From Pannonibacter phragmitetus DSM 14782 (GTDB lineage Bacteria > Pseudomonadota > Alphaproteobacteria > Rhizobiales > Stappiaceae): a stretch of 64,000 nt of DNA. Of this stretch, positions 1-64,000 are shown in pieces (the first letter of the stretch is position 1; every line of letters starts with the position of its first letter). The stretch spans positions 248,001 through 312,000 of the forward strand of contig NZ_KB908215.1 in NCBI RefSeq assembly GCF_000382365.1, given 5' to 3'. Position numbers and translations under genes: made by a program. Under the pieces are notes generated by a model, which worked only from the letters and a program-made list of their open reading frames with translations, had not been told where the DNA came from and did no database searches.

Positions 1-453
1 TTTCCGGGCTGGGACAAGGGCGTTGGCGCTGCGCTGGCCGCGCTGATCATGCCGGCTGTGGCGCTCGCCCTGCCGCAGGCATCCATCCTTGCCCGCATCA
101 TGCGCTCGGCGCTGGTCGACACGCTGCACGAGGACTACATCCGCACCGCCCGTGCCAAGGGACTGACGGAGCGTGCGGCGCTGTGGGGCCACGCGCTGCG
201 TAACGCAATGATCCCGGTCCTTACCATCCTTGGCCTGCAGCTGTCGTTTCTGGTGACGGGCACGATCATCATCGAGAACGTCTTCTATCTGCCGGGGCTC
301 GGGCGGCTGATCTTCCAGGCCATCACCCAGCGCGATCTGATCGTCGTCAAAAGCGTCGTGGTGCTGATGGTCGGCTTCGTCATCTTCGTGACCTTCCTCG
401 TGGATGCAGCCTATGCGCTGGCGGATCCGCGGCTGCGGCGGAGGGCGGCGTGA
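1..453 (+). CDS. ABC transporter permease, DppB/OppB type (5' end outside window)
   Basis: C-terminal about 150 residues of an inner-membrane permease of the peptide/nickel ABC importer family; the frame is open from base 1, so the gene begins upstream. It carries the cytoplasmic coupling loop typical of the family (DYIRTARAKGL, about residues 44-54 of the visible part), which docks onto the ATPase, and then the last two membrane segments. The stop overlaps the GTG of the next permease (GTGA), so the two are translationally coupled. The cognate binding-protein gene is presumably just upstream of the window. The substrate cannot be told from the sequence. Confidence 0.9.
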   Translation, partial: FPGWDKGVGAALAALIMPAVALALPQASILARIMRSALVDTLHEDYIRTARAKGLTERAALWGHALRNAMIPVLTILGLQLSFLVTGTIIIENVFYLPGLGRLIFQAITQRDLIVVKSVVVLMVGFVIFVTFLVDAAYALADPRLRRRAA

Positions 454-1268
454 GCAGACGGCATCTATCCTTCGCACTTGGCCTGGCGCTGACGCTGCTG
501 TTCCTCGGCGCGGCCCTGCTGTCGCTGGTGTGGACGCCGCACGACATTGCCACCTTCAAGGTGTCCGCCAAGCTGCAGGGCCCCAGCCTCACCTATTGGC
601 TGGGCACCGACCACTATGGCCGGGATGTGCTCTCCATGCTCATGGTGGGCGCGCGCACCTCGATTGCCGTGGCGCTGGTGGCGGTGGGCATCGGCATGGC
701 GATCGGCATTCCGCTGGGGCTGTGGGCGGCCAACCGGCGGGGGCTGATGGACGAGGCGATCATGCGCTTCAACGATCTGGTCTTTGCCTTTCCCGCCCTG
801 CTGTCCGCCGTGCTGATCACGGCGCTGGCCGGTCCCGGAGCCTTTAATGCCATCATTGCCATCGGCCTGTTCAACATCCCCGTCTTCGCCCGCGTCGCAC
901 GCGGGGCGGCGCTGGCCCTCTCCTCGCGCGAATATCTGATGGCGGCGCGGGTGGCGGGAAAGGGCGAGGTGCGGGTGACGATGGAACATGTGCTGCCGAA
1001 CATCGCCAACCTGCTGATCGTGCAGGCGACCATCCAGTTCTCCCTCGGCATTCTGGCAGAAGCCTCGCTGTCCTACATCGGCCTTGGCGCCCAGCCGCCG
1101 CAGACGAGCTGGGGGCGGATGCTGAACGAGGCGCAGACGATGATGGCCTTTGCCCCGCAACTGGCGCTTTACCCCGGCCTTGCCATCGTGCTGACGGTGA
1201 TGGGGCTCAACCTGCTGGGGGATGGCCTGCGCGACCTGACCGACCCGAAACTGCGGGGACGCGCATGA
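450..1268 (+). CDS. ABC transporter permease, DppC/OppC type
   Basis: 272-residue second permease of a peptide/nickel-family importer. One N-terminal membrane segment is followed by the DppC hallmark LGTDHYGRDVLSMLMVGAR (about residues 51-69) and then the five-helix transport domain with the coupling loop around SREYLMAARVAGKG. It starts with GTG overlapping the upstream stop by four bases and ends by overlapping the ATPase ATG (ATGA), so permease, permease and ATPase form one tight operon. The length is normal for the family. Confidence 0.93.
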   Translation: MSRRHLSFALGLALTLLFLGAALLSLVWTPHDIATFKVSAKLQGPSLTYWLGTDHYGRDVLSMLMVGARTSIAVALVAVGIGMAIGIPLGLWAANRRGLMDEAIMRFNDLVFAFPALLSAVLITALAGPGAFNAIIAIGLFNIPVFARVARGAALALSSREYLMAARVAGKGEVRVTMEHVLPNIANLLIVQATIQFSLGILAEASLSYIGLGAQPPQTSWGRMLNEAQTMMAFAPQLALYPGLAIVLTVMGLNLLGDGLRDLTDPKLRGRA

Positions 1269-2938
1269 CCGGACCGCTGCTGAGCGTCAACAACCTGTCG
1301 CTGGACATTGGTTCCCGGCAGATCATCCGCGATCTCAGCCTTGAGATCCGCGCGGGCGAAGTGCTGGGGCTGGTGGGGGAAAGCGGATCGGGCAAGTCGC
1401 TGACAGCGCTCTCGATCCTGCGCCTGCTGCCGCACAGGGCAAGGCTCTCCGGCTCCATCCGGCTGGATGGGGAGGAACTGACGGACAAGAGCGAGGCTGC
1501 CATGTGCGCCTTGCGCGGCAACGTCGTTTCGATGGTGTTTCAGGAGCCGATGACGGCACTGAACCCGGTGAAGACCATCGGCGCACAGGTGGCGGAAAGC
1601 CTCGCCGTGCATGGCAAGGTGAGCCGCACGGAAGCAGCGCGGGAAGCGTCCCTGCTGCTGGACCGGGTAGGCCTTACGCGCGCCCGTGTCTCGCCGGACC
1701 GGTTCCCGCATGAACTGTCAGGCGGGCAGCGCCAGCGCGTGGTCATCGCCATGGCCATCGCCTGCCGCCCGAAGCTGCTGATTGCCGATGAGCCGACAAC
1801 AGCCCTCGATGTAACCGTTCAGGCGCAGATCCTCGATCTGCTGAAGGAAATCGTCGGCCGCGAGAAGATCGCGCTGCTGCTGATCAGCCATGATCTGGCG
1901 GTGGTGGCCGACATGGCCGCCCGTATCGCCATCATGAAGGACGGGGAACTGGTGGAGGAAGGCCCCACCCGCCAGCTGTTGCGCGGCTTCAATGCCCCCT
2001 ACTCCCGCCGCCTGCTGGCGGCCTCCAGCCATATGCCGAAGCGCATTGCGGCCAGCCCGGCTGCCGCCGGCCGCAAGCAGACAGCGGCCACGCCGCTGCT
2101 GAGGGTGGACCGGCTGACGGTTGATTATCCAGTCCCCGGCGCAGGGTTTCTCTCGCGCCTGACCGGACGCGGAGGGCGGCTCAGGGCGGTCGATGGTGTC
2201 AGCCTGGAAGTTGCGGAAGGGGAAAGCGTCGGGCTGGTGGGCGAATCCGGTTGCGGCAAGTCCACATTGGCGCGGACCATTCTCGGCCTGCAGAAACCGT
2301 CCGGCGGCACGATCCTGATTGACGGCGAGGCGCCGCACGAGGTGCGCGGTGAGGCCATGCGGGCGCTGCGGCGCAAGGTGCAGGTGGTGTTTCAGGACCC
2401 CTATGGCAGCTTCGACCCGCGCCAGACGGTGGAACAGGCGATTGCCGAGCCGCTGCATCTTTATCCGGAGCTGAAGCCTGCACAGAAGCGGCGGCGGGTG
2501 GCGGATGCGCTGGTGTCCGTTGGCCTCACGCCCGAGGACGGGAAGAAGTACCCGCATGAGTTTTCCGGCGGGCAGCGCCAGCGCATCGGCATTGCCCGGG
2601 CGCTGGTGACGGAGCCGAAGCTGATCATCGCAGATGAGCCCGTGTCAGCGCTGGATGTATCGATCCGGGCGCAGGTGCTCGATCTTTTCGCCAGCCTGCA
2701 GGACCGGCTGGGCCTGAGCTATCTCTTCATCTCGCACGACCTGACGGTGGTGCGCGCAATCACCGACCGGGTGGTGGTGATGAACGGGGGCGTGGCTGTC
2801 GAGGAAGGGAAGAGCGCAGCCGTACTGACTGAGCCATCCCATCCCTATACGAAACTGCTGGTGGCCTCCGCCCCGGATCTCGACGCCATCCTGCGGCGGC
2901 GGGAGGCGGAAGAAGCCGGGCTTAGCGCACCGGCTTGA
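1265..2938 (+). CDS. ABC transporter ATP-binding protein, two fused ATPase domains (DppD-DppF type)
   Basis: 557-residue protein with two complete ABC ATPase domains. The N-terminal half has Walker A GESGSGKS (about residue 38), signature LSGGQRQRV and Walker [13 protein letters not shown]; the C-terminal half has GESGCGKS (about 324), signature [10 protein letters not shown] and LIIADEPVSALD. Each half ends with an oligopeptide-transporter C-terminal extension. It energises the two permeases encoded just upstream. A single protein replacing separate DppD and DppF subunits is common in this family (YejF type). Its last 17 bases overlap the 3' end of the convergent methyltransferase gene. Confidence 0.95.
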   Translation: MTGPLLSVNNLSLDIGSRQIIRDLSLEIRAGEVLGLVGESGSGKSLTALSILRLLPHRARLSGSIRLDGEELTDKSEAAMCALRGNVVSMVFQEPMTALNPVKTIGAQVAESLAVHGKVSRTEAAREASLLLDRVGLTRARVSPDRFPHELSGGQRQRVVIAMAIACRPKLLIADEPTTALDVTVQAQILDLLKEIVGREKIALLLISHDLAVVADMAARIAIMKDGELVEEGPTRQLLRGFNAPYSRRLLAASSHMPKRIAASPAAAGRKQTAATPLLRVDRLTVDYPVPGAGFLSRLTGRGGRLRAVDGVSLEVAEGESVGLVGESGCGKSTLARTILGLQKPSGGTILIDGEAPHEVRGEAMRALRRKVQVVFQDPYGSFDPRQTVEQAIAEPLHLYPELKPAQKRRRVADALVSVGLTPEDGKKYPHEFSGGQRQRIGIARALVTEPKLIIADEPVSALDVSIRAQVLDLFASLQDRLGLSYLFISHDLTVVRAITDRVVVMNGGVAVEEGKSAAVLTEPSHPYTKLLVASAPDLDAILRRREAEEAGLSAPA

Positions 2939-3515
2939 TCAGGCGCAGGCGCCACGTGACGCCCTTCTTGTCCGACACCAGCCGGTAGTCATCCAGCACC
3001 TGCCAGCGGCTGGCATCATCCGTCGCTTCCCAGAGGCGGGCGATGAGCTTGTTCGCACCGGACTCGGGCCGCTTCGGGGAATACATCGACAGGGCAATCA
3101 CCCCATCCTCCGCCAGGAACGGCACGTAGCGGGAAACAACGGCTGCCGGATCATCGGCGAAATGCAGCACCTCGTTGAAGACAACGGCGCTGTAACGCTC
3201 GCCTTCATTCGGAGTGAAGCTGTGCATGTCGCCTGCCCGCAGCGAGGCGATGGACGGGTCCACATTGGCGATTTCCAGCGCGCGCGGGGCCAGGTCCACA
3301 CCCGTGTAGTGCTTGAGCCCGAGCGGGGCGAGGCGCTCATAGAGAAGGCCCTCGCCGCAGCCGATATCCAGCACCCGGTCAAAGGCCTTGTTCAGCAGCA
3401 GCCACATGCCGATGATGCCGTAGCGCCCGCTCTCAGGAAGATCACGCAGGAAAGCCCAGCGGCCGGCCTCGTATTCCTCGTCCCAGCCTTCGGCGGTGGT
3501 GGCATTCTTCGACAT
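2922..3515 (-). CDS. class I SAM-dependent methyltransferase
   Basis: 197-residue small methyltransferase. Motif I VLDIGCGEGLLYERL (about residues 50-64) binds S-adenosylmethionine; the acidic post-I TGVDLAPRALEIA and the motif around FNEVLHF follow. The fold resembles NodS-like or trans-aconitate-type methyltransferases, but the substrate is unknown. The start is supported by a strong AAGGAG seven bases upstream. It lies 60 bp after a minus-strand ABC permease gene and may be the last gene of that operon, so it could modify a transported compound (inference). Its end overlaps the convergent ATPase gene by 17 bp. Confidence 0.85.
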   Translation of the reverse strand: MSKNATTAEGWDEEYEAGRWAFLRDLPESGRYGIIGMWLLLNKAFDRVLDIGCGEGLLYERLAPLGLKHYTGVDLAPRALEIANVDPSIASLRAGDMHSFTPNEGERYSAVVFNEVLHFADDPAAVVSRYVPFLAEDGVIALSMYSPKRPESGANKLIARLWEATDDASRWQVLDDYRLVSDKKGVTWRLRLIKPVR

Positions 3516-3575
3516 GTCAAAACTCCTTATACCGAAGCGCAGAGGCTGCGCTCCGGGTCAATTCCCTCATGCGCT

Positions 3576-4739
3576 TCACTTATAGGGGTCGGCGGCGTCG
3601 CGCAAACCATCTCCCAGGAAATTGAACGCGAGGACGACAATGATGATCGGGATGATCGGCGCCATCAGCCAGGGATAGACCGTCACCACCGAGATGTTCT
3701 GCGCCTCGTTGAGCAGAACGCCCCAGGAGACGGCCGGGCGGCGCAGGCCCAGATTGAGGAAAGACAGCGCCGTTTCACCCAGGATCATGCCCGGAATGGA
3801 CAGGGTGGCCGAGGCGATGATGTGGCTGGTGAAGCCCGGCAGCAGATGCTTGCGGATGACGCGGGACGGCTTTGCGCCCATCAGCAAGGCCGCCTGCGCA
3901 TATTCCTCCTCGCGCAGGGACAGGAGCTTGGAGCGCACCGCACGGGCAAGGCCCGGCCAGTCGAGCAGGCCCAGAATGATGGTGATGCCGAAATAGATCC
4001 AGACCGGATTCCACGTCACCGGCAGCGCAGCGGAGAGCGCCATCCACAGCGGCAGTTCCGGCAGGGAGCGCATGATCTCGATGAGCCGCTGGATGGCGCT
4101 GTCGATGAAGCCGCCGAAATAGCCGGCAATGCCGCCGAAGAAGAGCCCGAGCACGATGGAGATGGCAACGCCGACGAGGCCAACCGTCAGCGACAGCCTT
4201 GCGCCATAGACGAGACCGGAGAACTGGTCGCGGCCGAGGCGGTCGGTGCCCAGAAGATAGAAGGTTCCATCAGTGGGGGCGCAGACCAGACGGAAGCTGG
4301 CGTCGAACAGGCCCCAGAACTGATAGGTGCTGCCACGGCAGAAGAAGCGCAGATGCTTCGGCGTGCTTCTGTCTTCCGTGTAGATCCAGCTCAGGTTCTC
4401 CATGTCGACCTCAGCCTTGAGGTCATAGACGAAGGGCGTGGTCAGGCTGCCCTCGTGGAAGAAGCGCACGGTCTGCGGCGGCGCATAAAGATGCTGGGAA
4501 TCGCGCTCCGACGGCTTGTAGGGCGCAATCACCTCGGCGAAGGGCACGCAGAGATAAAACAGCAGCAGAATGACGCCGGACCACAGGGCAAGTTTGTGGC
4601 GGCGGAACTTCCACCACATGATCTGCCACTGGGAGGCCTGGAAATAGCGTTCCTGCTCCGGCGTCAGGGCCTTGGTTTCACGCGGATTGAAGGGGGCATC
4701 GTCAACGAAATGGCCCTCGTCACGCTCGGTTGCACTCAT
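3576..4739 (-). CDS. ABC transporter permease, DppC type with extended N-terminus
   Basis: 387-residue inner-membrane permease. About 45 hydrophilic N-terminal residues precede the first membrane helix, and a roughly 100-residue periplasmic insert follows before the family motif LGTDRLGRDQFSGLVYGAR. The transport domain then has the coupling loop REEEYAQAALLMGAKPSR. At 387 residues it is longer than the usual 280-300 for DppC; the extra length lies in the N-terminus and first periplasmic region. Its ATG overlaps the stop of the DppB-type gene (ATGA). It works with the permease, binding protein and ATPase encoded upstream on the same strand. Confidence 0.92.
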   Translation of the reverse strand: MSATERDEGHFVDDAPFNPRETKALTPEQERYFQASQWQIMWWKFRRHKLALWSGVILLLFYLCVPFAEVIAPYKPSERDSQHLYAPPQTVRFFHEGSLTTPFVYDLKAEVDMENLSWIYTEDRSTPKHLRFFCRGSTYQFWGLFDASFRLVCAPTDGTFYLLGTDRLGRDQFSGLVYGARLSLTVGLVGVAISIVLGLFFGGIAGYFGGFIDSAIQRLIEIMRSLPELPLWMALSAALPVTWNPVWIYFGITIILGLLDWPGLARAVRSKLLSLREEEYAQAALLMGAKPSRVIRKHLLPGFTSHIIASATLSIPGMILGETALSFLNLGLRRPAVSWGVLLNEAQNISVVTVYPWLMAPIIPIIIVVLAFNFLGDGLRDAADPYK

Positions 4740-5761
4740 GCGCCGGCCCTCCCGCCCAGACGGATGCGCGGATCAAGGACCGCCAGAAGAAGATCGGACA
4801 CCAGCATGCCCAGCAGGGTCAGCATGGCAACGAACAGCAGGATGAAGCCGGCCAGGAACTGATCCTGCGACTGCAGCGCCGACAGAAGCACCGGCCCGAC
4901 GGTGGGCAGATTGAGCACCACGGAGACGATGACCGAGCCGGAGACAAGCGAAGGGATCAGGTTGCCGATGTCGGAGATGAAGGGGTTCAGCGCCATGCGC
5001 AGCGGATATTTCACCAGTGCCTTGCCCTCGCTGAGGCCCTTGGCACGGGCGGTGGTGACATATTGCTTGTGCAGTTCGTCCAGCAGGTTGGCCCTGAGGC
5101 GGCGGATCATTGCCGCCGTGCCGGAGGTGCCGATGACGATGGTCGGCACGATCAGATGCGCCATGACGGACATGGTCTTGTCCATGCTCCACGGCTGGCC
5201 GATGTACTGCGGGTCCATCAGGCCGCCGATCGACAGGCCGAACCATTGATTGAAGAAATAGAGCAGGATCAGGCCCAGCAGGAAATTGGGGGTCGCAAGG
5301 CCGAGATAACCCAGCAGGGTGAAGCCGTAATCCCCCCAGGAATACTGCCGTGTTGCCGAGTAGATGCCGATGGGGAAGGACACGACATAGACGAAGAGGA
5401 TGGTGGCGGCATTCAGGATCAGGGTCAGCGGCAGGGTCGGCCCCACCACTTCAGACACCGGCTTTTCAAACTCGAAGGACCAGCCCCAATTGCCCTGGAG
5501 CAGACCGTCGAAGCCGTGCGGCCCCGGCCAGGCGCCGATCCAGACGAGATAGCGCTCGAAGAACGGCCGGTCCATGGCAAACTCGGCGCGCAGGAACTCC
5601 AGCTTGGCAATGGAGGAAGCCTCGCCGGTGGAGCGCAGCATGGCGATCTGGTTGGAGATGTAATCCCCCGCCGGCAGCTCGATGATGAAGAAGATCAGCA
5701 GGCTGATCACGAAAAGCGTCGGGATCATCGTCAGGACCCGGCGCAGGATGTAGACAAACAT
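4736..5761 (-). CDS. ABC transporter permease, DppB type
   Basis: 341-residue permease starting MFVYILRRVLTMIPTL, the classic DppB N-terminus; an in-frame start 12 codons earlier lacks a ribosome site, whereas AGAGGGG stands before this ATG. Six membrane segments are expected, with the coupling loop QYVTTARAKGLSEGKAL about two thirds along. An insertion between the first two helices carries a periplasmic loop containing WIGAWPGPHGFDGL. It is translationally coupled to the next permease and about 80 bp after the binding-protein gene, so it belongs to the same importer. Confidence 0.92.
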   Translation of the reverse strand: MFVYILRRVLTMIPTLFVISLLIFFIIELPAGDYISNQIAMLRSTGEASSIAKLEFLRAEFAMDRPFFERYLVWIGAWPGPHGFDGLLQGNWGWSFEFEKPVSEVVGPTLPLTLILNAATILFVYVVSFPIGIYSATRQYSWGDYGFTLLGYLGLATPNFLLGLILLYFFNQWFGLSIGGLMDPQYIGQPWSMDKTMSVMAHLIVPTIVIGTSGTAAMIRRLRANLLDELHKQYVTTARAKGLSEGKALVKYPLRMALNPFISDIGNLIPSLVSGSVIVSVVLNLPTVGPVLLSALQSQDQFLAGFILLFVAMLTLLGMLVSDLLLAVLDPRIRLGGRAGA

Positions 5762-5839
5762 CAGAGCCCCTCTCTCTGCCCGGCGCGGATGGCGCACACC
5801 TGCTCAAACAACAGGACAGTCATTCTCTCTCACGCCCCC

Positions 5840-7756
5840 TCAACGCTGACCGGACAGCCAGAATTCGTCCATGCGGTGAAGCCCGAACTGGGAACCGGGG
5901 TCCCAGCCGTAGATGGCTTCCTGCGGCACGTTTTCGACACCCTTGACCACCACCGGCTGGCGCACCTGCGAGACGAGGCCAATGCGGATGGTCTCGTCTG
6001 CGTGGATCTGGAGAATCTGATGCCAGATCTCATCGCGCTGTTCCGGCGAGATGGACGTAAGCCAGGCCTCGTAAAGCTGCATCAGCTTTACGGCAGGCTC
6101 CCAGTCAGGCTTTTCACCGCTCTTGCCGCCGGTCTCGTAGAAATCCCCCCAGGAGGGCCAGGACAGCCAGTCGACGCGGGAGGGGACAAGCTCGGTGGGC
6201 GGCATTTCCGATGTCGGGATGCCGTTGTCGAGGCCCGACCAGACCGCCATGACGAGATCGCCGGAAATGGCCCTGTCGCGCATTGTGTCGCGCTGGCTTG
6301 GCTTGACGAAGAGCTTGACGCCGATATCGCGCCAGGTCTCGCCCACCAGTTCCAGTGCATCGGACTCGGTCTGGCTCTCGCCGGAGGTCTCCACAATGAT
6401 TTCCAGCGGGCGGCCATCGGGCAGCAGGCGGATGCCATCACCGCGCCGCTTGGTCAGGCCCATCTCGTCCAGCAGGGCATTGGCCTTGTCCGGATCAAAG
6501 CCCGCCCAGCGGGTGCGGTACTCTTCCCTGTAGAGCGGGCTGATGTCGATGACCGTGTCATTGCCCGGCACGGCAAGGCCGAAATAGAGCACCCGGTTGA
6601 TCATTTCCCGGTCAATGCCCAGAGACAGGGCATGGCGGAAGCGGGTGTCGCGCAGAAGCGTGCGCCACACCGGATCCTTCACCGTCAGGTTCGGCAGGAT
6701 GGCAATCTCCGCGCCCTTGGAAATCGGCCAGAGCAGCGTCTTGTAGCCCTGGTTCTTCTCGCCCTTCTTCAGCACGGTGATATCGGCAAAGGAGAGATTG
6801 CGGGCCTGAAGATTGGCATCGCCCGCCTGGGTCTTGGCCGGGATCAGCTTGCCGTCGGCCACGGTCATGATCACCCGGTCCACATAGGGCAGTTGCTGGC
6901 CGGTGCTGTCCACCCGGTGGTAGAAGGGATTGCGCACCAGCACGAACCGCTGGTCGCTTTCTGCCGTGATCCGGACCCAGGGCTGCAGCGAGGGCAGATC
7001 CGGGTTGCCCGCATTGTACATGTCATCCAGCTTGTTGTGCAGCGCCGCCCAGGAGCGCGCCTTCTGTGCCTGCGCCGCCCGTTCGATGATCGCAGGATCG
7101 CCGTAGCGGGCATGATACTGTTTCAGGTAATGCGCCGGACGGTAGATGAACGGCGGGCGGGACAGAGCCAGTTCCGGCAGGAACAGCGGATTGGGGCTCT
7201 CCCAGCTGTAGCGGACGGTCGTCTCGTCCAGAACCTCGAACACCGGCCCCTTGCCGCCCGCCAGCAGGAAGGGCGGCAGGCCTGCCGGTGTCAGCTCCGG
7301 ATTGGTGATCACATCCTCGAAGAAGTAGCGGAAATCCTCGGAGGTGAAGGGCTGGCCGTTGGACCACTTGTGCCCCTTGCGCAGATGCAGCGTGAAGATG
7401 CGCCCGTCCACCACCTCCACATCCTTGAGAATGTCGGGAACAAGCTCCAGATCCGCATTGTAGCCGACAAGCCGGGCATAGCCCCAGACGTTGATCAGGC
7501 GCACATCACGGGCGCGGCCGATGAGGGTGTTGATATCACCGCCCGGCACGCCGGTCTTGCGGCCATGGGCCTCCAGATCCACGATCAAGGGCTCTTGCGG
7601 CACGCGCTCGCTGACCGGCGGCGGATTGATGAAGCCAAGCTGCTCAAGGCCGGCAGTTTCCTTCAACACCAGCGCGGATGCCGGAGACAGAAGCGCGGCG
7701 GCGACAAGGCAGGCTGCGGCCAGCCGCTGGCCTGCTGCCAGAATATGCCCGCTCAT
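5840..7756 (-). CDS. periplasmic peptide/nickel-family substrate-binding protein of ABC importer
   Basis: 638-residue family 5 extracellular solute-binding protein (SBP_bac_5). The chosen ATG ([10 protein letters not shown]) has GAAGGAGA seven bases upstream and forms ATGA with the stop of the ATPase gene; a start 16 codons upstream is less likely. A Sec signal peptide of about 32 residues ends at PASA. The mature region holds family signatures such as HLRKGHKWSNGQPFTSEDF and, later, RFRHALSLGIDREMIN. It is long for the family (usually 500-550), as are many rhizobial members. The ligand is unknown; peptides, opines or similar solutes are possible. Confidence 0.92.
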   Translation of the reverse strand: MSGHILAAGQRLAAACLVAAALLSPASALVLKETAGLEQLGFINPPPVSERVPQEPLIVDLEAHGRKTGVPGGDINTLIGRARDVRLINVWGYARLVGYNADLELVPDILKDVEVVDGRIFTLHLRKGHKWSNGQPFTSEDFRYFFEDVITNPELTPAGLPPFLLAGGKGPVFEVLDETTVRYSWESPNPLFLPELALSRPPFIYRPAHYLKQYHARYGDPAIIERAAQAQKARSWAALHNKLDDMYNAGNPDLPSLQPWVRITAESDQRFVLVRNPFYHRVDSTGQQLPYVDRVIMTVADGKLIPAKTQAGDANLQARNLSFADITVLKKGEKNQGYKTLLWPISKGAEIAILPNLTVKDPVWRTLLRDTRFRHALSLGIDREMINRVLYFGLAVPGNDTVIDISPLYREEYRTRWAGFDPDKANALLDEMGLTKRRGDGIRLLPDGRPLEIIVETSGESQTESDALELVGETWRDIGVKLFVKPSQRDTMRDRAISGDLVMAVWSGLDNGIPTSEMPPTELVPSRVDWLSWPSWGDFYETGGKSGEKPDWEPAVKLMQLYEAWLTSISPEQRDEIWHQILQIHADETIRIGLVSQVRQPVVVKGVENVPQEAIYGWDPGSQFGLHRMDEFWLSGQR

Positions 7757-9642
7757 GCTGCGGTCTCCTTCAGGGGGCCGCCTGCGGCAAGGCCCGGGGC
7801 GCAAACCAGATGTTCGGGCGCCACCTCAACAAGCGTGGGCGCCATGCCTGCGCCAAGACGGTATGGCTCCGGCCAGGCGGAAGGGTCCGAGGCCCGCTGG
7901 GCGCCGAGAGCGGCAAAATCCAGCGGACAGTTCAGATCCGGCTCCGGCACGGCGGCCAGCAGAGCGCGCGTATAGGGGTGCTGCGGACTGGATATGACGT
8001 CCCTCGTCCGGCCCAGCTCCACCAGCCGCCCGCGGCACATGACGGCGATGCGGTCGGCGATGTAGTCAACGACCGCGAGATTGTGGCTGACGAAGAGATA
8101 GGTGAGGCCGAGATCGGCCTTGAGATCCTGCAGCAGGTTGAGCACCTGCGCCTGCACGGACACATCAAGCGCTGAGGTTGGCTCATCGCAGAGAATGAAC
8201 TCCGGCCCGAGTGCCAGGGCGCGGGCGATGCCGATGCGCTGGCGCTGGCCACCGGAGAAGGAATGGGGATAGCGGCGCAGATAGCGCGGATCGAGGCCGA
8301 CAAGCTGGATCAGCTCGCGCACCCGCTCGGCCTGTTCCTTCGGCGTGCCGGCCTTGTGGATCTGTAGCGGCTCGCTGAGGATCTCGTTCACCGTCATGCG
8401 GGGATTGAGCGAGGAGAAGGGGTCCTGAAAGATGAACTGGGCCCGGCGGCGGTAGTCGAGCAGTTCGGCGCCGCAGAGTTCCGCCACATTGGCCGGTGTC
8501 TTGCCGCCGTGATAGATGATCGAGCCGTCAGATACCGGAATGGCCCGCAGGATCGCCTTGGCAAGGGTGGTCTTGCCGGAGCCGGACTCGCCGACGATGC
8601 CCAGACACTCGCCCTTGCGGACCGTCAGGTTGATATCGTCGAGCGCCTTCACCGTGCGCGGCTTGCCCGAAAACAGGCTGCCCTTGCGGGTGGTAAAGTC
8701 CTTGGAAACGCCCTTGATCTCGATCAGAGGCTTGCCGGCCGGCAGGTCAGAGGCCGCACATGCGGTTCTGCGGATGCCGGATGTGTCCACCTTGATCGGG
8801 CGGATCGGCTCCAGCCGTTCGGCCTTGTCCATGTGGAAGCGCGGCACGGCATGAAGCAGCGCCTTGAGGTAGGGGTGGCCCGGTGCGGAGAAGAGCTGGC
8901 TGGCCGTACCCTTTTCCATGATGCGCCCGTGATAGATCACCACCACTTCGTCCGCCATGTTGGCAACGACGCCGAAGTCATGGGTGATCATCAGCACGGA
9001 CATCTGCAGCTCGGACTGCACTTCCTTGATGAGCTTGAGGATTTCGGCCTGGATCGTCACATCCAGGGCTGTTGTCGGCTCATCGGCGATCAGCAGCGCC
9101 GGGCGGCAGATCAGGGCCATGGCAATCATGGCACGCTGGCGCAGGCCGCCGGACAGCTCGAAGGGGTAGTTGTCGAGCGCACGGGCCGGGTCCGGGAAAT
9201 GCACGAGACGCAGCATTTCGCGTGTCAGTTCCCGCGCTTCGCCCGCCCCGCAATTGCGGTGCAGCCGCGCCGCCTCGCCGATCTGGTCGCCAATGGTATG
9301 CAGCGGCGAAAGCGAGGTCATCGGCTCCTGGAAGATGATCGCAACCCGGTTGCCGCGCAAGTGCCGCATCTGCGGGCCCTTGCGGTCAAGCGCTGCAATA
9401 TTCACCGGCGGGATCTTGCCGGTTGGATCGGTCAACACCACTTCACCGGAGGTGACACGGGCCGATGCGGGCAGCAGGCCCATGATCGTCTGGGACACGA
9501 CAGTCTTGCCGGAACCGGACTCGCCCACCAGGGCGACAGTCTTGTTCTGGGGAATGGCGAAAGAAATTCCGTCGACGGCGCGCGAGACGCCTTCGTCCGT
9601 ATGGAAATCAACGGTCAGGCCGTTGATCGAGAGTACATTCAC
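7753..9642 (-). CDS. ABC transporter ATP-binding protein, two fused ATPase domains
   Basis: 629 residues from the GTG start ([13 protein letters not shown]), which has a GGAGGG upstream; the reading frame extends 29 codons further but without family-like sequence. Domain 1 has [19 protein letters not shown] and [12 protein letters not shown]; domain 2 has [18 protein letters not shown] and [12 protein letters not shown]. It powers the importer encoded directly downstream; gene order here is ATPase, binding protein, DppB, DppC, with the first overlap ATGA. The operon promoter should lie in the 210 bp between this gene and the cyclase gene, where no clear consensus was found. Confidence 0.93.
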
Positions 9643-9852
9643 TCTGGTGTCCCTCCCCCAAGAGACAGTTGCTGCACACGAAGGCCGCCTGCCGCACGGC
9701 ATGCCTGCTCCCGTAATACCTGTGTTCATAACGGTATAGGGAAGTCATGCCGCTTCCGTGACGGCTATCACATGTTCAGCCTATCCGCACAGAATACCCG
9801 GCGGCAAGAGACAGGCGTTGATGATCCGGAGAAATGCAGTGCTGACGGGGAC

Positions 9853-11745
9853 TTATTCGGCGGCCGATGCGCCTTTGGCCGGACGGGCAGCAAGAACCGG
9901 CCCGTGCAGGTCCAGTTTCCAGACTTCCACATCCCCGCTGCGGCCGCGCAGCTGCTGGTTTCCGACGCGCTCGACACAAGCCCCCTCAGGGAGCTGCCGG
10001 ACGGTGGCGTTGCTGAGCAGAACGATCACATCCTCCGTCCCGGCGAACTCACGCCCCAGCGACTGCAGCCTTTCGCAAACGTTCACCGCATCTCCGACAA
10101 TCGTGTAGTTCCAGCGGTCCTGAGCCCCGACGTTGCCGACCACGACCGGCCCGGAATGAAGGCCGACGCGCACACGAACCGGGACCAGCCCCTTTTCCCT
10201 GCGCTGCCGGTTCTGCTCCATGATTGCCTGCCCGATCTTCTGGGCTGTACGGGCGGCAGCCAGAGCGTGATCCTCCCGCGCATCCGGCGCACCCCAGAAG
10301 GCCATCATGCCATCACCGATGAACTTGTCGACAGTGCCGCCCTCCTCCTCGACGGCGGCAACAAGAATGGCGAAGTGCTCGTTCAGCATGGCTGCCGTCT
10401 CCGAAGCCGTCAGGCTCTCGGACAGGGACGTGAAGCCCATGATGTCGGTGAACAGGATGCTCAGCTCCGCCTCACGCGCAAGCGCCGCCTGCTCCAGGCC
10501 AATCCGCATGAGCTTGCGGAACAGGGACCGCGGCACATAGGTGTTCATGGCCTTGAGGCCGATCACCATGGCATTGAAGGCCAGCGCGACCTGATCGACC
10601 TCCTTGACGCGGCTGCGCGGCAGCGGGGTGACCTCATCAAGCGCCAGACGGCCCACATGCTCCGACTGGGCAGCCAGCAGCCGGAGAGGCCGGGCAACGC
10701 GGCGGCCAAGCCAGACTGCAATCAGAACGCCGATGATGATGGCGGCAACGCCGACAAGCGCGGAGCCGGAGACCCTTTGAATTTCCCGCGAGACGGATGT
10801 TGCGCGGAAATACTGGCCGATGATCCAGGGCTCCGGACTGTAGCCGGTGACGGGCACCCGCATGACGATGAACTCCTGCGCCGCCGCCTCCACACCGAGC
10901 ACTTCGATGCCAAGGTCTGCGGCACGCTGGAATGTCGGATAGCGTTGACCCGTAGCGACTCCGGACAGGACAGGATCGCCGAATTCCTCCAGGCTGGCAG
11001 GAGGCGCAGTGGCCGGGGCCGCACCGGTGATCAGCAGATGCTGGTCGGAGTGCACCAGAACCTGGCCCTCGGATGTGACGACGAAAGTCGTGGTGTCCGG
11101 CCCTTCATCCAGCGCCTTCACGGCCTCGCCTATGCTGGCGAGCGACGTTGCCGCCGTCAGATAGCCGACAGTCTCCCCATCGCTCAGCAGAGGGACAGTT
11201 ACATTTGCGTAGACACCGGTTGGATGGGTGACCAGCTGCCCCCAGACCGGGCGGGACGATGGCTCCAGCCGCGGCAGGCTGTCAGGCGCGCGGCCCGGAA
11301 CGTCAGCGGCCTCCTTGAAAGGCCAGATCTTGCCGTTCTCAGCCTTGAAAATACCGAACCTGTTACCGCGCAGATCCCGGATGACGATCACGGAAAGGCG
11401 GCCGTTGGCGGCAACAGCGGCGCTGAGATCAGCCAGCGTCTGATCGCTTGGCTCCGGCTTGATCTTTCCATCGTCAAACAACTGTTTCAGCGCAACCGCT
11501 GCATCCTCGACCTGATCAAGATGGCCGCGAACCTGCCGCTCCATGCTCTGGATGGTCAGGATCGCCTTGTCGTTGAGCAGGGAGAATGTGTTCTCGAAAT
11601 TGGCCTTCACGGACATAAAGAGCACAAGCGCCATGCCTGAGGCCATCAGAAGCCCGAAGCTGAAGCTCACGATGCGGGTCAGGGCAAAGTTGCGCCGTCT
11701 GCCGCCAAAAATCCGGAAGATGTTCAATTCCGCATCGTCCTCCAA
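9853..11745 (-). CDS. membrane-bound class III adenylate/guanylate cyclase with periplasmic sensor and HAMP
   Basis: 630-residue receptor cyclase. An N-terminal membrane helix (about residues 26-46) and a roughly 280-residue periplasmic Cache-like region are followed by a second helix (AAIIIGVLIAVWLG), a HAMP linker and a C-terminal class III cyclase domain. The catalytic domain shows the metal-binding aspartates in FTDIMGFTSL and FIGDGMMAFWG, and YTIVGDAVN. It probably makes cAMP in response to an extracellular ligand. The start is uncertain: the reading frame begins at TTG, and a further TTG six codons later, 11 bases after a GGAGG, is possible. It lies 80 bp downstream of the CoA-transferase gene on the same strand. 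Confidence 0.88.
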   Translation of the reverse strand: MEDDAELNIFRIFGGRRRNFALTRIVSFSFGLLMASGMALVLFMSVKANFENTFSLLNDKAILTIQSMERQVRGHLDQVEDAAVALKQLFDDGKIKPEPSDQTLADLSAAVAANGRLSVIVIRDLRGNRFGIFKAENGKIWPFKEAADVPGRAPDSLPRLEPSSRPVWGQLVTHPTGVYANVTVPLLSDGETVGYLTAATSLASIGEAVKALDEGPDTTTFVVTSEGQVLVHSDQHLLITGAAPATAPPASLEEFGDPVLSGVATGQRYPTFQRAADLGIEVLGVEAAAQEFIVMRVPVTGYSPEPWIIGQYFRATSVSREIQRVSGSALVGVAAIIIGVLIAVWLGRRVARPLRLLAAQSEHVGRLALDEVTPLPRSRVKEVDQVALAFNAMVIGLKAMNTYVPRSLFRKLMRIGLEQAALAREAELSILFTDIMGFTSLSESLTASETAAMLNEHFAILVAAVEEEGGTVDKFIGDGMMAFWGAPDAREDHALAAARTAQKIGQAIMEQNRQRREKGLVPVRVRVGLHSGPVVVGNVGAQDRWNYTIVGDAVNVCERLQSLGREFAGTEDVIVLLSNATVRQLPEGACVERVGNQQLRGRSGDVEVWKLDLHGPVLAARPAKGASAAE

Positions 11746-11824
11746 ACACCTTAGACACCTGCCCCGCTCTCAGGTGCCCGACATCCTTGTCCCGCCTTGC
11801 CCGGCAATGCAAATGTGACGGCGC

Positions 11825-13003
11825 CTATCTGCCCCTTTCCCAGCCGATTTCTGCAAGGACGGAGGCTGTATGCTCGCCAAGGCCCGGAGCGGCCGTTTTA
11901 AGGGACAGCTCCGCATTGCGGAAGCGGATGGGCGTACGCACCGAAGGCACGGAACCGGCGGCAACATGGGTGGCCGGTAGGTCCACCTTGAGCTGGCGGT
12001 GCAGAACCTGAGGGTCCTCGAAGACATCGGCGACCGTGTTGATCGGACCGGCGGGAACGCCTGCCGTCTCAAGCGCTGCCAGAAGATCATCCCGCGTGAA
12101 CCGTGCCGTGAGATCCGCCAGCTGCGGTACCAGCACATCGCGCCCGGCAACGCGGCCTGCGTTGGTGGCATAGGCCGGATCTGTGGCAAACTGCGGGCAG
12201 CCGAGGATGCCGCACAGGCGCTGGAACTGGCCATCATTGCCGCAGGCGATGATCAGGTGCCCGTCGCTGGAAGGGAACACCTGATAGGGCACGATGTTGG
12301 GATGGGCATTGCCCAGGCGGCGCGGCGCCTTGCCGGAGATGAAGTAATTCTCCGCCTGATTGGCCAGCACCGCCACCTGCGTGTCCAGAAGCGCCATGTC
12401 CACATGCTCGCCCTCACCGGTCATGTCGCGGCGGCGGAGCGCTGCCAGAATTCCGATGACGCCGTAGACGCCGGTGAAGATGTCGGCAATCGCGACCCCG
12501 ACCTTCTGCGGTTCGCCGTCCCGGTCTCCCGTGAGGTCCATGAGCCCGCCCGTACCCTGGATCATGAAGTCATAACCGGCCCGGTGGGCATAAGGCCCAT
12601 CCTGACCGAAGCCGGTGATGGAGCAATAGATCAGCCGCGGGTTGACCGCTTTCAGGCTGTCATAGTCCAGCCCGTATTTCACGAGGCCGCCGACCTTGAA
12701 ATTCTCGATGAGAATGTCCGCATCCTGCGCAAGGCGGCGCACCAGCGCCTGCCCCTCCGCCGTGGTGAAATCCGCCGTGATGGAGCGCTTGCCGCGGTTG
12801 CAGGCATGGTAATAGGCCGCATCGGACGGCTCGCCATCCGTACCGGTCAGGAAGGGAGGCCCCCACGTGCGCGTGTCGTCGCCGGCGGGGCTTTCCACCT
12901 TGATCACATCCGCGCCAAGGTCTGCCAGCGTCTGCCCGGCCCAGGGGCCTGCCAGAATGCGTGCAAGTTCCAGTACCTTGAGACCTTCGAGCGGTGCGCC
13001 CAC
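11825..13003 (-). CDS. family III (CaiB/BaiF) CoA-transferase
   Basis: 392-residue acyl-CoA transferase. The N-terminus GLKVLELARILAGPWAGQTL and DLGADVIKVESP are hallmarks of family III; the catalytic Asp is probably the one in GTGGLMDLTGDRDG (about residues 150-163). These enzymes move CoA between carboxylic acids (formyl-CoA:oxalate, carnitine and succinyl-CoA:dicarboxylate types); the true substrates cannot be read from the sequence. GTG start with GAGGAG eight bases upstream. It lies divergent to pepN with a 187-bp intergenic region. Confidence 0.9.
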   Translation of the reverse strand: MGAPLEGLKVLELARILAGPWAGQTLADLGADVIKVESPAGDDTRTWGPPFLTGTDGEPSDAAYYHACNRGKRSITADFTTAEGQALVRRLAQDADILIENFKVGGLVKYGLDYDSLKAVNPRLIYCSITGFGQDGPYAHRAGYDFMIQGTGGLMDLTGDRDGEPQKVGVAIADIFTGVYGVIGILAALRRRDMTGEGEHVDMALLDTQVAVLANQAENYFISGKAPRRLGNAHPNIVPYQVFPSSDGHLIIACGNDGQFQRLCGILGCPQFATDPAYATNAGRVAGRDVLVPQLADLTARFTRDDLLAALETAGVPAGPINTVADVFEDPQVLHRQLKVDLPATHVAAGSVPSVRTPIRFRNAELSLKTAAPGLGEHTASVLAEIGWERGR

Positions 13004-13190
13004 GATGGAATCTCCTCAACAACAATTGCCAGACCCTGCGTAGCGCCTTGGGCGCACGGGTGCAATCACCACAATCTGCGGCCTGACAGATGCAAACCAG
13101 CAGCGGGCGGTGCCTTCGCTTTTTCACGGGGTTGCAAGCGGCCGCCGGGTCTGTTTGAACAGGCATCCAGTCAGCCTTCAGGAGTGCCCC

Positions 13191-15824
13191 ATGTCATCGC
13201 AGGAAAACGCCATCATACGCCTCGAAGACTACCGGGCGCCCGAGTTCCAGATTCCCCGCATTTCGCTGGATGTGCATCTGGCACCGCATGACACGCGCAT
13301 AACAGCCACGCTGGAAATCGAGCCTTCCAGCCAGAATCGCAGCGCCCTCGTTCTGGACGGTGATGGCCTCGCGCTGCTGGAGGTGTATCTGAATGGCGAG
13401 CCTCTGGACAAGGACAGCTACGAGGCTTCGCCCAGCCGCTTTGAACTGAAGCAGACGCCGCAGGCGCCCTTCACCCTCACATTCGTGACCTGCCTAAACC
13501 CGGAGGCCAACAGCACGCTGATGGGGCTTTACCGGTCCTCCGGCACCTACTGCACCCAGTGCGAGGCCGAAGGCTTCCGCCGCATCACCTATTTCCTCGA
13601 CCGGCCGGATGTGCTGAGCATCTACACCACCCGGATCGAGGCCAATGAGGCCGAGGCGCCGGTGCTGCTGGGCAACGGCAACCCGTTGGAACACGGGCGG
13701 ATCAAAGGCACCGGCCGTCACTATGCGGTGTGGCATGACCCGCACCCCAAGCCCGCCTATCTATTTGCGCTGGTCGCGGGCAAGCTCGCCCGGCTCACGG
13801 AGACCTTCACCACCCGCTCGGGCCGCGCGGTGGAACTGGGCATCTATGTTGAGCCCGGCAAGGAGCACATGTGCGGCTGGGCCATGGACAGCCTGCGCCG
13901 TTCCATGATCTGGGACGAGGAGGTTTTCGGCCTCGAATATGACCTTGATGTCTTCAACATCGTCGCCGTCTCGGATTTCAACATGGGCGCGATGGAGAAC
14001 AAGGGTCTCAACATCTTCAACGACAAATACGTTCTGGCCGATGAGGAAACGGCGACCGATCAGGACTATGCCCACGTGGAAGCCGTGATCGCGCACGAGT
14101 ATTTCCACAACTGGACCGGCAACCGCATCACCTGCCGCGACTGGTTCCAGCTGTGCCTCAAGGAAGGGCTGACCGTGTTCCGGGATCAGGAATTCAGCTC
14201 GGACATGCGCTCGCGCCCGGTGAAGCGCATCGCCGATGTGCGGCTGCTGCGCTCGCATCAGTTTCCGGAGGATGCCGGCCCCCTCGCCCACCCTGTGCGG
14301 CCGCGCGCCTACAAGGAAATCAACAACTTCTACACGGCGACGGTCTATGAAAAGGGCGCAGAGATCATCCGTATGCTCAAGACCCTGCTGGGGGCCGAGG
14401 CGTTCCGCAAGGGATTTGATCTCTATGTGGAGCGGCATGACGGGACGGCGGCAACCATCGAGGAATTCATCGCCTGCTTCGCCGGGGCCTCGGGCCGGGA
14501 CCTGACGCAATTTGCCCGCTGGTACGACCATCCCGGCACACCGCGCCTGCGGGCAGATGTTCATCACGATGCGGCAACAGGGCGCCTGACCCTGACCTTC
14601 ACGCAGGAACTCGCACAGGCGGCGCAGGATGCCGGGTGCAATGCATTCGAAATTCCGGTCAGCTTCAGCCTCATCGGACCCGATGGCAGGGACCTGCCGC
14701 TTGAGCGGCGGGATGGCGGCCCGGAAGGCGTGCTGGTTCTGACGGAACAGCGGCAGAGCTTCACCTTTGAAGGCATCTTCGAAAAGCCCCTGCCCTCGCT
14801 GCTGCGCGGCTTCTCCGCGCCGGTGAAGCTGGAGGCGGGGCTGACACCGGCCGATCTGCTGATGATGCTGCGCAAGGACAGCGATCCCTTCAACCGCTGG
14901 CAGGCCGGGCAGGATCTGGCAACGCGCGAACTGATGCGGCTTTACGAGGAGGCCCGCCGGGGCGGCACGCTCACCTGCGACATGGCTCTGGTGAATGCGC
15001 TGGGAGACGTTCTGGGCAACGAGGACCTGGACCATGCCTTCCGCGCGCAGATCCTGGCCCTGCCGGGCGAGGCAGACCTTGCCCGCGACATCGGCAGCAA
15101 CGTGGATACGGACGCGATCCTTGCCGCACGCAAGACCTTGCGCCAGGCCATCGGCCGTCAGCATGGGGCACGTCTTGCGGATATGGTGATCCGGCTGGAT
15201 GACAGCGGCCCCTTCCGCCCGGATGCCGCCAGCGCCGGACAGCGCGCCCTGAAAGGCCTGTGCCTGAGCTATGCCGCAGCTTCCGGGCTGCCGGAAGCTG
15301 CGGAGCTTGTGGCCCGTGCCGTGCGCAGCGCCGGGAACATGACCGACCATCTGGCGGCCCTGACGGCGGCCGTTCACGAAGGGCTGCCGGCGGCCGAAGA
15401 GGCGCTGTTCAGTTTCGAGGCGCGGCATGGGGGCCATGCTCTGGCGATGGACAAATGGTTCACCGTGCAGGCCACGCGGCCGCATCCTTCCGCACTGACC
15501 ACGACCGACAGCCTCACCCACCATGCCGCCTTCGACTGGTTCAACCCCAACAGGGTGCGCGCGCTGATCGGCGCCTTTACCACCGGAAACCAGTCGCAAT
15601 TTGCAAGGGCAGACGGGGCCGGATTCATTTTTGCCGCAGAGGCAATCAAGCGGCTGGACCCGAAGAACCCGCAGGTGGCCGCAAGGCTCTTGACGGTGTT
15701 CCGCTCGTGGAAGGCCTATGAGCCGGGCCGCGCGGCTCTTGCCGAAGCAGCGCTGAAGTCCATTGCAGCGCAGCCGGGCCTGTCGCGCGATTGCAGCGAC
15801 ATCGTGGAACGCTGCCTCGCCTGA
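13191..15824 (+). CDS. pepN: aminopeptidase N (M1 family metallopeptidase)
   Basis: 877-residue cytoplasmic zinc aminopeptidase removing N-terminal residues from peptides. The exopeptidase motif GAMEN (about residue 264) and the zinc site HEYFHNWTGNRITCRDWFQLCLKE-type motif (two His, distal Glu, at about 301-324) are intact; downstream are the DUF3458 beta domain and the alpha-helical C-terminal domain, as in E. coli PepN (870 residues). The ATG is chosen because AGGAG lies six bases upstream and the protein begins in the usual place; the open frame runs 27 codons further upstream. A strong intrinsic terminator follows the gene. Confidence 0.97.
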   Translation: MSSQENAIIRLEDYRAPEFQIPRISLDVHLAPHDTRITATLEIEPSSQNRSALVLDGDGLALLEVYLNGEPLDKDSYEASPSRFELKQTPQAPFTLTFVTCLNPEANSTLMGLYRSSGTYCTQCEAEGFRRITYFLDRPDVLSIYTTRIEANEAEAPVLLGNGNPLEHGRIKGTGRHYAVWHDPHPKPAYLFALVAGKLARLTETFTTRSGRAVELGIYVEPGKEHMCGWAMDSLRRSMIWDEEVFGLEYDLDVFNIVAVSDFNMGAMENKGLNIFNDKYVLADEETATDQDYAHVEAVIAHEYFHNWTGNRITCRDWFQLCLKEGLTVFRDQEFSSDMRSRPVKRIADVRLLRSHQFPEDAGPLAHPVRPRAYKEINNFYTATVYEKGAEIIRMLKTLLGAEAFRKGFDLYVERHDGTAATIEEFIACFAGASGRDLTQFARWYDHPGTPRLRADVHHDAATGRLTLTFTQELAQAAQDAGCNAFEIPVSFSLIGPDGRDLPLERRDGGPEGVLVLTEQRQSFTFEGIFEKPLPSLLRGFSAPVKLEAGLTPADLLMMLRKDSDPFNRWQAGQDLATRELMRLYEEARRGGTLTCDMALVNALGDVLGNEDLDHAFRAQILALPGEADLARDIGSNVDTDAILAARKTLRQAIGRQHGARLADMVIRLDDSGPFRPDAASAGQRALKGLCLSYAAASGLPEAAELVARAVRSAGNMTDHLAALTAAVHEGLPAAEEALFSFEARHGGHALAMDKWFTVQATRPHPSALTTTDSLTHHAAFDWFNPNRVRALIGAFTTGNQSQFARADGAGFIFAAEAIKRLDPKNPQVAARLLTVFRSWKAYEPGRAALAEAALKSIAAQPGLSRDCSDIVERCLA

Positions 15825-15850
15825 GCAGCACAAAAATCGCACCGGAAGAG

Positions 15851-15898
15851 GTTAACGCCAGGGGTTTTGCCAAGCCTCTGGCGTTAACCATTTTTTTC
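15851..15898 (+). terminator. intrinsic terminator after pepN
   Basis: A perfect 11-bp inverted repeat (GTTAACGCCAG / CTGGCGTTAAC) extended by three further pairs encloses a short loop and is followed by CCA and a run of seven T at 15891-15897. It ends the pepN transcript 27 bp after its stop codon. The right arm and its flank also contain TTAACCAT, discussed as a possible CtrA half-site. Confidence 0.9.
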
Positions 15899-15971
15899 AT
15901 TTTGCATCTGGACAAACCATTAAAGCTGGATTCAAATGCAATTGATTCGGACGTAACCAATTACCGGATCA

Positions 15972-18344
15972 ATGAAATTCACCACAATCGGGACCTTGCC
16001 GATGGCGCGGGCTTTTGCCGGCAGCGCGTCCATGCGACGCCTTGCCCAAATCACTGGATCCAACAAGGCCGCCAACTCCCTGACGGGGCATATCCGGCTT
16101 CTGGCGCAGCCAACCTATCAGCGGCTGCTGCGGACCGAACCCCTGTTCCGCCGCCTGATCCCGGCGCTTTGCCTCGTCTTCATTGCCAGCCTTGCGCTCT
16201 ACCGCGTGCTGGAGCTGACATTCGCCTATCAGGAAACCGAGCAGCAGGCGCGCGACAAGATCGCGCTGATCGCCTCCGTCCTGTCGTCGCGGCTCGTCAG
16301 CGAGGAAAGCGCCATGCCGGAAGTGGGCTACCGGACCGCGCTGCAGCGTGTGCTGGCCGACGCCCTGCCGGCAGGCGCCACCAGCGAAGGCCGCCAGATC
16401 CTGCTGACCGATCCGGAAGGCCAGATCGTCGCCTCCTCCCCGATGCGTCCCGAGCTGGAAGGCACGATGATTGCCGACCTGTTCGGCCCTTCGCAGCCGC
16501 TGACGGTGTTTGGCGCCCGCGCCGGAGTGCTCACGATCAACAAGGGCAGCGACGAGGCCGCTCTGGCCACCGTGCATCATCTGGCCGGACGGCTGGGCAT
16601 GGTTGCCGTGATGCAGCCCGAAGATCAGCTTTTTGCCGGATGGCGCTCGGATGTATCGACCAATGTCACTCTCTTCGTCGGCACATCGACGGTTCTGCTG
16701 GTGATGATCTACGGCTTCTTTGCGCAAGCCACCCGCGCCGAGCAGGCTGACGAAATCTACGCCGCCACCCGCAGCCGCATCGACACGGCCCTGACCCATG
16801 GCCGCTGCGGCCTGTTTGACTGGGATCTGTCGCGCGGACGGATCTTCTGGTCTGCCTCCCTCTACCATCTGCTCGGCCGCGAGCCGAAGGACGATATCCT
16901 TGGCTTTGCCGAGATCTCCGACCTGACGCACCCGGAAGATATCAACCTCTACGCTCTGGCCGAAAGCCTGCTGGCGGATGGCGAGACGACCGTGGACCGC
17001 ATGTTCCGTATGCGCCACGCAAACGGCTCCTGGGTGTGGCTGCGGGCCCGTGGCGAAGTCCAGACCGAGCCGGGCCGCCATGAGCCGCATCTGATCGGCA
17101 TCTGCATCGACGTGACAGAGCAGCATCAGCTTGCCGAGCAGGGCCGCACCGCCGACCTCCGCCTGCGCGACGCCATCGAGACGATCTCCGAAGCCTTCGT
17201 GCTGTGGAACTCGGACAACGAGCTGGTGATCTGCAACTCGAACTACCAGTCGCTGCATAATCTGCCCGACGCGGTGGTGCGCCCCGGCACGCCCTACACA
17301 ACCGTAATGGAAGCGGCGCGCAATTCGCACATCAAGACCGTACCGTCCCTGCCCTCCACGCTGATCCCGGGCAGCAACACTGCTTATGAAGCGCAGCTGG
17401 ACGACGGCCGCTGGCTGCAGATCTCCGAACGGCGCACCAAGGACGGCGGCTTCGTGTCGGTGGGTACGGACATTACCCCGCTGAAGCGGCAGGAAGAGCG
17501 GCTGATGGAAAGCGAGCGGCGCCTGATGGCCACCGTTTCTGACCTGCGCAAGTCGCGCCAGACGCTGGAAATGCAGGCGCAGCAGCTGGTGGAACTGGCC
17601 GACAAATACGCCCAGGAAAAGACCAACGCGGAGAACGCAAACCGCGCGAAGTCCGAGTTCCTGGCCAATATCTCGCATGAACTGCGCACGCCGCTGAACG
17701 CTATCATCGGTTTCTCCGACATCATGGACAAGGCCATGTTCGGCCCCATCGGCTCGGAGCGCTATGCAGAATACTGCCGCGACATCTACGAAAGCGGCAC
17801 CTACCTGCTGAACGTAATCAACGACATCCTCGACATGTCGAAGATCGAAGCCGGCCGCATGGACATGAGCATGACGCCCTTCGACGCCCAGTCGGTGATC
17901 GAGGAAGCCGTGCGCATCATCCGCGCCCCGGCACAGGAGAAGGACATCGAGGTTACCTGCGAAGTCGAGGACGGGCTCGACATCACCGCCGACCGCCGCG
18001 CCTTCAAGCAGGTGCTGCTGAACCTCCTGTCCAACGGCATCAAGTTCACCCCGGACCACGGCGAGGTGCGCCTCAAGGCCACGACCGCGGACGGATTTGC
18101 CCGGATCGAAGTCACGGACACAGGCATCGGCATCCGCAAGTCGGATGTGGAACGGCTCGCCAAGCCTTTCGTCCAGGTGGAGAACCAGTTCACCAAGACG
18201 CACAAGGGCTCGGGCCTCGGCCTCGCCATCGCCCGGTCGCTGATCGAAATGCAGGGCGGCGCCATGATGATCGACTCCGTTCCGGGTCAGGGCACCACCG
18301 TCTCCTTCACACTGCCTTTGACGCAGGACGCCGTGGCCGCGTGA
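15972..18344 (+). CDS. PAS-containing sensor histidine kinase, PleC/PdhS-like
   Basis: 790-residue membrane sensor kinase. Membrane helices lie at about 62-84 and 228-250 around a periplasmic region; two or more PAS segments follow (PAS_3-like WLRARGEVQTEP and a PAS_7-like LWNSDNELVICN), then a coiled coil, the HisKA H-box SHELRTPLNAIIGFSDIM (His about 570), and the HATPase N, G1 (DTGIGI) and G2 (GSGLGLAIA) boxes. The H-box and following FGPIGSERYAEYCRDI resemble alphaproteobacterial PleC/DivJ/PdhS kinases acting on DivK/PleD. That identity is inferred from sequence style only. Convergent with glnE, separated by a bidirectional terminator. Confidence 0.85.
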   Translation: MKFTTIGTLPMARAFAGSASMRRLAQITGSNKAANSLTGHIRLLAQPTYQRLLRTEPLFRRLIPALCLVFIASLALYRVLELTFAYQETEQQARDKIALIASVLSSRLVSEESAMPEVGYRTALQRVLADALPAGATSEGRQILLTDPEGQIVASSPMRPELEGTMIADLFGPSQPLTVFGARAGVLTINKGSDEAALATVHHLAGRLGMVAVMQPEDQLFAGWRSDVSTNVTLFVGTSTVLLVMIYGFFAQATRAEQADEIYAATRSRIDTALTHGRCGLFDWDLSRGRIFWSASLYHLLGREPKDDILGFAEISDLTHPEDINLYALAESLLADGETTVDRMFRMRHANGSWVWLRARGEVQTEPGRHEPHLIGICIDVTEQHQLAEQGRTADLRLRDAIETISEAFVLWNSDNELVICNSNYQSLHNLPDAVVRPGTPYTTVMEAARNSHIKTVPSLPSTLIPGSNTAYEAQLDDGRWLQISERRTKDGGFVSVGTDITPLKRQEERLMESERRLMATVSDLRKSRQTLEMQAQQLVELADKYAQEKTNAENANRAKSEFLANISHELRTPLNAIIGFSDIMDKAMFGPIGSERYAEYCRDIYESGTYLLNVINDILDMSKIEAGRMDMSMTPFDAQSVIEEAVRIIRAPAQEKDIEVTCEVEDGLDITADRRAFKQVLLNLLSNGIKFTPDHGEVRLKATTADGFARIEVTDTGIGIRKSDVERLAKPFVQVENQFTKTHKGSGLGLAIARSLIEMQGGAMMIDSVPGQGTTVSFTLPLTQDAVAA

Positions 18345-18365
18345 AGCAGGAACAGCTTCCTGAAA

Positions 18366-18408
18366 CAAAAAATCCCGGGATGCACCGAAGCGCATCCCGG
18401 GGTTTTTT
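18366..18408. terminator. bidirectional intrinsic terminator between sensor kinase and glnE
   Basis: A 10-bp perfect stem CCCGGGATGC / GCATCCCGGG (18374-18383 and 18392-18401) is flanked by an A-run on the left (18366-18372) and six T on the right (18403-18408). It can therefore stop transcription from both convergent genes. Confidence 0.92.
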
Positions 18409-18434
18409 CTTCTTCATTCAAGAAAGAGAGGATG

Positions 18435-21416
18435 TCAGTCCGGCTTGACCGGGCCGACCAGCCTTTCGAAGATGCTGCGGACATTGGCCTGTGTCTCGGC
18501 CAGCTCCACCTCAAGACGGGCGAGATCGGGTGCGGCCGCTGCGTTGAGCAGCAGCGCGAGCACGCCGCCCGGCGCCTCGACCGGCTGGAACTTGCCTGTC
18601 AGCGTCATGCGCAGGATCTGTGTCAAGCGGTGATAGAGCCGTAGCGCCTGCAAGAGCCCGCCCGCGTCGTCTGCATTGAGCAGCCCGAGTTCCAGCGCCC
18701 GGCCAAGGGCAATCTCCGTGTTCTGAGCCAGAACCTCAGGATGGGCGTGGCCATGCACCAGCTGCAGATACTGGGCGATGAACTCGATATCGACGAGCCC
18801 GCCAGCCACCTGCTTGAGGTCCCAGATGTCCTTTGTGCCCTTCTCCTTCTCGATACGCCCGCGCATGGATGCAACGTCAGCGGCAATTTTCTGTGCCTCG
18901 CGCGGGCGGCAGAGGATTTCCTGCAGGAAGGCGGTGACTTTGGCGGAGAAGGCTGCCGACGAGCTGGTCAGCACGCGCGCCCGGGTCAGCGCCATATGCT
19001 CCCATGTCCAGGCGTCGTTGCGCTGATAGGTTTCAAAGGCGGTGATGCTGGTCGCCAGCGGACCGGCATTGCCGGAGGGGCGCAGGCGGAAATCCACCTC
19101 GTAGAGGCTGCCTTCCGCCGTCGGTGCGGACAGGGCCGTTACAAGCCGCTGGGTCAGGCGGATATAGTACTGGCTGACCGGCAGCGGCCTCGCACCATCA
19201 GAGCCAGTGGCATCTTCCGGCACTTCATAGAGCAGGATGAGATCCAGATCGGAGCTGGCCGTCATCTCTTCGCCGCCGAGCTTGCCCATGGACAGAAGCG
19301 CAAACTCTCCGTCCGGCACATACCCATGGGACGCAGCCACATGGTCCACCACCCGCGCCAGAATGCGGTCCAGCACCACTTCGGCCAGCCGGGCCAGAGC
19401 ATGGCCGACCTGATCAGCCGACAGGGTGTCCGACAGCAGCCGCAGGCCGATCAGGAACTGCTGCTCCTGCGCGAAGATACGCGCCCTGTCCAGCGCCTCT
19501 TCATAGTAACGGGCAAGGGCAAGTGTCTGATCAAGACCGGTACGGAACTCTTCGCGGCTCGGCATGGCACCGAAGAAAGCCGGGTCCAGCACGGCGTCCA
19601 GAACATGCACCCGGCGTGCCACCGTTTCGGCCAGACGCGGGGCGGAGCCCATGACCGTTGCCATCAGATGCAGAAGCTGGGGGTTGGAGCGCAGCAGGGA
19701 GAAAAGCTGCACGCCCGCCGGCAGACGGGCCAGAAACGCGTCGAAGGCGCGCAGTGCCGCGTCCGCATTATCGCTGCGGGCAAGCGCCGAAATCAGCGCC
19801 GGATGCAGCTCGGTCAGCCGCTCGCGTGCCTTGGTCGAGCGCATGGCCGGATAGCGGCCGAAATGCCAGGCCTTGATGATCTTCGCCGCATCCGAAGGCT
19901 GGCGGTACCCGAGGCGGGAGAGAGTTTCCAGCGTGTCCGGATCATCGTCGTCGCCGGTGAAGACAAGATTCCCCAGATCCGACGCCAGCTCCGGCTCATC
20001 CTCAAACAGACCGGCATAATGCCTCTGCACGGTCTGCAATTGTTTCAGCAACTCGGCCTCGAAGGATGGCAGATCTTCGAACCCGGCGAGGAAAGCCACG
20101 CGCTGAAGGCCTTCGCCCAGTTGCGGCAGCAGGTGGGTCTGCTCGTCATTGAGCATCTGGATGCGATGCTCGACCTTGCGCAGGAAGCGGTAAGCCTCCT
20201 TCAGGTCATCACGGGTGTCAGGCTTGATCCAGTTGAAGGCGACCAGCCGGTCGAGCATGTCGAGCGTGCGCCGCCCGCGCAGTTCGGGATTGCGCCCGCC
20301 TGCGATCAGCTGCTGGGTCTGGACGAAGAATTCAACCTCGCGGATGCCGCCCCGGCCCAGCTTCACATTGTGCCCGGCAACGGCGATCTTGCCGTGCCCC
20401 TTGTGCATGTGGATCTGGCGCTTGATGGAATGCACGTCCGCAATGGCGGCAAAGTCCAGATACTTGCGCCAGATAAAGGGCACGATTTCGTGCAGGAAGG
20501 CTTCGCCCGCCGGAATGTCACCGGCGCAAGGCCGCGCCTTGATCAGAGCCGCACGCTCCCAGTTCTGCCCCAGCGCTTCGTAATAGGCGAGAGCGGCGGG
20601 CACAGAGATGGCCACAGGCGTTGCGCCGGGATCCGGCCGAAGCCGCAGATCGGTGCGGAAGACATAGCCGTCCGCCGTCCGCTCCTGCATGATCTTCACC
20701 AGCCGCTTGGTCAGGCGCACGAATTCGACCGGCGCCTCGGCATTTCCTGCCAGCGGCGCAATCTCCGGATCATAGAAGACGATCAGATCGATATCGCTGG
20801 AATAATTCAGCTCGAAGGCACCGTGCTTGCCCATGGCAAGAACGATGAGGCCGGAGCCTTTTTCCGGCTCGTCCAAGTCCTGCGGCGAGAACTTGCCGCG
20901 CGCGGCCAGCTCCCGCAGGCACAGGCGGATGGCGGCGGTGAGGCTGGCATCGGCCAGTTCGGCCAGCGCGCGCGTCACATCGTCAAGGTCAATCGCCCCG
21001 CCAATGTCGGCGAGTGCAACGGCAAGGGCCAGATCCTGCTTGAGCTGGCGCAACTCGCGCATCAGCCCGGCCTCATCAGCCGGCCGCGCCTCCCGTGCAG
21101 CATGGATCGTGCCGGAGATCAGGCCTTCCAGATCCTCCCCCAGCACCCGCTGCAAACGCTGCGGGCGCACCATGGCGAGCTCGCGCAGATAAGGGGCATT
21201 GGCAAAGACACCGGCGAGAAACGCACGAAGTTGAGGATCCTGATCGAGCCACGCCGCAAGATCCGAGGTGCTTGCATCCTCCGCTGCCCGGATCAGCAGA
21301 TCGGAGAGAACGCTCTCCGCCCTTTCGGAAGACTGTGGCCGCGGAACGACCTTGATGCGATGGCGCAGCGGCCCCTTTTCAGCTCCGGCTTCCAGCTTCC
21401 CTGCTTCTGTCGTCAC
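18435..21416 (-). CDS. glnE: bifunctional glutamine synthetase adenylyltransferase/deadenylylase
   Basis: 993 residues from the GTG start, with GGGAGG eight bases upstream; the frame is open a further 36 codons but that part lies inside the kinase gene. Two nucleotidyltransferase domains are visible: the N-terminal deadenylylase site YSSDIDLIVFYD and the C-terminal adenylyltransferase site ASSDLDLILLYE (preceded by GKLGGEEM), joined by a helical region. The enzyme sets glutamine synthetase activity according to PII state. The start overlaps the upstream kinase by 38 bp, indicating coupling; a kinase/regulator-glnE order is a familiar rhizobial arrangement. Confidence 0.96.
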   Translation of the reverse strand: MTTEAGKLEAGAEKGPLRHRIKVVPRPQSSERAESVLSDLLIRAAEDASTSDLAAWLDQDPQLRAFLAGVFANAPYLRELAMVRPQRLQRVLGEDLEGLISGTIHAAREARPADEAGLMRELRQLKQDLALAVALADIGGAIDLDDVTRALAELADASLTAAIRLCLRELAARGKFSPQDLDEPEKGSGLIVLAMGKHGAFELNYSSDIDLIVFYDPEIAPLAGNAEAPVEFVRLTKRLVKIMQERTADGYVFRTDLRLRPDPGATPVAISVPAALAYYEALGQNWERAALIKARPCAGDIPAGEAFLHEIVPFIWRKYLDFAAIADVHSIKRQIHMHKGHGKIAVAGHNVKLGRGGIREVEFFVQTQQLIAGGRNPELRGRRTLDMLDRLVAFNWIKPDTRDDLKEAYRFLRKVEHRIQMLNDEQTHLLPQLGEGLQRVAFLAGFEDLPSFEAELLKQLQTVQRHYAGLFEDEPELASDLGNLVFTGDDDDPDTLETLSRLGYRQPSDAAKIIKAWHFGRYPAMRSTKARERLTELHPALISALARSDNADAALRAFDAFLARLPAGVQLFSLLRSNPQLLHLMATVMGSAPRLAETVARRVHVLDAVLDPAFFGAMPSREEFRTGLDQTLALARYYEEALDRARIFAQEQQFLIGLRLLSDTLSADQVGHALARLAEVVLDRILARVVDHVAASHGYVPDGEFALLSMGKLGGEEMTASSDLDLILLYEVPEDATGSDGARPLPVSQYYIRLTQRLVTALSAPTAEGSLYEVDFRLRPSGNAGPLATSITAFETYQRNDAWTWEHMALTRARVLTSSSAAFSAKVTAFLQEILCRPREAQKIAADVASMRGRIEKEKGTKDIWDLKQVAGGLVDIEFIAQYLQLVHGHAHPEVLAQNTEIALGRALELGLLNADDAGGLLQALRLYHRLTQILRMTLTGKFQPVEAPGGVLALLLNAAAAPDLARLEVELAETQANVRSIFERLVGPVKPD

Positions 21417-22842
21417 GTCTTGCGCCTCCCGGCATGTCCACTTGAGCTGCCGGAAGATCAATCCTCGCAACCAGCCCCGGCCCGGCATCCCCCAGTGCAA
21501 GGGAGCCGCCATGCAGCCGGGCAATCGCCTTTACAAGGCTCAGGCCCAGCCCGTATCCCGGCTCGGTCCGGCTCTCCTCCAGCCGGACAAAGCGGTCCAG
21601 AACACGCCCGCGATCCTTTTCTTCAATGCCCCGCCCGTTGTCAGCGACGCTTATGGCGATCCGGTCATGCCCCTGTTCGAGCTTTAAGGTGATCGCGAGC
21701 GGCTGTCCATCCTCGGGCTGACCGTATTTCAGAGCATTCTCAATGAGGTTGACCAACGCCTGGGCGACAAGCTCGCGGTTGGCCAGAGCCTGGAATTCAC
21801 CATCCCCCACGACAGTGAGGCTTCCGCCGTCATCCTCGACGACGGGCTGATAAAGATCAGCCACTTCAAGCGCCACCTGCTTCAGATCGACCTGGTCATG
21901 CCCGGCTTCCGGCGACATGGATTCAACACGGGCAATCCGCAGAAGGGCATCGAAGATCCGCAGAAGGCCATCGCAATCTTCAAGCGTTTCTTCCATGGCC
22001 TGCCGGTAGTCCGTCCCGGTTCCGCCATCGCGCAGCGCCGCCTCGATGCGGGTGCGCATGCGGGTGAGCGGCGTCTTGAGATCGTGGGCAATGTTATCGG
22101 TCACATCGCGCAAGCCCTGCATCAGCTGCTCGATCCGCTCCAGCATGCCGTTGAGACTGAGGGCCAGACGGTCGAATTCATCGCCGTTTCCGGCGACGGG
22201 CAGGCGGCGGGACAGATTGCCTTCCATGATCTGGTTGCTGGTCGCAGCCATGGCGTCGATGCGGCGCAGCACATAGCGCGAGACAAAGAGCCACGATACG
22301 CCCGCCATGGCGAGAACCACCAGCAGCCACACCCGCATGGCCCCGGCCAGCACTTCCTTGAAACGCTGCTGCTCCCCCAGATCACGCCCGACCAGCAGAC
22401 GGAAGCCGCCGGGGATTTCGAAGGTCCGGACAACGGCCTGCCGCTCGCTTTCCCGGTTGACCTCGCCATCGGCCTCACGGCGGAAATAGGTCACCCGGCG
22501 CACGCCGCCGTCCGCCTCCTCCAGCACGGTCGTCGGAAGGCGGGAGATGTTCCCGGCGAGCGCATTGCCCGCAAAATCGATGAGAAGATAGATGCTGGCG
22601 TCAGGACGGCGCGCGCGGGCGTCAATGGCGGTAACCAGCGCCCGGACGCCGCCGCGTGCGAACTGGTCGGCAAGGCCTTCGATTTCCGCATCAACGGTCT
22701 GCACCACCTGACCGGTGATCAGCGTGTTGGTGTTGCTGGAAATGGAGAAGAGCAGAAACCCGGACAGCGCGGTGAACACAGCCAGATAAAGCAGCGACAG
22801 CTTGAAAGCCGTCGTGCGGATGAGCCTAGCCAGCGCTGTCAC
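21379..22842 (-). CDS. two-component sensor histidine kinase (HAMP type)
   Basis: About 487 residues from the GTG at the start of VTALARLIRTTAFKLSLLYLAVF; the start is tentative because no good ribosome site is seen. N-terminal helix, periplasmic domain of about 130 residues, second helix (LLVVLAMAGVSWLFV), HAMP, H-box AHDLKTPLTRMRTRIE and HATPase with DNGRGIEE and GYGLGLSLVKAIARLHGG. It overlaps the response-regulator gene upstream by 17 bp and glnE downstream by 38 bp. Given the neighbour degP, a cell-envelope stress role is plausible but not shown. Confidence 0.9.
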   Translation of the reverse strand: MTALARLIRTTAFKLSLLYLAVFTALSGFLLFSISSNTNTLITGQVVQTVDAEIEGLADQFARGGVRALVTAIDARARRPDASIYLLIDFAGNALAGNISRLPTTVLEEADGGVRRVTYFRREADGEVNRESERQAVVRTFEIPGGFRLLVGRDLGEQQRFKEVLAGAMRVWLLVVLAMAGVSWLFVSRYVLRRIDAMAATSNQIMEGNLSRRLPVAGNGDEFDRLALSLNGMLERIEQLMQGLRDVTDNIAHDLKTPLTRMRTRIEAALRDGGTGTDYRQAMEETLEDCDGLLRIFDALLRIARVESMSPEAGHDQVDLKQVALEVADLYQPVVEDDGGSLTVVGDGEFQALANRELVAQALVNLIENALKYGQPEDGQPLAITLKLEQGHDRIAISVADNGRGIEEKDRGRVLDRFVRLEESRTEPGYGLGLSLVKAIARLHGGSLALGDAGPGLVARIDLPAAQVDMPGGARRDDRSREAGSRS

Positions 22843-23512
22843 GGATCGTGTATCCCGCACCACGGACAGTGTGAAGCAGCGGCACGTCAAAATCCTTGTC
22901 GATCTTGGACCGCAGCCGGGACACATGCACGTCAATCACGTTGGTCTGGGGGTCGAAGTGATATTCCCAGACATTCTCCAGCAGCATGGTGCGCGTCACC
23001 ACCTGCCCGGCATGCTGCATCAGATACTCAAGCAGGCGGAACTCGCGTGGCTGCAGCGGAATGTCCTTGCCGCTGCGGGTGCAGCGGTGGGCAAGGCGGT
23101 CCAGCTCAAGATCCGCAACCCGGTAGGTCGTCTCGCTGTCACCACCCGCCTTAGGCCGGCGCCCCAGCGCCTCGACACGGGCCAGCAGTTCGGTGAAGGC
23201 AAAAGGCTTGGGCAGATAGTCATCGCCCCCTGCCCTGAGCCCCGTCACCCGGTCATCGACCTGGCCGAGCGCCGAGAGGATCAGCACGGGCGTGTGGTCA
23301 CCGCTCTTGCGCAGGGACTGGATGATCGCAAGACCATCCAGGCGCGGCAGCATGCGGTCGACGATCAGCACGTCATAACGGCTGTCCTGCGCCATCTGCA
23401 GCCCTTCCTCGCCATCGGCGGCAAGATCTGCAGAGTGACCGACCTCGCGCAGCCCCTTGGCAACGTAGGCGGCGGCTTGCTTATCGTCTTCGATGATGAG
23501 AATTTTCAGCAT
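22826..23512 (-). CDS. OmpR-family response regulator
   Basis: 228 residues: receiver domain with acidic pocket EDD (residues 8-10), phospho-acceptor Asp in VLIVDRMLP (about 52) and Lys in YLPKPF (about 103), then a winged-helix DNA-binding domain (PLQPREFRLLEYLMQH ... VIDVHVSRLRSKID). Partner of the kinase encoded next. It lies 195 bp downstream of degP on the same strand, a linkage also seen in Sinorhizobium; it may respond to envelope stress (inference). Confidence 0.94.
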   Translation of the reverse strand: MLKILIIEDDKQAAAYVAKGLREVGHSADLAADGEEGLQMAQDSRYDVLIVDRMLPRLDGLAIIQSLRKSGDHTPVLILSALGQVDDRVTGLRAGGDDYLPKPFAFTELLARVEALGRRPKAGGDSETTYRVADLELDRLAHRCTRSGKDIPLQPREFRLLEYLMQHAGQVVTRTMLLENVWEYHFDPQTNVIDVHVSRLRSKIDKDFDVPLLHTVRGAGYTIRDSAG

Positions 23513-23557
23513 GCCAATCTTTTACCTGAGCTTTTGCCCGGAAAGAACCGGAAAGAA

Positions 23558-23594
23558 GTGTCCGCAGCAACCCTCTTGCGGGTGCTGCGGACAC
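23558..23594. repeat. long stem-loop between degP and the response regulator
   Basis: A perfect 12-bp inverted repeat GTGTCCGCAGCA / TGCTGCGGACAC (23558-23569 and 23583-23594), with a 13-base loop that can add a few pairs. On the minus strand it is followed by TTCTTTCC rather than a full T-run, so it could be a weak degP terminator or a processing/stability element separating degP from the two-component genes. Confidence 0.6.
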
Positions 23595-23706
23595 TTGGCC
23601 TGACCCCTCTGCGGGGTGGGATCGGGGGCAGCGAAGACCCGAAAGGCCAGACATGAGGCGGATCTTCACCGGAGGCTGCCGGAAGCCCCGCCCCAATCCA
23701 TGCGGC

Positions 23707-25254
23707 TTAACCGACGTTGAGCGGCAAGGCGACGAAACGGGCGCTGTCATCGCGGAAGACCCGCATCAGCACGGCCTTGCGGCCATCCTTTTCGGCCTTG
23801 GCCAGCGCCGCCTGAACGTCCGCCGGGGTTGAGACTTTCTGACCGGCGACTTCGGCAATCACATCACCGCGGGCAAGGCCCTTGTCTGCGGCAGGCCCTG
23901 CCGGGTCTACGTTCAAGACCACCACGCCCTCGACATCAAGTCCGGCCTGGGAGGCGGATGCAAGATCAATCCCGAGATCTTCAAGCTCGGTCTTGCCCGC
24001 CCCCTCATCACCGGCAGCGGCCATCTGCTGGCTGTCGGTCAGTTTGCCAAGCGTAACGGAGACGTCCTTCTCCTTGCCATTGCGCCAGACCGTCAGGTCC
24101 ACCTTCGTTCCCGGCGCATAGGCCGCAATCATGCGGGACAGCTCCCGCGGACCCTTCACGTCCGCGCCATCAACCTTGAGGATCGTGTCGCCGGCCTCAA
24201 TCCCGGCCTTGGCGGCAGGGCTGCCGTTCTGAGGATCGGAGACGATTGCTCCCTGCGCATCGGCGAGACCGAGGCTTGCCGCGATATCCTCCGTCACCGG
24301 CTGAATCTGCACGCCCAGCCAGCCACGCGTCACGGCGCCGTCCTTCTGCAGCGAGGCAACAACATCACGCGCGGTCGAAGCGGGGATGGCGAAGGCAATG
24401 CCGACGTTGCCGCCGGACGGCGAGTAGATGGCGGCGTTGATGCCGATCACCTCACCCTTCATGTTGAAGGCCGGGCCACCAGAATTGCCGCGGTTGACCG
24501 GGGCATCGATCTGGATGAAGTCGTCATAGGGACCCGCGCCGATGTCACGGCCACGCGCCGAGACAATACCGGCAGTAACGGTTCCACCAAGGCCGAAGGG
24601 GTTGCCAATGGCCACAACCCACTCACCGACGGAAGGCGCATCCTCTGCGAAAGCCACATAGGTGAATTTCTTGTCCGATTCCACCTTCAAGACAGCAAGG
24701 TCCGTGCGCGGGTCCGCCCCGATGAGCGTGGCCTTGTAATCATGACCCTCGTTGTCGGTCACGGTGAACTCCGTGCCCTTGTCGACCACATGGTTGTTGG
24801 TCACCACATAGCCGTCATCCGAGATGAAGAAGCCGGAGCCCTGTGACATTTCATAAGGACGGGAGTTCTGCTGGCCGCCACCCTGTCCTCCCTGGCCACG
24901 GCGCTCGAAGAAGCGCTTCAGCGGATGACCGTCCGGCAGCTCATCCATCCCGGGGAGGCCAAAGAAGTCTTCGCCGCCACGGAAATTCATCATGCGCGGC
25001 TGGGCTGCCTGCTTCACCTTGACACTGACCACGGCCGGCTGCACGGCGGACACGACGTTGGAGAAATTCAGCGGGGCGGGCTGGCTGACCTCGACAGGGG
25101 CAGCAAAAGCATAATTGGAGGGAACGAGACCCTGAACGGTCAGAGCACCGGCGAGGCCAAGCGCCATGGCACCAGCCAGCATGCTTGCCTTATGGCGGGC
25201 GAAAAACCCGGCGGACGGCTTGCCGGACTGCTCGGAATTCTGCTGCTCGGACAT
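23707..25254 (-). CDS. degP: Do/DegP-family periplasmic serine protease
   Basis: 515 residues starting MSEQQNSEQS, with GAGGAG seven bases upstream; an in-frame start 21 codons earlier is not supported. An N-terminal membrane/signal segment (SMLAGAMALGLAGALTVQG) exports it. The trypsin-like triad is complete: His in VVTNNHVV (about 153), Asp in RTDLAVLK (about 183), Ser in GNSGGP (about 257). Two PDZ domains follow. A Gly/Gln-rich linker (RRGQGGQGGGQQ) lies before the catalytic domain, like the Q-linker/LA-loop region of Do proteases. Role: degradation or folding of damaged envelope proteins. Situated between the ccm genes and a two-component pair as in rhizobia (degP1). Confidence 0.96.
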   Translation of the reverse strand: MSEQQNSEQSGKPSAGFFARHKASMLAGAMALGLAGALTVQGLVPSNYAFAAPVEVSQPAPLNFSNVVSAVQPAVVSVKVKQAAQPRMMNFRGGEDFFGLPGMDELPDGHPLKRFFERRGQGGQGGGQQNSRPYEMSQGSGFFISDDGYVVTNNHVVDKGTEFTVTDNEGHDYKATLIGADPRTDLAVLKVESDKKFTYVAFAEDAPSVGEWVVAIGNPFGLGGTVTAGIVSARGRDIGAGPYDDFIQIDAPVNRGNSGGPAFNMKGEVIGINAAIYSPSGGNVGIAFAIPASTARDVVASLQKDGAVTRGWLGVQIQPVTEDIAASLGLADAQGAIVSDPQNGSPAAKAGIEAGDTILKVDGADVKGPRELSRMIAAYAPGTKVDLTVWRNGKEKDVSVTLGKLTDSQQMAAAGDEGAGKTELEDLGIDLASASQAGLDVEGVVVLNVDPAGPAADKGLARGDVIAEVAGQKVSTPADVQAALAKAEKDGRKAVLMRVFRDDSARFVALPLNVG

Positions 25255-25529
25255 GAAATCACTCCTCATCGTTTGACTGTCTTTCCGGCGCGGGCGGGGC
25301 ACCGCGCCTTGTTGCAAACGAATATGGAGATCACCGCATTACAGGCGCCTGACCGGCGGATTAAACCTTCGTAATGTGTTCAGACCCATGCGAAATCAGA
25401 CGCTGTCATAAGTAACAATTAGCAAAAATATAGTCAGAAAGATCAAATTTTCAGCATTCGGCTTATCTCTCCGTAAATCTGTTTTCTGCAATGTCCAAGC
25501 TGAATGCAGAACATCGAACAGAGGAAAGA

Positions 25530-26609
25530 ATGCTGAGATCGCTCGTAGATCTGGCGAAGGAGAGCTGTAGCGAGAAACGCCGCGAACTGATGGGGCATAT
25601 TGCCAGTCTTTTCATTGAAGGCGCAGACCGCTACTCGAATGACGAGCTATCGCTTTTCAATGACATCCTCACAAATCTCCTGGATCTCGTTGAGATCGAA
25701 GACCGCAGGGAATTCTCCGGCAAGGTAGCCCACGTAGCGGAAACCCCCAGGCCGCTCATCCTCAAGCTGGCAAATGACAAGGCAGATGTGGCAGCTCCAG
25801 TCCTCCAGCACTCTGAGGTGCTGACAGACGACGACCTGTTCACATTGGCCCGGACCAAGGGACAGGAGCATCTTCTCGCCATTGCGCAGCGCGAAAGCCT
25901 CAAGCCACGGATCACGGATGTATTGCTGGAACGCGGCGAAAAACCCGTCCAGCACTCGGTTGCCGCCAATACGGGCGCAGAGCTTTCGGATTGGGGCGGA
26001 CGGCTTCTGGTGAAACTCGCCGAGAGTGACCGGGACCTGCGTGAGGCTCTGACCGAACGGCATGATCTGTCAAAGCCGAACTTTGACAGGCTTTTGTCCA
26101 TGCTTCCCGCAGACCGCCAGGCGAAGCTGCGCTACATCTTTGAAAACAACGAGCGAATGGCCCGCAACCTCTTCAAGGAGGCGAGTGCTCTTGTTGATGA
26201 GGGAAGACTGGAGCGGCGCAAATCGCGCCTGAATTCAAAGGCAACCCTGAAGGATCTGCGCGACGGTCACAAGCAGCTGGACCAGGCTGTTATCGAGTAC
26301 AGCCTGTCCAACGAACTCTACGAGCTTGCTTTCCTGCTCGCCCAGTTCGCCCAGATCGACGAGAGGTTCGTTCGCAACATCATCGTCCGGCCCGATGTTG
26401 AGGCGATTGCCGTCCTGTGCAAATCGGCAGGTGTAAGCGACACCGCCTTCGGTGCACTCTGCAAGGCCCGCTGCCGTCACATGCGCTGCCCCCCCGCGCA
26501 GGTGGATCATTGGGCAGGGGAATACCGGATTCTCTCGGAAGCGGAAGCACAGCGCACCATGCGCTTCATCAAGGTCCGCCTGTCCGTCATGGCAGCTGCG
26601 GCCGCGTGA
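25530..26609 (+). CDS. DUF2336 family protein
   Basis: 359 residues from ATG 25530 (MLRSLVDLAKE), which has AGAGGAA five bases upstream; an ATG 13 codons earlier lacks a ribosome site and the extra residues are unlike the family. The protein is all-helical with HEAT-like character and no membrane segment. DUF2336 proteins are an alphaproteobacterial family of unknown biochemical function. It is the only plus-strand gene inside a long minus-strand block and reads divergently from degP and head-on into ccmH. The 200-bp promoter region upstream is notably AT-rich (25400-25490). Confidence 0.85.
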   Translation: MLRSLVDLAKESCSEKRRELMGHIASLFIEGADRYSNDELSLFNDILTNLLDLVEIEDRREFSGKVAHVAETPRPLILKLANDKADVAAPVLQHSEVLTDDDLFTLARTKGQEHLLAIAQRESLKPRITDVLLERGEKPVQHSVAANTGAELSDWGGRLLVKLAESDRDLREALTERHDLSKPNFDRLLSMLPADRQAKLRYIFENNERMARNLFKEASALVDEGRLERRKSRLNSKATLKDLRDGHKQLDQAVIEYSLSNELYELAFLLAQFAQIDERFVRNIIVRPDVEAIAVLCKSAGVSDTAFGALCKARCRHMRCPPAQVDHWAGEYRILSEAEAQRTMRFIKVRLSVMAAAAA

Positions 26610-26633
26610 AGAGCCTGGATCGCAGGGCGGGTC

Positions 26634-27131
26634 CTACCTGCCCTGCCCGGATGCGTCAGACTCAGGTTTTTCCGTAAGGATCGCAGCCAGCTCCGCCTCT
26701 TCGGCAGCTGTCAGAGGCTCTGATTCAGCTATGGCAGCCCTTCGCTTTTGCCGCCGGGAGGCCACCAGAACAGCGACGCCTCCGGCCAAAAGAGCCAGGG
26801 GCGCAGAGGCCCACAGAACAATCGTGTTCCAGCCCATCCTTGGCTTCAGCAGAACAAACTCGCCATAGCGCGACACGAGGTAGCCGATGACCGCCTCATT
26901 GCTGTCGCCCGCGACGAGACGCTCACGGACCAGCACACGCAGATCCTTGGCGAGCGGCGCATCGCTGTCGTCGATCGACTGGTTCTGACAAACCATGCAG
27001 CGCAGCTGCGCGGAAAGCTCCCGCGCACGCGCTTCAAGCGCAGGATCTGGCAGAATTTCGTCCGGTCCAATGGCCAGAGATGTGCCGCAGAGAGAAAAGA
27101 CCATGAGCAGGCTAGCAAGGAAACGTCTCAT
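26634..27131 (-). CDS. ccmH: cytochrome c-type biogenesis protein CcmH/CycL
   Basis: 165-residue periplasmic thiol protein of the system I haem lyase. A signal peptide ([14 protein letters not shown]), the active-site motif LRCMVCQNQ (about residues 43-51) that reduces apocytochrome CXXCH cysteines, and a C-terminal membrane anchor ([20 protein letters not shown]) are present. ATG 27131 has GGAG eight bases upstream; a GTG nine bases earlier overlaps the ccmF stop and is the alternative start. Last gene of ccmIEFH. Confidence 0.95.
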
Positions 27132-27136
27132 CCGGC

Positions 27137-29128
27137 TCACTCCGCTGCCACGGTTTGCGGCTTGCCTGCCTTCGCCTTGGCGGGCTTGGGCGCACCGACC
27201 CTAAGGCGCCGGTCTGTCAGGGATACGGCTCCACCCAGCGACATCACCAGCGTACCCAGCCAGATCAGGATGATGAGCGGTTTGTGATAGGCGCGCAGAT
27301 CCACACTGCCATCCGCGTGGCTTTCGCCCAGAGAAATGTACAGCTGCGAGAAAACGAAAGTGGCAATTGCGGCTTCGGTCGTCGGCATGCCCCGCGCAGT
27401 ATAGACCCGCTTCGAGGGATCAAGCTTTGCGACTTCGCGCCCGCCCGAACGCACGGTAAAGTGCCCCACCTGTGCCGTGAAGTTCGGTCCCTGCTGGGGC
27501 GCGACGCCATCAAAGGTGAACTGATAGCCAGACACGTCAAACGTATCGCCAGGCTTGGCATTGCGCACCACTTCAATCTGGAAGGCAGAAGCCACGACGA
27601 TGCCAAGCACGGTCATGCCAAGACCAAAGTGCCCCAGAACAGTGCCCCATGCGGAACGCGGCAGACCGAACAGGCGCGGCACACCGCGGGCTAGACCGAC
27701 TTCCAGAATACGGCTGCGGGAAATGATCTCGGCAATCGCCCCCGCCATCACCCACACCGCCAGTCCGACGCCAAGAGGTGCCAGAACCCGGTCCATGCCC
27801 CAGAGCCAGAAGACGAACAGCATTGCAAGTACAGTCAGTCCCAGAGCCGCATAGAGCCGCTCGCAGGCTGCCAGCATGTCCCCGCGCTTCCACGCCAGCA
27901 GCGGCCCAAAAGGCACAGCGATCAGCAGGGGCACCATCAACGGACCGAAGGTCAGATTGAAGAAGGGAGCGCCAACGGAGATCTTTTCACCGGTCAGCGC
28001 TTCAAGCGCCAACGGATAAAGCGTTCCGACAAACACCGCCGCACAGGCTGCCGTCAGGAACAGGTTGTTCAGCACCAGCGAGCCTTCGCGGCTGATCGGC
28101 GAGAAAATGCCGCCCTGCTTCAGCATTGGCGCGCGCCACGCATAAAGCGCGAGCGAGCCGCCAATGAACACACACAGGATGGCCAGAATGAACACACCGC
28201 GTGATGGATCGACCGCAAAGGCATGCACACTGGTCAGAACCCCTGAGCGAACGAGGAATGTTCCAAGCAGCGACAGGGAAAAGGTGAAGATCGCGAGCAG
28301 AACCGTCCAGACCTTCAGTGCCTCGCGCTTTTCCATGACGATGGCCGAATGCAGCAGTGCTGTGCCAGCCAGCCATGGCATGAAGGACGCATTCTCGACC
28401 GGGTCCCAGAACCACCAGCCGCCCCAGCCCAGTTCATAATAGGCCCAGTAGGAGCCCATGGAGATACCGAGTGTCAGGAACAGCCAGGCCAGCAGCGTCC
28501 AGGGCCGCACCCAGCGTGCCCAGGCCGCATCGATACGCCCGAGAATGAGTGCAGCGACCGCAAAGGCGAAGGTGATCGAGAAACCGACATAGCCGAGGTA
28601 GAGAAGCGGCGGATGGATCGCCAGGCCAATGTCCTGCAGGATGGGATTGAGATCGTTGCCTTCGAACGGAGCGTCCGCAATGCGCTGGAACGGGTTCGAC
28701 GTAACGAGAATGAACAGAAGGAAGGCAGAAGCCACCCACGACTGGACGGCAAGAACGGTAGCCCGCAACGGTGCGGGCACGTTGCTGCTGAACAGGCCCA
28801 CCAAGGCCCCGAAGAGCACCAGGATAAGCACCCACAGCAGCATGGAGCCTTCATGATTGCCCCAGACACCCGAGATCTTGAAGATCAGCGGCTTGGCGGA
28901 ATGGGAGTTTTCCCAGACATTCAGAACGGAGAAGTCTGAATTCAGATAGGCCCAGGTCAGTGATGCAAAGGATATCGTAACCAGCACGAAAATCAGGTTG
29001 GCCACAGGCGCAGCAATCGACATCAGGCGCAGATCGCCGGTCTTTGCCCCCCACACGGGCACCACCGACTGCACCAGCGACATGACCAGCGCCAGTACAA
29101 GCGCAAAATGGCCGGCCTCAACGATCAT
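27137..29128 (-). CDS. ccmF: haem lyase CcmF/CycK
   Basis: 663-residue polytopic inner-membrane protein that attaches haem to apocytochromes c together with CcmH and CcmI. The haem-handling tryptophan-rich motif [14 protein letters not shown] (about residues 231-244) and the flanking periplasmic histidines are present; about 14-15 membrane helices are expected and the length is standard. Start ATG at 29128, 48 bp after ccmE. Confidence 0.97.
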
Positions 29129-29176
29129 GCGTCCCGTACTCCCTCAGTCCGGCCCGGGCACCAGCCCGGCCAGCGG

Positions 29177-29629
29177 TCAATTGCTCTTCTGTTCTTCCTC
29201 GCCCTTCCAGACGCCCTGCTGCTTCAGCGCATCAGCGACTTCCTTCGGAACGTAGTTCTCGTCATGCTTTGCGAGGACGTTGTCGGCCTGGAACACCCCG
29301 TCGGGTCCGATCATGCCTTCCGTCACAACGCCCTGCCCCTCACGGAACAGGTCCGGCAGAATCCCCGTATAAGCCACCTGCACGGTGTTGGACGTATCCG
29401 TCACCCGGAACAGCACTTCAGCGTTGGCGCGGCGTTCGACGGACCCTTCCTCGACCAGCCCACCCAGCCTGATACGCTGACCGGGCGCGATCTGCTTGGT
29501 CATCACATCGGTCGGTGTCTGGAAGAACACGATCTGGTCGCTCAGCGCATAAAGGATCAGGCCGGCAGCAGCGGCAAGCACCACTCCGGCTCCGCCGATC
29601 AGTGTAAGACGGCGCTGTTTTCTGGTCAT
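29177..29629 (-). CDS. ccmE: haem chaperone CcmE/CycJ
   Basis: 150-residue periplasmic haem chaperone with an N-terminal membrane anchor (residues 9-28). The covalent haem-binding His is seen in [10 protein letters not shown], the family HXXXY motif, near residue 122. The OB-fold signature [13 protein letters not shown] is present. Lies between ccmI and ccmF, 41 bp after ccmI. Confidence 0.97.
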
Positions 29630-29670
29630 TCCCTGATCCGCTCCCTCACGGTTCCTCTTGCGGCTGGCTC

Positions 29671-30816
29671 TCAGTTTCCGAGCCCGAGTTCCTTCTCCAG
29701 CTCGTCGAGACGGGCCAGCGCAGACTGGTTTCCGGTCATTGCCTGCCGTGCCTTGCCAAGTGTTTCCTTGGCAGCCTCGCGTGCACCGAGGACGAGCTGG
29801 GAACGGACAAGCCTCTCCCAGTCCTCAATGGCGCCACCGTCCCTGTCTAACCTCTCCTGCAGGCCGTCCACCATGCTCTGGATCATGGACTGGCGATCTT
29901 CTGCACCCATTTCTCCGGCTGCCCGCACATCATCTGCCGTCGGACCGGGCATGGCTGCGGGCGGAACCTGCCCCTGGACCGCAGCAAGCTCCTGCCGCGC
30001 CACGGGCACCCAGGGTGCGCTCTCGTCCGCTCCCTCCAGCAGTTGCGTCCAAGCCTTCACGGCTTCATCCTTCCTGCCATCCTGACCATAGGCCAGCGCA
30101 AGGAAAAACCTTGGCTTCACCGCATCCGGCGACAAGGCAACAGCCCGTTCAAACGCAGCTTTCGCATCAGCGGTCACAACACCGCGCGCGGCAACCACAA
30201 GTGCCTCGCCGAGGCCCGACTCGAGTTCCTCGCGGCTGCCATTCAGGCGGATGGCGTTGCTGAAAGCCCTTGCCGAATCTTCCGGCCGGCCCAGTGACAT
30301 GTAGACGGGCGCAAGCACTTCCCATCCGCGCCCATCTGCCGGGTTCTGCGCCAGATGCTGCTCAACACGGGCAACCATCTGATTCACTGGAAGGGTCTCA
30401 ACAGGCGTATTCAGCCGGGCCGAAAGAGGCTGATCCGGATAGGAGGGCGAACCGGCGGCCATGTAAATACCGAGCGCAGCCGCAGGTACAGCCAGAATCG
30501 CCAGGGCCATAACGGCCTTGTCACGGCCTCCGCCCTTGCTCCCGGCAGCATCCTGCTGACCGGCAGACAAGCCGCTGTCCCTGCGCAAGGCGATAAGACG
30601 GCGCGCAATCTCTGTTCGGGCAGCTTTCGCCGCAGTCTCGTCAATCACACCGCGCGCGAGATCCTTGTCCAGCTCATCCAGCTGGGCCTTGTAAACAGCC
30701 TCCCCCGCAGCGGCATCGCCGGCAACAAGGCCAGAAGCAGCTCCGCGCCTGAGCGGCACGAGAATGGAGAGCGCCGCTGCTGCGGTCAAAAGAGCGAAAA
30801 AGATCCAGAGTGTCAT
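29671..30816 (-). CDS. ccmI: cytochrome c biogenesis TPR protein CcmI/CycH
   Basis: 381 residues from ATG 30816 ([13 protein letters not shown]); the open frame extends 61 codons upstream without family-like sequence. Two N-terminal membrane segments flank a cytoplasmic loop ([18 protein letters not shown]); the periplasmic part has TPR repeats ([24 protein letters not shown]). It binds apocytochrome c and hands it to CcmFH. First gene of the ccmIEFH operon. Confidence 0.94.
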
Positions 30817-30920
30817 GCCGCCATATAGATCGTTACACACCCGGTCTGGCAACAAAAGAGTGTGTGACCTTGGGTCGCGGTGAAAACACGGATCTGAAAA
30901 GCATGCAGAAAGCAGCCGTT

Positions 30921-32348
30921 TCAGGCCGCAGCAGCCATCGCGCTTTGCCGGCTTCGCCTCAGAAGAGCGGCATAGTCCTGACCAAAACAGATCTCGCAAA
31001 GCTGTATGGCCGCCTCGGCGGCTGAGGCGATAGCATCCCGGTTTGGCCCTCTGGTCTTTCCCAGATCGGAAATCAGCGACCGGGAGATGATCTCCAGTGT
31101 CTGTTCGACAGCCTGGCGTGCCCGCTTTCCAGCTTCGTTCACGGCCAGAACCTCTGCCGCGCTGCGGCTCAGATCCAGCACTCTCAAGGTGCGGACGGCC
31201 GCATCAAGGGCAGCCTCGTCGGACCGGAATTCGCCATCGGCACCTGTCTTGGGCACCTGCAACGCCCGGCGGACCGTTCCGGCAGCACCTGCCAGTTCAT
31301 CGGCGACAGCAGCCGAGATGCTGCGGCGGGTTTCTGCAATCCGGCCGCGCCACTGCTCCGCCTCGGTCAGATCCATGTCCCGCTCCACTCCCTTGACCAC
31401 CGCCGCATATGCAGACAGAGCCCCCGCGAAGCCAACAGGATCGGGATTGTTCTTGCGGTGTTCATGCGCCAGCAGATGCAGCCGCTCCACCTCCGAAATC
31501 ACAATCGAGGCAAAGGGCGCATACCGGGTCTTCGTCAGCCACCTTGCGCCGCGGACCTTCGCCAGCCGCTCCGCAAAGGGGCCCAGCGACCAGGGAGCCT
31601 CCGCCCTGTCCAGCATGGCGGCCGCAATCACCGGCACATCTTCGGGATGGCGCGTGGCATAGGCGGAAACCAGATCAAGAATGTTCCCATCCTGTTTCAA
31701 GGTCCGCTCGCTGAGCGTGTCGGGGATGCGCCGGAGGAACGCCCTCAGCCAGGGCTCAGCCCGGAAAACCTTCGCGACATCTGCAAGATCCTGCAGGGCG
31801 CGTTCGCCGCCCAGCATCATCTTCAGCCGGCGCTCCTCACGTTCCGAGGCCGCGCAGTCCTCCAGAATGCCCGTCAGCGCCTCGCCTGCCTTTTTGCGCA
31901 AGACCGCCGCCACGCGGTGAACCCGCTCACCATCATCGGGCCGTTTCTCCAGAAACTCGACCGCTCTTGCGATATCGCCAGCCAGGACATCACGCTCGAT
32001 CCAGTTCCAGAATTCACTCAGATAAGGCCGGTAAATCCGCCCCTCCTGCTTGTGGGGGAGCTGTTCATCAATGGCAAAGGCATCCAGCGGCGCGAAGAAA
32101 CTCCGCTCCAGTTTCTGCCGCCAGTTGGGGCCGGCATGCTGGCTTGGAGTTTCATCCGCAGATCCATCACTGGATGACTGTCCAGACAACAACGCCAGTG
32201 CTGCAGCCAGAACAAGCTCTGCATGAGGCTCGTTCTGTCCAAGTGCCTGCGTCCTCTCAAGGCTTCTGGCCAGCATGGACACAGCTCCCGGAGACAGCTC
32301 TCCGAGATAGGACTCTATCTTCTTTTTCAGAAGATCCTGATCGGTCAT
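30921..32348 (-). CDS. conserved hypothetical helical protein, 475 aa
   Basis: No domain recognised. About 475 residues from ATG 32348 (MTDQDLLKKKIESYLG); a TTG seven codons upstream is an alternative, and neither has a clear ribosome site. The protein is helical and soluble, with no signal peptide or membrane segment. Its N-terminal heptad-like start and Ala/Leu-rich helices resemble large alphaproteobacterial helical scaffolds, including DUF2336, but similarity is only in style. It lies 104 bp upstream of ccmI on the same strand and downstream of a lipoprotein gene with a terminator between them. Confidence 0.75.
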   Translation of the reverse strand: MTDQDLLKKKIESYLGELSPGAVSMLARSLERTQALGQNEPHAELVLAAALALLSGQSSSDGSADETPSQHAGPNWRQKLERSFFAPLDAFAIDEQLPHKQEGRIYRPYLSEFWNWIERDVLAGDIARAVEFLEKRPDDGERVHRVAAVLRKKAGEALTGILEDCAASEREERRLKMMLGGERALQDLADVAKVFRAEPWLRAFLRRIPDTLSERTLKQDGNILDLVSAYATRHPEDVPVIAAAMLDRAEAPWSLGPFAERLAKVRGARWLTKTRYAPFASIVISEVERLHLLAHEHRKNNPDPVGFAGALSAYAAVVKGVERDMDLTEAEQWRGRIAETRRSISAAVADELAGAAGTVRRALQVPKTGADGEFRSDEAALDAAVRTLRVLDLSRSAAEVLAVNEAGKRARQAVEQTLEIISRSLISDLGKTRGPNRDAIASAAEAAIQLCEICFGQDYAALLRRSRQSAMAAAA

Positions 32349-32483
32349 GATACGCAGAACTTTGATCAACCGGATAAAACTGAAGGAACGCTAGCACTTC
32401 AGGGCTTAAGTGTTCCTTTCCAGTTGGTTGATCCTGATGTTAAAATCTTGCGCTTTCGCTGGTTCAAACCGGCGCAAGCAAAC

Positions 32484-32508
32484 AAAAAACCCGCCGGAAA
32501 CCGGCGGG
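32484..32508 (-). terminator. intrinsic terminator after lipoprotein gene
   Basis: On the minus strand an 8-bp stem CCCGCCGG / CCGGCGGG with a 3-base loop is followed by six T (A-run 32484-32489 on the plus strand). It lies about 40 bp downstream of the lipoprotein stop and separates that gene from the 475-residue protein gene. Confidence 0.9.
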
Positions 32509-32545
32509 CAAACATTGGACCCAGCAATGCAAGGCCTGAACAGGC

Positions 32546-33001
32546 TCAGCCGATCGGGCGCCACAGTCCCTTTTCATCGGTGCAGGCCGTTGCACGGGCC
32601 ACCACAGGAACAGGATTGTCCTTGGACGTCACCTGATGTGTGAACTCGCGGCACTCGGTGTTGTTCACCTGATATCTGGGGCCCGGACGGACTTCACCCT
32701 GACGGCCGGTCCGCGGATTGTCCCAGCGCACAGCACCACCCGCGCCCGGGGTAGCAAGCGCCTGCTTCTGCGCTTCGGCCGCCACGCGCCGGTCACTCGA
32801 TTCAAGCACGAGACCGGGCGTGCCTTCCAGCAGCTTGTTGATCGCTGCGTTGGCTTCGGCCTCGGCGATCGATTTCTCGGAACGGCCAAAAGCCGAACCC
32901 CACAGATCCATGCCGCCGGAGCTGCTGTCACTGCCGAGCGAGCCGCAAGCCGACAGGCCTGCAGACAAGAGTACAATCAACCCACTTTTGCTCAACCGCA
33001 T
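32546..33001 (-). CDS. small lipoprotein of unknown function
   Basis: 151 residues from ATG 33001 (MRLSKSGLIV), with GGAG six bases upstream; the upstream in-frame codons are not needed. A lipoprotein signal peptide ends in LSAC, so Cys-19 is the likely lipidated residue. The rest is soluble, with a C-terminal half bearing two cysteines (NNTECREF and TACTDEKG) that resembles 17-kDa surface-antigen-like domains. A glycine/serine tether follows the Cys. No function can be assigned; location near feuQ and ccmI suggests an envelope role only. Confidence 0.8.
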   Translation of the reverse strand: MRLSKSGLIVLLSAGLSACGSLGSDSSSGGMDLWGSAFGRSEKSIAEAEANAAINKLLEGTPGLVLESSDRRVAAEAQKQALATPGAGGAVRWDNPRTGRQGEVRPGPRYQVNNTECREFTHQVTSKDNPVPVVARATACTDEKGLWRPIG

Positions 33002-33302
33002 CTCGCACTCCATCAACCGGCCATCACGGACCGGTCCGCGCGTTCTCAAACGCGACAACGCAAGAATGGTAACAAGGTTCCCATACTGCGCCGTTATCCT
33101 TAAAATTTCCCAAATTTATGGCCGAATCACGCCATCTTGATGAAACATTAGGGATGTTGCAGCGCACTCTTAGTGATGTAGGTCACAGGGTGGAGGGCGT
33201 CCAGTAAAGCTGCATTACCCAACCTTACAAAGAACCTCACACCTGCCCTCGCACGGCAAGGGCAGTTTTGGGGTGTCATAGTCAGCCCCGAAAGGCACAG
33301 CA
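33002..33302. other. 301-bp intergenic region, no gene seen
   Basis: Lies between feuQ and the lipoprotein gene. It contains an AT-rich stretch (33090-33125) and a 7-8 bp stem CTGCCCT / AGGGCAG at about 33243-33265 with four T on the plus strand. The lipoprotein promoter is expected here, but no convincing -35/-10 pair was found on the minus strand. No ORF of note or RNA gene was seen. Confidence 0.5.
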
Positions 33303-34703
33303 TCACACGGCGGGCAGCAGGAGGCGTGCTTTCAATCCGCCGAGCTCCGAAGATGACAACTCGAAACGGCCACCGTAAAGTCCCGCCAGATCCGCAACAA
33401 TCGACAGCCCGAGTCCCGTGCCGGGCACGCTTTCGTCCAGCCGCTTGCCGCGTTTCACCGCTTCCTTGCGCTGCTCCTCCGTGAGTCCTGGCCCGTCATC
33501 CTCGACAATGATTTCGATGAACTGACGGCCAGGGGCTCCGGTGTCTGTCAGCCGCGATGTCAGCCGCACCTCGTACCTTGCCCACTTGCAGGCATTGTCC
33601 ATGAGGTTCCCGGCCATTTCCTCAAGGTCCTGCTGCTCGCCCCGGAAGCGCATCCCCTCGGCGCAATCGGCGGATATATCCAGCCCCTTGGCATCATGGA
33701 TACGCTCCATCACGCGGGCCAGCTTCGTCAGAACCGGCTCAGCCGGAGTCGCAACGCCAATCACCCGCCGCTGGGCAGCCATCCGCGCCCGCTCAAGATG
33801 ATGGTCAACCTGCGTACGCATGATTCCGGCCTGTTCGGCCATCTTTTCCGCAAATGGCCCGCCCTGTGCCCGGGCTTCATTGGAGATCACGCTCAAGGGC
33901 GTCTTCAGGGCATGGGCCAGATTGCCAACATGGGTGCGGGCGCGCTCCACCACTTCCCGGTTCGAGGCAATCAGCGCATTTAGTTCCACGGCAAGCGGAG
34001 CAAGTTCCGAGGGCAGATCCTCCTCCACACGCTCGGCGTCGCCCTGCCGGACCGCTGCCAGCGATGCCTGCAGCCGCTTCAGCGGCATAAGTCCATAGCG
34101 AACCTGAAGAAACACAGCAGCCACCAGCCCGAGGCCAAAGACAAACAGCGTCAGCGCCACCTGGCCGGCAAAGGCTCTCACATCCTGCCGCAGCCCGGCA
34201 GTGCGCCCGGCTACGGCAATGAGATAGCTTTTGCCGTCAAAAGAGATGATCCGCTGCGTCACCCGCAATTCGTCGTTGCCGGGGCCCGTCATGGCGGCGC
34301 TGCTGCTGCGCTCCCCCTCGCCCAACGCGGGAAGGTTCAACGGATCCCCGAGCAGCGAAGGCGAGGCGAACACCCGCTCGCCGCCCGCCAGATCCGTCAC
34401 CGTCCAGTACCAGCCCGAAAGCGGCAGGGAGAAGCGCGGTTCTCCCAGATTGTCCGGCCGGTTCAGCGGCTCTCCGGCGGCAGCAGGCGCCATCGCGCCG
34501 ATGATGCTTTTCTGGTAGACCTCAAGCTGGCTGTCAAAGCCACGTTCCACAGCTTCACGGTAAAGGCCGACGAGGATAACGCCCGCGATTACAAGCGCTG
34601 CCGTCGACCAGAGCGAGGCAGCCAGCACCAGCCGTGTTGCCAGGGACCTGCGCTGCGGCGGCCCTGCGGCCACATTCCGCAAAGCCTGATCCGGCCCGCT
34701 CAC
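33303..34703 (-). CDS. feuQ: sensor histidine kinase, FeuQ-like (PhoQ-type)
   Basis: 466-residue membrane kinase. N-terminal helix (about 26-46), a periplasmic domain of about 120 residues beginning VERGFDSQLEVYQKSIIGA, second helix (ALTLFVFGLGLVAAVFLQVRYG), HAMP-like linker, H-box NLAHALKTPLSVISNEA and HATPase with DDGPGLT and GTGLGLSIVADL. Together with the adjacent FeuP-like regulator and PepSY protein this matches the FeuNPQ pathway of Sinorhizobium, where FeuPQ controls cyclic glucan export. ATG overlaps the feuP stop (ATGA). Confidence 0.85.
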   Translation of the reverse strand: MSGPDQALRNVAAGPPQRRSLATRLVLAASLWSTAALVIAGVILVGLYREAVERGFDSQLEVYQKSIIGAMAPAAAGEPLNRPDNLGEPRFSLPLSGWYWTVTDLAGGERVFASPSLLGDPLNLPALGEGERSSSAAMTGPGNDELRVTQRIISFDGKSYLIAVAGRTAGLRQDVRAFAGQVALTLFVFGLGLVAAVFLQVRYGLMPLKRLQASLAAVRQGDAERVEEDLPSELAPLAVELNALIASNREVVERARTHVGNLAHALKTPLSVISNEARAQGGPFAEKMAEQAGIMRTQVDHHLERARMAAQRRVIGVATPAEPVLTKLARVMERIHDAKGLDISADCAEGMRFRGEQQDLEEMAGNLMDNACKWARYEVRLTSRLTDTGAPGRQFIEIIVEDDGPGLTEEQRKEAVKRGKRLDESVPGTGLGLSIVADLAGLYGGRFELSSSELGGLKARLLLPAV

Positions 34704-35362
34704 ACCGGCTCTCCCATCCGGTAGCCAAGCCCACGGATGGTTTCGATATAGTCCCCGCCCAGCTTCTTGCGCAGGCGTCCGACAAAGACCTCGATCGTAT
34801 TGGAATCCCGGTCAAAATCTTGATCGTAGAGATGCTCCACCAGCTCAGTGCGGGAGATCACCTTGCCCTTGTGGTGCAGCAGATAGGCCAGAAGGCGGTA
34901 TTCCAGCGACGTCAGCTTCACCGGATTGCCGCCCACCGTTACCCGGCTGGTGCGCAAATCGGCGCGCAGGTCACCACATTCGATTTCATTGGAGGCAAGG
35001 CCGGCCGCGCGGCGCACCAGCGCCCGCACCCGCGCCAGCACTTCTTCCATATGGAAGGGCTTGGCCACATAGTCATCCGCGCCCGCATCAATGCCAGCCA
35101 CCTTGTCAGACCAGCGGTCGCGGGCGGTCAGAATCAGCACGGGCATGGTGCGTTTGTTGCGGCGCCATTTCTCCAGCACCGAGAGACCATCGAGGACTGG
35201 AAGACCCAGATCCAGCACCACAGCGTCATAGGGCTCAGTATCACCGAGATAGTGCCCCTCCTCGCCGTCATAGGCGCGGTCCACAACATAGCCCGCTTCG
35301 GTCAGCGCCTCGGCAAGCTGGCGGTTCAGGTCCTTGTCGTCTTCAACAATGAGGAGGCGCAT
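34700..35362 (-). CDS. feuP: OmpR-family response regulator, FeuP-like
   Basis: 220 residues. Receiver domain: EDDKDLNRQL at the N-terminus, phospho-acceptor Asp in VVLDLGLP (about 51), Lys in YVAKPF (about 101). The winged helix contains EHLYDQDFDRDSNTIEVFVG, strongly like rhizobial FeuP/PhoP-type regulators. Partner of the FeuQ-like kinase (ATGA overlap). In rhizobia FeuP was first linked to iron uptake and later to ndvA expression and osmoadaptation; those targets are not in this window. Confidence 0.88.
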   Translation of the reverse strand: MRLLIVEDDKDLNRQLAEALTEAGYVVDRAYDGEEGHYLGDTEPYDAVVLDLGLPVLDGLSVLEKWRRNKRTMPVLILTARDRWSDKVAGIDAGADDYVAKPFHMEEVLARVRALVRRAAGLASNEIECGDLRADLRTSRVTVGGNPVKLTSLEYRLLAYLLHHKGKVISRTELVEHLYDQDFDRDSNTIEVFVGRLRKKLGGDYIETIRGLGYRMGEPV

Positions 35363-35419
35363 CTGTCTTCCCGGATGGATCTGTCTATCGTCACATTTAG
35401 GCGAGTCTTCGCCCTGTGC

Positions 35420-35677
35420 CTACCGGCTGGCGTCGACAACGACTGTCGTCACCTGTCCGTTGGCCAGCACGGAGAGACGGTAGACATAGCGCCCGCCCTC
35501 GATACACAGCTGCGCCTTGACGATTTCGCCGCCCACGGAGCCTGCGACAGCACCCAGCGGCTGCGCCTGCCCGCTTGCCACGGCCTGTTGCGCCTCGCCC
35601 TGCGACAGGCAATTGGCTGCAGCCGGGACAAGTCCGGCGAGAAGAAAGAGAATGGCGGCGGCAAAAGATCTGGTCAC
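35420..35677 (-). CDS. small periplasmic PepSY-like protein, candidate FeuN
   Basis: 85 residues from GTG 35677 (VTRSFAAAILFLLAG), with AGGAA about eight bases upstream. A Sec signal peptide ends near PAAA; the mature part is one PepSY-like unit (LSQGEAQQAV ... VKAQLCIEGGRYVYRLSVLANG). It lies 57 bp upstream of feuP on the same strand. In Sinorhizobium meliloti FeuN is a small periplasmic inhibitor of FeuQ encoded with feuPQ; size, location and export agree, but identity is inferred from position. Confidence 0.75.
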   Translation of the reverse strand: MTRSFAAAILFLLAGLVPAAANCLSQGEAQQAVASGQAQPLGAVAGSVGGEIVKAQLCIEGGRYVYRLSVLANGQVTTVVVDASR

Positions 35678-35750
35678 GGGACTGTTCCTGCTTCGGTTCG
35701 GGCCGGAAGTATCCCTTTTGTAGCTGCCTCTGCCTGAATGGCAAATGAAC

Positions 35751-35776
35751 GGGGCTGACAGTCTCCCGTCAGCCCC
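35751..35776 (-). terminator. stem-loop at the end of the GTA/lysis cluster
   Basis: Perfect 9-bp stem GGGGCTGAC / GTCAGCCCC with an 8-base loop, 22 bp after the stop of the holin-like gene. On the minus strand it is followed by GTTCATTTG, a poor T-run, so it may be a weak terminator. It marks the border between the GTA/lysis genes and feuN. Confidence 0.55.
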
Positions 35777-35797
35777 GGGCATCCTTTCAGGCCCCGC

Positions 35798-35998
35798 TTA
35801 CTTGCGCCAGGCCGCAGGCTCCGTCGTCACATGCCGCAGGAGGATGTTGACGATGCCGATCGCCATGACGGCAAACGGCCCCCAGCCGTCCGGCAGAACC
35901 TTGCTCCAGTCGATCAGATCAAGCTGATCCAGAATCCCGCCCCCCAGACTGGCGATGCCAACCGCTCCATTGAAGGCAAATGTCTTCCAACCATTCAT
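35798..35998 (-). CDS. holin-like small membrane protein
   Basis: 66 residues with one clear hydrophobic helix (GPFAVMAIGIVNILLR, about 40-55) and a weaker N-terminal one, ending in a charged tail. Similar small proteins accompany lysozymes in alphaproteobacterial phages. It follows the endolysin by 24 bp on the same strand; AGGA lies eight bases before the ATG. The endolysin lacks a signal peptide, so a holin-type partner would be needed for its release. The holin role is inferred from size, topology and position. Confidence 0.7.
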   Translation of the reverse strand: MNGWKTFAFNGAVGIASLGGGILDQLDLIDWSKVLPDGWGPFAVMAIGIVNILLRHVTTEPAAWRK

Positions 35999-36022
35999 AT
36001 GCCTGTCCTTACGCTTCCGGTT

Positions 36023-36907
36023 TCAGGAAATGAACTGGCGGGCAAGCAGCCGGATACGGCCCCGGTTTGCCCAAGCCAGATAAATCACGAAGGCAAGGCC
36101 AGCCAGTGCCAGCCCCCAGCCAAGGACTTCCATCCAGCTGTCGCCGTTCGAAACGGAGACACCTGCACCGGTCGCACCGCTGATCAGCGTTCCAGCCACG
36201 CCTCTCTGCTTTCCGACGGCACGCTCCAGTTCCGAGAGCGTTGCCGGTCCCAGCCTGCCGTCGAGCTTCAGCGGCGGGTGCTCGATCTGGAATGCCAGCA
36301 CGGCCGCCCGCGTAAGCGGCCCTTCAATCCCGTCGGCAGGGCCGGGCTTGAAGCCAAGCCGTGCCAGCATCTGCTGGCCCCGCATCACCTCAGGGTCCGG
36401 CTCGGGCAGGGAGTTATGCCCGTTGAAGCCATAATCGCCGCCCTGAAGAAGCTGGGCTTCTTCAGACCTGCGCCGGACCAGTCCCGGCAGAATGCGCCCT
36501 CCGGCCCGGATGCCGGTCATGGCCAGCAGCCGCGCGGCCTCGGCCACGTTTCCGGCCGCCAGTGCCGCCGCCCAGCGCCAGGAGAGGCACTGCTCCCCCA
36601 GATTGTAGACAGCCGAAACAACCGCATCGAACTGGTTCTGCGGAAGCTTGCCGAACCGGCGCAGCACCGCAGCGCCATATTCATGATCCGCCAGCGTCTT
36701 CAGCACGGTATTGGCTTCGGCCCGGTCGATCATGTCTCCGGCTTTGAGGTCCTTGCGGCCCCGCTTCGTCCACCAGTCACGGAACAGCCGGGAGGCAAGG
36801 GTGAAGCCGTAACCGATCGTCGGCACCCCGGCCGGATCCATGTAGGCACGCGAGGAAAAGCCCTCGTGCCGGGCAATAAAGGCAAGCCCTTCAGGACTGA
36901 CATTCAT
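36023..36907 (-). CDS. phage-type lysozyme (GH24) with peptidoglycan-binding domain, GTA-linked endolysin
   Basis: 294 residues from ATG 36907 with GAGGGA nine bases upstream; GTG/ATG codons three and two codons earlier are alternatives. The N-terminal T4-lysozyme-like domain has the Glu-8-Asp-5-Thr triad in HEGFSSRAYMDPAGVPTIGYG-like sequence (about residues 12-31). A PG_binding_1 module follows (ARLGFKPGPADGIEGPLTRAAV), and a C-terminal membrane helix (VLGWGLALAGLAFVIYLAW). No signal peptide. It should cleave murein during particle release. In R. capsulatus the GTA endolysin and holin genes lie far from the structural cluster; here they abut it. Confidence 0.88.
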   Translation of the reverse strand: MNVSPEGLAFIARHEGFSSRAYMDPAGVPTIGYGFTLASRLFRDWWTKRGRKDLKAGDMIDRAEANTVLKTLADHEYGAAVLRRFGKLPQNQFDAVVSAVYNLGEQCLSWRWAAALAAGNVAEAARLLAMTGIRAGGRILPGLVRRRSEEAQLLQGGDYGFNGHNSLPEPDPEVMRGQQMLARLGFKPGPADGIEGPLTRAAVLAFQIEHPPLKLDGRLGPATLSELERAVGKQRGVAGTLISGATGAGVSVSNGDSWMEVLGWGLALAGLAFVIYLAWANRGRIRLLARQFIS

Positions 36908-36952
36908 GATCATCACTCCCTCGAAAACACTTGAACTCGTGGCCTTGCGCCT

Positions 36953-37678
36953 TCACGTTGCAGGCACCCCCGCGATCAGGCACTGCACGGCCACGCGGAC
37001 GGCACCACCGGTGAAGTTCCCGCCATTGGCCGACAGGCGCACGCTGGTGGGCGCATAGAAGGCAGTCGGGCCAATCACCCCCGCATTCTGCCCTCCGGCG
37101 GTGATGCCCAAAGCCCCGCCAAACTTCGACCTTTCGGAAGAAAGTCCGCAGTCATAGGACGCAGCACCTGTGATTGTTGTGAGTGTCCGGCAGGAGACGG
37201 CAAAGACCACCGCCCTGTTCGGGATCAGCCCCGGCGCCTCCACATAAGCCCCGCTCATCCCGGAGAGTGTCGCCTCCAGCACGGAGAGACCTGCCGTCGC
37301 TCCGCCGCTGCTGCGGGCCAGCACCATCTGCGGCCCGAGCAGTGCGGCATAGTCCCGCCAGCCCCCGCCTGAAAACACCAGCAGCCTGCCCTCGGACGCA
37401 AGAAACGCCCGCAGCCCCTCAAAGCCCGGATAGAACACCCAGGCCCCGCCGCTGTAATGCGCTGCTTTGCCCTCGTGCCCGGCAAAAGCGCCCCAGGCAC
37501 CGGATGCGACCAGAAAGCTATCGCCCTCTCCGGCAACGGCAGGCGGCGCCTGCCGCTCCTCGATCAGCCGCAAGTGCGCCAGCGCATCCAGCCGCACCAG
37601 CGCCTCGTTGTGGGTCACGTGTTTCTGCGCCTGCGCTGCCGCAATCAGCGGCAGGCCCAGCCTTGCTGTCTCAGACAT
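36953..37678 (-). CDS. DUF2793 protein, probable GTA fibre/spike component
   Basis: 241 residues starting SETARLGLPLIAAAQAQKHVTHNEAL, the DUF2793 hallmark (LP.I..AQAQKHVT.NEAL). The first ~100 residues are the conserved DUF2793 region, followed by a beta-rich C-terminal domain of about 140 residues like trimeric fibre tips. It overlaps the stop of the g15-type gene by eight bases, so it is translated with the tail genes. DUF2793 proteins occur in phage and GTA fibres; receptor binding is the likely job. Confidence 0.85.
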   Translation of the reverse strand: MSETARLGLPLIAAAQAQKHVTHNEALVRLDALAHLRLIEERQAPPAVAGEGDSFLVASGAWGAFAGHEGKAAHYSGGAWVFYPGFEGLRAFLASEGRLLVFSGGGWRDYAALLGPQMVLARSSGGATAGLSVLEATLSGMSGAYVEAPGLIPNRAVVFAVSCRTLTTITGAASYDCGLSSERSKFGGALGITAGGQNAGVIGPTAFYAPTSVRLSANGGNFTGGAVRVAVQCLIAGVPAT

Positions 37679-40600
37679 TCAACACCTCTTTCAGGAATGC
37701 GCCCGGCCCTGCCTCGGGCGAAATCTGGCAGACCCGCACCGCAAGGCTCGCCACCGGCCCGCCAAAGTCGGCAGCTTCATCCGCTGCCGGATAAACCAGG
37801 CTGGTGGCCGTGCTGGTCAGCGACCGCAGAACGCTCCCGCCCGGGGCGGACAGAATGTCCACACGGTAGACTTCCGCCGTCTCGCCCAGCGGCACCTCCG
37901 CAAGGTCCCAGCTGTCGCCGCCCTTTCGGGTCCGCCGGATCCACGACAGGCGGATGGCTCCGCTCTCCCGTGATGCCCTCAGATGCACCGGCGCCAGCGG
38001 CAAGGCCGCCCGGCCGCTCGCCGCAAAGACCACATCCCTGCGGGCTGCCGTGTCCAGAGCCGCACCGGCGGGCAGGATTCGATAGGTCAGCACCCGCCCC
38101 AGCAGATCCGCCTCCAGCGGGAGGACGGCATGAGTGCCATCCAGCAGAACGATGGCCGCCCCGGCCGCAGCTCCAGCCGCCGCCTCTGCCTCGCTGCCCT
38201 TCTGCCCGCGCAGCAGCCCCGTCAGACGGTACCGCCGCGTGCCCGTCAGCTCCGCATGACGGAACTGCAGCAGTTCATATCCACCCGTCCGGCTCAGTAC
38301 AGCCAACGCATTGGCACCGGAAAGCACAGCTTCCAAACTGCGGCTCTGCATCAACCCGCCATGGATCTCCACCTCGCAGACGGAGGCCTCATCCCACCGC
38401 CACACCGGCCCCGGCGGCAGATCCGCCTTCAGCGTGCCCGTCGTGGCCGGCCGCTCCAGCCGCGCCACGTCTTCGAAGCTGTCGCCCGTCCGGCCGCGCA
38501 GCACCGCCAGTTCCCCCGGCCAGGGCCGGGCAAAGGCCGCAACCACGGGCGAGAAGGCACCATCCGTGTCCTGCAGGAGCGGCAGGTTCATCATAACCAC
38601 ATGCGGCGGCCCCGCTTCCGTATCCTGCCAGACAGACGCCCGGCTCTGCGGCGTACGGGCCACCGCCAGAACCGGCGCGCTGCGAACTGCTTCGATCTTC
38701 CGCGTCTGTGCAGTCTCGATCCGCTCGATCCGCAGACGCAGCGCAGGCGAAAACACCTGATCCGGCGTTTCCGCAATCTCAACCAGATCGCCCACCTCAA
38801 ATCTGGCGTCAGTGGGCGGCAGGGAAAATTCCACCCGCTCCCGCTCCGCCCAGACCCGCTGCAGCCTGGCATCCGCCGCCTGCATCAGAACCACCGGATT
38901 GACGGTCACGGCCAGATCCTGCGACCTCACCGTCCGGCTTCCCCCTTCCAGGCGGCGGCTTGCCACCACCTGACGGCGGAAATCCTGCTGCGGGTCTTCG
39001 CCCGACAGCCGGATCTCGCTCGTCAGCTCGGCATTCTGCGCCCGCACACGGCTCAGCAGCGGCTCGTCTTCCGCCTCTTCTGCCAGCAGGTGCCCGTCCA
39101 GCGCATGCACCCGTCCTGCTCCGGCAATGGCAAAGCGCAGCCGGTCCCCCAGATCCAGCGCCTGCCCGCCAAAGGCCTCCAGCAGCGGTTCGATGGCATC
39201 TCGCAATGAAACCGGCCCCGCCAGCGTCATCCCCTCGACAACTGCGGCTGGCCCCAGCACTTCGCAAGCCTCACCATCGATGCCGAAATCCTCCAGCATC
39301 TGCCGGATCAATCCGGCAATACTCACTGAGCCAAGCCGCCCGTTCAGCCAGTGCCCAACCTCCCAGTTGCCCCCGTCCGACCAGACGTCGCCATAGACCG
39401 GAAAGGCCGGAAAGGGCCGCGCGTCATAGGTCCAAAGATGCAGATTGGCCTCATCCACCATCCGCCCGCCATAGACGGGTGAGACCGGATTGTCCCCGCG
39501 CGCCAGCTCCGGATGACTGCCGCCCCAGTAGCTCAGCACCGCCTCCAGCCCCATCCGCTGCATGGCGTCATCGCGGGTGCCGCTGGAAAAATGCGGCGGG
39601 GTGGATTCCGACGATTTCGGATCGACGAACACATTCGGCTGGTTCGCCCCCCGGTCAATCGCCGGAATGCCCAGCTCGGTGAACCAGATGGGCTTGGACA
39701 TGGGCACCCAGGCCGTCGCCGCACCCAGCTCCACCCCGCCCACCCGCTCCACATGCGGGTTTTCCCACCAGCCCCGGATATCCTTGGCCCGGTAGACGAA
39801 CGGCTTGCCATAGGCCCCATCGGTGATCGGCGTGCGCTGTCCCGCCCGCCGCTCCGCATCCGAGCGGTAATACCAGTCGAAATACTCCCCGCCCGCCACT
39901 CCGGCCCGCAAGGCTTCAAGATCGTAGGGTGCCTCATCGTCTGCACCCTTCAGGTCCGTCAGCGGCAGATAATTGTCGATACCGACGAAATCCACCGCGG
40001 GGTCAGCCCACAGCGGATCCAGCGGAAACCGCACCTCCCCCTCCTGCGGCTGATGCGCGCCATATTCGGACCAGTCCGCCGCATAGGAAATCTTCGTCCC
40101 GGCCCTCAGCACACCGCGCACCTCTGCGGTCAGCGCTCTCAGTGCCGTCACGAAGGGATAGCTGCCACCTCCAGCACTTGCCCTTGTCAGCCCGCGCATT
40201 TCCGATCCGGTCAGAAAAGCATCAACACCGCCCGCCGCTTCCGCCAGATGCGCCAGATGCAGGATGAAACGCCGGTAACCCCAGTCCTCCGCATTGCCGC
40301 TGAACGCGATTGCCTCGCCGCTCACACTGAAATGAGCGGGCATCGCGCTTCCCATGAAGGCCGCCACATCTGCCGCAACACTCCCCGAGGGCACGATCCG
40401 TCCGCGCCAGGGATAGACCGGCTGCGACGCGCCTCCCTCAGGCGCAGGCAGGCTGTTGCCAGCCGGGATATCCATGAGGATGAAGGGATAGAGCACCACC
40501 CTCAGCCCCCGCGCCTTCAGGTCGCGGATTGCAGCGATCACACTCGCATCACAGGGTGTGCCGCCAAAGGCTGGCCGCCCGTCAATCTGCGAAACAAGCT

Positions 40601-41537
40601 GCGCGCCCTCCCGCGTCACCGGGCCCACCTGCCAGGTCATGCCGGAAGTGTTGCGGCTCGCTGTCTCCACCTTCGGCCGGATGGAGCACTGTCCGGCCCG
40701 CAGGTCATCCCCGAACCAGGCCACAACGAGTGCCACGCTTTCCAGAGCCGGACACAGCGCCTGCAATTCGTCCAGTGCCGCGTGCCAGTCGCTGGCGGCG
40801 ATGGACGTGTGCCGGTTCACCACCACCGTCGTGCCGGTGGAGGGCTCGTCCGTAACCTTGGTGGGAGCATAGACAAACTCGCCCGCACCGGGGATCAGCG
40901 TCACGGCCTTCACCATCGGCTCCAGCCGCTCCACCACCCGCACCACCTCGAAGGACAGCTGCGGCAGACGATTGCCGAAGCCCTCCAGCGGCAGTCGCTC
41001 GAACACCACATAAGCTGTTCCGCGATAGGCTGGCGCAGTTCCCTGCACCGCTGCAATCAGAGGATCAGCCGCTTGCGTTCTCGTGCCCAGGTAGATGCGG
41101 TAGTTGATTCCGGAGAGATCCAGCAGCTTGCCATCCGCCCACACGCGCCCGATCCGCGCCACCGGCCCTTCGCACAGGGCCACGGCGAAATTGCCGTAAT
41201 AGCTGTAGCTGCGCACAGTCGTACCGGAGCCGCCGCCCGCTTTCCCGCCTGCGCTCTCTTCGCTGACTTCTTCCTCGAAACGTGTCGCCCAGATCACCTG
41301 CCCCGCCAGCCGCACCCGGCCATAGAGCCGTGGCAGGGAGGCGCCCTCGGCGGAGGACTGGACCGAAAGATCAGCCAGCCGGCCGAACTCCACCGTCCGG
41401 CTGCTGCCGAACAGGGAGTTGTCGATCAGGCTCCCGGCCACAGCGCCCGCCGCGCGCCCCAGAATACCCCCGATGGCTCCAATTCCAGCCATGTTGCCAA
41501 GGGCCTGACCGGCCGCTGCAAGGATCAGGGTTGCCAT
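37671..41537 (-). CDS. GTA megatron / TIM-barrel host-specificity protein (RcGTA g15)
   Basis: 1288 residues from ATG 41537 (MATLILAAAGQALG), with GGAG seven bases upstream and a 13-bp overlap with the NlpC/P60 gene. An N-terminal Gly/Ala-rich hydrophobic stretch precedes the tail-hub part; the middle holds the GTA_TIM glycoside-hydrolase-like domain (KPIWFTELGIPAIDRGANQPN, about residues 620-645), followed by phage tail-tip domains to the C-terminus. Forms the tail tip that contacts and perforates the recipient envelope. Length agrees with RcGTA g15 (about 1300). Confidence 0.95.
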   Translation of the reverse strand: MATLILAAAGQALGNMAGIGAIGGILGRAAGAVAGSLIDNSLFGSSRTVEFGRLADLSVQSSAEGASLPRLYGRVRLAGQVIWATRFEEEVSEESAGGKAGGGSGTTVRSYSYYGNFAVALCEGPVARIGRVWADGKLLDLSGINYRIYLGTRTQAADPLIAAVQGTAPAYRGTAYVVFERLPLEGFGNRLPQLSFEVVRVVERLEPMVKAVTLIPGAGEFVYAPTKVTDEPSTGTTVVVNRHTSIAASDWHAALDELQALCPALESVALVVAWFGDDLRAGQCSIRPKVETASRNTSGMTWQVGPVTREGAQLVSQIDGRPAFGGTPCDASVIAAIRDLKARGLRVVLYPFILMDIPAGNSLPAPEGGASQPVYPWRGRIVPSGSVAADVAAFMGSAMPAHFSVSGEAIAFSGNAEDWGYRRFILHLAHLAEAAGGVDAFLTGSEMRGLTRASAGGGSYPFVTALRALTAEVRGVLRAGTKISYAADWSEYGAHQPQEGEVRFPLDPLWADPAVDFVGIDNYLPLTDLKGADDEAPYDLEALRAGVAGGEYFDWYYRSDAERRAGQRTPITDGAYGKPFVYRAKDIRGWWENPHVERVGGVELGAATAWVPMSKPIWFTELGIPAIDRGANQPNVFVDPKSSESTPPHFSSGTRDDAMQRMGLEAVLSYWGGSHPELARGDNPVSPVYGGRMVDEANLHLWTYDARPFPAFPVYGDVWSDGGNWEVGHWLNGRLGSVSIAGLIRQMLEDFGIDGEACEVLGPAAVVEGMTLAGPVSLRDAIEPLLEAFGGQALDLGDRLRFAIAGAGRVHALDGHLLAEEAEDEPLLSRVRAQNAELTSEIRLSGEDPQQDFRRQVVASRRLEGGSRTVRSQDLAVTVNPVVLMQAADARLQRVWAERERVEFSLPPTDARFEVGDLVEIAETPDQVFSPALRLRIERIETAQTRKIEAVRSAPVLAVARTPQSRASVWQDTEAGPPHVVMMNLPLLQDTDGAFSPVVAAFARPWPGELAVLRGRTGDSFEDVARLERPATTGTLKADLPPGPVWRWDEASVCEVEIHGGLMQSRSLEAVLSGANALAVLSRTGGYELLQFRHAELTGTRRYRLTGLLRGQKGSEAEAAAGAAAGAAIVLLDGTHAVLPLEADLLGRVLTYRILPAGAALDTAARRDVVFAASGRAALPLAPVHLRASRESGAIRLSWIRRTRKGGDSWDLAEVPLGETAEVYRVDILSAPGGSVLRSLTSTATSLVYPAADEAADFGGPVASLAVRVCQISPEAGPGAFLKEVLNV

Positions 41538-41992
41538 GGCAAAACTCCGGGAAAGGAAAACACATGCGAAATGCGCCGCGACCACGCTGGCACCAGCGGG
41601 CTTTCGATCACGCCTGCCCGCTCATAGGCGTGGATCAGGCCGCCCGTTTCACTCAGGAGACCTGCATGTTTCACCGGCGCTCCGTCACGCCAGCGGAACA
41701 GCACCACATCGCCCGGCGCACCTGTCCCCACCACCGGCACAAGCCAGGTTCCGGCTGCCTGAAGCAGGCTCTCACCGCCGCTGCCTGCCTCCGCCCATTG
41801 CGGTGAATAGGCAGGCAGCGGCACAGGCTCCGGCCCCACGAACTGGCGCCACAGCCCACGGACAAGTCCGAGGCAGTCGCACCCCACGCCCTTCAGCGAG
41901 GCCTGATGCCGGTAAGGTGTACCGACCCAGTTGCGTGCTCCGGCGAGCAGATCAGCCCGCGAAATCCCGTCAGGAGACAATCGCCCCTCCAT
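41525..41992 (-). CDS. NlpC/P60-family tail peptidase (RcGTA g14)
   Basis: 155 residues. Catalytic Cys is in GVGCDCLGLVRGLW (Cys about 39) and His in PVKHAGLL (about 108), as expected for phage cell-wall peptidases of the NlpC/P60 class. It probably cuts peptide cross-bridges of the recipient wall during DNA entry. Its ATG lies 23 bp inside the DUF2163 gene. Confidence 0.93.
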   Translation of the reverse strand: MEGRLSPDGISRADLLAGARNWVGTPYRHQASLKGVGCDCLGLVRGLWRQFVGPEPVPLPAYSPQWAEAGSGGESLLQAAGTWLVPVVGTGAPGDVVLFRWRDGAPVKHAGLLSETGGLIHAYERAGVIESPLVPAWSRRISHVFSFPGVLPWQP

Positions 41993-42863
41993 CGTTCTGG
42001 CCTGAATTGCGGGACGGGTAGGACAGGACGAAATCCGTGCCCGGCATATGCGGAAAGCCCCGAAAGTTCAGCCCATTGGCGAATTTCGCCTGACAGGTGG
42101 CAAAACGCTTGTCACAGCCAGCCGTCACCGTGATGCCGGTCCTTGGCGCCAGCATCTGCGGCGCCGCCAGCCACAGAACCAGCTCTGCCCCCTCATCCGT
42201 GCGGTCATGCCGGGCCACCTCACAGGCAAAGCCGGACAGCGCACCAGTCGTCACCACCAGACGCCCGCCGTCAAACCAGCCGCTTGTGTAGGAATGAAGT
42301 CCTGAAACCCGCAGCCGCCTTGTGTCATGCGAGAGGAGCACCGTTCCCGTCCCCCGAAAGGTAACCGAGGCCAGATCCACGCCACAGCGCCCATCCCCAA
42401 GATCCGCGTCGCACTGGCCGGAGAACACCCGCCCACGGCGCGCCTCCAGCGCCTGCGAAAGGCCGCGCAGCTCGGCCCGGAACACAAGCCCGGCCCGTGT
42501 CACCTCGCCGATCGTCGCCCGCCGCTCCAGGAGCGCCTGGGAGGGATCCGCCCAGTTCACAAGATAGGCCCGTACTTCGGCCCCATCCCACAGCCCCGCC
42601 TCCAGTTCGGCGTCGCTCAGGCCCTCGCTCGTCAGGCTGCCGCTGACCTCGCCGCCGCCAACCGCAAGCCCTGCCCCTTCCGTCACCGCGCTGCGCTCCA
42701 GTCCATTGGCTGGATTGCAAGTCACGCCCTGCACCGTCAGAGCGCGGTCGTGATCGGTGAACCCGAGTGTGATCCCGTCGTTCCGCGTCACCAGCCAGCA
42801 GGCGCAAAGCGTCGTGATCCGGCCCGCCAGGTGGGCGGCCAGTGCCTCGTCGATTGTTTTCAT
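41970..42863 (-). CDS. DUF2163 baseplate hub protein (RcGTA g13)
   Basis: 297 residues. N-terminal DUF2163 (HLAGRITTLCACWLVTRNDG, residues 11-30) and C-terminal BR0599 domain with GCDKRFATCQAKFANGLNFRGFPHMPG-type sequence. Four cysteines, in SGQCDADLGDGRCG and CDKRFATC, are spaced as in the family and may bind a metal or iron-sulfur cluster, as proposed for GTA hub proteins (family knowledge, not shown here). Overlaps g14; about 60 bp after the DUF2460 gene. Confidence 0.92.
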   Translation of the reverse strand: MKTIDEALAAHLAGRITTLCACWLVTRNDGITLGFTDHDRALTVQGVTCNPANGLERSAVTEGAGLAVGGGEVSGSLTSEGLSDAELEAGLWDGAEVRAYLVNWADPSQALLERRATIGEVTRAGLVFRAELRGLSQALEARRGRVFSGQCDADLGDGRCGVDLASVTFRGTGTVLLSHDTRRLRVSGLHSYTSGWFDGGRLVVTTGALSGFACEVARHDRTDEGAELVLWLAAPQMLAPRTGITVTAGCDKRFATCQAKFANGLNFRGFPHMPGTDFVLSYPSRNSGQNDGGAIVS

Positions 42864-42921
42864 GGATGATTTTCCTGCTTCGTCCAGTGCGGATACTTTT
42901 CACCGGATCAGGCAAAGTTTC

Positions 42922-43554
42922 CTAAAGCCGGATCTCCACCAGCGGGATGGCCGGTGCCTCGCCCGCCTCAAAGTGCGTCAGGCTGAAATCCAGCGTATCG
43001 GTGTCGAACCGCACTGGTACATCAAACAGAAACCCTGCCCGCACCTCGGCATCCTGGGCAGGCGCCACAGCCAGCACTACCTCGCCCGAGCCCGCATCAA
43101 ACGCAAAGTCCGTTGCAGCAAGTTCCACGCCCCCAGAACTCACCCGCAGGCTCCCGGCAACAGGCAGTGTAATGCTGCGGGCATAGGAAAGAATCCCTGC
43201 GCCATAGGTCTTGACCAGCAGAAAGCGTGTCCGCTGCCCGTCTCCCAGACCAAGCAGGCTGTCTCCTGCTCCCGATGCTCCTCCGGCCAGGGCTGTGCTG
43301 CTGTCAAACGGGTCGCGGAACCGGAACCCGTAAAGCCGCCCCCGTGCCCGCTCGAAGAGCCCCGCCACCGCCCGCAGGTCCATCAGAGACCGCACGCCGG
43401 AGCCCGCATCATAGCGCCTGCGGCTGTCAGCCCACCGTGCATTACGTGCTTCCTGGCCGCTAGCCAGCTGCACCACTTCGGTCCGCCGCTCCGGGCCTCC
43501 TCTGGCGCCAAAGGCCACTGGCAGCGGAAAGCTCTCGTCGAGGAATCCTGTCAC
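42922..43554 (-). CDS. DUF2460 distal tail protein (RcGTA g12)
   Basis: 210 residues with the family N-terminus FLDESFPLPVAFGARGGPERRT and the motif ARGRLYGFRFRDPFD. Forms the distal tail ring between tube and hub. Starts with GTG, GGGAG nine bases upstream. It is separated from the tape-measure gene by a 430-bp interval that holds the opposite-strand DUF465 gene, one of the few breaks in the cluster. Confidence 0.92.
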   Translation of the reverse strand: MTGFLDESFPLPVAFGARGGPERRTEVVQLASGQEARNARWADSRRRYDAGSGVRSLMDLRAVAGLFERARGRLYGFRFRDPFDSSTALAGGASGAGDSLLGLGDGQRTRFLLVKTYGAGILSYARSITLPVAGSLRVSSGGVELAATDFAFDAGSGEVVLAVAPAQDAEVRAGFLFDVPVRFDTDTLDFSLTHFEAGEAPAIPLVEIRL

Positions 43555-43583
43555 GGCATGCTCTCCCGTGTTCTTGCTGTTTT

Positions 43584-43597
43584 TTGATCTTGCTCAA
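43584..43597 (+). promoter_or_regulatory. FNR/FixK-type box upstream of DUF465 gene
   Basis: TTGATCTTGCTCAA matches the FNR/FixK consensus TTGAT-N4-ATCAA at nine of ten positions. Its centre is 57 bp before the DUF465 ATG; a class II site would put the transcription start near 43631, leaving a 17-base leader that carries the AAGGAGG. No convincing -10 was identified, so this is a candidate only. Confidence 0.5.
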
Positions 43598-43647
43598 GGA
43601 CTGCCGGAAGCAGCCCCGCCATGGTCTGCCCATCAAGGAGGACCTGC

Positions 43648-43884
43648 ATGAGTCACGTTGCACACGAGCTTCACGAAGAATTTCCGCAGGCTGCCGAGGC
43701 GCTGCATGCCTTGAAGCTGTCCAATGCCCATTTCGCCAAGCTCGCTGACGAGTATCACGAAGTGAATCGCGAGCTTCACCGCATTGAGACAGGCATTGCG
43801 CCTGCGTCCGATGAAGCCACGGAAGACCTCAAGAAGAAACGGCTTCACCTGAAGGACCAGATTGCGGCCATGCTGGCTGCCTGA
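43648..43884 (+). CDS. DUF465 (YdcH-family) protein
   Basis: 78 residues from ATG 43648, with AAGGAGG six bases upstream; the frame is open nine codons further upstream but without a ribosome site. The sequence is a helical hairpin typical of DUF465 (HFAKLADEYHEVNRELHRIE ... LKKKRLHLKDQIAAML), small cytosolic proteins of unknown function. It is transcribed against the GTA cluster, between the DUF2460 and tape-measure genes, and has its own candidate FNR/FixK box. It looks like a host gene rather than a particle component. Confidence 0.88.
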   Translation: MSHVAHELHEEFPQAAEALHALKLSNAHFAKLADEYHEVNRELHRIETGIAPASDEATEDLKKKRLHLKDQIAAMLAA

Positions 43885-43903
43885 AACATCGAAATGCAAG
43901 CTA

Positions 43904-43938
43904 CTGACCGGCTGACGTGATTTCACTCAGCCGGTCAG
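43904..43938. repeat. large inverted repeat after DUF465 gene
   Basis: Perfect 12-bp arms CTGACCGGCTGA / TCAGCCGGTCAG, extended inward by GTGA/TCAC with one bulged C, make a 16-bp stem around TT. No T-run follows on the plus strand, so it is at best a weak terminator for DUF465; it could also be a roadblock between the opposed transcripts of this gene and the GTA tape-measure gene. Confidence 0.75.
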
Positions 43939-43986
43939 CGCTTCCCGGGAACACCGGCCATTGAGCCCCTCCTCTTCAAGCCGGTG

Positions 43987-44568
43987 TTAGAGCCCGCGCC
44001 GTCCCCGTCCGACGGCGCGGGCCACCATTGCCGAGACCTGCGCTTCCGACCTGCGAAAACTGGGCGCATCCGGCGTGGTCACGTTGACGACCACGGTTCC
44101 CCCGACACTACCACCCGGCCCCGCCACACCCAGCCGCCCATCGGCACCGCGCTGCAGGGGTAGAATGGCTTCCGCTCCCGCCTCCCCCATCAGCCCCAAC
44201 CCGCTGCCATGGCCGAAGAAGGTCGGCGACGACACCACGCCGCCATCCGCAAACAGCGACACGCCGGAGCTGAACAGCCCGGACACACCGCTTGCAACGC
44301 TTGAGGCTGCCGAACCCAGCAGGCTGCTCACCGCATTTCCCGCCAGGTTTGTCAGCGGCGCCAGCGCGCTGGAAAGCGTCCGCGAAGACAGGCTCAGCAC
44401 CATCGATTTCATCACGCTGTCCAGCGATTTGCCACTGACCACCGCCGTTCGAAGCCCGGCATTCAGCACGCGGGAGAAGTCGCCCGCCGTCTTCTGCATG
44501 TCCTGCATCTGCTGCGCCATGCGGTCGAGGTCCGCGCCCCCCGCGCCAATCAGGCTGTCATCTGCCAT
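43987..44568 (-). CDS. short tail tape-measure protein (RcGTA g11)
   Basis: 193 residues: helical N-terminus (LDRMAQQMQDMQKTAG), an Ala/Ser/Gly-rich middle and the tape-measure signature GLMGEAGAEAILPLQRG (about 126-142). Such short tape measures are normal in GTAs, reflecting a short tail, so this is not a truncation. ATG overlaps the g10.1 gene by 19 bp. Confidence 0.9.
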   Translation of the reverse strand: MADDSLIGAGGADLDRMAQQMQDMQKTAGDFSRVLNAGLRTAVVSGKSLDSVMKSMVLSLSSRTLSSALAPLTNLAGNAVSSLLGSAASSVASGVSGLFSSGVSLFADGGVVSSPTFFGHGSGLGLMGEAGAEAILPLQRGADGRLGVAGPGGSVGGTVVVNVTTPDAPSFRRSEAQVSAMVARAVGRGRRGL

Positions 44569-44798
44569 CCCGTTTCTCCTTCATCCGGAAAACGCTGCAT
44601 CAGCGCCTCCAGCCCCCGGCGGTTGAGAGCGCCCGCTCCCCGCCGGAGGCCCAGCGCGAAGGCCAGTTCACGCGGCGTCGCGGCCCAGGTTCCAGCCGGG
44701 CTCCAGCCGAGGCGCCCCATGGCGGCATGAAGCACCGCCTCCCATGGAAACGCCCCGGCCCCGCCCGCCGCAGCCCTATCCCCCACGCCGCCTCTCAA
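44550..44798 (-). CDS. tail assembly chaperone, second part (RcGTA g10.1, TIGR02216-like)
   Basis: Up to 82 residues. The conserved region starts at FPWEAVLHAAMGRLGWSP and ends LNRRGLEALMQRFPD, matching the ~60-residue family. Start is unclear: TTG 44798 overlaps the g10 stop but has no ribosome site; GTG 44786 has GAGAGG four bases upstream; or the ORF is entered by a -1 frameshift from g10 at GGGCCCC (44813-44807). By analogy with lambda G/GT, this would make a fused chaperone for the tape measure. Confidence 0.85.
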   Translation of the reverse strand: MRGGVGDRAAAGGAGAFPWEAVLHAAMGRLGWSPAGTWAATPRELAFALGLRRGAGALNRRGLEALMQRFPDEGETGWQMTA

Positions 44799-45145
44799 GG
44801 GCGCGTGGGGCCCATGGCTGCCTCCGCTGTCTCATCAGCTGCACCAAAGGTGATCCGCAGCAGATCCGCCGCAATCGCCGCGAAACCGGCCACGCCGCCG
44901 GGCGCCCGCATCATCGCCACCTGCTCGTCGGAAACGCTGTTGCCCGCCCCGCGCAGCCCCGCACCAAGGACGCGGATGATGTCCCGCGCCGCCAGCCGCC
45001 CGCTGGCAAAGCGCTCCACCAGCCCCTGCAGATCCTCGCAGGCAAAGGCGCTCTCCAGTTCCGCCAGCGCGCCAAGCGTCAGCACCAGCGTCCATTCCCG
45101 CCCGTCCAGCATGGCGCTGATTTCGCCTCTCAGCCGGTTCGTCAT
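44795..45145 (-). CDS. tail assembly chaperone (RcGTA g10, GTA TAC family)
   Basis: 116 residues from ATG 45145 (MTNRLRGEISAMLDGREWTL), the usual family N-terminus; the open frame begins six codons earlier at a TTG overlapping the g9 stop. The conserved GALAELESAFACEDLQGLVERF is present. Positioned between tail tube and tape measure like lambda gpG. The final codons ATG GGC CCC hold a perfect X_XXY_YYZ heptamer, three codons before the stop, in register for a -1 shift into g10.1. Confidence 0.88.
   Translation of the reverse strand: MTNRLRGEISAMLDGREWTLVLTLGALAELESAFACEDLQGLVERFASGRLAARDIIRVLGAGLRGAGNSVSDEQVAMMRAPGGVAGFAAIAADLLRITFGAADETAEAAMGPTRP
44807..44813 (-). promoter_or_regulatory. 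candidate -1 ribosomal frameshift site GGGCCCC
   Basis: In the zero frame of g10 the heptamer reads G_GGC_CCC; slipping back one base continues CAC GCG CCC TTG AGA, exactly the g10.1 frame. A stem of eight pairs with one bulge (44807-44800 with 44792-44784) follows at once; the spacing is shorter than the 5-9 bases usual for stimulators. Not proven. Confidence 0.5.
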
Positions 45146-45159
45146 CCCTGCCGCTCCCC

Positions 45160-45573
45160 TCAAAGCGCCGTGAAGGCCAGTTCGCCGGCGGACTCGAGAG
45201 CGATCTCATAGGTCACCTCCCCGTCATGCTGCCCCGCATATTCCAGCGCCGTGATCTGGAACGGCCCCTGAAGCGTGCCGAAATCCGGGATCACCACCTG
45301 AAAGGCCCTGATCTCGCCACTGAAAAACAGCGCCCGCGCTGTCTCGTCCGCACTGGCATCACGGAAAAGGCCGGAGCCCGAGATGCTGGCACTGCGGGTG
45401 CCAGCCCCGGCCAGCAATTCCCGCCAGCGCCCGGCACTGTCCGCATTGGTGATGTCCACCGTTGCTGCATTGAGCGCGATCCTGCGGGCCCGAAGCCCCG
45501 CCAGTGTCACAAAGGAATTGCCGCTGCCCGTGCCGAGCTTCAGCAAAAGGTCACGTCCACGCTGCGCCGCCAT
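45160..45573 (-). CDS. major tail tube protein (RcGTA g9)
   Basis: 137 residues starting AAQRGRDLLLKLGTGSG, characteristic of the phage TP901-1-type major tail family, with DITNADSAGRWRELLAGAG and the beta-sandwich C-terminus FQITALEYAGQHDGEVTYE. Forms the stacked rings of the tail tube. ATG has AAGGAG six bases upstream. Confidence 0.94.
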   Translation of the reverse strand: MAAQRGRDLLLKLGTGSGNSFVTLAGLRARRIALNAATVDITNADSAGRWRELLAGAGTRSASISGSGLFRDASADETARALFFSGEIRAFQVVIPDFGTLQGPFQITALEYAGQHDGEVTYEIALESAGELAFTAL

Positions 45574-45604
45574 TGCGCGCTCCTTGCCGTTTGATGTGTT
45601 GCAG

Positions 45605-46012
45605 TCAGTCTTCCGGGCCGGTCACGGCGCGCAGGCGCAGTGCCGCCCGCCAGCTCCGCCCGTCCCTCAGCCGTTCGCTGGAAGTCTCGACGGCCCGCAG
45701 GTCAGCCAGATGCCAGCCGTTCAGACTGAGGCCGGAACCGAAGAGCGCCGCTGCCGCCGCCATAACGCCCTTCACCGCCTCATCGCGGCTGTCCGCGCGG
45801 GAATAGAGCGCCAGCACCACCTGATGCTCCATGCCCTCGTCCGGCTCACCGGCCAAAGGCCGGGACGTGATGCTCTCCAGCGTCAGATAGGGATGCGCCG
45901 CACTGCGCGGCGCCCCGTCGTGCACGTGCCCCGCGCCGAGAATCAGCGTCAGGTCAGCGTCAGTGGAAAGCCGGGCAATCAGCGCGTCGCGCAGCGCCAT
46001 TTCGCCGGTCAT
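45605..46012 (-). CDS. DUF3168 tail terminator/completion protein (RcGTA g8)
   Basis: 135 residues from ATG 46012 (MTGEMALRDALIARL); GAGGAGG lies upstream and the codon overlaps the g7 stop (ATGA). DUF3168 features: AAHPYLTLESITSRPL and an alpha/beta C-terminal half. Caps the tail tube at the head end. The open frame upstream of this ATG lies inside g7. Confidence 0.9.
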   Translation of the reverse strand: MTGEMALRDALIARLSTDADLTLILGAGHVHDGAPRSAAHPYLTLESITSRPLAGEPDEGMEHQVVLALYSRADSRDEAVKGVMAAAAALFGSGLSLNGWHLADLRAVETSSERLRDGRSWRAALRLRAVTGPED

Positions 46013-46332
46013 GCCTCTTCCTCCTCGCACAGGCACTGGGTCCAGCGCCTCCGCCCATCCGGGTCCGCAGCGGCCAGAACGCGATAGCTCTTCGCCCCAT
46101 CCGCAATCCGCCATCCACCCGCGATGTCTTCCCGGTGCCGCACGCGGATTTCGTGTGTTGCCACCCCGTCGGCACGGGTATCACTCGCCCGCTCGGCCTG
46201 GCTGCGCAGCCGCACCGCCGCATGGTCGGCGCCCATGTCCTCAAAGCTTGTCTGCGCCGCGCCCCCGGCATCCGCCGTCCGCTCCGGCTTCCACAGCCGC
46301 ACCAGACGGCGCAGATCCCCCGCCCCGCTCAC
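46009..46332 (-). CDS. head-tail adaptor/stopper protein (RcGTA g7)
   Basis: 107 residues from GTG 46332, which overlaps the g6 stop (GTGA); the longer open frame upstream is inside g6. Family signs: LRRLVRLWKPERTADAGGAAQ at the N-terminus and THEIRVRHREDIAGGWRI in the middle, typical of head-tail joining proteins (SPP1 gp16-like). Confidence 0.87.
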   Translation of the reverse strand: MSGAGDLRRLVRLWKPERTADAGGAAQTSFEDMGADHAAVRLRSQAERASDTRADGVATHEIRVRHREDIAGGWRIADGAKSYRVLAAADPDGRRRWTQCLCEEEEA

Positions 46333-46895
46333 AGCAGCACCAGACGATAGGTGGAAAGCAGCCGGTCCAGCGCCTGCGGCATGGTGCCGTTGCCGAATTC
46401 GACGGAGGCCTCCCGGTTCTCGTACCAATGCGCCGCCAGCAGCAGGATTGCCTGCCGCAAAGGCTCCGGCACCGACGAACCATTTGGCCCGTATCCGGCA
46501 ATGAACTCGATCTGGATCCCGTTCACCGGCTCAACCGGCCCAATTCCCGGCGCCGCCCTGAGGCTTCCCGGCTCCGAGCCCCTGTAGAACCGCCAGGCAG
46601 AAGACGGCAGAGGCTGCGGCACCCCGTCCCCGTCCACTAGGTTCACCGCCAGCACGTCCTGCACCGGCCCCACCGGCAGGCGCACCGCCCGCCCAGCAGG
46701 CCAGGCATCCAGGATTACGCGGAGCGTCTGGGTAATCAGCGCCCGCCGCGTCAGGCCCTCCACATGCTGGCGCGCCGCCTTGATGTAATGTTCCAGCAGG
46801 GCATCTTCCTGCATGTGAACAAGGCGCACCTGCGCCCGCAGTTCGGCCACGCTCACCGGCTCCACCGCTGGCGGGCTCGTCACCATATGGGTCAT
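46329..46895 (-). CDS. head-tail connector protein (RcGTA g6, gp6-like)
   Basis: 188 residues. N-terminal LRAQVRLVHMQEDALLEHYIKAARQHVEGLT is the conserved gp6/YqbG-type helical region that docks below the portal; the C-terminal half ends in the AHWYENREA helix. First gene after the intrinsic terminator that follows the capsid gene, so its expression depends on read-through or another promoter. Confidence 0.9.
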   Translation of the reverse strand: MTHMVTSPPAVEPVSVAELRAQVRLVHMQEDALLEHYIKAARQHVEGLTRRALITQTLRVILDAWPAGRAVRLPVGPVQDVLAVNLVDGDGVPQPLPSSAWRFYRGSEPGSLRAAPGIGPVEPVNGIQIEFIAGYGPNGSSVPEPLRQAILLLAAHWYENREASVEFGNGTMPQALDRLLSTYRLVLL

Positions 46896-46945
46896 CTTGT
46901 CCTCGGAAAATCACGCCACCCGCGCGGCCAGAAAAAGACGGGCAG

Positions 46946-46977
46946 AAAAAAGGCCGCCCCGGTCAGCCGGGACGGCC
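46946..46977 (-). terminator. intrinsic terminator between capsid gene and g6
   Basis: On the minus strand GGCCG-T-CCCGG / CCGGG-G-CGGCC (one internal mismatch, 10 pairs) is followed by six T (A-run at 46946-46951), about 30 bp after the capsid stop. It should cut most transcripts after the capsid gene and lower the dose of connector and tail genes, a common phage way of setting capsid-to-tail stoichiometry. Confidence 0.88.
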
Positions 46978-47006
46978 CATCTTCATCTCATCGGCTCAGC
47001 CTGCCC

Positions 47007-48308
47007 TCAGGCGGAGAACACCAGCAGCTTGATGGCCGCGAAGTCCTGCACGCCGCCACCGACGCGCTTGGTCGTGTAGAACAGCACATAGGGCTTGGCC
47101 GAGTAGGGATCCCGCAGGATGCGCACGCCCGTGCGGTCCACCACCAGATAGCCGCGGCGGAAATCACCAAAGGCAATTGCCGCAGCACCCGTGGCAATAT
47201 CCGGCATCGCCTCCGCCTCGCTGACCGGGAAGTTCAGCAGGGTCGCCGGCGCATCGGAACTCACTGGCGGCTGCCAGAGATAATTGCCCTCACCATCCTT
47301 CATTTTGCGCACCGCCGCCTGCGTGCGCCGGTTCATGACGAAACGCCCGTTCTGGCGGTAGCCGCTCTTCAGCGCATAGACGAGGTCGATCAGTTTGTCC
47401 GCCGGGTTGGTGGCGGCAAAGGCGGCATTGACACCCGTGTTGAGCGTCCCGAGCGAGCCCCAGGCCCAGGCATTGTCCGCAAGGCGCGGCACCGACAGGA
47501 AGCCAACCGGCTTGTTCACCCCGTCGCCATTGACAAAGGCCGCGCCCTCCTGCTCGGCAAAGGCCGTCTCCACCTCCTCCGCAAGCCACTCATCCACATT
47601 CACCGCCGCATCTTCCAGCAGCGAGGCGGTTGCCGCCGGCATCGCGTAGAGTTCCATCGCCGGGAAGGTCAGTTCCGCCAGCGACGGCGCAGAGGTCTGC
47701 GGCCGCGCCGAAGTCTCCCCCACCCAGCCGGTCTGCGGGCCGGAGATGGCGAAGGGCTTCTTGAACACGCTCGACGACACCTGCCGGTTCCCCGCAATCG
47801 CACGGATTGGAGAAACCGCAGCAAGGCGCCCGAGAATACCGGCCTCGGTCTCCTCCGGCACCAGATAGCCGCCATCGGGATCAGAGCCGATGGACATGGC
47901 CTTCACCTCCAGCGGCCTCAGGCCCTCATCACGGCCGGAGCGCATGTAGCCTTCAAAGGCGGTCTTGTGCTCCAGCGCTGCCGCATTGCCCTCAACCATC
48001 CGGTGGCTCAGCTCAGGGCGGCGGCTCTTCAGTGACAGTTCGTCGAGGCGGCGGCGGGTGGCGTCCAGCGCCGTATCCAGCCGGTCCAGCCGCTCCAGCG
48101 TCAGCACATCGGCCGAACCGCGCCGCTCGATATCCGAAAGCCGCTCCTCATTGGCCTCGCGGTAGGCCGCAAAGGCCGCATACATCTCGTTCAGCGGATG
48201 CTCGCCGGAAACGGACGGAGCAGCGCCCGCCTTGGTCTCGTAGGGCGGCACGCTCTTGGTCTCAAGGCCGTGATCCACCGTCATGCCGTTCATCTCGCAA
48301 TCCATCAT
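47007..48308 (-). CDS. HK97-family major capsid protein (RcGTA g5)
   Basis: 433 residues from ATG 48308, overlapping the protease stop (ATGA). The first ~130 residues form a coiled-coil delta/scaffolding domain (NEMYAAFAAYREANEERLSDIERR) to be removed by the prohead protease; the HK97 fold starts about GSDPDGGYLVPEE and includes VDEWLAEEVETAFAEQEGAAFVNGDG. Builds the head that packages random host DNA. A terminator follows. Confidence 0.95.
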   Translation of the reverse strand: MMDCEMNGMTVDHGLETKSVPPYETKAGAAPSVSGEHPLNEMYAAFAAYREANEERLSDIERRGSADVLTLERLDRLDTALDATRRRLDELSLKSRRPELSHRMVEGNAAALEHKTAFEGYMRSGRDEGLRPLEVKAMSIGSDPDGGYLVPEETEAGILGRLAAVSPIRAIAGNRQVSSSVFKKPFAISGPQTGWVGETSARPQTSAPSLAELTFPAMELYAMPAATASLLEDAAVNVDEWLAEEVETAFAEQEGAAFVNGDGVNKPVGFLSVPRLADNAWAWGSLGTLNTGVNAAFAATNPADKLIDLVYALKSGYRQNGRFVMNRRTQAAVRKMKDGEGNYLWQPPVSSDAPATLLNFPVSEAEAMPDIATGAAAIAFGDFRRGYLVVDRTGVRILRDPYSAKPYVLFYTTKRVGGGVQDFAAIKLLVFSA

Positions 48309-48793
48309 GCGTCTCCAGTTGCAGAAGAGGACAGAGACGGCACGGGCTTCAGCCGCGCCGCATCCAGCAGCGGAAAGGTCACCAGCGACACTTCCCAAAG
48401 ATCGATCTCGGCCAGCCGCCGCAGCGCGCTGCCTGCCATTTTCTGAGCCTTGATCGCCCGGAACCCGATGGAGAGGCCGTCCAGAGCCCCCGCCGTGATC
48501 AGCAGCGCCGCCTCCCGCCCAAGCTCCAGCCCGGTCAGCAGCCGCCCGGCCACATAAAGGCCCAGCTGGTCCTCCTCGATCCGGTCCCAGATGCCGATGG
48601 GGCGCGACGGGTCATGCTGCCAGAGCATGCGGACGCCGGAGGCGCCCCGGCGGCCCAGCGCGGTCCGGAACGCCCCCTTGGCCACCACATCGCCGCCGCC
48701 ATCACTCAGGTTGAACAGGCTGGCATAGCCCGCGATCCGCAACGCGGGCTCACCGGCAGAAGCGGCCGCCAGGCGCTTGACGCCAGCCTTCAT
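48305..48793 (-). CDS. HK97 prohead protease (RcGTA g4)
   Basis: 162-residue U35-type serine protease. Family signs: RIAGYASLFN at the start, His in MLWQHDPSRPIG (about 59) and Ser in GALDGLSIGF (about 106), with a third conserved segment DLWEVSLVTFPLLDAAR. Cleaves the capsid delta domain during maturation. ATG overlaps the stop of the 57-codon ORF upstream (ATGA). Confidence 0.94.
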   Translation of the reverse strand: MKAGVKRLAAASAGEPALRIAGYASLFNLSDGGGDVVAKGAFRTALGRRGASGVRMLWQHDPSRPIGIWDRIEEDQLGLYVAGRLLTGLELGREAALLITAGALDGLSIGFRAIKAQKMAGSALRRLAEIDLWEVSLVTFPLLDAARLKPVPSLSSSATGDA

Positions 48794-48963
48794 GAGGCCC
48801 TCCCGTCACCGGTCCGCTCACCAGCCCCGGCCAGCTGCGCCAGACGGCAGACAAAGGCTGCAAAAACAAAGCGATGGCAGCGGTTACCCGTGTGTTTGGG
48901 CAAGCCTGAGCCCTCGCGGCGGGCATCCGGCGCCCGCCCTCGCAAAAATCCCAGCAATGTCAT
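48790..48963 (-). CDS. small basic protein of unknown function inside GTA cluster
   Basis: 57 residues, not recognised. ATG 48963 has GAGGAA eight bases upstream and the stop overlaps the protease ATG (ATGA), which argues that it is translated. The sequence is Arg-rich (FLRGRAPDARREG) with a Cys-containing hydrophobic centre (RFVFAAFVCRLAQLAG). It may be a particle component or only a leader ORF delivering ribosomes to the protease. Confidence 0.55.
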   Translation of the reverse strand: MTLLGFLRGRAPDARREGSGLPKHTGNRCHRFVFAAFVCRLAQLAGAGERTGDGRAS

Positions 48964-49007
48964 GAGGTTCTTTCCTCTTTTGTCCGGTTTGATTCCGGAC
49001 GAGGCTT

Positions 49008-49025
49008 TTCTGACGTACGTCAGAA
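49008..49025. promoter_or_regulatory. perfect 18-bp palindrome in GTA intra-operon gap
   Basis: TTCTGACGTACGTCAGAA is a perfect palindrome, with a further half CGTCAGAA at 49073-49080 and a smaller stem GTCCGG/CCGGAC at 48982-49000. It lies in the 160-bp gap between the g3.5-like gene and the small ORF before the protease, in a cluster that is otherwise mostly overlapping. It looks like an operator, or part of an internal promoter, for the protease-capsid genes. Confidence 0.55.
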
Positions 49026-49125
49026 GCTTCACATCCTGAGTCCGGAATGCCGCGTCAGCCAATTTCACCTAGCGTCAGAATGCAGCCCGATTCATGAGTC
49101 ATTCCAACGCGCTGCCTGCATCCTC

Positions 49126-49320
49126 TCAACCCGCATCACGGTCGTTGAAGATCTGATTCAGACGGTCAATCTCATCCACGAAGTCGCCGAAGCGCCGGTT
49201 GCAGGCCGCAAGCTCCTTCAGCAGTGCAACAGCCAGCGCCGATGCGGAAGCGGCCCACAGGAACAGTGCCAGATGCGCCAGGTCGCCCCGTTCGATGACG
49301 GCCTGCGTCACACCACTCAT
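49126..49320 (-). CDS. small membrane protein between portal and protease (g3.5-like)
   Basis: 64 residues with one hydrophobic helix (LAHLALFLWAASASALAVALL, about 14-34) and a charged tail (RRFGDFVDEIDRLNQIF). Its ATG overlaps the portal stop (ATGA). Alphaproteobacterial GTA clusters often have a small membrane protein in this place; function unknown. Confidence 0.8.
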   Translation of the reverse strand: MSGVTQAVIERGDLAHLALFLWAASASALAVALLKELAACNRRFGDFVDEIDRLNQIFNDRDAG

Positions 49321-50510
49321 TCCCCGGCCTCATCGTCTTCGGTGCCATAGCCTACCGCCTGCCGTTTCTCGTCCCGGCTCAGGAAATCCGCCTCCCCCAC
49401 CCGCCGCCACAGCGCCTCGCGCTCGGTGGACAAGGCATCGATGACATCCAGATCCGGCTCCAGCTTCAGTCCCTCGCCGAAGGCAGGCGCCAGCCAGGCT
49501 GAAAGGCTCAGTGCGGTCCTGCGCACCATCGGCAGCACGCTCTGCCGCCAGAAGGCCCGGTTGGCTTCCTGATAGTTGGCGAAGGTGTTGTCGCCCGGAA
49601 TGCCGATCAGCATCGGTGGCACGCCGAAGGCCAGCGCGATCTCCCGCGCCGCCTCGCGCTTGGCCTCGATGAAGTCCATGTCCTTCGGCGTCAGCCCCAT
49701 GGGCCGCCAGTCCAGCCCCCCTTCCAGAAGCAGCGGCCGCCCCGCATTGCGCGCCCCCTGATAGCCCGCCTCCAGCTCCGCCTTCAGCCGCTCGAACTGG
49801 TCTGCCGAGAGGTTCACTCCCTCCCCCGCCCCATAGACCAGCGCACCGGAGGGCCGCGCCGCATTGTCCAGCAGCGCCTTGTTCCAGCCCGACGCCGCAT
49901 TGTGGATGTCGAGGCTCACCTGCGCCGCCTCGATGGGGGCAAAGCCGTAATGGTCCGACAGCGGATGGAACAGCTTCAGCTGCCGCACCTGCGCCGGCTC
50001 TCCCGCATTCCCTGCCTCTCCGGACAGGCGCACGGTCTTCGCCCCGTTGCTGTAGTCGAAGGCCGCCGGCCAGCCATCTGCCCCCGGCACCACCTTCACC
50101 CGGTCCGGGCGCAGCGCATGCAGCTCACGGGGGCTGCCGTCCAGCGGCACCTGCTCCACATAGGCATTGCCCGCCGTCAGCAGATGGCCATAGACCTGTT
50201 CGAGGAAATCCGGTCCGCTCTGTCCCGGATTGGGCCGCCCCAGCAGCGCGAGCAGCGGATGGCGCACCAGCTCCTCTTCCCCCTCGAACAGCAGCAGCGG
50301 CACACTTGCCGCTGCCTCGCTCACCATGCGGATCACCCGGTAGACAACCGGGTTGCGGCAATACCCCTCCCGCGACAGGGCGCCATAGTCACGCGGGCTC
50401 CAGACGGGCCGCCCCGCCGTCTGCCAGGCGATCACCGGCGCCGTTCTTGAAGCTTTCTCTTCAACCGCAGGCGCCTTGCGAAAAGAGTCCAGAAGCCGTC
50501 CCAAGTTCAT
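49317..50510 (-). CDS. HK97-family portal protein (RcGTA g3)
   Basis: 397 residues with the phage portal signatures REGYCRNPVVYRVIRMVSEAAASVPL, LLGRPNPGQSGPDFLEQVYGHLLTAGNAYVE and, near the C-terminus, EIALAFGVPPMLIGIPGDNTFANYQEANRAFW. Forms the ring at the head vertex through which DNA passes. AAGGAG nine bases before the ATG; 87-bp gap to terL with a small stem-loop. Confidence 0.95.
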   Translation of the reverse strand: MNLGRLLDSFRKAPAVEEKASRTAPVIAWQTAGRPVWSPRDYGALSREGYCRNPVVYRVIRMVSEAAASVPLLLFEGEEELVRHPLLALLGRPNPGQSGPDFLEQVYGHLLTAGNAYVEQVPLDGSPRELHALRPDRVKVVPGADGWPAAFDYSNGAKTVRLSGEAGNAGEPAQVRQLKLFHPLSDHYGFAPIEAAQVSLDIHNAASGWNKALLDNAARPSGALVYGAGEGVNLSADQFERLKAELEAGYQGARNAGRPLLLEGGLDWRPMGLTPKDMDFIEAKREAAREIALAFGVPPMLIGIPGDNTFANYQEANRAFWRQSVLPMVRRTALSLSAWLAPAFGEGLKLEPDLDVIDALSTEREALWRRVGEADFLSRDEKRQAVGYGTEDDEAGE

Positions 50511-50545
50511 GATTTCAGACTCCTTTTTACGCCGTCTTCACGTGG

Positions 50546-50573
50546 TGAATCAGCGTCTTGAGACTGTGATTCA
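50546..50573. repeat. imperfect inverted repeat between terL and portal genes
   Basis: TGAATCA / TGATTCA arms with inner GTCT/AGAC pairing and a two-by-two internal mismatch. No T-run follows. Possible mRNA hairpin or binding site; no function assigned. Confidence 0.4.
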
Positions 50574-50597
50574 GTGCAGGAGAATTCGGGCGGAGGA

Positions 50598-51869
50598 TTA
50601 AAGCTGGCGCAGGCGCGGCTCTGCCCGCCCGCCCATCAGCAGCTCCGTCAACGCCCAGACAAGCGCATCCATCCGGTCCGGCGAACGGCCGCTGGAAAGA
50701 CCCGAAGGCCCGAAGTCGGCCATCTCGTCTTCCAGCTCCGGCATGGTGCCAACGTGATGCACCCGGCCTTGCTCATAGAAAAGCGCCACCGGCTCGGCCC
50801 GCGCAAACTTGCCCCGGCTCGCGCGGACAGACTTCACCGGCACGGTGGGATCTGCCGCATGGATCACCTCCCGCACCATGTCACCGCCCTGGTTCACCTC
50901 CGCCACAAGGCAGTCCGCCTCGTGGTGATGCCACAGCGCCACCGCCTTCGCCGCCCAGTCGGAAGGGCGCGCCTGTGCCATGCTGTGGTCGCCCAGCACA
51001 TAGGCCTGCCCGGCCTCCGTGATCCCCGCCACCACCAGTCCACAGGCGTCCGACCGCTTGGTCGCACTGGCAGGCGGGTCGATGGCAATGACGATGCGGG
51101 CGAAACTCTCCGGCGCCCGGCTCACCCGGCAGGCCTCCAGCAGGTCCCGCCGCCACAGCGCACCGGGCCGGTCCTCGATCAGCTCACCGTCCAGCTCCTG
51201 CCGCCCCAGCCGTGTGCCCGCATAGCGCGCCACCACCTGTTCCAGAAATCCCGGCGCCAGAAACAGCGCATTGTCCCGCGTCCCCGCCCGGCTCAGCACC
51301 GTTGCCGGCATCTCCATGATGCGCTTCAGCAGCGGCACCGCACGCGGTGTCGTCGTCACCAGCTGCCGGGGCCGCAACCCCAGTCTCAGTCCGAATTGCA
51401 GCATGTCGAAAGTCTCCTCGCCGTGGCGCCACTTGGCCAGTTCATCGGCCCAGGCGATGTCAAATTGTGGCCCGCGCAGGGCCTCCGGATCTTCCGAGGA
51501 AAAGGCCTGTGCAATGGAGCCATTCGGCCACTCCAGCCGCCTGCGGCTGGCGTTCCACTGCGGCCGCTCCGCCTTGGGGTGAATGGCGAGCAGGCCCGAG
51601 ACGCCCTCGATCATCACCTCCCGCACGTCGCCATAGGTTTCCCCCACCAGCGCGATCCGGCCGGCAGGTCCATGCGGCGCGCACCAGCGGTGGCCCAGTG
51701 CCATCGCCCGCACCCATTCGGCCCCGGCCCGCGTCTTGCCCGCCCCGCGTCCGCCCATCATCAGCCAGATGCCCCAGTCCCCGTCGGGCGGCAGCTGGTG
51801 CTCATGGGCGAAGGTCGGCCAGTCATGCAGCAGAAACGCCATCTCCGCCGGGGTCAGGCTGTCCAGCAC
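50598..51869 (-). CDS. terminase large subunit (RcGTA g2)
   Basis: About 423 residues from GTG 51869; the frame is open 28 codons further upstream within terS. N-terminal ATPase with Walker A MGGRGAGKTRAGAEW (about 39-53), adjacent adenine motif, and Walker B-like FDIAWADELAKW; C-terminal RNase-H-fold nuclease with catalytic Asp in IVIAIDPPASA and further Asp near the end. Packages host DNA headful-wise. Overlaps terS by 47 bp. Confidence 0.93.
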   Translation of the reverse strand: MLDSLTPAEMAFLLHDWPTFAHEHQLPPDGDWGIWLMMGGRGAGKTRAGAEWVRAMALGHRWCAPHGPAGRIALVGETYGDVREVMIEGVSGLLAIHPKAERPQWNASRRRLEWPNGSIAQAFSSEDPEALRGPQFDIAWADELAKWRHGEETFDMLQFGLRLGLRPRQLVTTTPRAVPLLKRIMEMPATVLSRAGTRDNALFLAPGFLEQVVARYAGTRLGRQELDGELIEDRPGALWRRDLLEACRVSRAPESFARIVIAIDPPASATKRSDACGLVVAGITEAGQAYVLGDHSMAQARPSDWAAKAVALWHHHEADCLVAEVNQGGDMVREVIHAADPTVPVKSVRASRGKFARAEPVALFYEQGRVHHVGTMPELEDEMADFGPSGLSSGRSPDRMDALVWALTELLMGGRAEPRLRQL

Positions 51870-52386
51870 CGTGCCGATCCGCCCCGCCGTCCGGCAGGCT
51901 GCCAAGGCGGCGCGCAAGTTCCTCGCGCATCTGTTCGGGATCGCCTGTTTCATCCGCCTCCCCGCTCTGGTCCCTGTGCAATTCCAGCAGCGTGTCGAGC
52001 GTGCGGGCCAGGCTCGCCAGTGTCTTGGCCCCCTGATCCATCTCGGTCAGCTTCAGCTCGCCCTTGGCCAGTCCCGCCAGCCGCTCTTCCAGCTGCGCCA
52101 CCTGCGCCTCGAAGGCCCGGTAAAGCCGGACCACCATCACGCCACGCGCTTCCGGCCCCGCCGCCGCAAAGGCTGCCGCATCCAGCGAAGGCACCGCAGT
52201 CTCCGCCGCGCCCTTCGCCGTCCGCCTGCGCCGCACCGGCGCCTTGGGCACCGCCTCAGCTTTCAGCCCTTCTCCGCCTGCCGCGGCTGGAGAAGCTGCC
52301 ACCTTGCGGCTGCGCGTGCCCTTGAGCGCTGCAGGCACACGTGTCCCGTCCCTGCCCGGCCCTTCCGCCGTTGCATCCCCTGTCAT
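51823..52386 (-). CDS. terminase small subunit (RcGTA g1)
   Basis: 187 residues. A long disordered basic N-terminus (PVRRRRTAKGAAE) precedes the conserved helical part MVVRLYRAFEAQVAQLEERLAGL and SLARTLDTLLELHRDQ, the GTA small-terminase signature. In GTAs this protein lacks sequence-specific cos/pac recognition, which fits random packaging. First gene of the cluster, after a leader of about 250 nt. Confidence 0.87.
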   Translation of the reverse strand: MTGDATAEGPGRDGTRVPAALKGTRSRKVAASPAAAGGEGLKAEAVPKAPVRRRRTAKGAAETAVPSLDAAAFAAAGPEARGVMVVRLYRAFEAQVAQLEERLAGLAKGELKLTEMDQGAKTLASLARTLDTLLELHRDQSGEADETGDPEQMREELARRLGSLPDGGADRHGAGQPDPGGDGVSAA

Positions 52387-52494
52387 CCCGCCGTCTCCGG
52401 AGTGTTCAAAACGCGCGTGCCGCGCTCACAGGCAAACCACCTGCGCCAGTCTCATAAGCCTCACCAACCGGCGCAAACCGCTGGCCCGGGCTCA

Positions 52495-52554
52495 TTACAG
52501 CTCAAACAAAAAACGGGCCAACCAGCCCTCGCTGGCGCCCGCCAAAATCGTCAT
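52495..52554 (-). CDS. possible 19-residue leader peptide overlapping the leader terminator
   Basis: ATG 52554 to TAA 52495 on the minus strand, MTILAGASEGW... The ORF spans the whole terminator hairpin upstream of terS, so a translating ribosome would melt it. AGGGA lies about ten bases upstream. An ORF this short can arise by chance; included because of its placement. Confidence 0.25.
   Translation of the reverse strand: MTILAGASEGWLARFLFEL
52508..52541 (-). terminator. intrinsic terminator in the leader of the GTA cluster
   Basis: Minus strand: CGGGC-G-CCAGC / GCTGG-TTG-GCCCG (10 pairs, small internal bulges, 4-base loop) followed by six T (A-run 52508-52513). It lies about 100 nt after the promoter at 52645-52673 and about 120 bp before the terS ATG, so transcripts must read through it to express the GTA. 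Confidence 0.8.
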
Positions 52555-52644
52555 CCGAATTCTATCCCTCACCGGTCCATGTCAGACTAAACCGCCGCCG
52601 GAACCAGATGCGCGCCGCAGCCGCACTTTTCGGATCATGACAAA

Positions 52645-52673
52645 ACCATACCCAGACAGCGCGCGGGTGTCAA
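52645..52673 (-). promoter_or_regulatory. sigma-70-type promoter for GTA cluster (TTGACA-17-TATGGT)
   Basis: On the minus strand the -35 TTGACA (52673-52668) is followed after 17 bases by TATGGT (52650-52645); start near 52638. AT-rich bases lie just upstream. No other match this good was noticed in the intergenic regions inspected. It fires toward terS with a leader of about 250 nt containing a terminator. Confidence 0.7.
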
Positions 52674-52703
52674 GGATTATTTTCCTATTCCGTTGCAAGA
52701 ATA

Positions 52704-52723
52704 CCGGCCCAGCTTCGGGCCGG
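52704..52723 (-). terminator. stem-loop downstream of the chemoreceptor gene
   Basis: CCGGCCC / GGGCCGG with a 6-base loop, followed on the minus strand by TATTCTTGC. A modest terminator for the chemoreceptor transcript placed just upstream of the GTA promoter, insulating it. Confidence 0.55.
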
Positions 52724-52754
52724 CGAGGTTATGACAAACGGGCTTTCTTTCTTT

Positions 52755-52831
52755 CGTCATGGTCGGGCTTGTCCCGACCATCTGCAAGTCATTGATTTGT
52801 ATAGATCCTCTGCACAAGGCCGAGGATGACG
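52755..52831. repeat. REP-like palindromic intergenic element
   Basis: About 77 bp bounded by CGTCAT and ATGACG. The left half is a 9-bp stem ATGGTCGGG / CCCGACCAT around CTTGT; the right half is ATCCTC / GAGGAT around TGCACAAGGCC. This two-hairpin layout is like the dispersed palindromic repeats common in alphaproteobacterial intergenic regions. Only one copy was noticed here. Confidence 0.65.
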
Positions 52832-52888
52832 AAGGAGAGGTCTATGGTTTGTCAGCAATGGTCCGGGCCGGTTTCACATCTTTCCGCC

Positions 52889-54364
52889 TCAGGCAATCCT
52901 GCGCGACATTTCCCGCACTTCAGACGTCGCCTGCGCAATACGCTCCGAGGAACTGCTGATATCGCCCATGCTCGATGTGATCGACTGCACTCCCGTGGAG
53001 GCCGCCTGCATGTTGTGCGAAATATCCCGCGTAACAGCCGTCTGCTCCTCAACCGCCGCCGCGATCGTGGACGAAATATTCCTGATGCTCTCGATTGTTG
53101 CAAGGATGGAACCAATCGCCTGCCCCGCGCGGTCTGCAGAGCTTTGCACCGAGGCAATCTGTGCCGCAATGTCCTCCGTCGCCTTGCTGGTCTGGGACGC
53201 AAGGTTCTTCACTTCCGACGCCACCACCGCAAAGCCCTTGCCTGCTTCACCGGCGCGCGCCGCTTCAATGGTGGCGTTGAGGGCCAAAAGGTTGGTCTGA
53301 CCGGCAATGGCTTCGATCAGTTCCAGCACTTCGCCGATCTTCTGCGAGTTGGCATTCAGCCCTTCCATGATCTGGCGGGACTGGGCCGCCTCTTCGGCCG
53401 CCTGCGCGGAAATTCCGCTGGCCTGGTTCACCTGCCGGCTGATTTCGGCAATCGAAGCCACCAGTTCCTCGGACGCCGCGGCAACAGTCTGAACATTACC
53501 CGATGCGTTGGATGACGCAGCCGAAACCTCGCGGATCTGACTGTTGGCGATATCCACTTCACCCGCGATACTCGCCAGCTCTGCAACAATCTGCCTCTGA
53601 ATCTCCTCACGCACCATTCTCTGGCGCACAGATTCCGTCCGGTCGACCGCAAACTTGACGACCTTCACGACGCGTCCGCCCTCATCGAACACGGGGTTGT
53701 AACTTGCAGCGATGTAGACATCCACGCCCCCCTTACCCAGACGGTGAAAGTCACCAGCCTGAAACTTTCCCTGACGCAGGTTCTCCCAGAATGCCCGGTA
53801 GTCTGCACTCTTCGCCCCTTCCGGAGGCATGAACATGCTGTGATGGCGCCCCTTGATCTCATCCAGGCGGTAGCCAACCGTTTTCAGGAAGTTCTCGTTG
53901 GCCTCGACGATCGTGCCATCCGGCTCAAACTCAATGATGGCATTCGAGCGGTTGATGGCGGAGAGCTTGCTTCCGGTCTCCAGCGCCGCGCGTTTTGCGG
54001 CAGTGACATCCGCCGCCACCTTGATGACACCGGTTACTCTGCCGCCCCGGCCGACAATCGGGTTGTAGGATGCCTGGATCCACACATCGCGCGCCCCCTT
54101 GGCGATGCGCCGGAACTCCCGAGAAGACCATTTTCCAGCCGCCAGATCCCGCCAGAACTCCTTGTAAGCTGGCGTATTCACCTCTTCGGCCGGAACGAAA
54201 AGGCTGTGATGCTTCCCGGTGATTTCGCTCAGCTTGTAGCCCATGACATCCAGAAAATTCTGGTTTGCCGACACGATCAGCCCCTCGGGGTCAAACTCGA
54301 TGATCGCCTGCGAACGCCCGATTGCGTCGAGCTTGGATCTTGAAAGAGAGATAAGCGTAAACAT
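52889..54364 (-). CDS. soluble methyl-accepting chemotaxis protein with two PAS domains
   Basis: 491 residues from ATG 54364 with GAGGTG six bases upstream; a GTG three codons earlier is possible. Two tandem PAS domains (about 1-125 and 126-245) share near-identical motifs ([19 protein letters not shown] and [19 protein letters not shown]), then the signalling hairpin with [20 protein letters not shown] at its tip. No membrane segment and no C-terminal receptor-methylase tether, so probably a cytoplasmic receptor for redox or metabolic state. Confidence 0.92.
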
Positions 54365-54581
54365 CGAGAACACCTCAAAAAAGCGGCGGCTCAGCCTGCA
54401 GTATATGGATCGGTTGCAAGGGCTGTTGCCTCATACGAAATTCCCCTTAAAAACTTAACGAAGCCCTGAACATCAAATAGAATGAAGTCAGTACTAACAC
54501 GTATTTTTTCAAGAAAACGCACAAATCTGAGATCCAAACTCAAAATCCCAACGTAGTTCCCCTGAAAAAGGAGGAGCAATC

Positions 54582-55133
54582 ATGAATTTGAAGGTTGAGT
54601 TATTTATGTTTAGTAAACTTAAAAAGATACTACTGATAATTTTAACTATGATAATTTCAACTACCTCATGGGCAAATAGCGAAAGCGCAGGGCAACGCCT
54701 CGTTCTTGAAGATTACTTCCGGGGCACCACGACCGCCCGGGGAGTGTTCGAAAGCAAGATCGCAGGCGTGCGGCGCGAGTTCACCGTCAAGCTCACCGGC
54801 ACATGGGATCCCAGGACGTTCACCCTCCGCCTGCGCGAGGATTTCGTCTACGATGACGGCGAGAAGGACACCAAGATCTGGTTTTTCCAGAAAGTCGCAG
54901 AAGACCGCTACATCGGCCAGCGCTCCGATGTGCTGACCCCGGTCAACATCGGCTATCAGGGCGACAGCATCGTCTTCACCTATCCGGTCGAAGTGCCCTT
55001 GAAGGACGGCAGTGTCGCTCTGCGCTTCTACGACACGCTCACCCAGACCGGCCCTCGCACCGTGCGCAACACGGCCACCGTCATGAAATACGGCATCACC
55101 GTGGGGACTGTTGACCTGACTTTCACGAAGTAA
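54582..55133 (+). CDS. DUF3833-like exported protein
   Basis: 183 residues; AAGGAGGAG precedes the ATG. N-terminal signal peptide (KKILLIILTMIISTTSWA) then a DUF3833-like beta domain (LEDYFRGTTTARGVFESKIAG ... TVGTVDLTFTK). Most family members are lipoproteins with Cys in the signal peptide; here there is none. The first ~30 codons are strikingly AT-rich, while codons after 54675 match the high-GC host, so the 5' end may be of different origin. Confidence 0.8.
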   Translation: MNLKVELFMFSKLKKILLIILTMIISTTSWANSESAGQRLVLEDYFRGTTTARGVFESKIAGVRREFTVKLTGTWDPRTFTLRLREDFVYDDGEKDTKIWFFQKVAEDRYIGQRSDVLTPVNIGYQGDSIVFTYPVEVPLKDGSVALRFYDTLTQTGPRTVRNTATVMKYGITVGTVDLTFTK

Positions 55134-55269
55134 GTCCGGCAGCCGCTGACTGTTCACACACATTGAACATCAGTCGAGGCCAAGACCGGCTAATCAGATC
55201 GCGGATCACCACCTATGTTCACTCCAGAACGAGGGCGCGGCACCGCCGCGCCAGATCAGGAGATAGAAA

Positions 55270-56202
55270 ATGATCACGCAGATCAAAGGCCTGCACCATG
55301 TCACGTCGATTGCTGACGATGCCGTGGCGAATAATGCTTTCTTCACCCGCGTGCTCGGCCTGCGCCGCGTGAAGAAGACTGTCAACTTCGACGCCCCCGA
55401 TGTCTATCACCTCTACTATGGTGACGAGACCGGTTCGGCTGGCACGGTGATGACCTATTTCCCCTTCCCCGGCGCCCGTCAAGGACGCCCGGGCACGGGG
55501 GAGGTTGGCACCACGCTTTTCTCGGTCCCGAAAGGCTCGCTCGGCTTCTGGCAGCAGCGGCTCGCTGACGCCGGGGTTGCCGGACTGGTCGAAGACACGG
55601 CCTTCGGCCAGAAGCGCCTGCATTTCTTCGGCCCCGACAACGATGCATTCGCGCTTGTTGAAGTCGATGTCGATGCCCGCGCGCCCTGGACTGCCGGCGG
55701 CGTCACGGAGGACGCGGCTATCCGCGGCTTCCACTCCACCAGCCTGCGCCTTCGCGATGATGGTGCAACGGCGGAACTGCTCGGCTTCATGGGTTATGAA
55801 CTGGCAGACTCCGCCGAGGGCGTGAAGCGTTTCGCGGTGCCCGGCGGCAATGGCGCCCATGTCATTGATGTGGAAACCATGCCCTCGATTGCCCCGGCCG
55901 TCTCTGGCGCCGGTTCCGTCCACCACATCGCCTTCGCGGTGGAGGACAGGGCCGCCCAGCTTGAGGTCCGCAAGGCCCTCATGGACACGGGCTATCAGGT
56001 CACCCCGGTGATCAACCGCGACTACTTCTATGCGATCTATTTCCGCACGCCCGGCGGCGTGCTGTTCGAGATCGCAACCAATGAACCGGGCTTCAACCGG
56101 GATGAGGACACGGCCCATCTGGGCGAAGCACTCAAGCTTCCCACCCAGCATGCCCACCTGCGCCCCTATCTGGAAAAGCAGCTGGTTTCACTGGAAGGCT
56201 GA
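55270..56202 (+). CDS. ring-cleaving dioxygenase of the VOC superfamily (MhqO/PcpA-like)
   Basis: 310 residues with two vicinal-oxygen-chelate modules. Metal ligands expected at His in LHHVTS (residues 8-13), His in VHHIAFAV (about 218) and Glu in LFEIATNEPGF (about 267). Close in layout to hydroquinone dioxygenases such as MhqO. It sits 104 bp before an MhqD-like esterase, the usual partner, so the pair probably detoxifies quinones or cleaves hydroquinones; the substrate is inferred. Confidence 0.88.
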   Translation: MITQIKGLHHVTSIADDAVANNAFFTRVLGLRRVKKTVNFDAPDVYHLYYGDETGSAGTVMTYFPFPGARQGRPGTGEVGTTLFSVPKGSLGFWQQRLADAGVAGLVEDTAFGQKRLHFFGPDNDAFALVEVDVDARAPWTAGGVTEDAAIRGFHSTSLRLRDDGATAELLGFMGYELADSAEGVKRFAVPGGNGAHVIDVETMPSIAPAVSGAGSVHHIAFAVEDRAAQLEVRKALMDTGYQVTPVINRDYFYAIYFRTPGGVLFEIATNEPGFNRDEDTAHLGEALKLPTQHAHLRPYLEKQLVSLEG

Positions 56203-56306
56203 AGTTCTCTCCCGGTGGGCACGTCTCACCGGGAAAGGACCAAGCCCCTGCGGCGTCTGAGCCTATTTAAGGCTTGATCCGTCAGCATCGAAAGACTTGG
56301 TATGAC

Positions 56307-56924
56307 ATGACCACAGCGTCCTACACCACATACGAGCGCCCAGCCCCCGGCGGGGCGCCTGCTCCCCTCGTCCTCGCCTTTCACGGTACGGGCGGGGATG
56401 AGCACCAGTTCGCGGGGCTTTCGGCGGAGCTTTTCCCGCAGGCCACGCTCCTCAACCCCAGAGGCGATGTCTCGGAAGGCGGCGCCCTGCGCTTCTTCCG
56501 CCGCACCGGCGAAGGCGTCTATGACATGGTGGACCTTGCGGCCCGCACAGATCGCATGGCAGCCTTCATCGCCGACCAGACGGCGCGTCTCGCACCACCC
56601 AGGGTCTTCGCCTATGGCTATTCCAACGGCGCGAACATTCTGGCGAGTGTTGCGTTCCAGCGGCCGGATCTGTTCAGCGCCATTGCGCTTCTGCATCCGC
56701 TCATTCCCTTCACACCGCAGGAGAATGCGGGCCTCTCCGGCCTGCCGGTCCTGATCACCGCCGGGCGGCGTGACCCGATCTGTCCCGCGCCTCTCACACA
56801 GTCGCTGGCGGACTGGTTCACGGGCCAGAAGGCGGATGTGGAACTGGTCTGGCACGATGGCGGCCACGAGCTGCGGCAAGGCGAAATACAGGCGCTCGCC
56901 GCCTTCGCCAGCTCCAATCTCTGA
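56307..56924 (+). CDS. alpha/beta-hydrolase, MhqD-like carboxylesterase
   Basis: 205 residues from ATG 56307 (MTTASYTTYERP); an ORF start 11 codons earlier lacks support. Nucleophile Ser in YGYSNGANIL (about 106), acid Asp in GRRDPICP (about 155), His in DGGHEL (about 187). HGTGGDEHQF forms the oxyanion region. Belongs to the phospholipase/carboxylesterase family, usually linked with ring-cleaving dioxygenases of the MhqO type. Confidence 0.9.
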   Translation: MTTASYTTYERPAPGGAPAPLVLAFHGTGGDEHQFAGLSAELFPQATLLNPRGDVSEGGALRFFRRTGEGVYDMVDLAARTDRMAAFIADQTARLAPPRVFAYGYSNGANILASVAFQRPDLFSAIALLHPLIPFTPQENAGLSGLPVLITAGRRDPICPAPLTQSLADWFTGQKADVELVWHDGGHELRQGEIQALAAFASSNL

Positions 56925-56970
56925 CCAGACCCGCCGGGCTGCATCGCAAGATGCTGTCCGGCGGCGTTTT

Positions 56971-57483
56971 TCAGGCCTCTTGTGAAGGCTTTTCCAGCGC
57001 CTCTTCCGGCCATTCCTCCGGCCAGCTGACCACGTGGTTCTCGTAATCCTCGATCTCGATCCCCGCTTCCGTCACCGTGCGCCCGGATACGGAAATGCCT
57101 GCCAGATGCACCGTCTCCGGCGAGCCCGAGATCAGCGGATGCCACCAGGCCAGATCCTCCCCGTCCCGCACCAGGCGGTAGGCACAGGTTGGCGGCAGCC
57201 ATGTCAGCGTCCGCACTTCAGCCGGCGTCAGCTGGATGCAATCGGGCACCGTTTTGGTCCGGTTCGCATAGTCGCGGCAGCGGCAGGTCGTGCCATCCAG
57301 CAGCTCGCAGGCCACGTCCGTCCAGACAATCGCCCCCGTGTCCCAGTCTTCCAGCTTGTTGAGGCAGCAGCGGGCACAGCCGTCGCACAGCGATTCCCAT
57401 TCGGTCTGCGTCATTTCCTCCAGTGTTTTTGTCTTCCAGAAGGGCGCATTTCCCGGGTTTTCCGCTTCGGTCATTGAATTCAT
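56971..57483 (-). CDS. YcgN-family cysteine-cluster protein
   Basis: 170 residues from ATG 57483 ([10 protein letters not shown]). Family hallmarks are the N-terminal [22 protein letters not shown], the cysteine cluster [11 protein letters not shown] (about 33-43), CRCRDYANR, and the C-terminal VSWPEEWPE. Probably binds zinc or iron; function unknown in E. coli YcgN as well. It lies divergent from the PBP1A gene, sharing an 85-bp promoter region. Confidence 0.9.
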
Positions 57484-57567
57484 GTTCGCTTTCGGCTTCC
57501 CTTGCGGGACAGGGTATGTCACTCGATAGTTTCCTTATCACCATCTGCAGGGCACAGGTAGCTTGCG

Positions 57568-59895
57568 GTGACGTCGGACCAGCACAACGGCAACGGAAGC
57601 CCGCCGGAGAACGGCAGCAAACCGGATTTGGACAGCCCTTCTGAGGCTGCAGCGGCGGAGGCTGGCCAGCAGGATGCGGTGCGCGCTGAAACTCACGCGC
57701 AGCCCGAGGCTGAAGTCCATTCCGTGCCATCACCTCCTGAGGAAAAACCCCGGCAGCCGTTTGCCACCCGTCCGCGCCGGTCGCTGCCGGCCCTTCTCAT
57801 GTCGATCGACGCCTGGCTGGATACGGCCCTGTGGCGCAGTTGGCAGGCCATCACGGACGGCTGGGATGCTTATTCCCGGTTCCTGCGCCGTTTCCGCGCA
57901 CGCGGCATCTGGCGCGGCCTTGCAGAGCTTGGCTCGGATGGCTTCACCTTCGGCCTTCTCGGCTTCATCATCCTGCTCACTTTCGCCCAGCCGGCATTTG
58001 AGGCGACACGCGTGGCGGACTGGCGCACGACGGACGACTTCGCCGTCACCTTCCTCGACCGCTTCGGCAAGGAAGTCGGCCGGCGCGGCATCGTTCTCAA
58101 TGACACGGTGCCTCTCGATGAGATCCCCGACATCCTGATCAAGGCAACCCTTGCAACCGAAGACCGCCGTTTCTTCGAGCATTTCGGCATTGACGTCCTG
58201 GGCACCGCCCGCGCCATGGTCGAGAACCTGCGCGCCCGCACCGTTGTGCAAGGCGGCTCCTCGCTGACCCAGCAGCTTGCAAAGAACCTCTTTCTTTCCA
58301 ATGAGCGCACACTCGAGCGCAAGATCAAGGAGGCCTTCCTGGCCTTCTGGCTGGAGGCCAATCTCTCCAAGCGCGAGATCCTGAAGCTCTACCTCGACCG
58401 CGCCTATATGGGTGGCGGCGTTTTCGGCGTCACGGCGGCGTCCGAATTCTATTTCCGCAAGAACGTGCGCGAGCTGACGCTGGCTGAGGCCGCCATGCTG
58501 GCAGGCCTTTACAAGGCTCCGACCAAATACGCGCCGCACATCAACCTGCCCGCTGCCCGCGCCCGCGCCAACGAGGTGCTGAGCAACATCGTGCAGGCCG
58601 GCTTCATGACCGAAGGCCAGGTCATCGGAGCCCGCCGCAATCCTGCGGTGGCCGTTGACAGGTCACAGGATCAGGCGCCGGACTTTTACCTCGACTGGGC
58701 TTTCAACGAGGTCAAGCGCCTCGCCCGCCGCCATCCGGCACTGGCGCGCGACCGTATCGTCACCGTCCGCACCACACTGGACCCTGCCCTGCAAAGAGAG
58801 GCTGAGCAGTCCGTCGATGCGATCATGCGCCAGTTCTCGGAAGAACGCCGCGCCCGCGAGGCGGCCATCGTAGCCATGGTGCCCGATGGCGCCGTGCGCG
58901 CCATGGTCGGTGGCAGGGACTACGGCGCCAGCCAGTTCAACCGCGCCGTGGACGCCCTTCGCCAGCCCGGCTCTTCTTTCAAGCCTTTCGTCTACATGAC
59001 GGCTTTCATGAATGGCTACTCCAAGGACAGCATCGTTCCGGATGCCCCCGTTTCCATCGGAAACTGGAGCCCGCGCAATTACTCGCGCGGCTATGCCGGT
59101 GCAATCACCTTGAAAGAAGCCCTCACACGCTCGATCAACACGATCCCTGTCCGCCTGTCCATTGCTCTCGGCCGTCCCAAAATCATCGAAATGTCCTATC
59201 TCATGGGCATCAGTCACGAGCTGCAGAACTCCACCTCTCTGGCGCTCGGCTCTTCGGATGTCTCGGTCATCGACATGGCTGCGGGCTACTCGGTCTTCGC
59301 CAACGGCGGCTACAAGGCAACGCCCTACACCATTCTGGACGTCCGCAGCTCCGGCGGCACCGTCATCTATGACCGCGCCCGGAACGAGCCTGCCCCTCAG
59401 CGCATCCTGCCGGAAGAGAAGGTGTTCGAGATGAACGACATTCTCGTCAACGTGGTGGAGCGCGGCACCGGAAGGCGCGCGCTGCTGGAAGGGGTCGTGG
59501 CAGCAGGCAAGACCGGCACCACTTCCGCCTACCGTGACGCATGGTTCGTTGGCTACACTGGAAACTTCACCGCCGCCGTCTGGGTGGGGAATGACGATTT
59601 CACCGGCACAAACAACGTCACCGGCGGCACGCTTCCGGCCATGATCTGGCAGCGGTTCATGGCCTATGCTCATGAAGGCATCGAAATCCAGCCCATTCCC
59701 GGCGTGGATGCCACCAAGATCAAGCCTGCCAAGCAGCTGGCTGCAAGACCGGAAGTGGCAGGCACCGGCAGCCAGCCGCGCATTCTCAACAGCCGCTCGC
59801 TGGCGGTCATCACACAGATCGGTGATGCACTCACCGCCATTGGCCAGACAGCCAGCGCGGCAAGCATGGACAGCAGCGGAGCGGTCCAGCCATGA
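57568..59895 (+). CDS. penicillin-binding protein 1A (class A, transglycosylase/transpeptidase)
   Basis: 775 residues. GTG start with AGG ten bases upstream. A disordered acidic, Pro-rich cytoplasmic N-terminus of about 75 residues and a further cytoplasmic segment precede one membrane helix (about 126-144). The GT51 domain shows TEDRRFFEHFGID (catalytic Glu about 197) and QGGSSLTQQLAKNLFL. Transpeptidase motifs are SSFK (about 469), SIN (about 522) and KTG (about 646). It polymerises and cross-links peptidoglycan. It overlaps the next gene (ATGA). Confidence 0.95.
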   Translation: MTSDQHNGNGSPPENGSKPDLDSPSEAAAAEAGQQDAVRAETHAQPEAEVHSVPSPPEEKPRQPFATRPRRSLPALLMSIDAWLDTALWRSWQAITDGWDAYSRFLRRFRARGIWRGLAELGSDGFTFGLLGFIILLTFAQPAFEATRVADWRTTDDFAVTFLDRFGKEVGRRGIVLNDTVPLDEIPDILIKATLATEDRRFFEHFGIDVLGTARAMVENLRARTVVQGGSSLTQQLAKNLFLSNERTLERKIKEAFLAFWLEANLSKREILKLYLDRAYMGGGVFGVTAASEFYFRKNVRELTLAEAAMLAGLYKAPTKYAPHINLPAARARANEVLSNIVQAGFMTEGQVIGARRNPAVAVDRSQDQAPDFYLDWAFNEVKRLARRHPALARDRIVTVRTTLDPALQREAEQSVDAIMRQFSEERRAREAAIVAMVPDGAVRAMVGGRDYGASQFNRAVDALRQPGSSFKPFVYMTAFMNGYSKDSIVPDAPVSIGNWSPRNYSRGYAGAITLKEALTRSINTIPVRLSIALGRPKIIEMSYLMGISHELQNSTSLALGSSDVSVIDMAAGYSVFANGGYKATPYTILDVRSSGGTVIYDRARNEPAPQRILPEEKVFEMNDILVNVVERGTGRRALLEGVVAAGKTGTTSAYRDAWFVGYTGNFTAAVWVGNDDFTGTNNVTGGTLPAMIWQRFMAYAHEGIEIQPIPGVDATKIKPAKQLAARPEVAGTGSQPRILNSRSLAVITQIGDALTAIGQTASAASMDSSGAVQP

Positions 59896-60554
59896 ACGCC
59901 CGTTTCGAAGCTGGCCCGGACTTGAATTGGAAGGAGCTGGAAACACCGGCTGTCCTGTCGCGCCGCAAGCCGCACCCGCTCTGGCGGGCCTTCACCATCA
60001 CCCTGCTCTTTGCCGGCGCTCTCATCATTGGCGTTGGATCAGCCTATCTCGCTCTCAGCCGGGAAGATCTTTTTCAGAGCGTGCGCATTGGTGTCTGGGG
60101 CGCTCATCCGCTGGCAGGCACGCCAGAGGCCGATCCCTATTCTGCCGCCATTTTTGCACGGCTGGGCCGGGTTCCGCTGGCCTCCGGCGAGGGAGTGGCC
60201 TTCATCGCCCGGGAAACATCAGCGGGCCGCCCGCTCCGCCCGGGCTGCACCTATCTGATTTCTGGCCTCACGCCTTCTGCGCGCCTGTGGACGCTGACCT
60301 CTGCTGACGGAGAGGCCCGTCTCGTCCCGGTACCGATGGACCGGCTCTATCTCGACAGCAACCAGATCCTGCGCAAGCCGGACGGCTCCTTCGACATCAC
60401 GGCCTCCGCCCGCCCGGCGCCTGGAAACTGGCTGCCGACAGGAAAGGGCCCGGGGCTTTCCTTCATCCTGCGCCTCTATGACGCCCCCATCACAACGGGC
60501 TCGTCCCTCGCCGGACTGACCATGCCGGCGATCACCGAGGTCTCGTGCCCATGA
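59892..60554 (+). CDS. DUF1214 membrane-anchored protein
   Basis: 220 residues. One N-terminal helix (about 33-55, FTITLLFAGALIIGVGSAYLA), then a periplasmic DUF1214-type domain (SLTS-like ISGLTPSARLWTLTSADG; ILRKPDGSFDI; WLPTGKGPGLSFILRLYDAP). ATG overlaps the PBP1A stop and the stop overlaps the DUF1254 ATG (both ATGA), so all three are co-translated. In many bacteria DUF1254 and DUF1214 are fused in the opposite order. Confidence 0.88.
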   Translation: MNARFEAGPDLNWKELETPAVLSRRKPHPLWRAFTITLLFAGALIIGVGSAYLALSREDLFQSVRIGVWGAHPLAGTPEADPYSAAIFARLGRVPLASGEGVAFIARETSAGRPLRPGCTYLISGLTPSARLWTLTSADGEARLVPVPMDRLYLDSNQILRKPDGSFDITASARPAPGNWLPTGKGPGLSFILRLYDAPITTGSSLAGLTMPAITEVSCP

Positions 60555-61183
60555 GCGCCGCCTTGACCGGATCTCTGCGTTTGACCCGCCTCGTAAGCCG
60601 TGCGTGGCGGCGGCTCCGGGCCATGCTGCCCCGGTTTCTGCTCTGGCTGTTCGCAATGCTGCTGATCGGCGGCATCATTCATATCTTCGTGGTTCTGACT
60701 GTTCCCGGCCACGTCCGCGCCAAGGCATTTGCCGAGTTGCGTCAACTGGGCCCGGACCGCATTTTTCACGTCCTGCCGCCCATTACCGGCGGGGCGGAAC
60801 TCGCCCCCATGCTGGACCCGGCCATGCGCCATGCCGTCTGCTGGTTCCGCCTGGAGGATGGCCCTCTCGCGCTGGCAGCCAATGTGGACTCACCCTTCTG
60901 GTCCATGGCCCTGTTCAACGGGCGTGGAGAGGTGGTCTACAGCCTCAACAACCGCACCTCCGGCTCAGGCGCCTTGGCCATGCTGGTTCTCACCTCGAGT
61001 CAGCTGTCGATCCTGCGCGAGAATCCGCCGGAGAATCTGGATGAGATGATCGTGATCGAGACCGATCAGAACGAAGGCTTTGCCCTCTTGCGTGCCTTCG
61101 TGCCGGATTCTGCTGCAGATCCGGTCCTCGCTGATGAGCTGGGCGCGGCCAAATGCATGGACCTCTCCACGCCTGATAAATAA
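60551..61183 (+). CDS. DUF1254 membrane-anchored protein
   Basis: 210 residues. One N-terminal helix (FLLWLFAMLLIGGIIHIFVV), then a DUF1254-type periplasmic domain (WFRLEDGPLALAANVDSPFWSMALFNGRGEVVYSLNNR-like region, described here by position 95-130). Begins at the ATGA overlapping the DUF1214 stop; GTG two codons earlier is less likely. Function unknown; association with PBP1A suggests a cell-wall or envelope role. Confidence 0.87.
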   Translation: MSAALTGSLRLTRLVSRAWRRLRAMLPRFLLWLFAMLLIGGIIHIFVVLTVPGHVRAKAFAELRQLGPDRIFHVLPPITGGAELAPMLDPAMRHAVCWFRLEDGPLALAANVDSPFWSMALFNGRGEVVYSLNNRTSGSGALAMLVLTSSQLSILRENPPENLDEMIVIETDQNEGFALLRAFVPDSAADPVLADELGAAKCMDLSTPDK

Positions 61184-61205
61184 CTTCACTAGCGCCGGAA
61201 ATGGC

Positions 61206-62078
61206 TCACTTTTGATCTGCGGGACGCTCCAGCCCCCAGTTGTTGTAGATGCGCGAGCGCTTCAGATCCTCAGGTGTATCGAACCGGTTCTCCGCCGCGC
61301 AGCCGGTCTCCGTCAGACGGACCACCTCCTCCAGCTCCTTGATCGCCCGGTTCGTATCCCAAAGCCGCGAGCCGGATGGCGTCTCGATTTCGAAGTGGTC
61401 AGTTGCCGTCTGATAGGCCTGGATGCGGAAACGCAGCGCCTGTGCCACCCAGCCGATGTAGGCACGGTTTTCCCACACACGGGCATTGGCGCCCTCGAAC
61501 GTATCCTGCGTCAGGATATCCCGGCGCGACACCGCCGCCAGCCGCTCCCGGTCGGCCGCCTCCACGCGCGCTGCCACCTCACAGAACGGCGGCACCAGCT
61601 TGGCATCTCCCCGCGCATCCGCAGAGATCCGGTCAAACCGCGCCTCGCTGGAATTGAATTTTTCGGACCCGAGGAACACAGAATAGAGCGTTACCGGAAC
61701 CTTGCCGTCCTTTTCAGGCAACAGCCGTGTGCGGGCCAGCTCCACCTTGGTGCCGCCGATCCAGTCCTTCGCCCAGGGCGGGCGGATCAGCCCCCAGCCA
61801 AGATCCCGCAGCAGCTTTTCATCATCCGTGAGAATAAACTCCGACACCGGCTCACCGCGCACCCGTGCCGCAAGCTTCCCGGCTTCGGGCATGATCGTGT
61901 CATGGATGACGGACGGCTGCGCCCGGCCGAAATCACCCGTTGGCCGGCTGCACCCTGCAATCAGCACGGCGCAGCACATCAGCGGCAGAGCGGCTGCACT
62001 CAGAGCGCCGCGTGTCGTTCGCGAAGGCCGGATCGCAACACAGGCCGGCCGGGCATTGTTTGCCCTGGTAGTGGTCAT
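61206..62078 (-). CDS. probable lipoprotein of unknown function, 290 aa
   Basis: ATG 62078 with AGGGAA eight bases upstream. After a basic N-terminus, a hydrophobic segment ends in LIAGC, a lipobox (Cys about 43); the long pre-segment makes lipidation likely but not certain. The body is soluble, Arg/Glu-rich (RVWENRAYIGWVAQALRFRIQ) without a recognised domain. It looks like a conserved Hyphomicrobiales protein. Convergent with the DUF1254 gene. Confidence 0.78.
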   Translation of the reverse strand: MTTTRANNARPACVAIRPSRTTRGALSAAALPLMCCAVLIAGCSRPTGDFGRAQPSVIHDTIMPEAGKLAARVRGEPVSEFILTDDEKLLRDLGWGLIRPPWAKDWIGGTKVELARTRLLPEKDGKVPVTLYSVFLGSEKFNSSEARFDRISADARGDAKLVPPFCEVAARVEAADRERLAAVSRRDILTQDTFEGANARVWENRAYIGWVAQALRFRIQAYQTATDHFEIETPSGSRLWDTNRAIKELEEVVRLTETGCAAENRFDTPEDLKRSRIYNNWGLERPADQK

Positions 62079-62123
62079 GCTGGCGTTCCCTGGCCATGGG
62101 TGGCGGCAGGCACGCCTTATGCG

Positions 62124-62321
62124 TCACTCCGCCTCGGGCGCAGCCTGTCCGGCTGGTGTTCCGATGGTCCCGATTCGGGCGGCAAGATCAAGCGCTTCCC
62201 GCTCGATACGCACTCCGGGGAACAGAACGACCACGTCTTCCTGTGAAACAGGCCCCAGCCCGCCCGCTGCTTTGCGCTGCGGCCGCCTTGGTGCCATGCG
62301 GAAATCAAGCACGTAACCCAT
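62124..62321 (-). CDS. small hypothetical protein
   Basis: 65 residues from ATG 62321 (MGYVLDFRMAPRRPQ), with GGAGG five bases upstream; ATG 62333 is an alternative. Begins with a short motif, then a basic linker and a hydrophobic/acidic C-terminus. 45 bp upstream of the lipoprotein gene on the same strand, so probably co-transcribed. No family recognised. Confidence 0.6.
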   Translation of the reverse strand: MGYVLDFRMAPRRPQRKAAGGLGPVSQEDVVVLFPGVRIEREALDLAARIGTIGTPAGQAAPEAE

Positions 62322-62514
62322 CGCTTCCTCCATCAGCAGCTGCTCCGGCAAATGGCTCGGGCGGTTTCAGGACTGTGGACACTTACGCTGGTTTTCAGAG
62401 TAACGCCCCTGCAGGGTTAACAGGCTGCTAACGCTTTATGTCTAATTTTAGCCACTGGACTGGGGGTAGCCTGTCCGTCCTTGTATTGAGTATCTGGCTG
62501 TAGCGGCGCGTATC

Positions 62515-63690
62515 ATGTCATCAGTTCCGCCTGGTCGCGGTCCCAACTTCCTGAGCGGCAATCCGGATCTCACCCGGCGCGAACGCTTGCTACTGGCGGC
62601 TACGGAGCTGTTCGTGGCCCGTGAACGCCACGACCGGCAGGAAATCCGCGCCTTTGGCGAACTGGCCATCAATCTATATGAAGGAACCGATGTAGCCGAC
62701 CGGCGCCGCATCGCCTGCCTTGCCGCCCGCGCCAGCGATATTCCGGCCGAGTTTCTCGATCTTCTCGCCCGCGACGCAGACGCACTCGTCGCCTATCCGA
62801 TTGTCCTCCATGCGGCCATGATCAGCACGCAGGCGCAGCTTCTCATTGCAGAGCGCGGACCGGAGAGCCTGCGCCGGGCCTTGATCCGCCGTGAAGATCT
62901 CGTTCCTGCCGCCCAGACCGTGCTCGCCCGCAACGCCGATGCCCAATCGCTTCAGCAGCTTCTGCCCCGTATTGATCTGGCGACCCGGCCCGAAATCCTC
63001 GCAGCGCTCAGCGAGCGCGCCGATGTCATGGCCGTGATCGGGCCGGATCTGGCCGCACGCGCCCTGCTGCCGTCCCCGCTTCTGCTCGCCAACTTCCCGT
63101 TTCTGGATCATGCAAACCGTCTGCTGGCCATTGGCGCTGCGGAACTGCGCGCCCTTGGCAACTTGACCCGGCAGGGCGGCAAGCGCCCGCCCCGCCCGGC
63201 TTTCAAGCCCGCCTTGCTGCAGCGGCTGCGTGAGACTGCACTGTCCGGTGGCCACAAGGCATTTGCGGAAGGCATTGCCTATGCACTGGGGCTAGATGCC
63301 GGACTTGCCCTGCATCTGGCCGCAGACGAACAGGGCGAAGCCCTGACTGTCTGCCTGAAGGTACTCGGCTTTGACAGCGAGAGTGCAACCGCAATGCTGG
63401 TGCGCCTTGGCGGCGTCACGCTGGATCTTGCACGCCTGCGCAAGCTTCAGCACCTGTTCGAGAACATGTCCCTCGATGCGGCTGATTGCCTGCTGACCAG
63501 CTGGCGCCACAGAAGTGAAATCATCGACGGCGAGATTCAGCAGGCCGCTGCCGCCCGGCTTCAGCAGCCGGGAGGCGCCCGCGCCGGCCAGCGCCCGCAG
63601 GACATTGCCCGCCCCGGCGAACGCCCGCTGCCCACCCACAGGCCCGCACCGCGCACGGTTCCGTCAACCCGCCGCATCACCAGCGTCTGA
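62515..63690 (+). CDS. DUF2336-like protein, 391 aa
   Basis: All-helical protein with the alternating helix pattern seen in DUF2336 (RIACLAARASDIPAEFLDLLARDADALVAYPIVLHAA is the characteristic core, residues 64-100, given by position). No membrane segment. The C-terminal ~45 residues are Arg/Pro-rich and disordered. Second member in the window besides the one at 25530-26609; the two are divergent in sequence. Function unknown. Confidence 0.75.
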   Translation: MSSVPPGRGPNFLSGNPDLTRRERLLLAATELFVARERHDRQEIRAFGELAINLYEGTDVADRRRIACLAARASDIPAEFLDLLARDADALVAYPIVLHAAMISTQAQLLIAERGPESLRRALIRREDLVPAAQTVLARNADAQSLQQLLPRIDLATRPEILAALSERADVMAVIGPDLAARALLPSPLLLANFPFLDHANRLLAIGAAELRALGNLTRQGGKRPPRPAFKPALLQRLRETALSGGHKAFAEGIAYALGLDAGLALHLAADEQGEALTVCLKVLGFDSESATAMLVRLGGVTLDLARLRKLQHLFENMSLDAADCLLTSWRHRSEIIDGEIQQAAAARLQQPGGARAGQRPQDIARPGERPLPTHRPAPRTVPSTRRITSV

Positions 63691-63705
63691 CGGCAGCACG
63701 GACAT

Positions 63706-64000
63706 CTATCGCAGTTGCCCGGCGGCTCCTGCGGCAAGCTCCCGGTAGCGTCCTGGTGTCATGCCCGTCTGCTTGCGGAAGGCCCGCGTCATGTGGCTCT
63801 GGTTGGCAAAGCCGCAGGCAGCCGAAACCCCTGCCGCCGTTTCCCCTGCCCTCAGCAGCTGCTTGGCCAGATTGATCCGCTGCATCATCACCCATTCGCT
63901 GGGCGCCATGCCGCGCGCCAGCTTGAACATGCGGTGGAAATGAAACACGGAAAGGCCCGTCAGCGCGGCAAGGTCCTCCAGATGGATCACGCCGTCCATA
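63706..64000 (-). CDS. AraC-family transcriptional regulator (5' end outside window)
   Basis: Only the C-terminal DNA-binding domain of about 97 residues is visible: two helix-turn-helix units (LEDLAALTGLSVFHFHRMFK and AGVSAACGFANQSHMTRAFR) and the family end TGMTPGRYR. The start seen at the window edge is probably not the true one; full AraC proteins add a ligand-binding N-terminus. Target unknown. Confidence 0.88.
   Translation of the reverse strand, partial: MDGVIHLEDLAALTGLSVFHFHRMFKLARGMAPSEWVMMQRINLAKQLLRAGETAAGVSAACGFANQSHMTRAFRKQTGMTPGRYRELAAGAAGQLR

Follow-up and report, generated by a model that had tools for sequence, protein, structure and literature searches.

The GTA genes g10 and g10.1 in the window, by which we mean the whole stretch of 64,000 nucleotides that was analyzed, probably form a pair of the lambda G/GT type that is joined by a −1 ribosomal frameshift, most likely at the sequence C_CCT_TGA at the end of g10. 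Sequence comparison strongly supports −1 frameshifting at the g10/g10.1 junction as a feature that is widespread in the order and also seen in other orders. The comparison established that the two genes stand in a −1 frame relation, that slip sites are enriched in register at the end of g10, and that g10.1 lacks a start of its own in many relatives. An earlier note on this DNA had proposed that a −1 frameshift at the heptamer G_GGC_CCC fuses the two genes; the frameshift is strongly supported order-wide and is the best reading here, but the heptamer did not hold up as its site.

The gene pair and its junction in the window

The GTA cluster lies on the minus strand of the window from Pannonibacter phragmitetus DSM 14782 and contains, in this order, the tail tube gene, g10, g10.1 and the tape measure gene (all coordinates below are on this strand). 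The major tail tube protein g9 (45160..45573) matched PF06199 and TIGR02126. The g10 gene (44795..45145), which starts with ATG at 45145 and stops with TGA at 44797-44795, encodes the 116-residue, G-like tail assembly chaperone 1, and it matched PF11836 (Phage_TAC_11, GTA-gp10) with an E-value of 1.4e-30. The open frame of g10.1 (44550..44831), which is −1 relative to g10 and would encode a T-like chaperone, matched PF09550 (Phage_TAC_6), and also TIGR02216 with 49 bits, under the cutoff of 56.1. The g11 tape measure protein (43987..44568, 193 aa), whose start overlaps the end of g10.1, matched NF058675 with 148 bits, under the cutoff of 220. Homologues of g9, g10, g10.1 and g11 are all present in the RcGTA order, with the NF058675 and TIGR02216 matches below their cutoffs. 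The flanking PF06199 and NF058675 matches place the pair between the major tail tube protein and the tape measure, as the earlier note had stated and as is the case for lambda G/GT pairs. The g10.1 domain (44553-44750) also matched the phage family phrog_7493 (178 residues) at residues 105-132 (E 2e-4), which looks as though this domain formed part of the latter half of a single longer protein in some phages; g10 did not match the first half of phrog_7493.

The 3′ end of g10 reads ATG GGC CCC ACG CGC CCT TGA. From 44831, right after a TGA, the −1 frame stays open to 44550, across the g10 stop and through g10.1, and the conserved domain of g10.1 begins at FPW (44750). Two candidate slip sites are found at this junction. 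The heptamer G_GGC_CCC (44807..44813) shares the g10 frame and precedes the stop by three codons, and a −1 slip on it enters the g10.1 frame, all of which had been read correctly before. The proposed slip site C_CCT (44798..44801) directly precedes the TGA, and a −1 move on it turns CGC CCT TGA into CCC TTG. Because it leads into the wrong frame, a +1 shift at CCT_TGA was discarded. There is no ATG in the −1 frame upstream of the g10.1 domain in the window; the only starts are, as noted earlier, a TTG (44796..44798), which overlaps the g10 stop in TTGA and lacks a ribosome site, and a GTG (44784..44786) with GAGG 4 nt upstream.

The g10/g10.1 junctions of relatives

Of the order's 397 genomes, 239 contained a g10 match in a protein search, as did 59 of the family's 87. 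We compared 172 loci including that of the window, which were the best-scoring 130 of the order's 239 matches and 42 more from the family. The g10.1 gene was found downstream of g10 in 171 of the 172 loci, and its frame relative to g10 was −1 in 156, +1 in 14 and 0 in one. In this sole 0-frame locus, L052, the beginning of g10.1 shares the frame of g10, and g10.1 is then cut by a stop; its reading as an in-frame fusion was rejected because g10.1 ends early, and it looks like a decayed exception, due to decay or a sequencing error. Thinning at 80% g10 identity left 104 loci, 92 of them in the −1 frame.

Slip-site patterns were counted over the last 45 nt of g10 in the three registers and compared with the body of g10. 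The data showed that, in the thinned −1 loci, X_XXY_YYZ heptamers occupied 71 of 1380 positions in the reading register, in 55 of the 92 loci, versus 7 of 5520 in the g10 body; at the g10 end, the two remaining registers gave 2 and 6 of 1380. The chief heptamers were A_AAC_CCT (18), C_CCT_TTC (16), T_TTC_CCT (13, mostly beside C_CCT_TTC), G_GGA_AAG (4) and C_CCT_TTT (3). The sequence C_CCT_TTC_CCT_GGG is partly dictated by the coding of PFPW of g10.1 where the genes overlap, and the count was therefore repeated without overlapping loci. In the 63 of 92 loci where the g10.1 domain begins after the g10 stop, heptamers were still found at 34 of 945 positions versus 3 of 3780 in the body, with 1 and 4 of 945 in the other registers. 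As control ends, the 3′ ends of g10.1 contained 3 heptamers in 1560 positions, and the +1-frame loci 2 in 180. Proline codons at the g10 end of the thinned loci were CCT in 91 of 240 cases, 77 of which were preceded by C, versus 10 of 103 in the g10 body, with C before 4 of the 10; in the 63-locus subset 37 of 138 were CCT, 31 of them after C. In genus g5 (L124, L153, L164 and L165) g10 ends with NNC_CCG before the stop instead of CCT, which is a further possible single-proline slip context.

The presence of slip sites was then set against that of start codons, a start being defined as an ATG, or a GTG or TTG with a Shine-Dalgarno match, no more than 75 nt from the g10.1 domain. Among the 156 loci in the −1 frame, those with a slip site had no ATG, GTG or TTG near the domain in 68 cases, a weak GTG or TTG in 28 and a start in 13, and those without a slip site had a start in 29, a weak one in 11 and neither in 7. 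After thinning, no start was present in 45 of 65 loci with a slip site versus 7 of 27 without (Fisher p 0.0002). Slip sites combined with at best a weak start were found in 21 of 34 families, with different heptamers (A_AAC_CCT, C_CCT_TTN, G_GGA_AAG) at one place. The fusion would not be universal, since a start accompanies the slip site in 13 of the −1 loci and stands alone in 40 (11 of them weak), and 7 have neither. These 7 include four loci of genus g5, three of which (L124, L164, L165) end g10 with C_CCG before the stop.

From other orders, 27 loci with a PF11836 match were compared (30 minus 3 of the window's order); 23 had both genes, and 18 had them in the −1 frame. An in-frame heptamer was present in 10 of the 18, which was G_GGA_AAG in L175, L193 and L198, C_CCT_TTC in L176, L180, L182, L184 and L185, A_AAC_CCT in L191 and C_CCT_TTA in L192; the g10.1 match was weak (<30 bits) in 4 of the 18 (L189, L191, L192, L193). 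A tree of 105 loci, 89 of them labelled, had weak support, with 11 of its 102 inner branches starred, and does not give the direction of change; it requires at least 19 changes between frameshift and own start, and no fewer than 6 changes of the start label follow from the starred branches. Single genera, such as g3 and g4, can also contain several slip sequences. A broader reading, which we offer tentatively and would rate at a little under even chances, is that the GTAs of Alphaproteobacteria keep the −1 frameshift while the slip site, be it A_AAC_CCT, C_CCT_TTN, G_GGA_AAG or a bare proline C_CCN before the stop, has been repeatedly replaced, and has recurrently given way to a start of g10.1 itself. 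The bare C_CCN-stop would then be a class of −1 site outside the heptamer rule, at which a single proline tRNA would move from CCU to CCC with the stop waiting in the A site.

Slippage or separate initiation in Pannonibacter

The junction was compared among five Pannonibacter species (L001, L002, L031-L033; L203, L205 and L206 are named records of the genus), with P. indicus as the nearest named record. The earlier note had suggested that the heptamer be followed across junctions; among the five species G_GGC_CCC is in frame only in that of the window, P. indicus, whose g10 is 94% identical, has GGG GCC CCC at this position, and the remaining three have no heptamer. What is kept in all five, while the flanks vary, is C_CCT_TGA, ending at the g10 stop. 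As measured by the conserved slip sequence expected in the overlap of lambda-type pairs, G_GGC_CCC thus stands at one of five and C_CCT at five of five, and several heptamers are enriched order-wide. In all Pannonibacter loci compared, four of which were aligned, CCCTTGAG is invariant across an otherwise variable junction. The earlier note had counted a conserved ribosome site before GTG 44786, together with loss of the heptamer, against frameshifting; this GTG is found in one of the five species, being GCG in P. indicus and absent from the other three. Because the heptamer and the GTG are each confined to one species and CCCTTGAG does not vary, C_CCT_TGA is most likely the best slip-site candidate in Pannonibacter.

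A two-tRNA slip with G_GGC_CCC as the main site is a doubtful alternative. The heptamer follows the pattern perfectly, in frame and close to the stop, and the similar G_GGC_CCT occurs in two other loci, but its restriction to one species speaks against it. Heptamers of the X_XXY_YYZ type occur at 0.13% of codon positions in the g10 body, which gives a chance of about 2% over 15 positions, so that G_GGC_CCC alone is unusual but not proof. The sequence GGGCCCC occurs 5 times on both strands of the window versus 27.7 expected from dinucleotide shuffles, a deficit that suggests avoidance of the GGGCCC palindrome. The 8-pair stem CCCCACGC/GCGTGGGG, which had been placed behind the heptamer, does exist, but its 5′ arm begins inside the heptamer and its loop holds CCCTTGA; because of this overlap it cannot act downstream of G_GGC_CCC. 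The heptamer may nevertheless add to slippage in the species of the window. In L053 and L074, G_GGC_CCT is followed by 119-nt linkers between the g10 stop and the domain, which are open in the g10.1 frame and consist in part of repeated CGCAAAGCGGCCCG-like units.

Separate production of g10.1 by coupled re-initiation after g10 termination, at TTG 44798 or GTG 44786, is the foremost rival, mainly with the TTG, and we consider it unlikely, if somewhat less so than a main site at G_GGC_CCC. The TTG is present in all five Pannonibacter species, but it is kept because CCT TGA contains it, and a Shine-Dalgarno match 4-11 nt before it is absent in all five; in this genus conservation alone does not separate the TTG start from the slip, as the same TGA makes the TTG inevitable. 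The GTG has its GAGG in the window, and in other lineages g10.1 clearly relies on a start of its own, as in the +1-frame loci, where 11 of 14 have an ATG near the domain, but the GTG is missing from the other four Pannonibacter species. Where CCT adjoins the stop, this stop is TGA in 17 of 18 −1 loci, versus 111 of 156 overall, and it always creates a TTG, which fits re-initiation. Against it are the relatives in which the two can be told apart: C_CCT is present in 95 of the −1 loci, the stop reads TTGA in 26, and among the 69 with another stop context 54 lack any ATG, GTG or TTG close to the domain and yet keep the slip site, which argues for a slip in these relatives, and by analogy only in Pannonibacter. 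Least probable is a start of g10.1 at an ATG within its domain, with no fusion made. Two phage-labelled GenBank records are so annotated, and 77 of 96 frameshift-labelled loci have an ATG in the first 20 domain codons, but only 7 of these 77 have a Shine-Dalgarno match, and 88 of the 96 frameshift-labelled loci, like 68 of 75 others, conserve the PW of FPW, which lies upstream of this start.

Lambda-type pairs have a stimulatory structure downstream of the slip site in some members but not in all. A slip at C_CCT could be helped by a weak candidate stem that begins 6 nt after it, with the 5′ arm GCGGCGTGGGG (44781..44791) and the 3′ arm CTTCATGCCGC (44722..44732) inside g10.1. It has 11 pairs counting G-U, or 8 within 45 nt, and its counterpart in P. 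indicus has 6 and 5; the fold z-score in the window is only −0.99 in dinucleotide shuffles, which is not significant, so the stem as a stimulator is only a suggestion. Counts of positioned stems were preferred over fold z-scores in this GC-rich DNA. Helices 4-10 nt after A_AAC_CCT or A_AAC_CCG had a mean of 7.5 pairs in 17 thinned loci, versus 5.5 after shuffling, and none of 200 shuffles reached this value. Those after C_CCT alone had 6.3 versus 5.9 (33 thinned loci, 10 of 200 as high; for all 53 loci 0 of 200), and for C_CCT_TTN and G_GGA_AAN 12 and 28 of 200 shuffles were as high; stems in these three contexts, with C_CCT alone taken after thinning, are at best marginal. Fold z-scores were lower after A_AAC_CCT (mean −1.10; p 1e-5 versus the g10 body and 0.009 versus loci without a slip site), and were not lower after C_CCT or C_CCT_TTN in dinucleotide shuffles. 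In genus g3, five loci that are close relatives and have GAC CCT TGA showed helices of 11-12 pairs with spacers of 4-6 nt. Column-wise covariation in the group with GAC CCT TCT TGA was dropped, as the 5′ arm changes register between loci.

Proposed products and relation to known systems

In the proposed mechanism most ribosomes would end at the g10 TGA and release the 116-residue G-like chaperone, and a minority would slip one base back and make a G-T-like fusion of 198 residues and 20.6 kDa, below the roughly 22 kDa predicted earlier. The genome contains proline tRNAs with the anticodons UGG, CGG and GGG, among 46 tRNA matches. The tRNA with anticodon GGG would read CCU through a G-U wobble and, with the TGA slow to be read, could re-pair with CCC one base back, where full pairing would favor the −1 move. 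A point against this site is that C_CCT by itself differs from the classical two-tRNA type. It resembles Bacillus subtilis cdd, where ribosomes shift by −1 on one AAG codon near the stop, in being a single-tRNA −1 slip close to a stop, and differs from it in the codon, which is for lysine in cdd, and in the unrelated gene. With trypsin, which does not cut at R-P, the predicted junction peptide is ITFGAADETAEAAMGPTRPLR for a slip at C_CCT and ITFGAADETAEAAMGPHAPLR for a slip at G_GGC_CCC, and the corresponding peptide of unshifted g10 is ITFGAADETAEAAMGPTRP.

We infer that the fusion is made, in a certain ratio to g10, and that its action is like that of lambda GT, and g10 and g10.1 would likewise have a chaperone role in GTAs. 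Within the fusion, holding the tape measure would be the task of the g10 part, and recruiting tail tube protein that of the g10.1 part. The best AlphaFold model of g10, obtained from only six sequences, had a mean pLDDT of 80, and the other four models had 37-57. Among the BFVD matches listed for this model, several were annotated as tail assembly chaperone (TM 0.5-0.6, E 0.02-0.2), others as tail tube proteins, a name also borne by PF11836, and the best E-value, 1e-3, was to an unnamed protein. No PDB entry matched g10 by fold, and none was a credible relative by sequence. Together with the gene order and the Pfam families, the matches of the predicted model fit the lambda G/GT system.

The lambda G/GT heptamer is G_GGA_AAG, and this sequence is itself present in several GTA lineages. 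Unlike in lambda, the genes are chromosomal and not those of a phage, the slip sequence varies between and within genera, Pannonibacter keeps only the single-codon C_CCT before the stop, and some GTA lineages use an own start. The likeness is in the arrangement, as the tail assembly chaperone frameshift model reviewed for lambda involves two overlapping genes between the major tail protein and the tape measure, in −1 relation and with a slip site towards the 3′ end of the first (PMC5009743). In phages of Alphaproteobacteria, −1 shifts of tail chaperones have been described at AAAAAAC in the phiCbK group and at GGGAAAC in Colossus (PMC3556154), and tail chaperone frameshifts have been noted in R. 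capsulatus phages (PMC8601537, PMC4882933). These are at the same gene position as in the GTA pair, and GGGAAAC is also among the GTA slip sequences of the loci surveyed; however, they are phage cases, and the parts of these three papers that were covered describe no GTA chaperone frameshift. A tail chaperone frameshift in Pseudomonas phages is shown in PMC12846349, which mentions GTAs in another connection in the part covered, and gpG/gpGT are named in PMC10299305, where a +1 shift was proposed in the hydrolase of a Wolbachia element.

In RcGTA the first chaperone gene is likewise a pfam11836 member in the same place, and the second is called g10.1 (PMC9765227) or g10.5 (PMC11409702); as far as covered, both papers treat the two chaperones as separate genes, unlike the fusion proposed here, and the word "frameshift" is absent from the main texts of PMC11409702, PMC9765227 and PMC7296036. 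A report of a tail chaperone frameshift in GTAs, of which the earlier note knew none, was not found by title or opening abstract in the literature searched, with subscription papers mostly outside its scope, which does not prove absence. The junction is thus probably a known kind of phage recoding in a new setting, much wider than the earlier note suggested, with the heptamer named there not being the conserved site.

The frameshift can explain why public annotation, in two records, starts the second chaperone inside its domain. L253 and L254 (MW091529, MW462191), both phage-labelled, have A_AAC_CCT_TGA at the g10 end, and the annotated start of their g10.1 is an ATG within the domain, so that the conserved FPW is lost. 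The C_CCT junction makes a single-tRNA proline slip directly testable. The GTAs, phage tails that the cell has domesticated and maintains, would have retained the translational control of their tail chaperones, and the lineages with a frameshift versus those with a plain start would provide a natural experiment on the need for the G-T fusion and its ratio in tail assembly.
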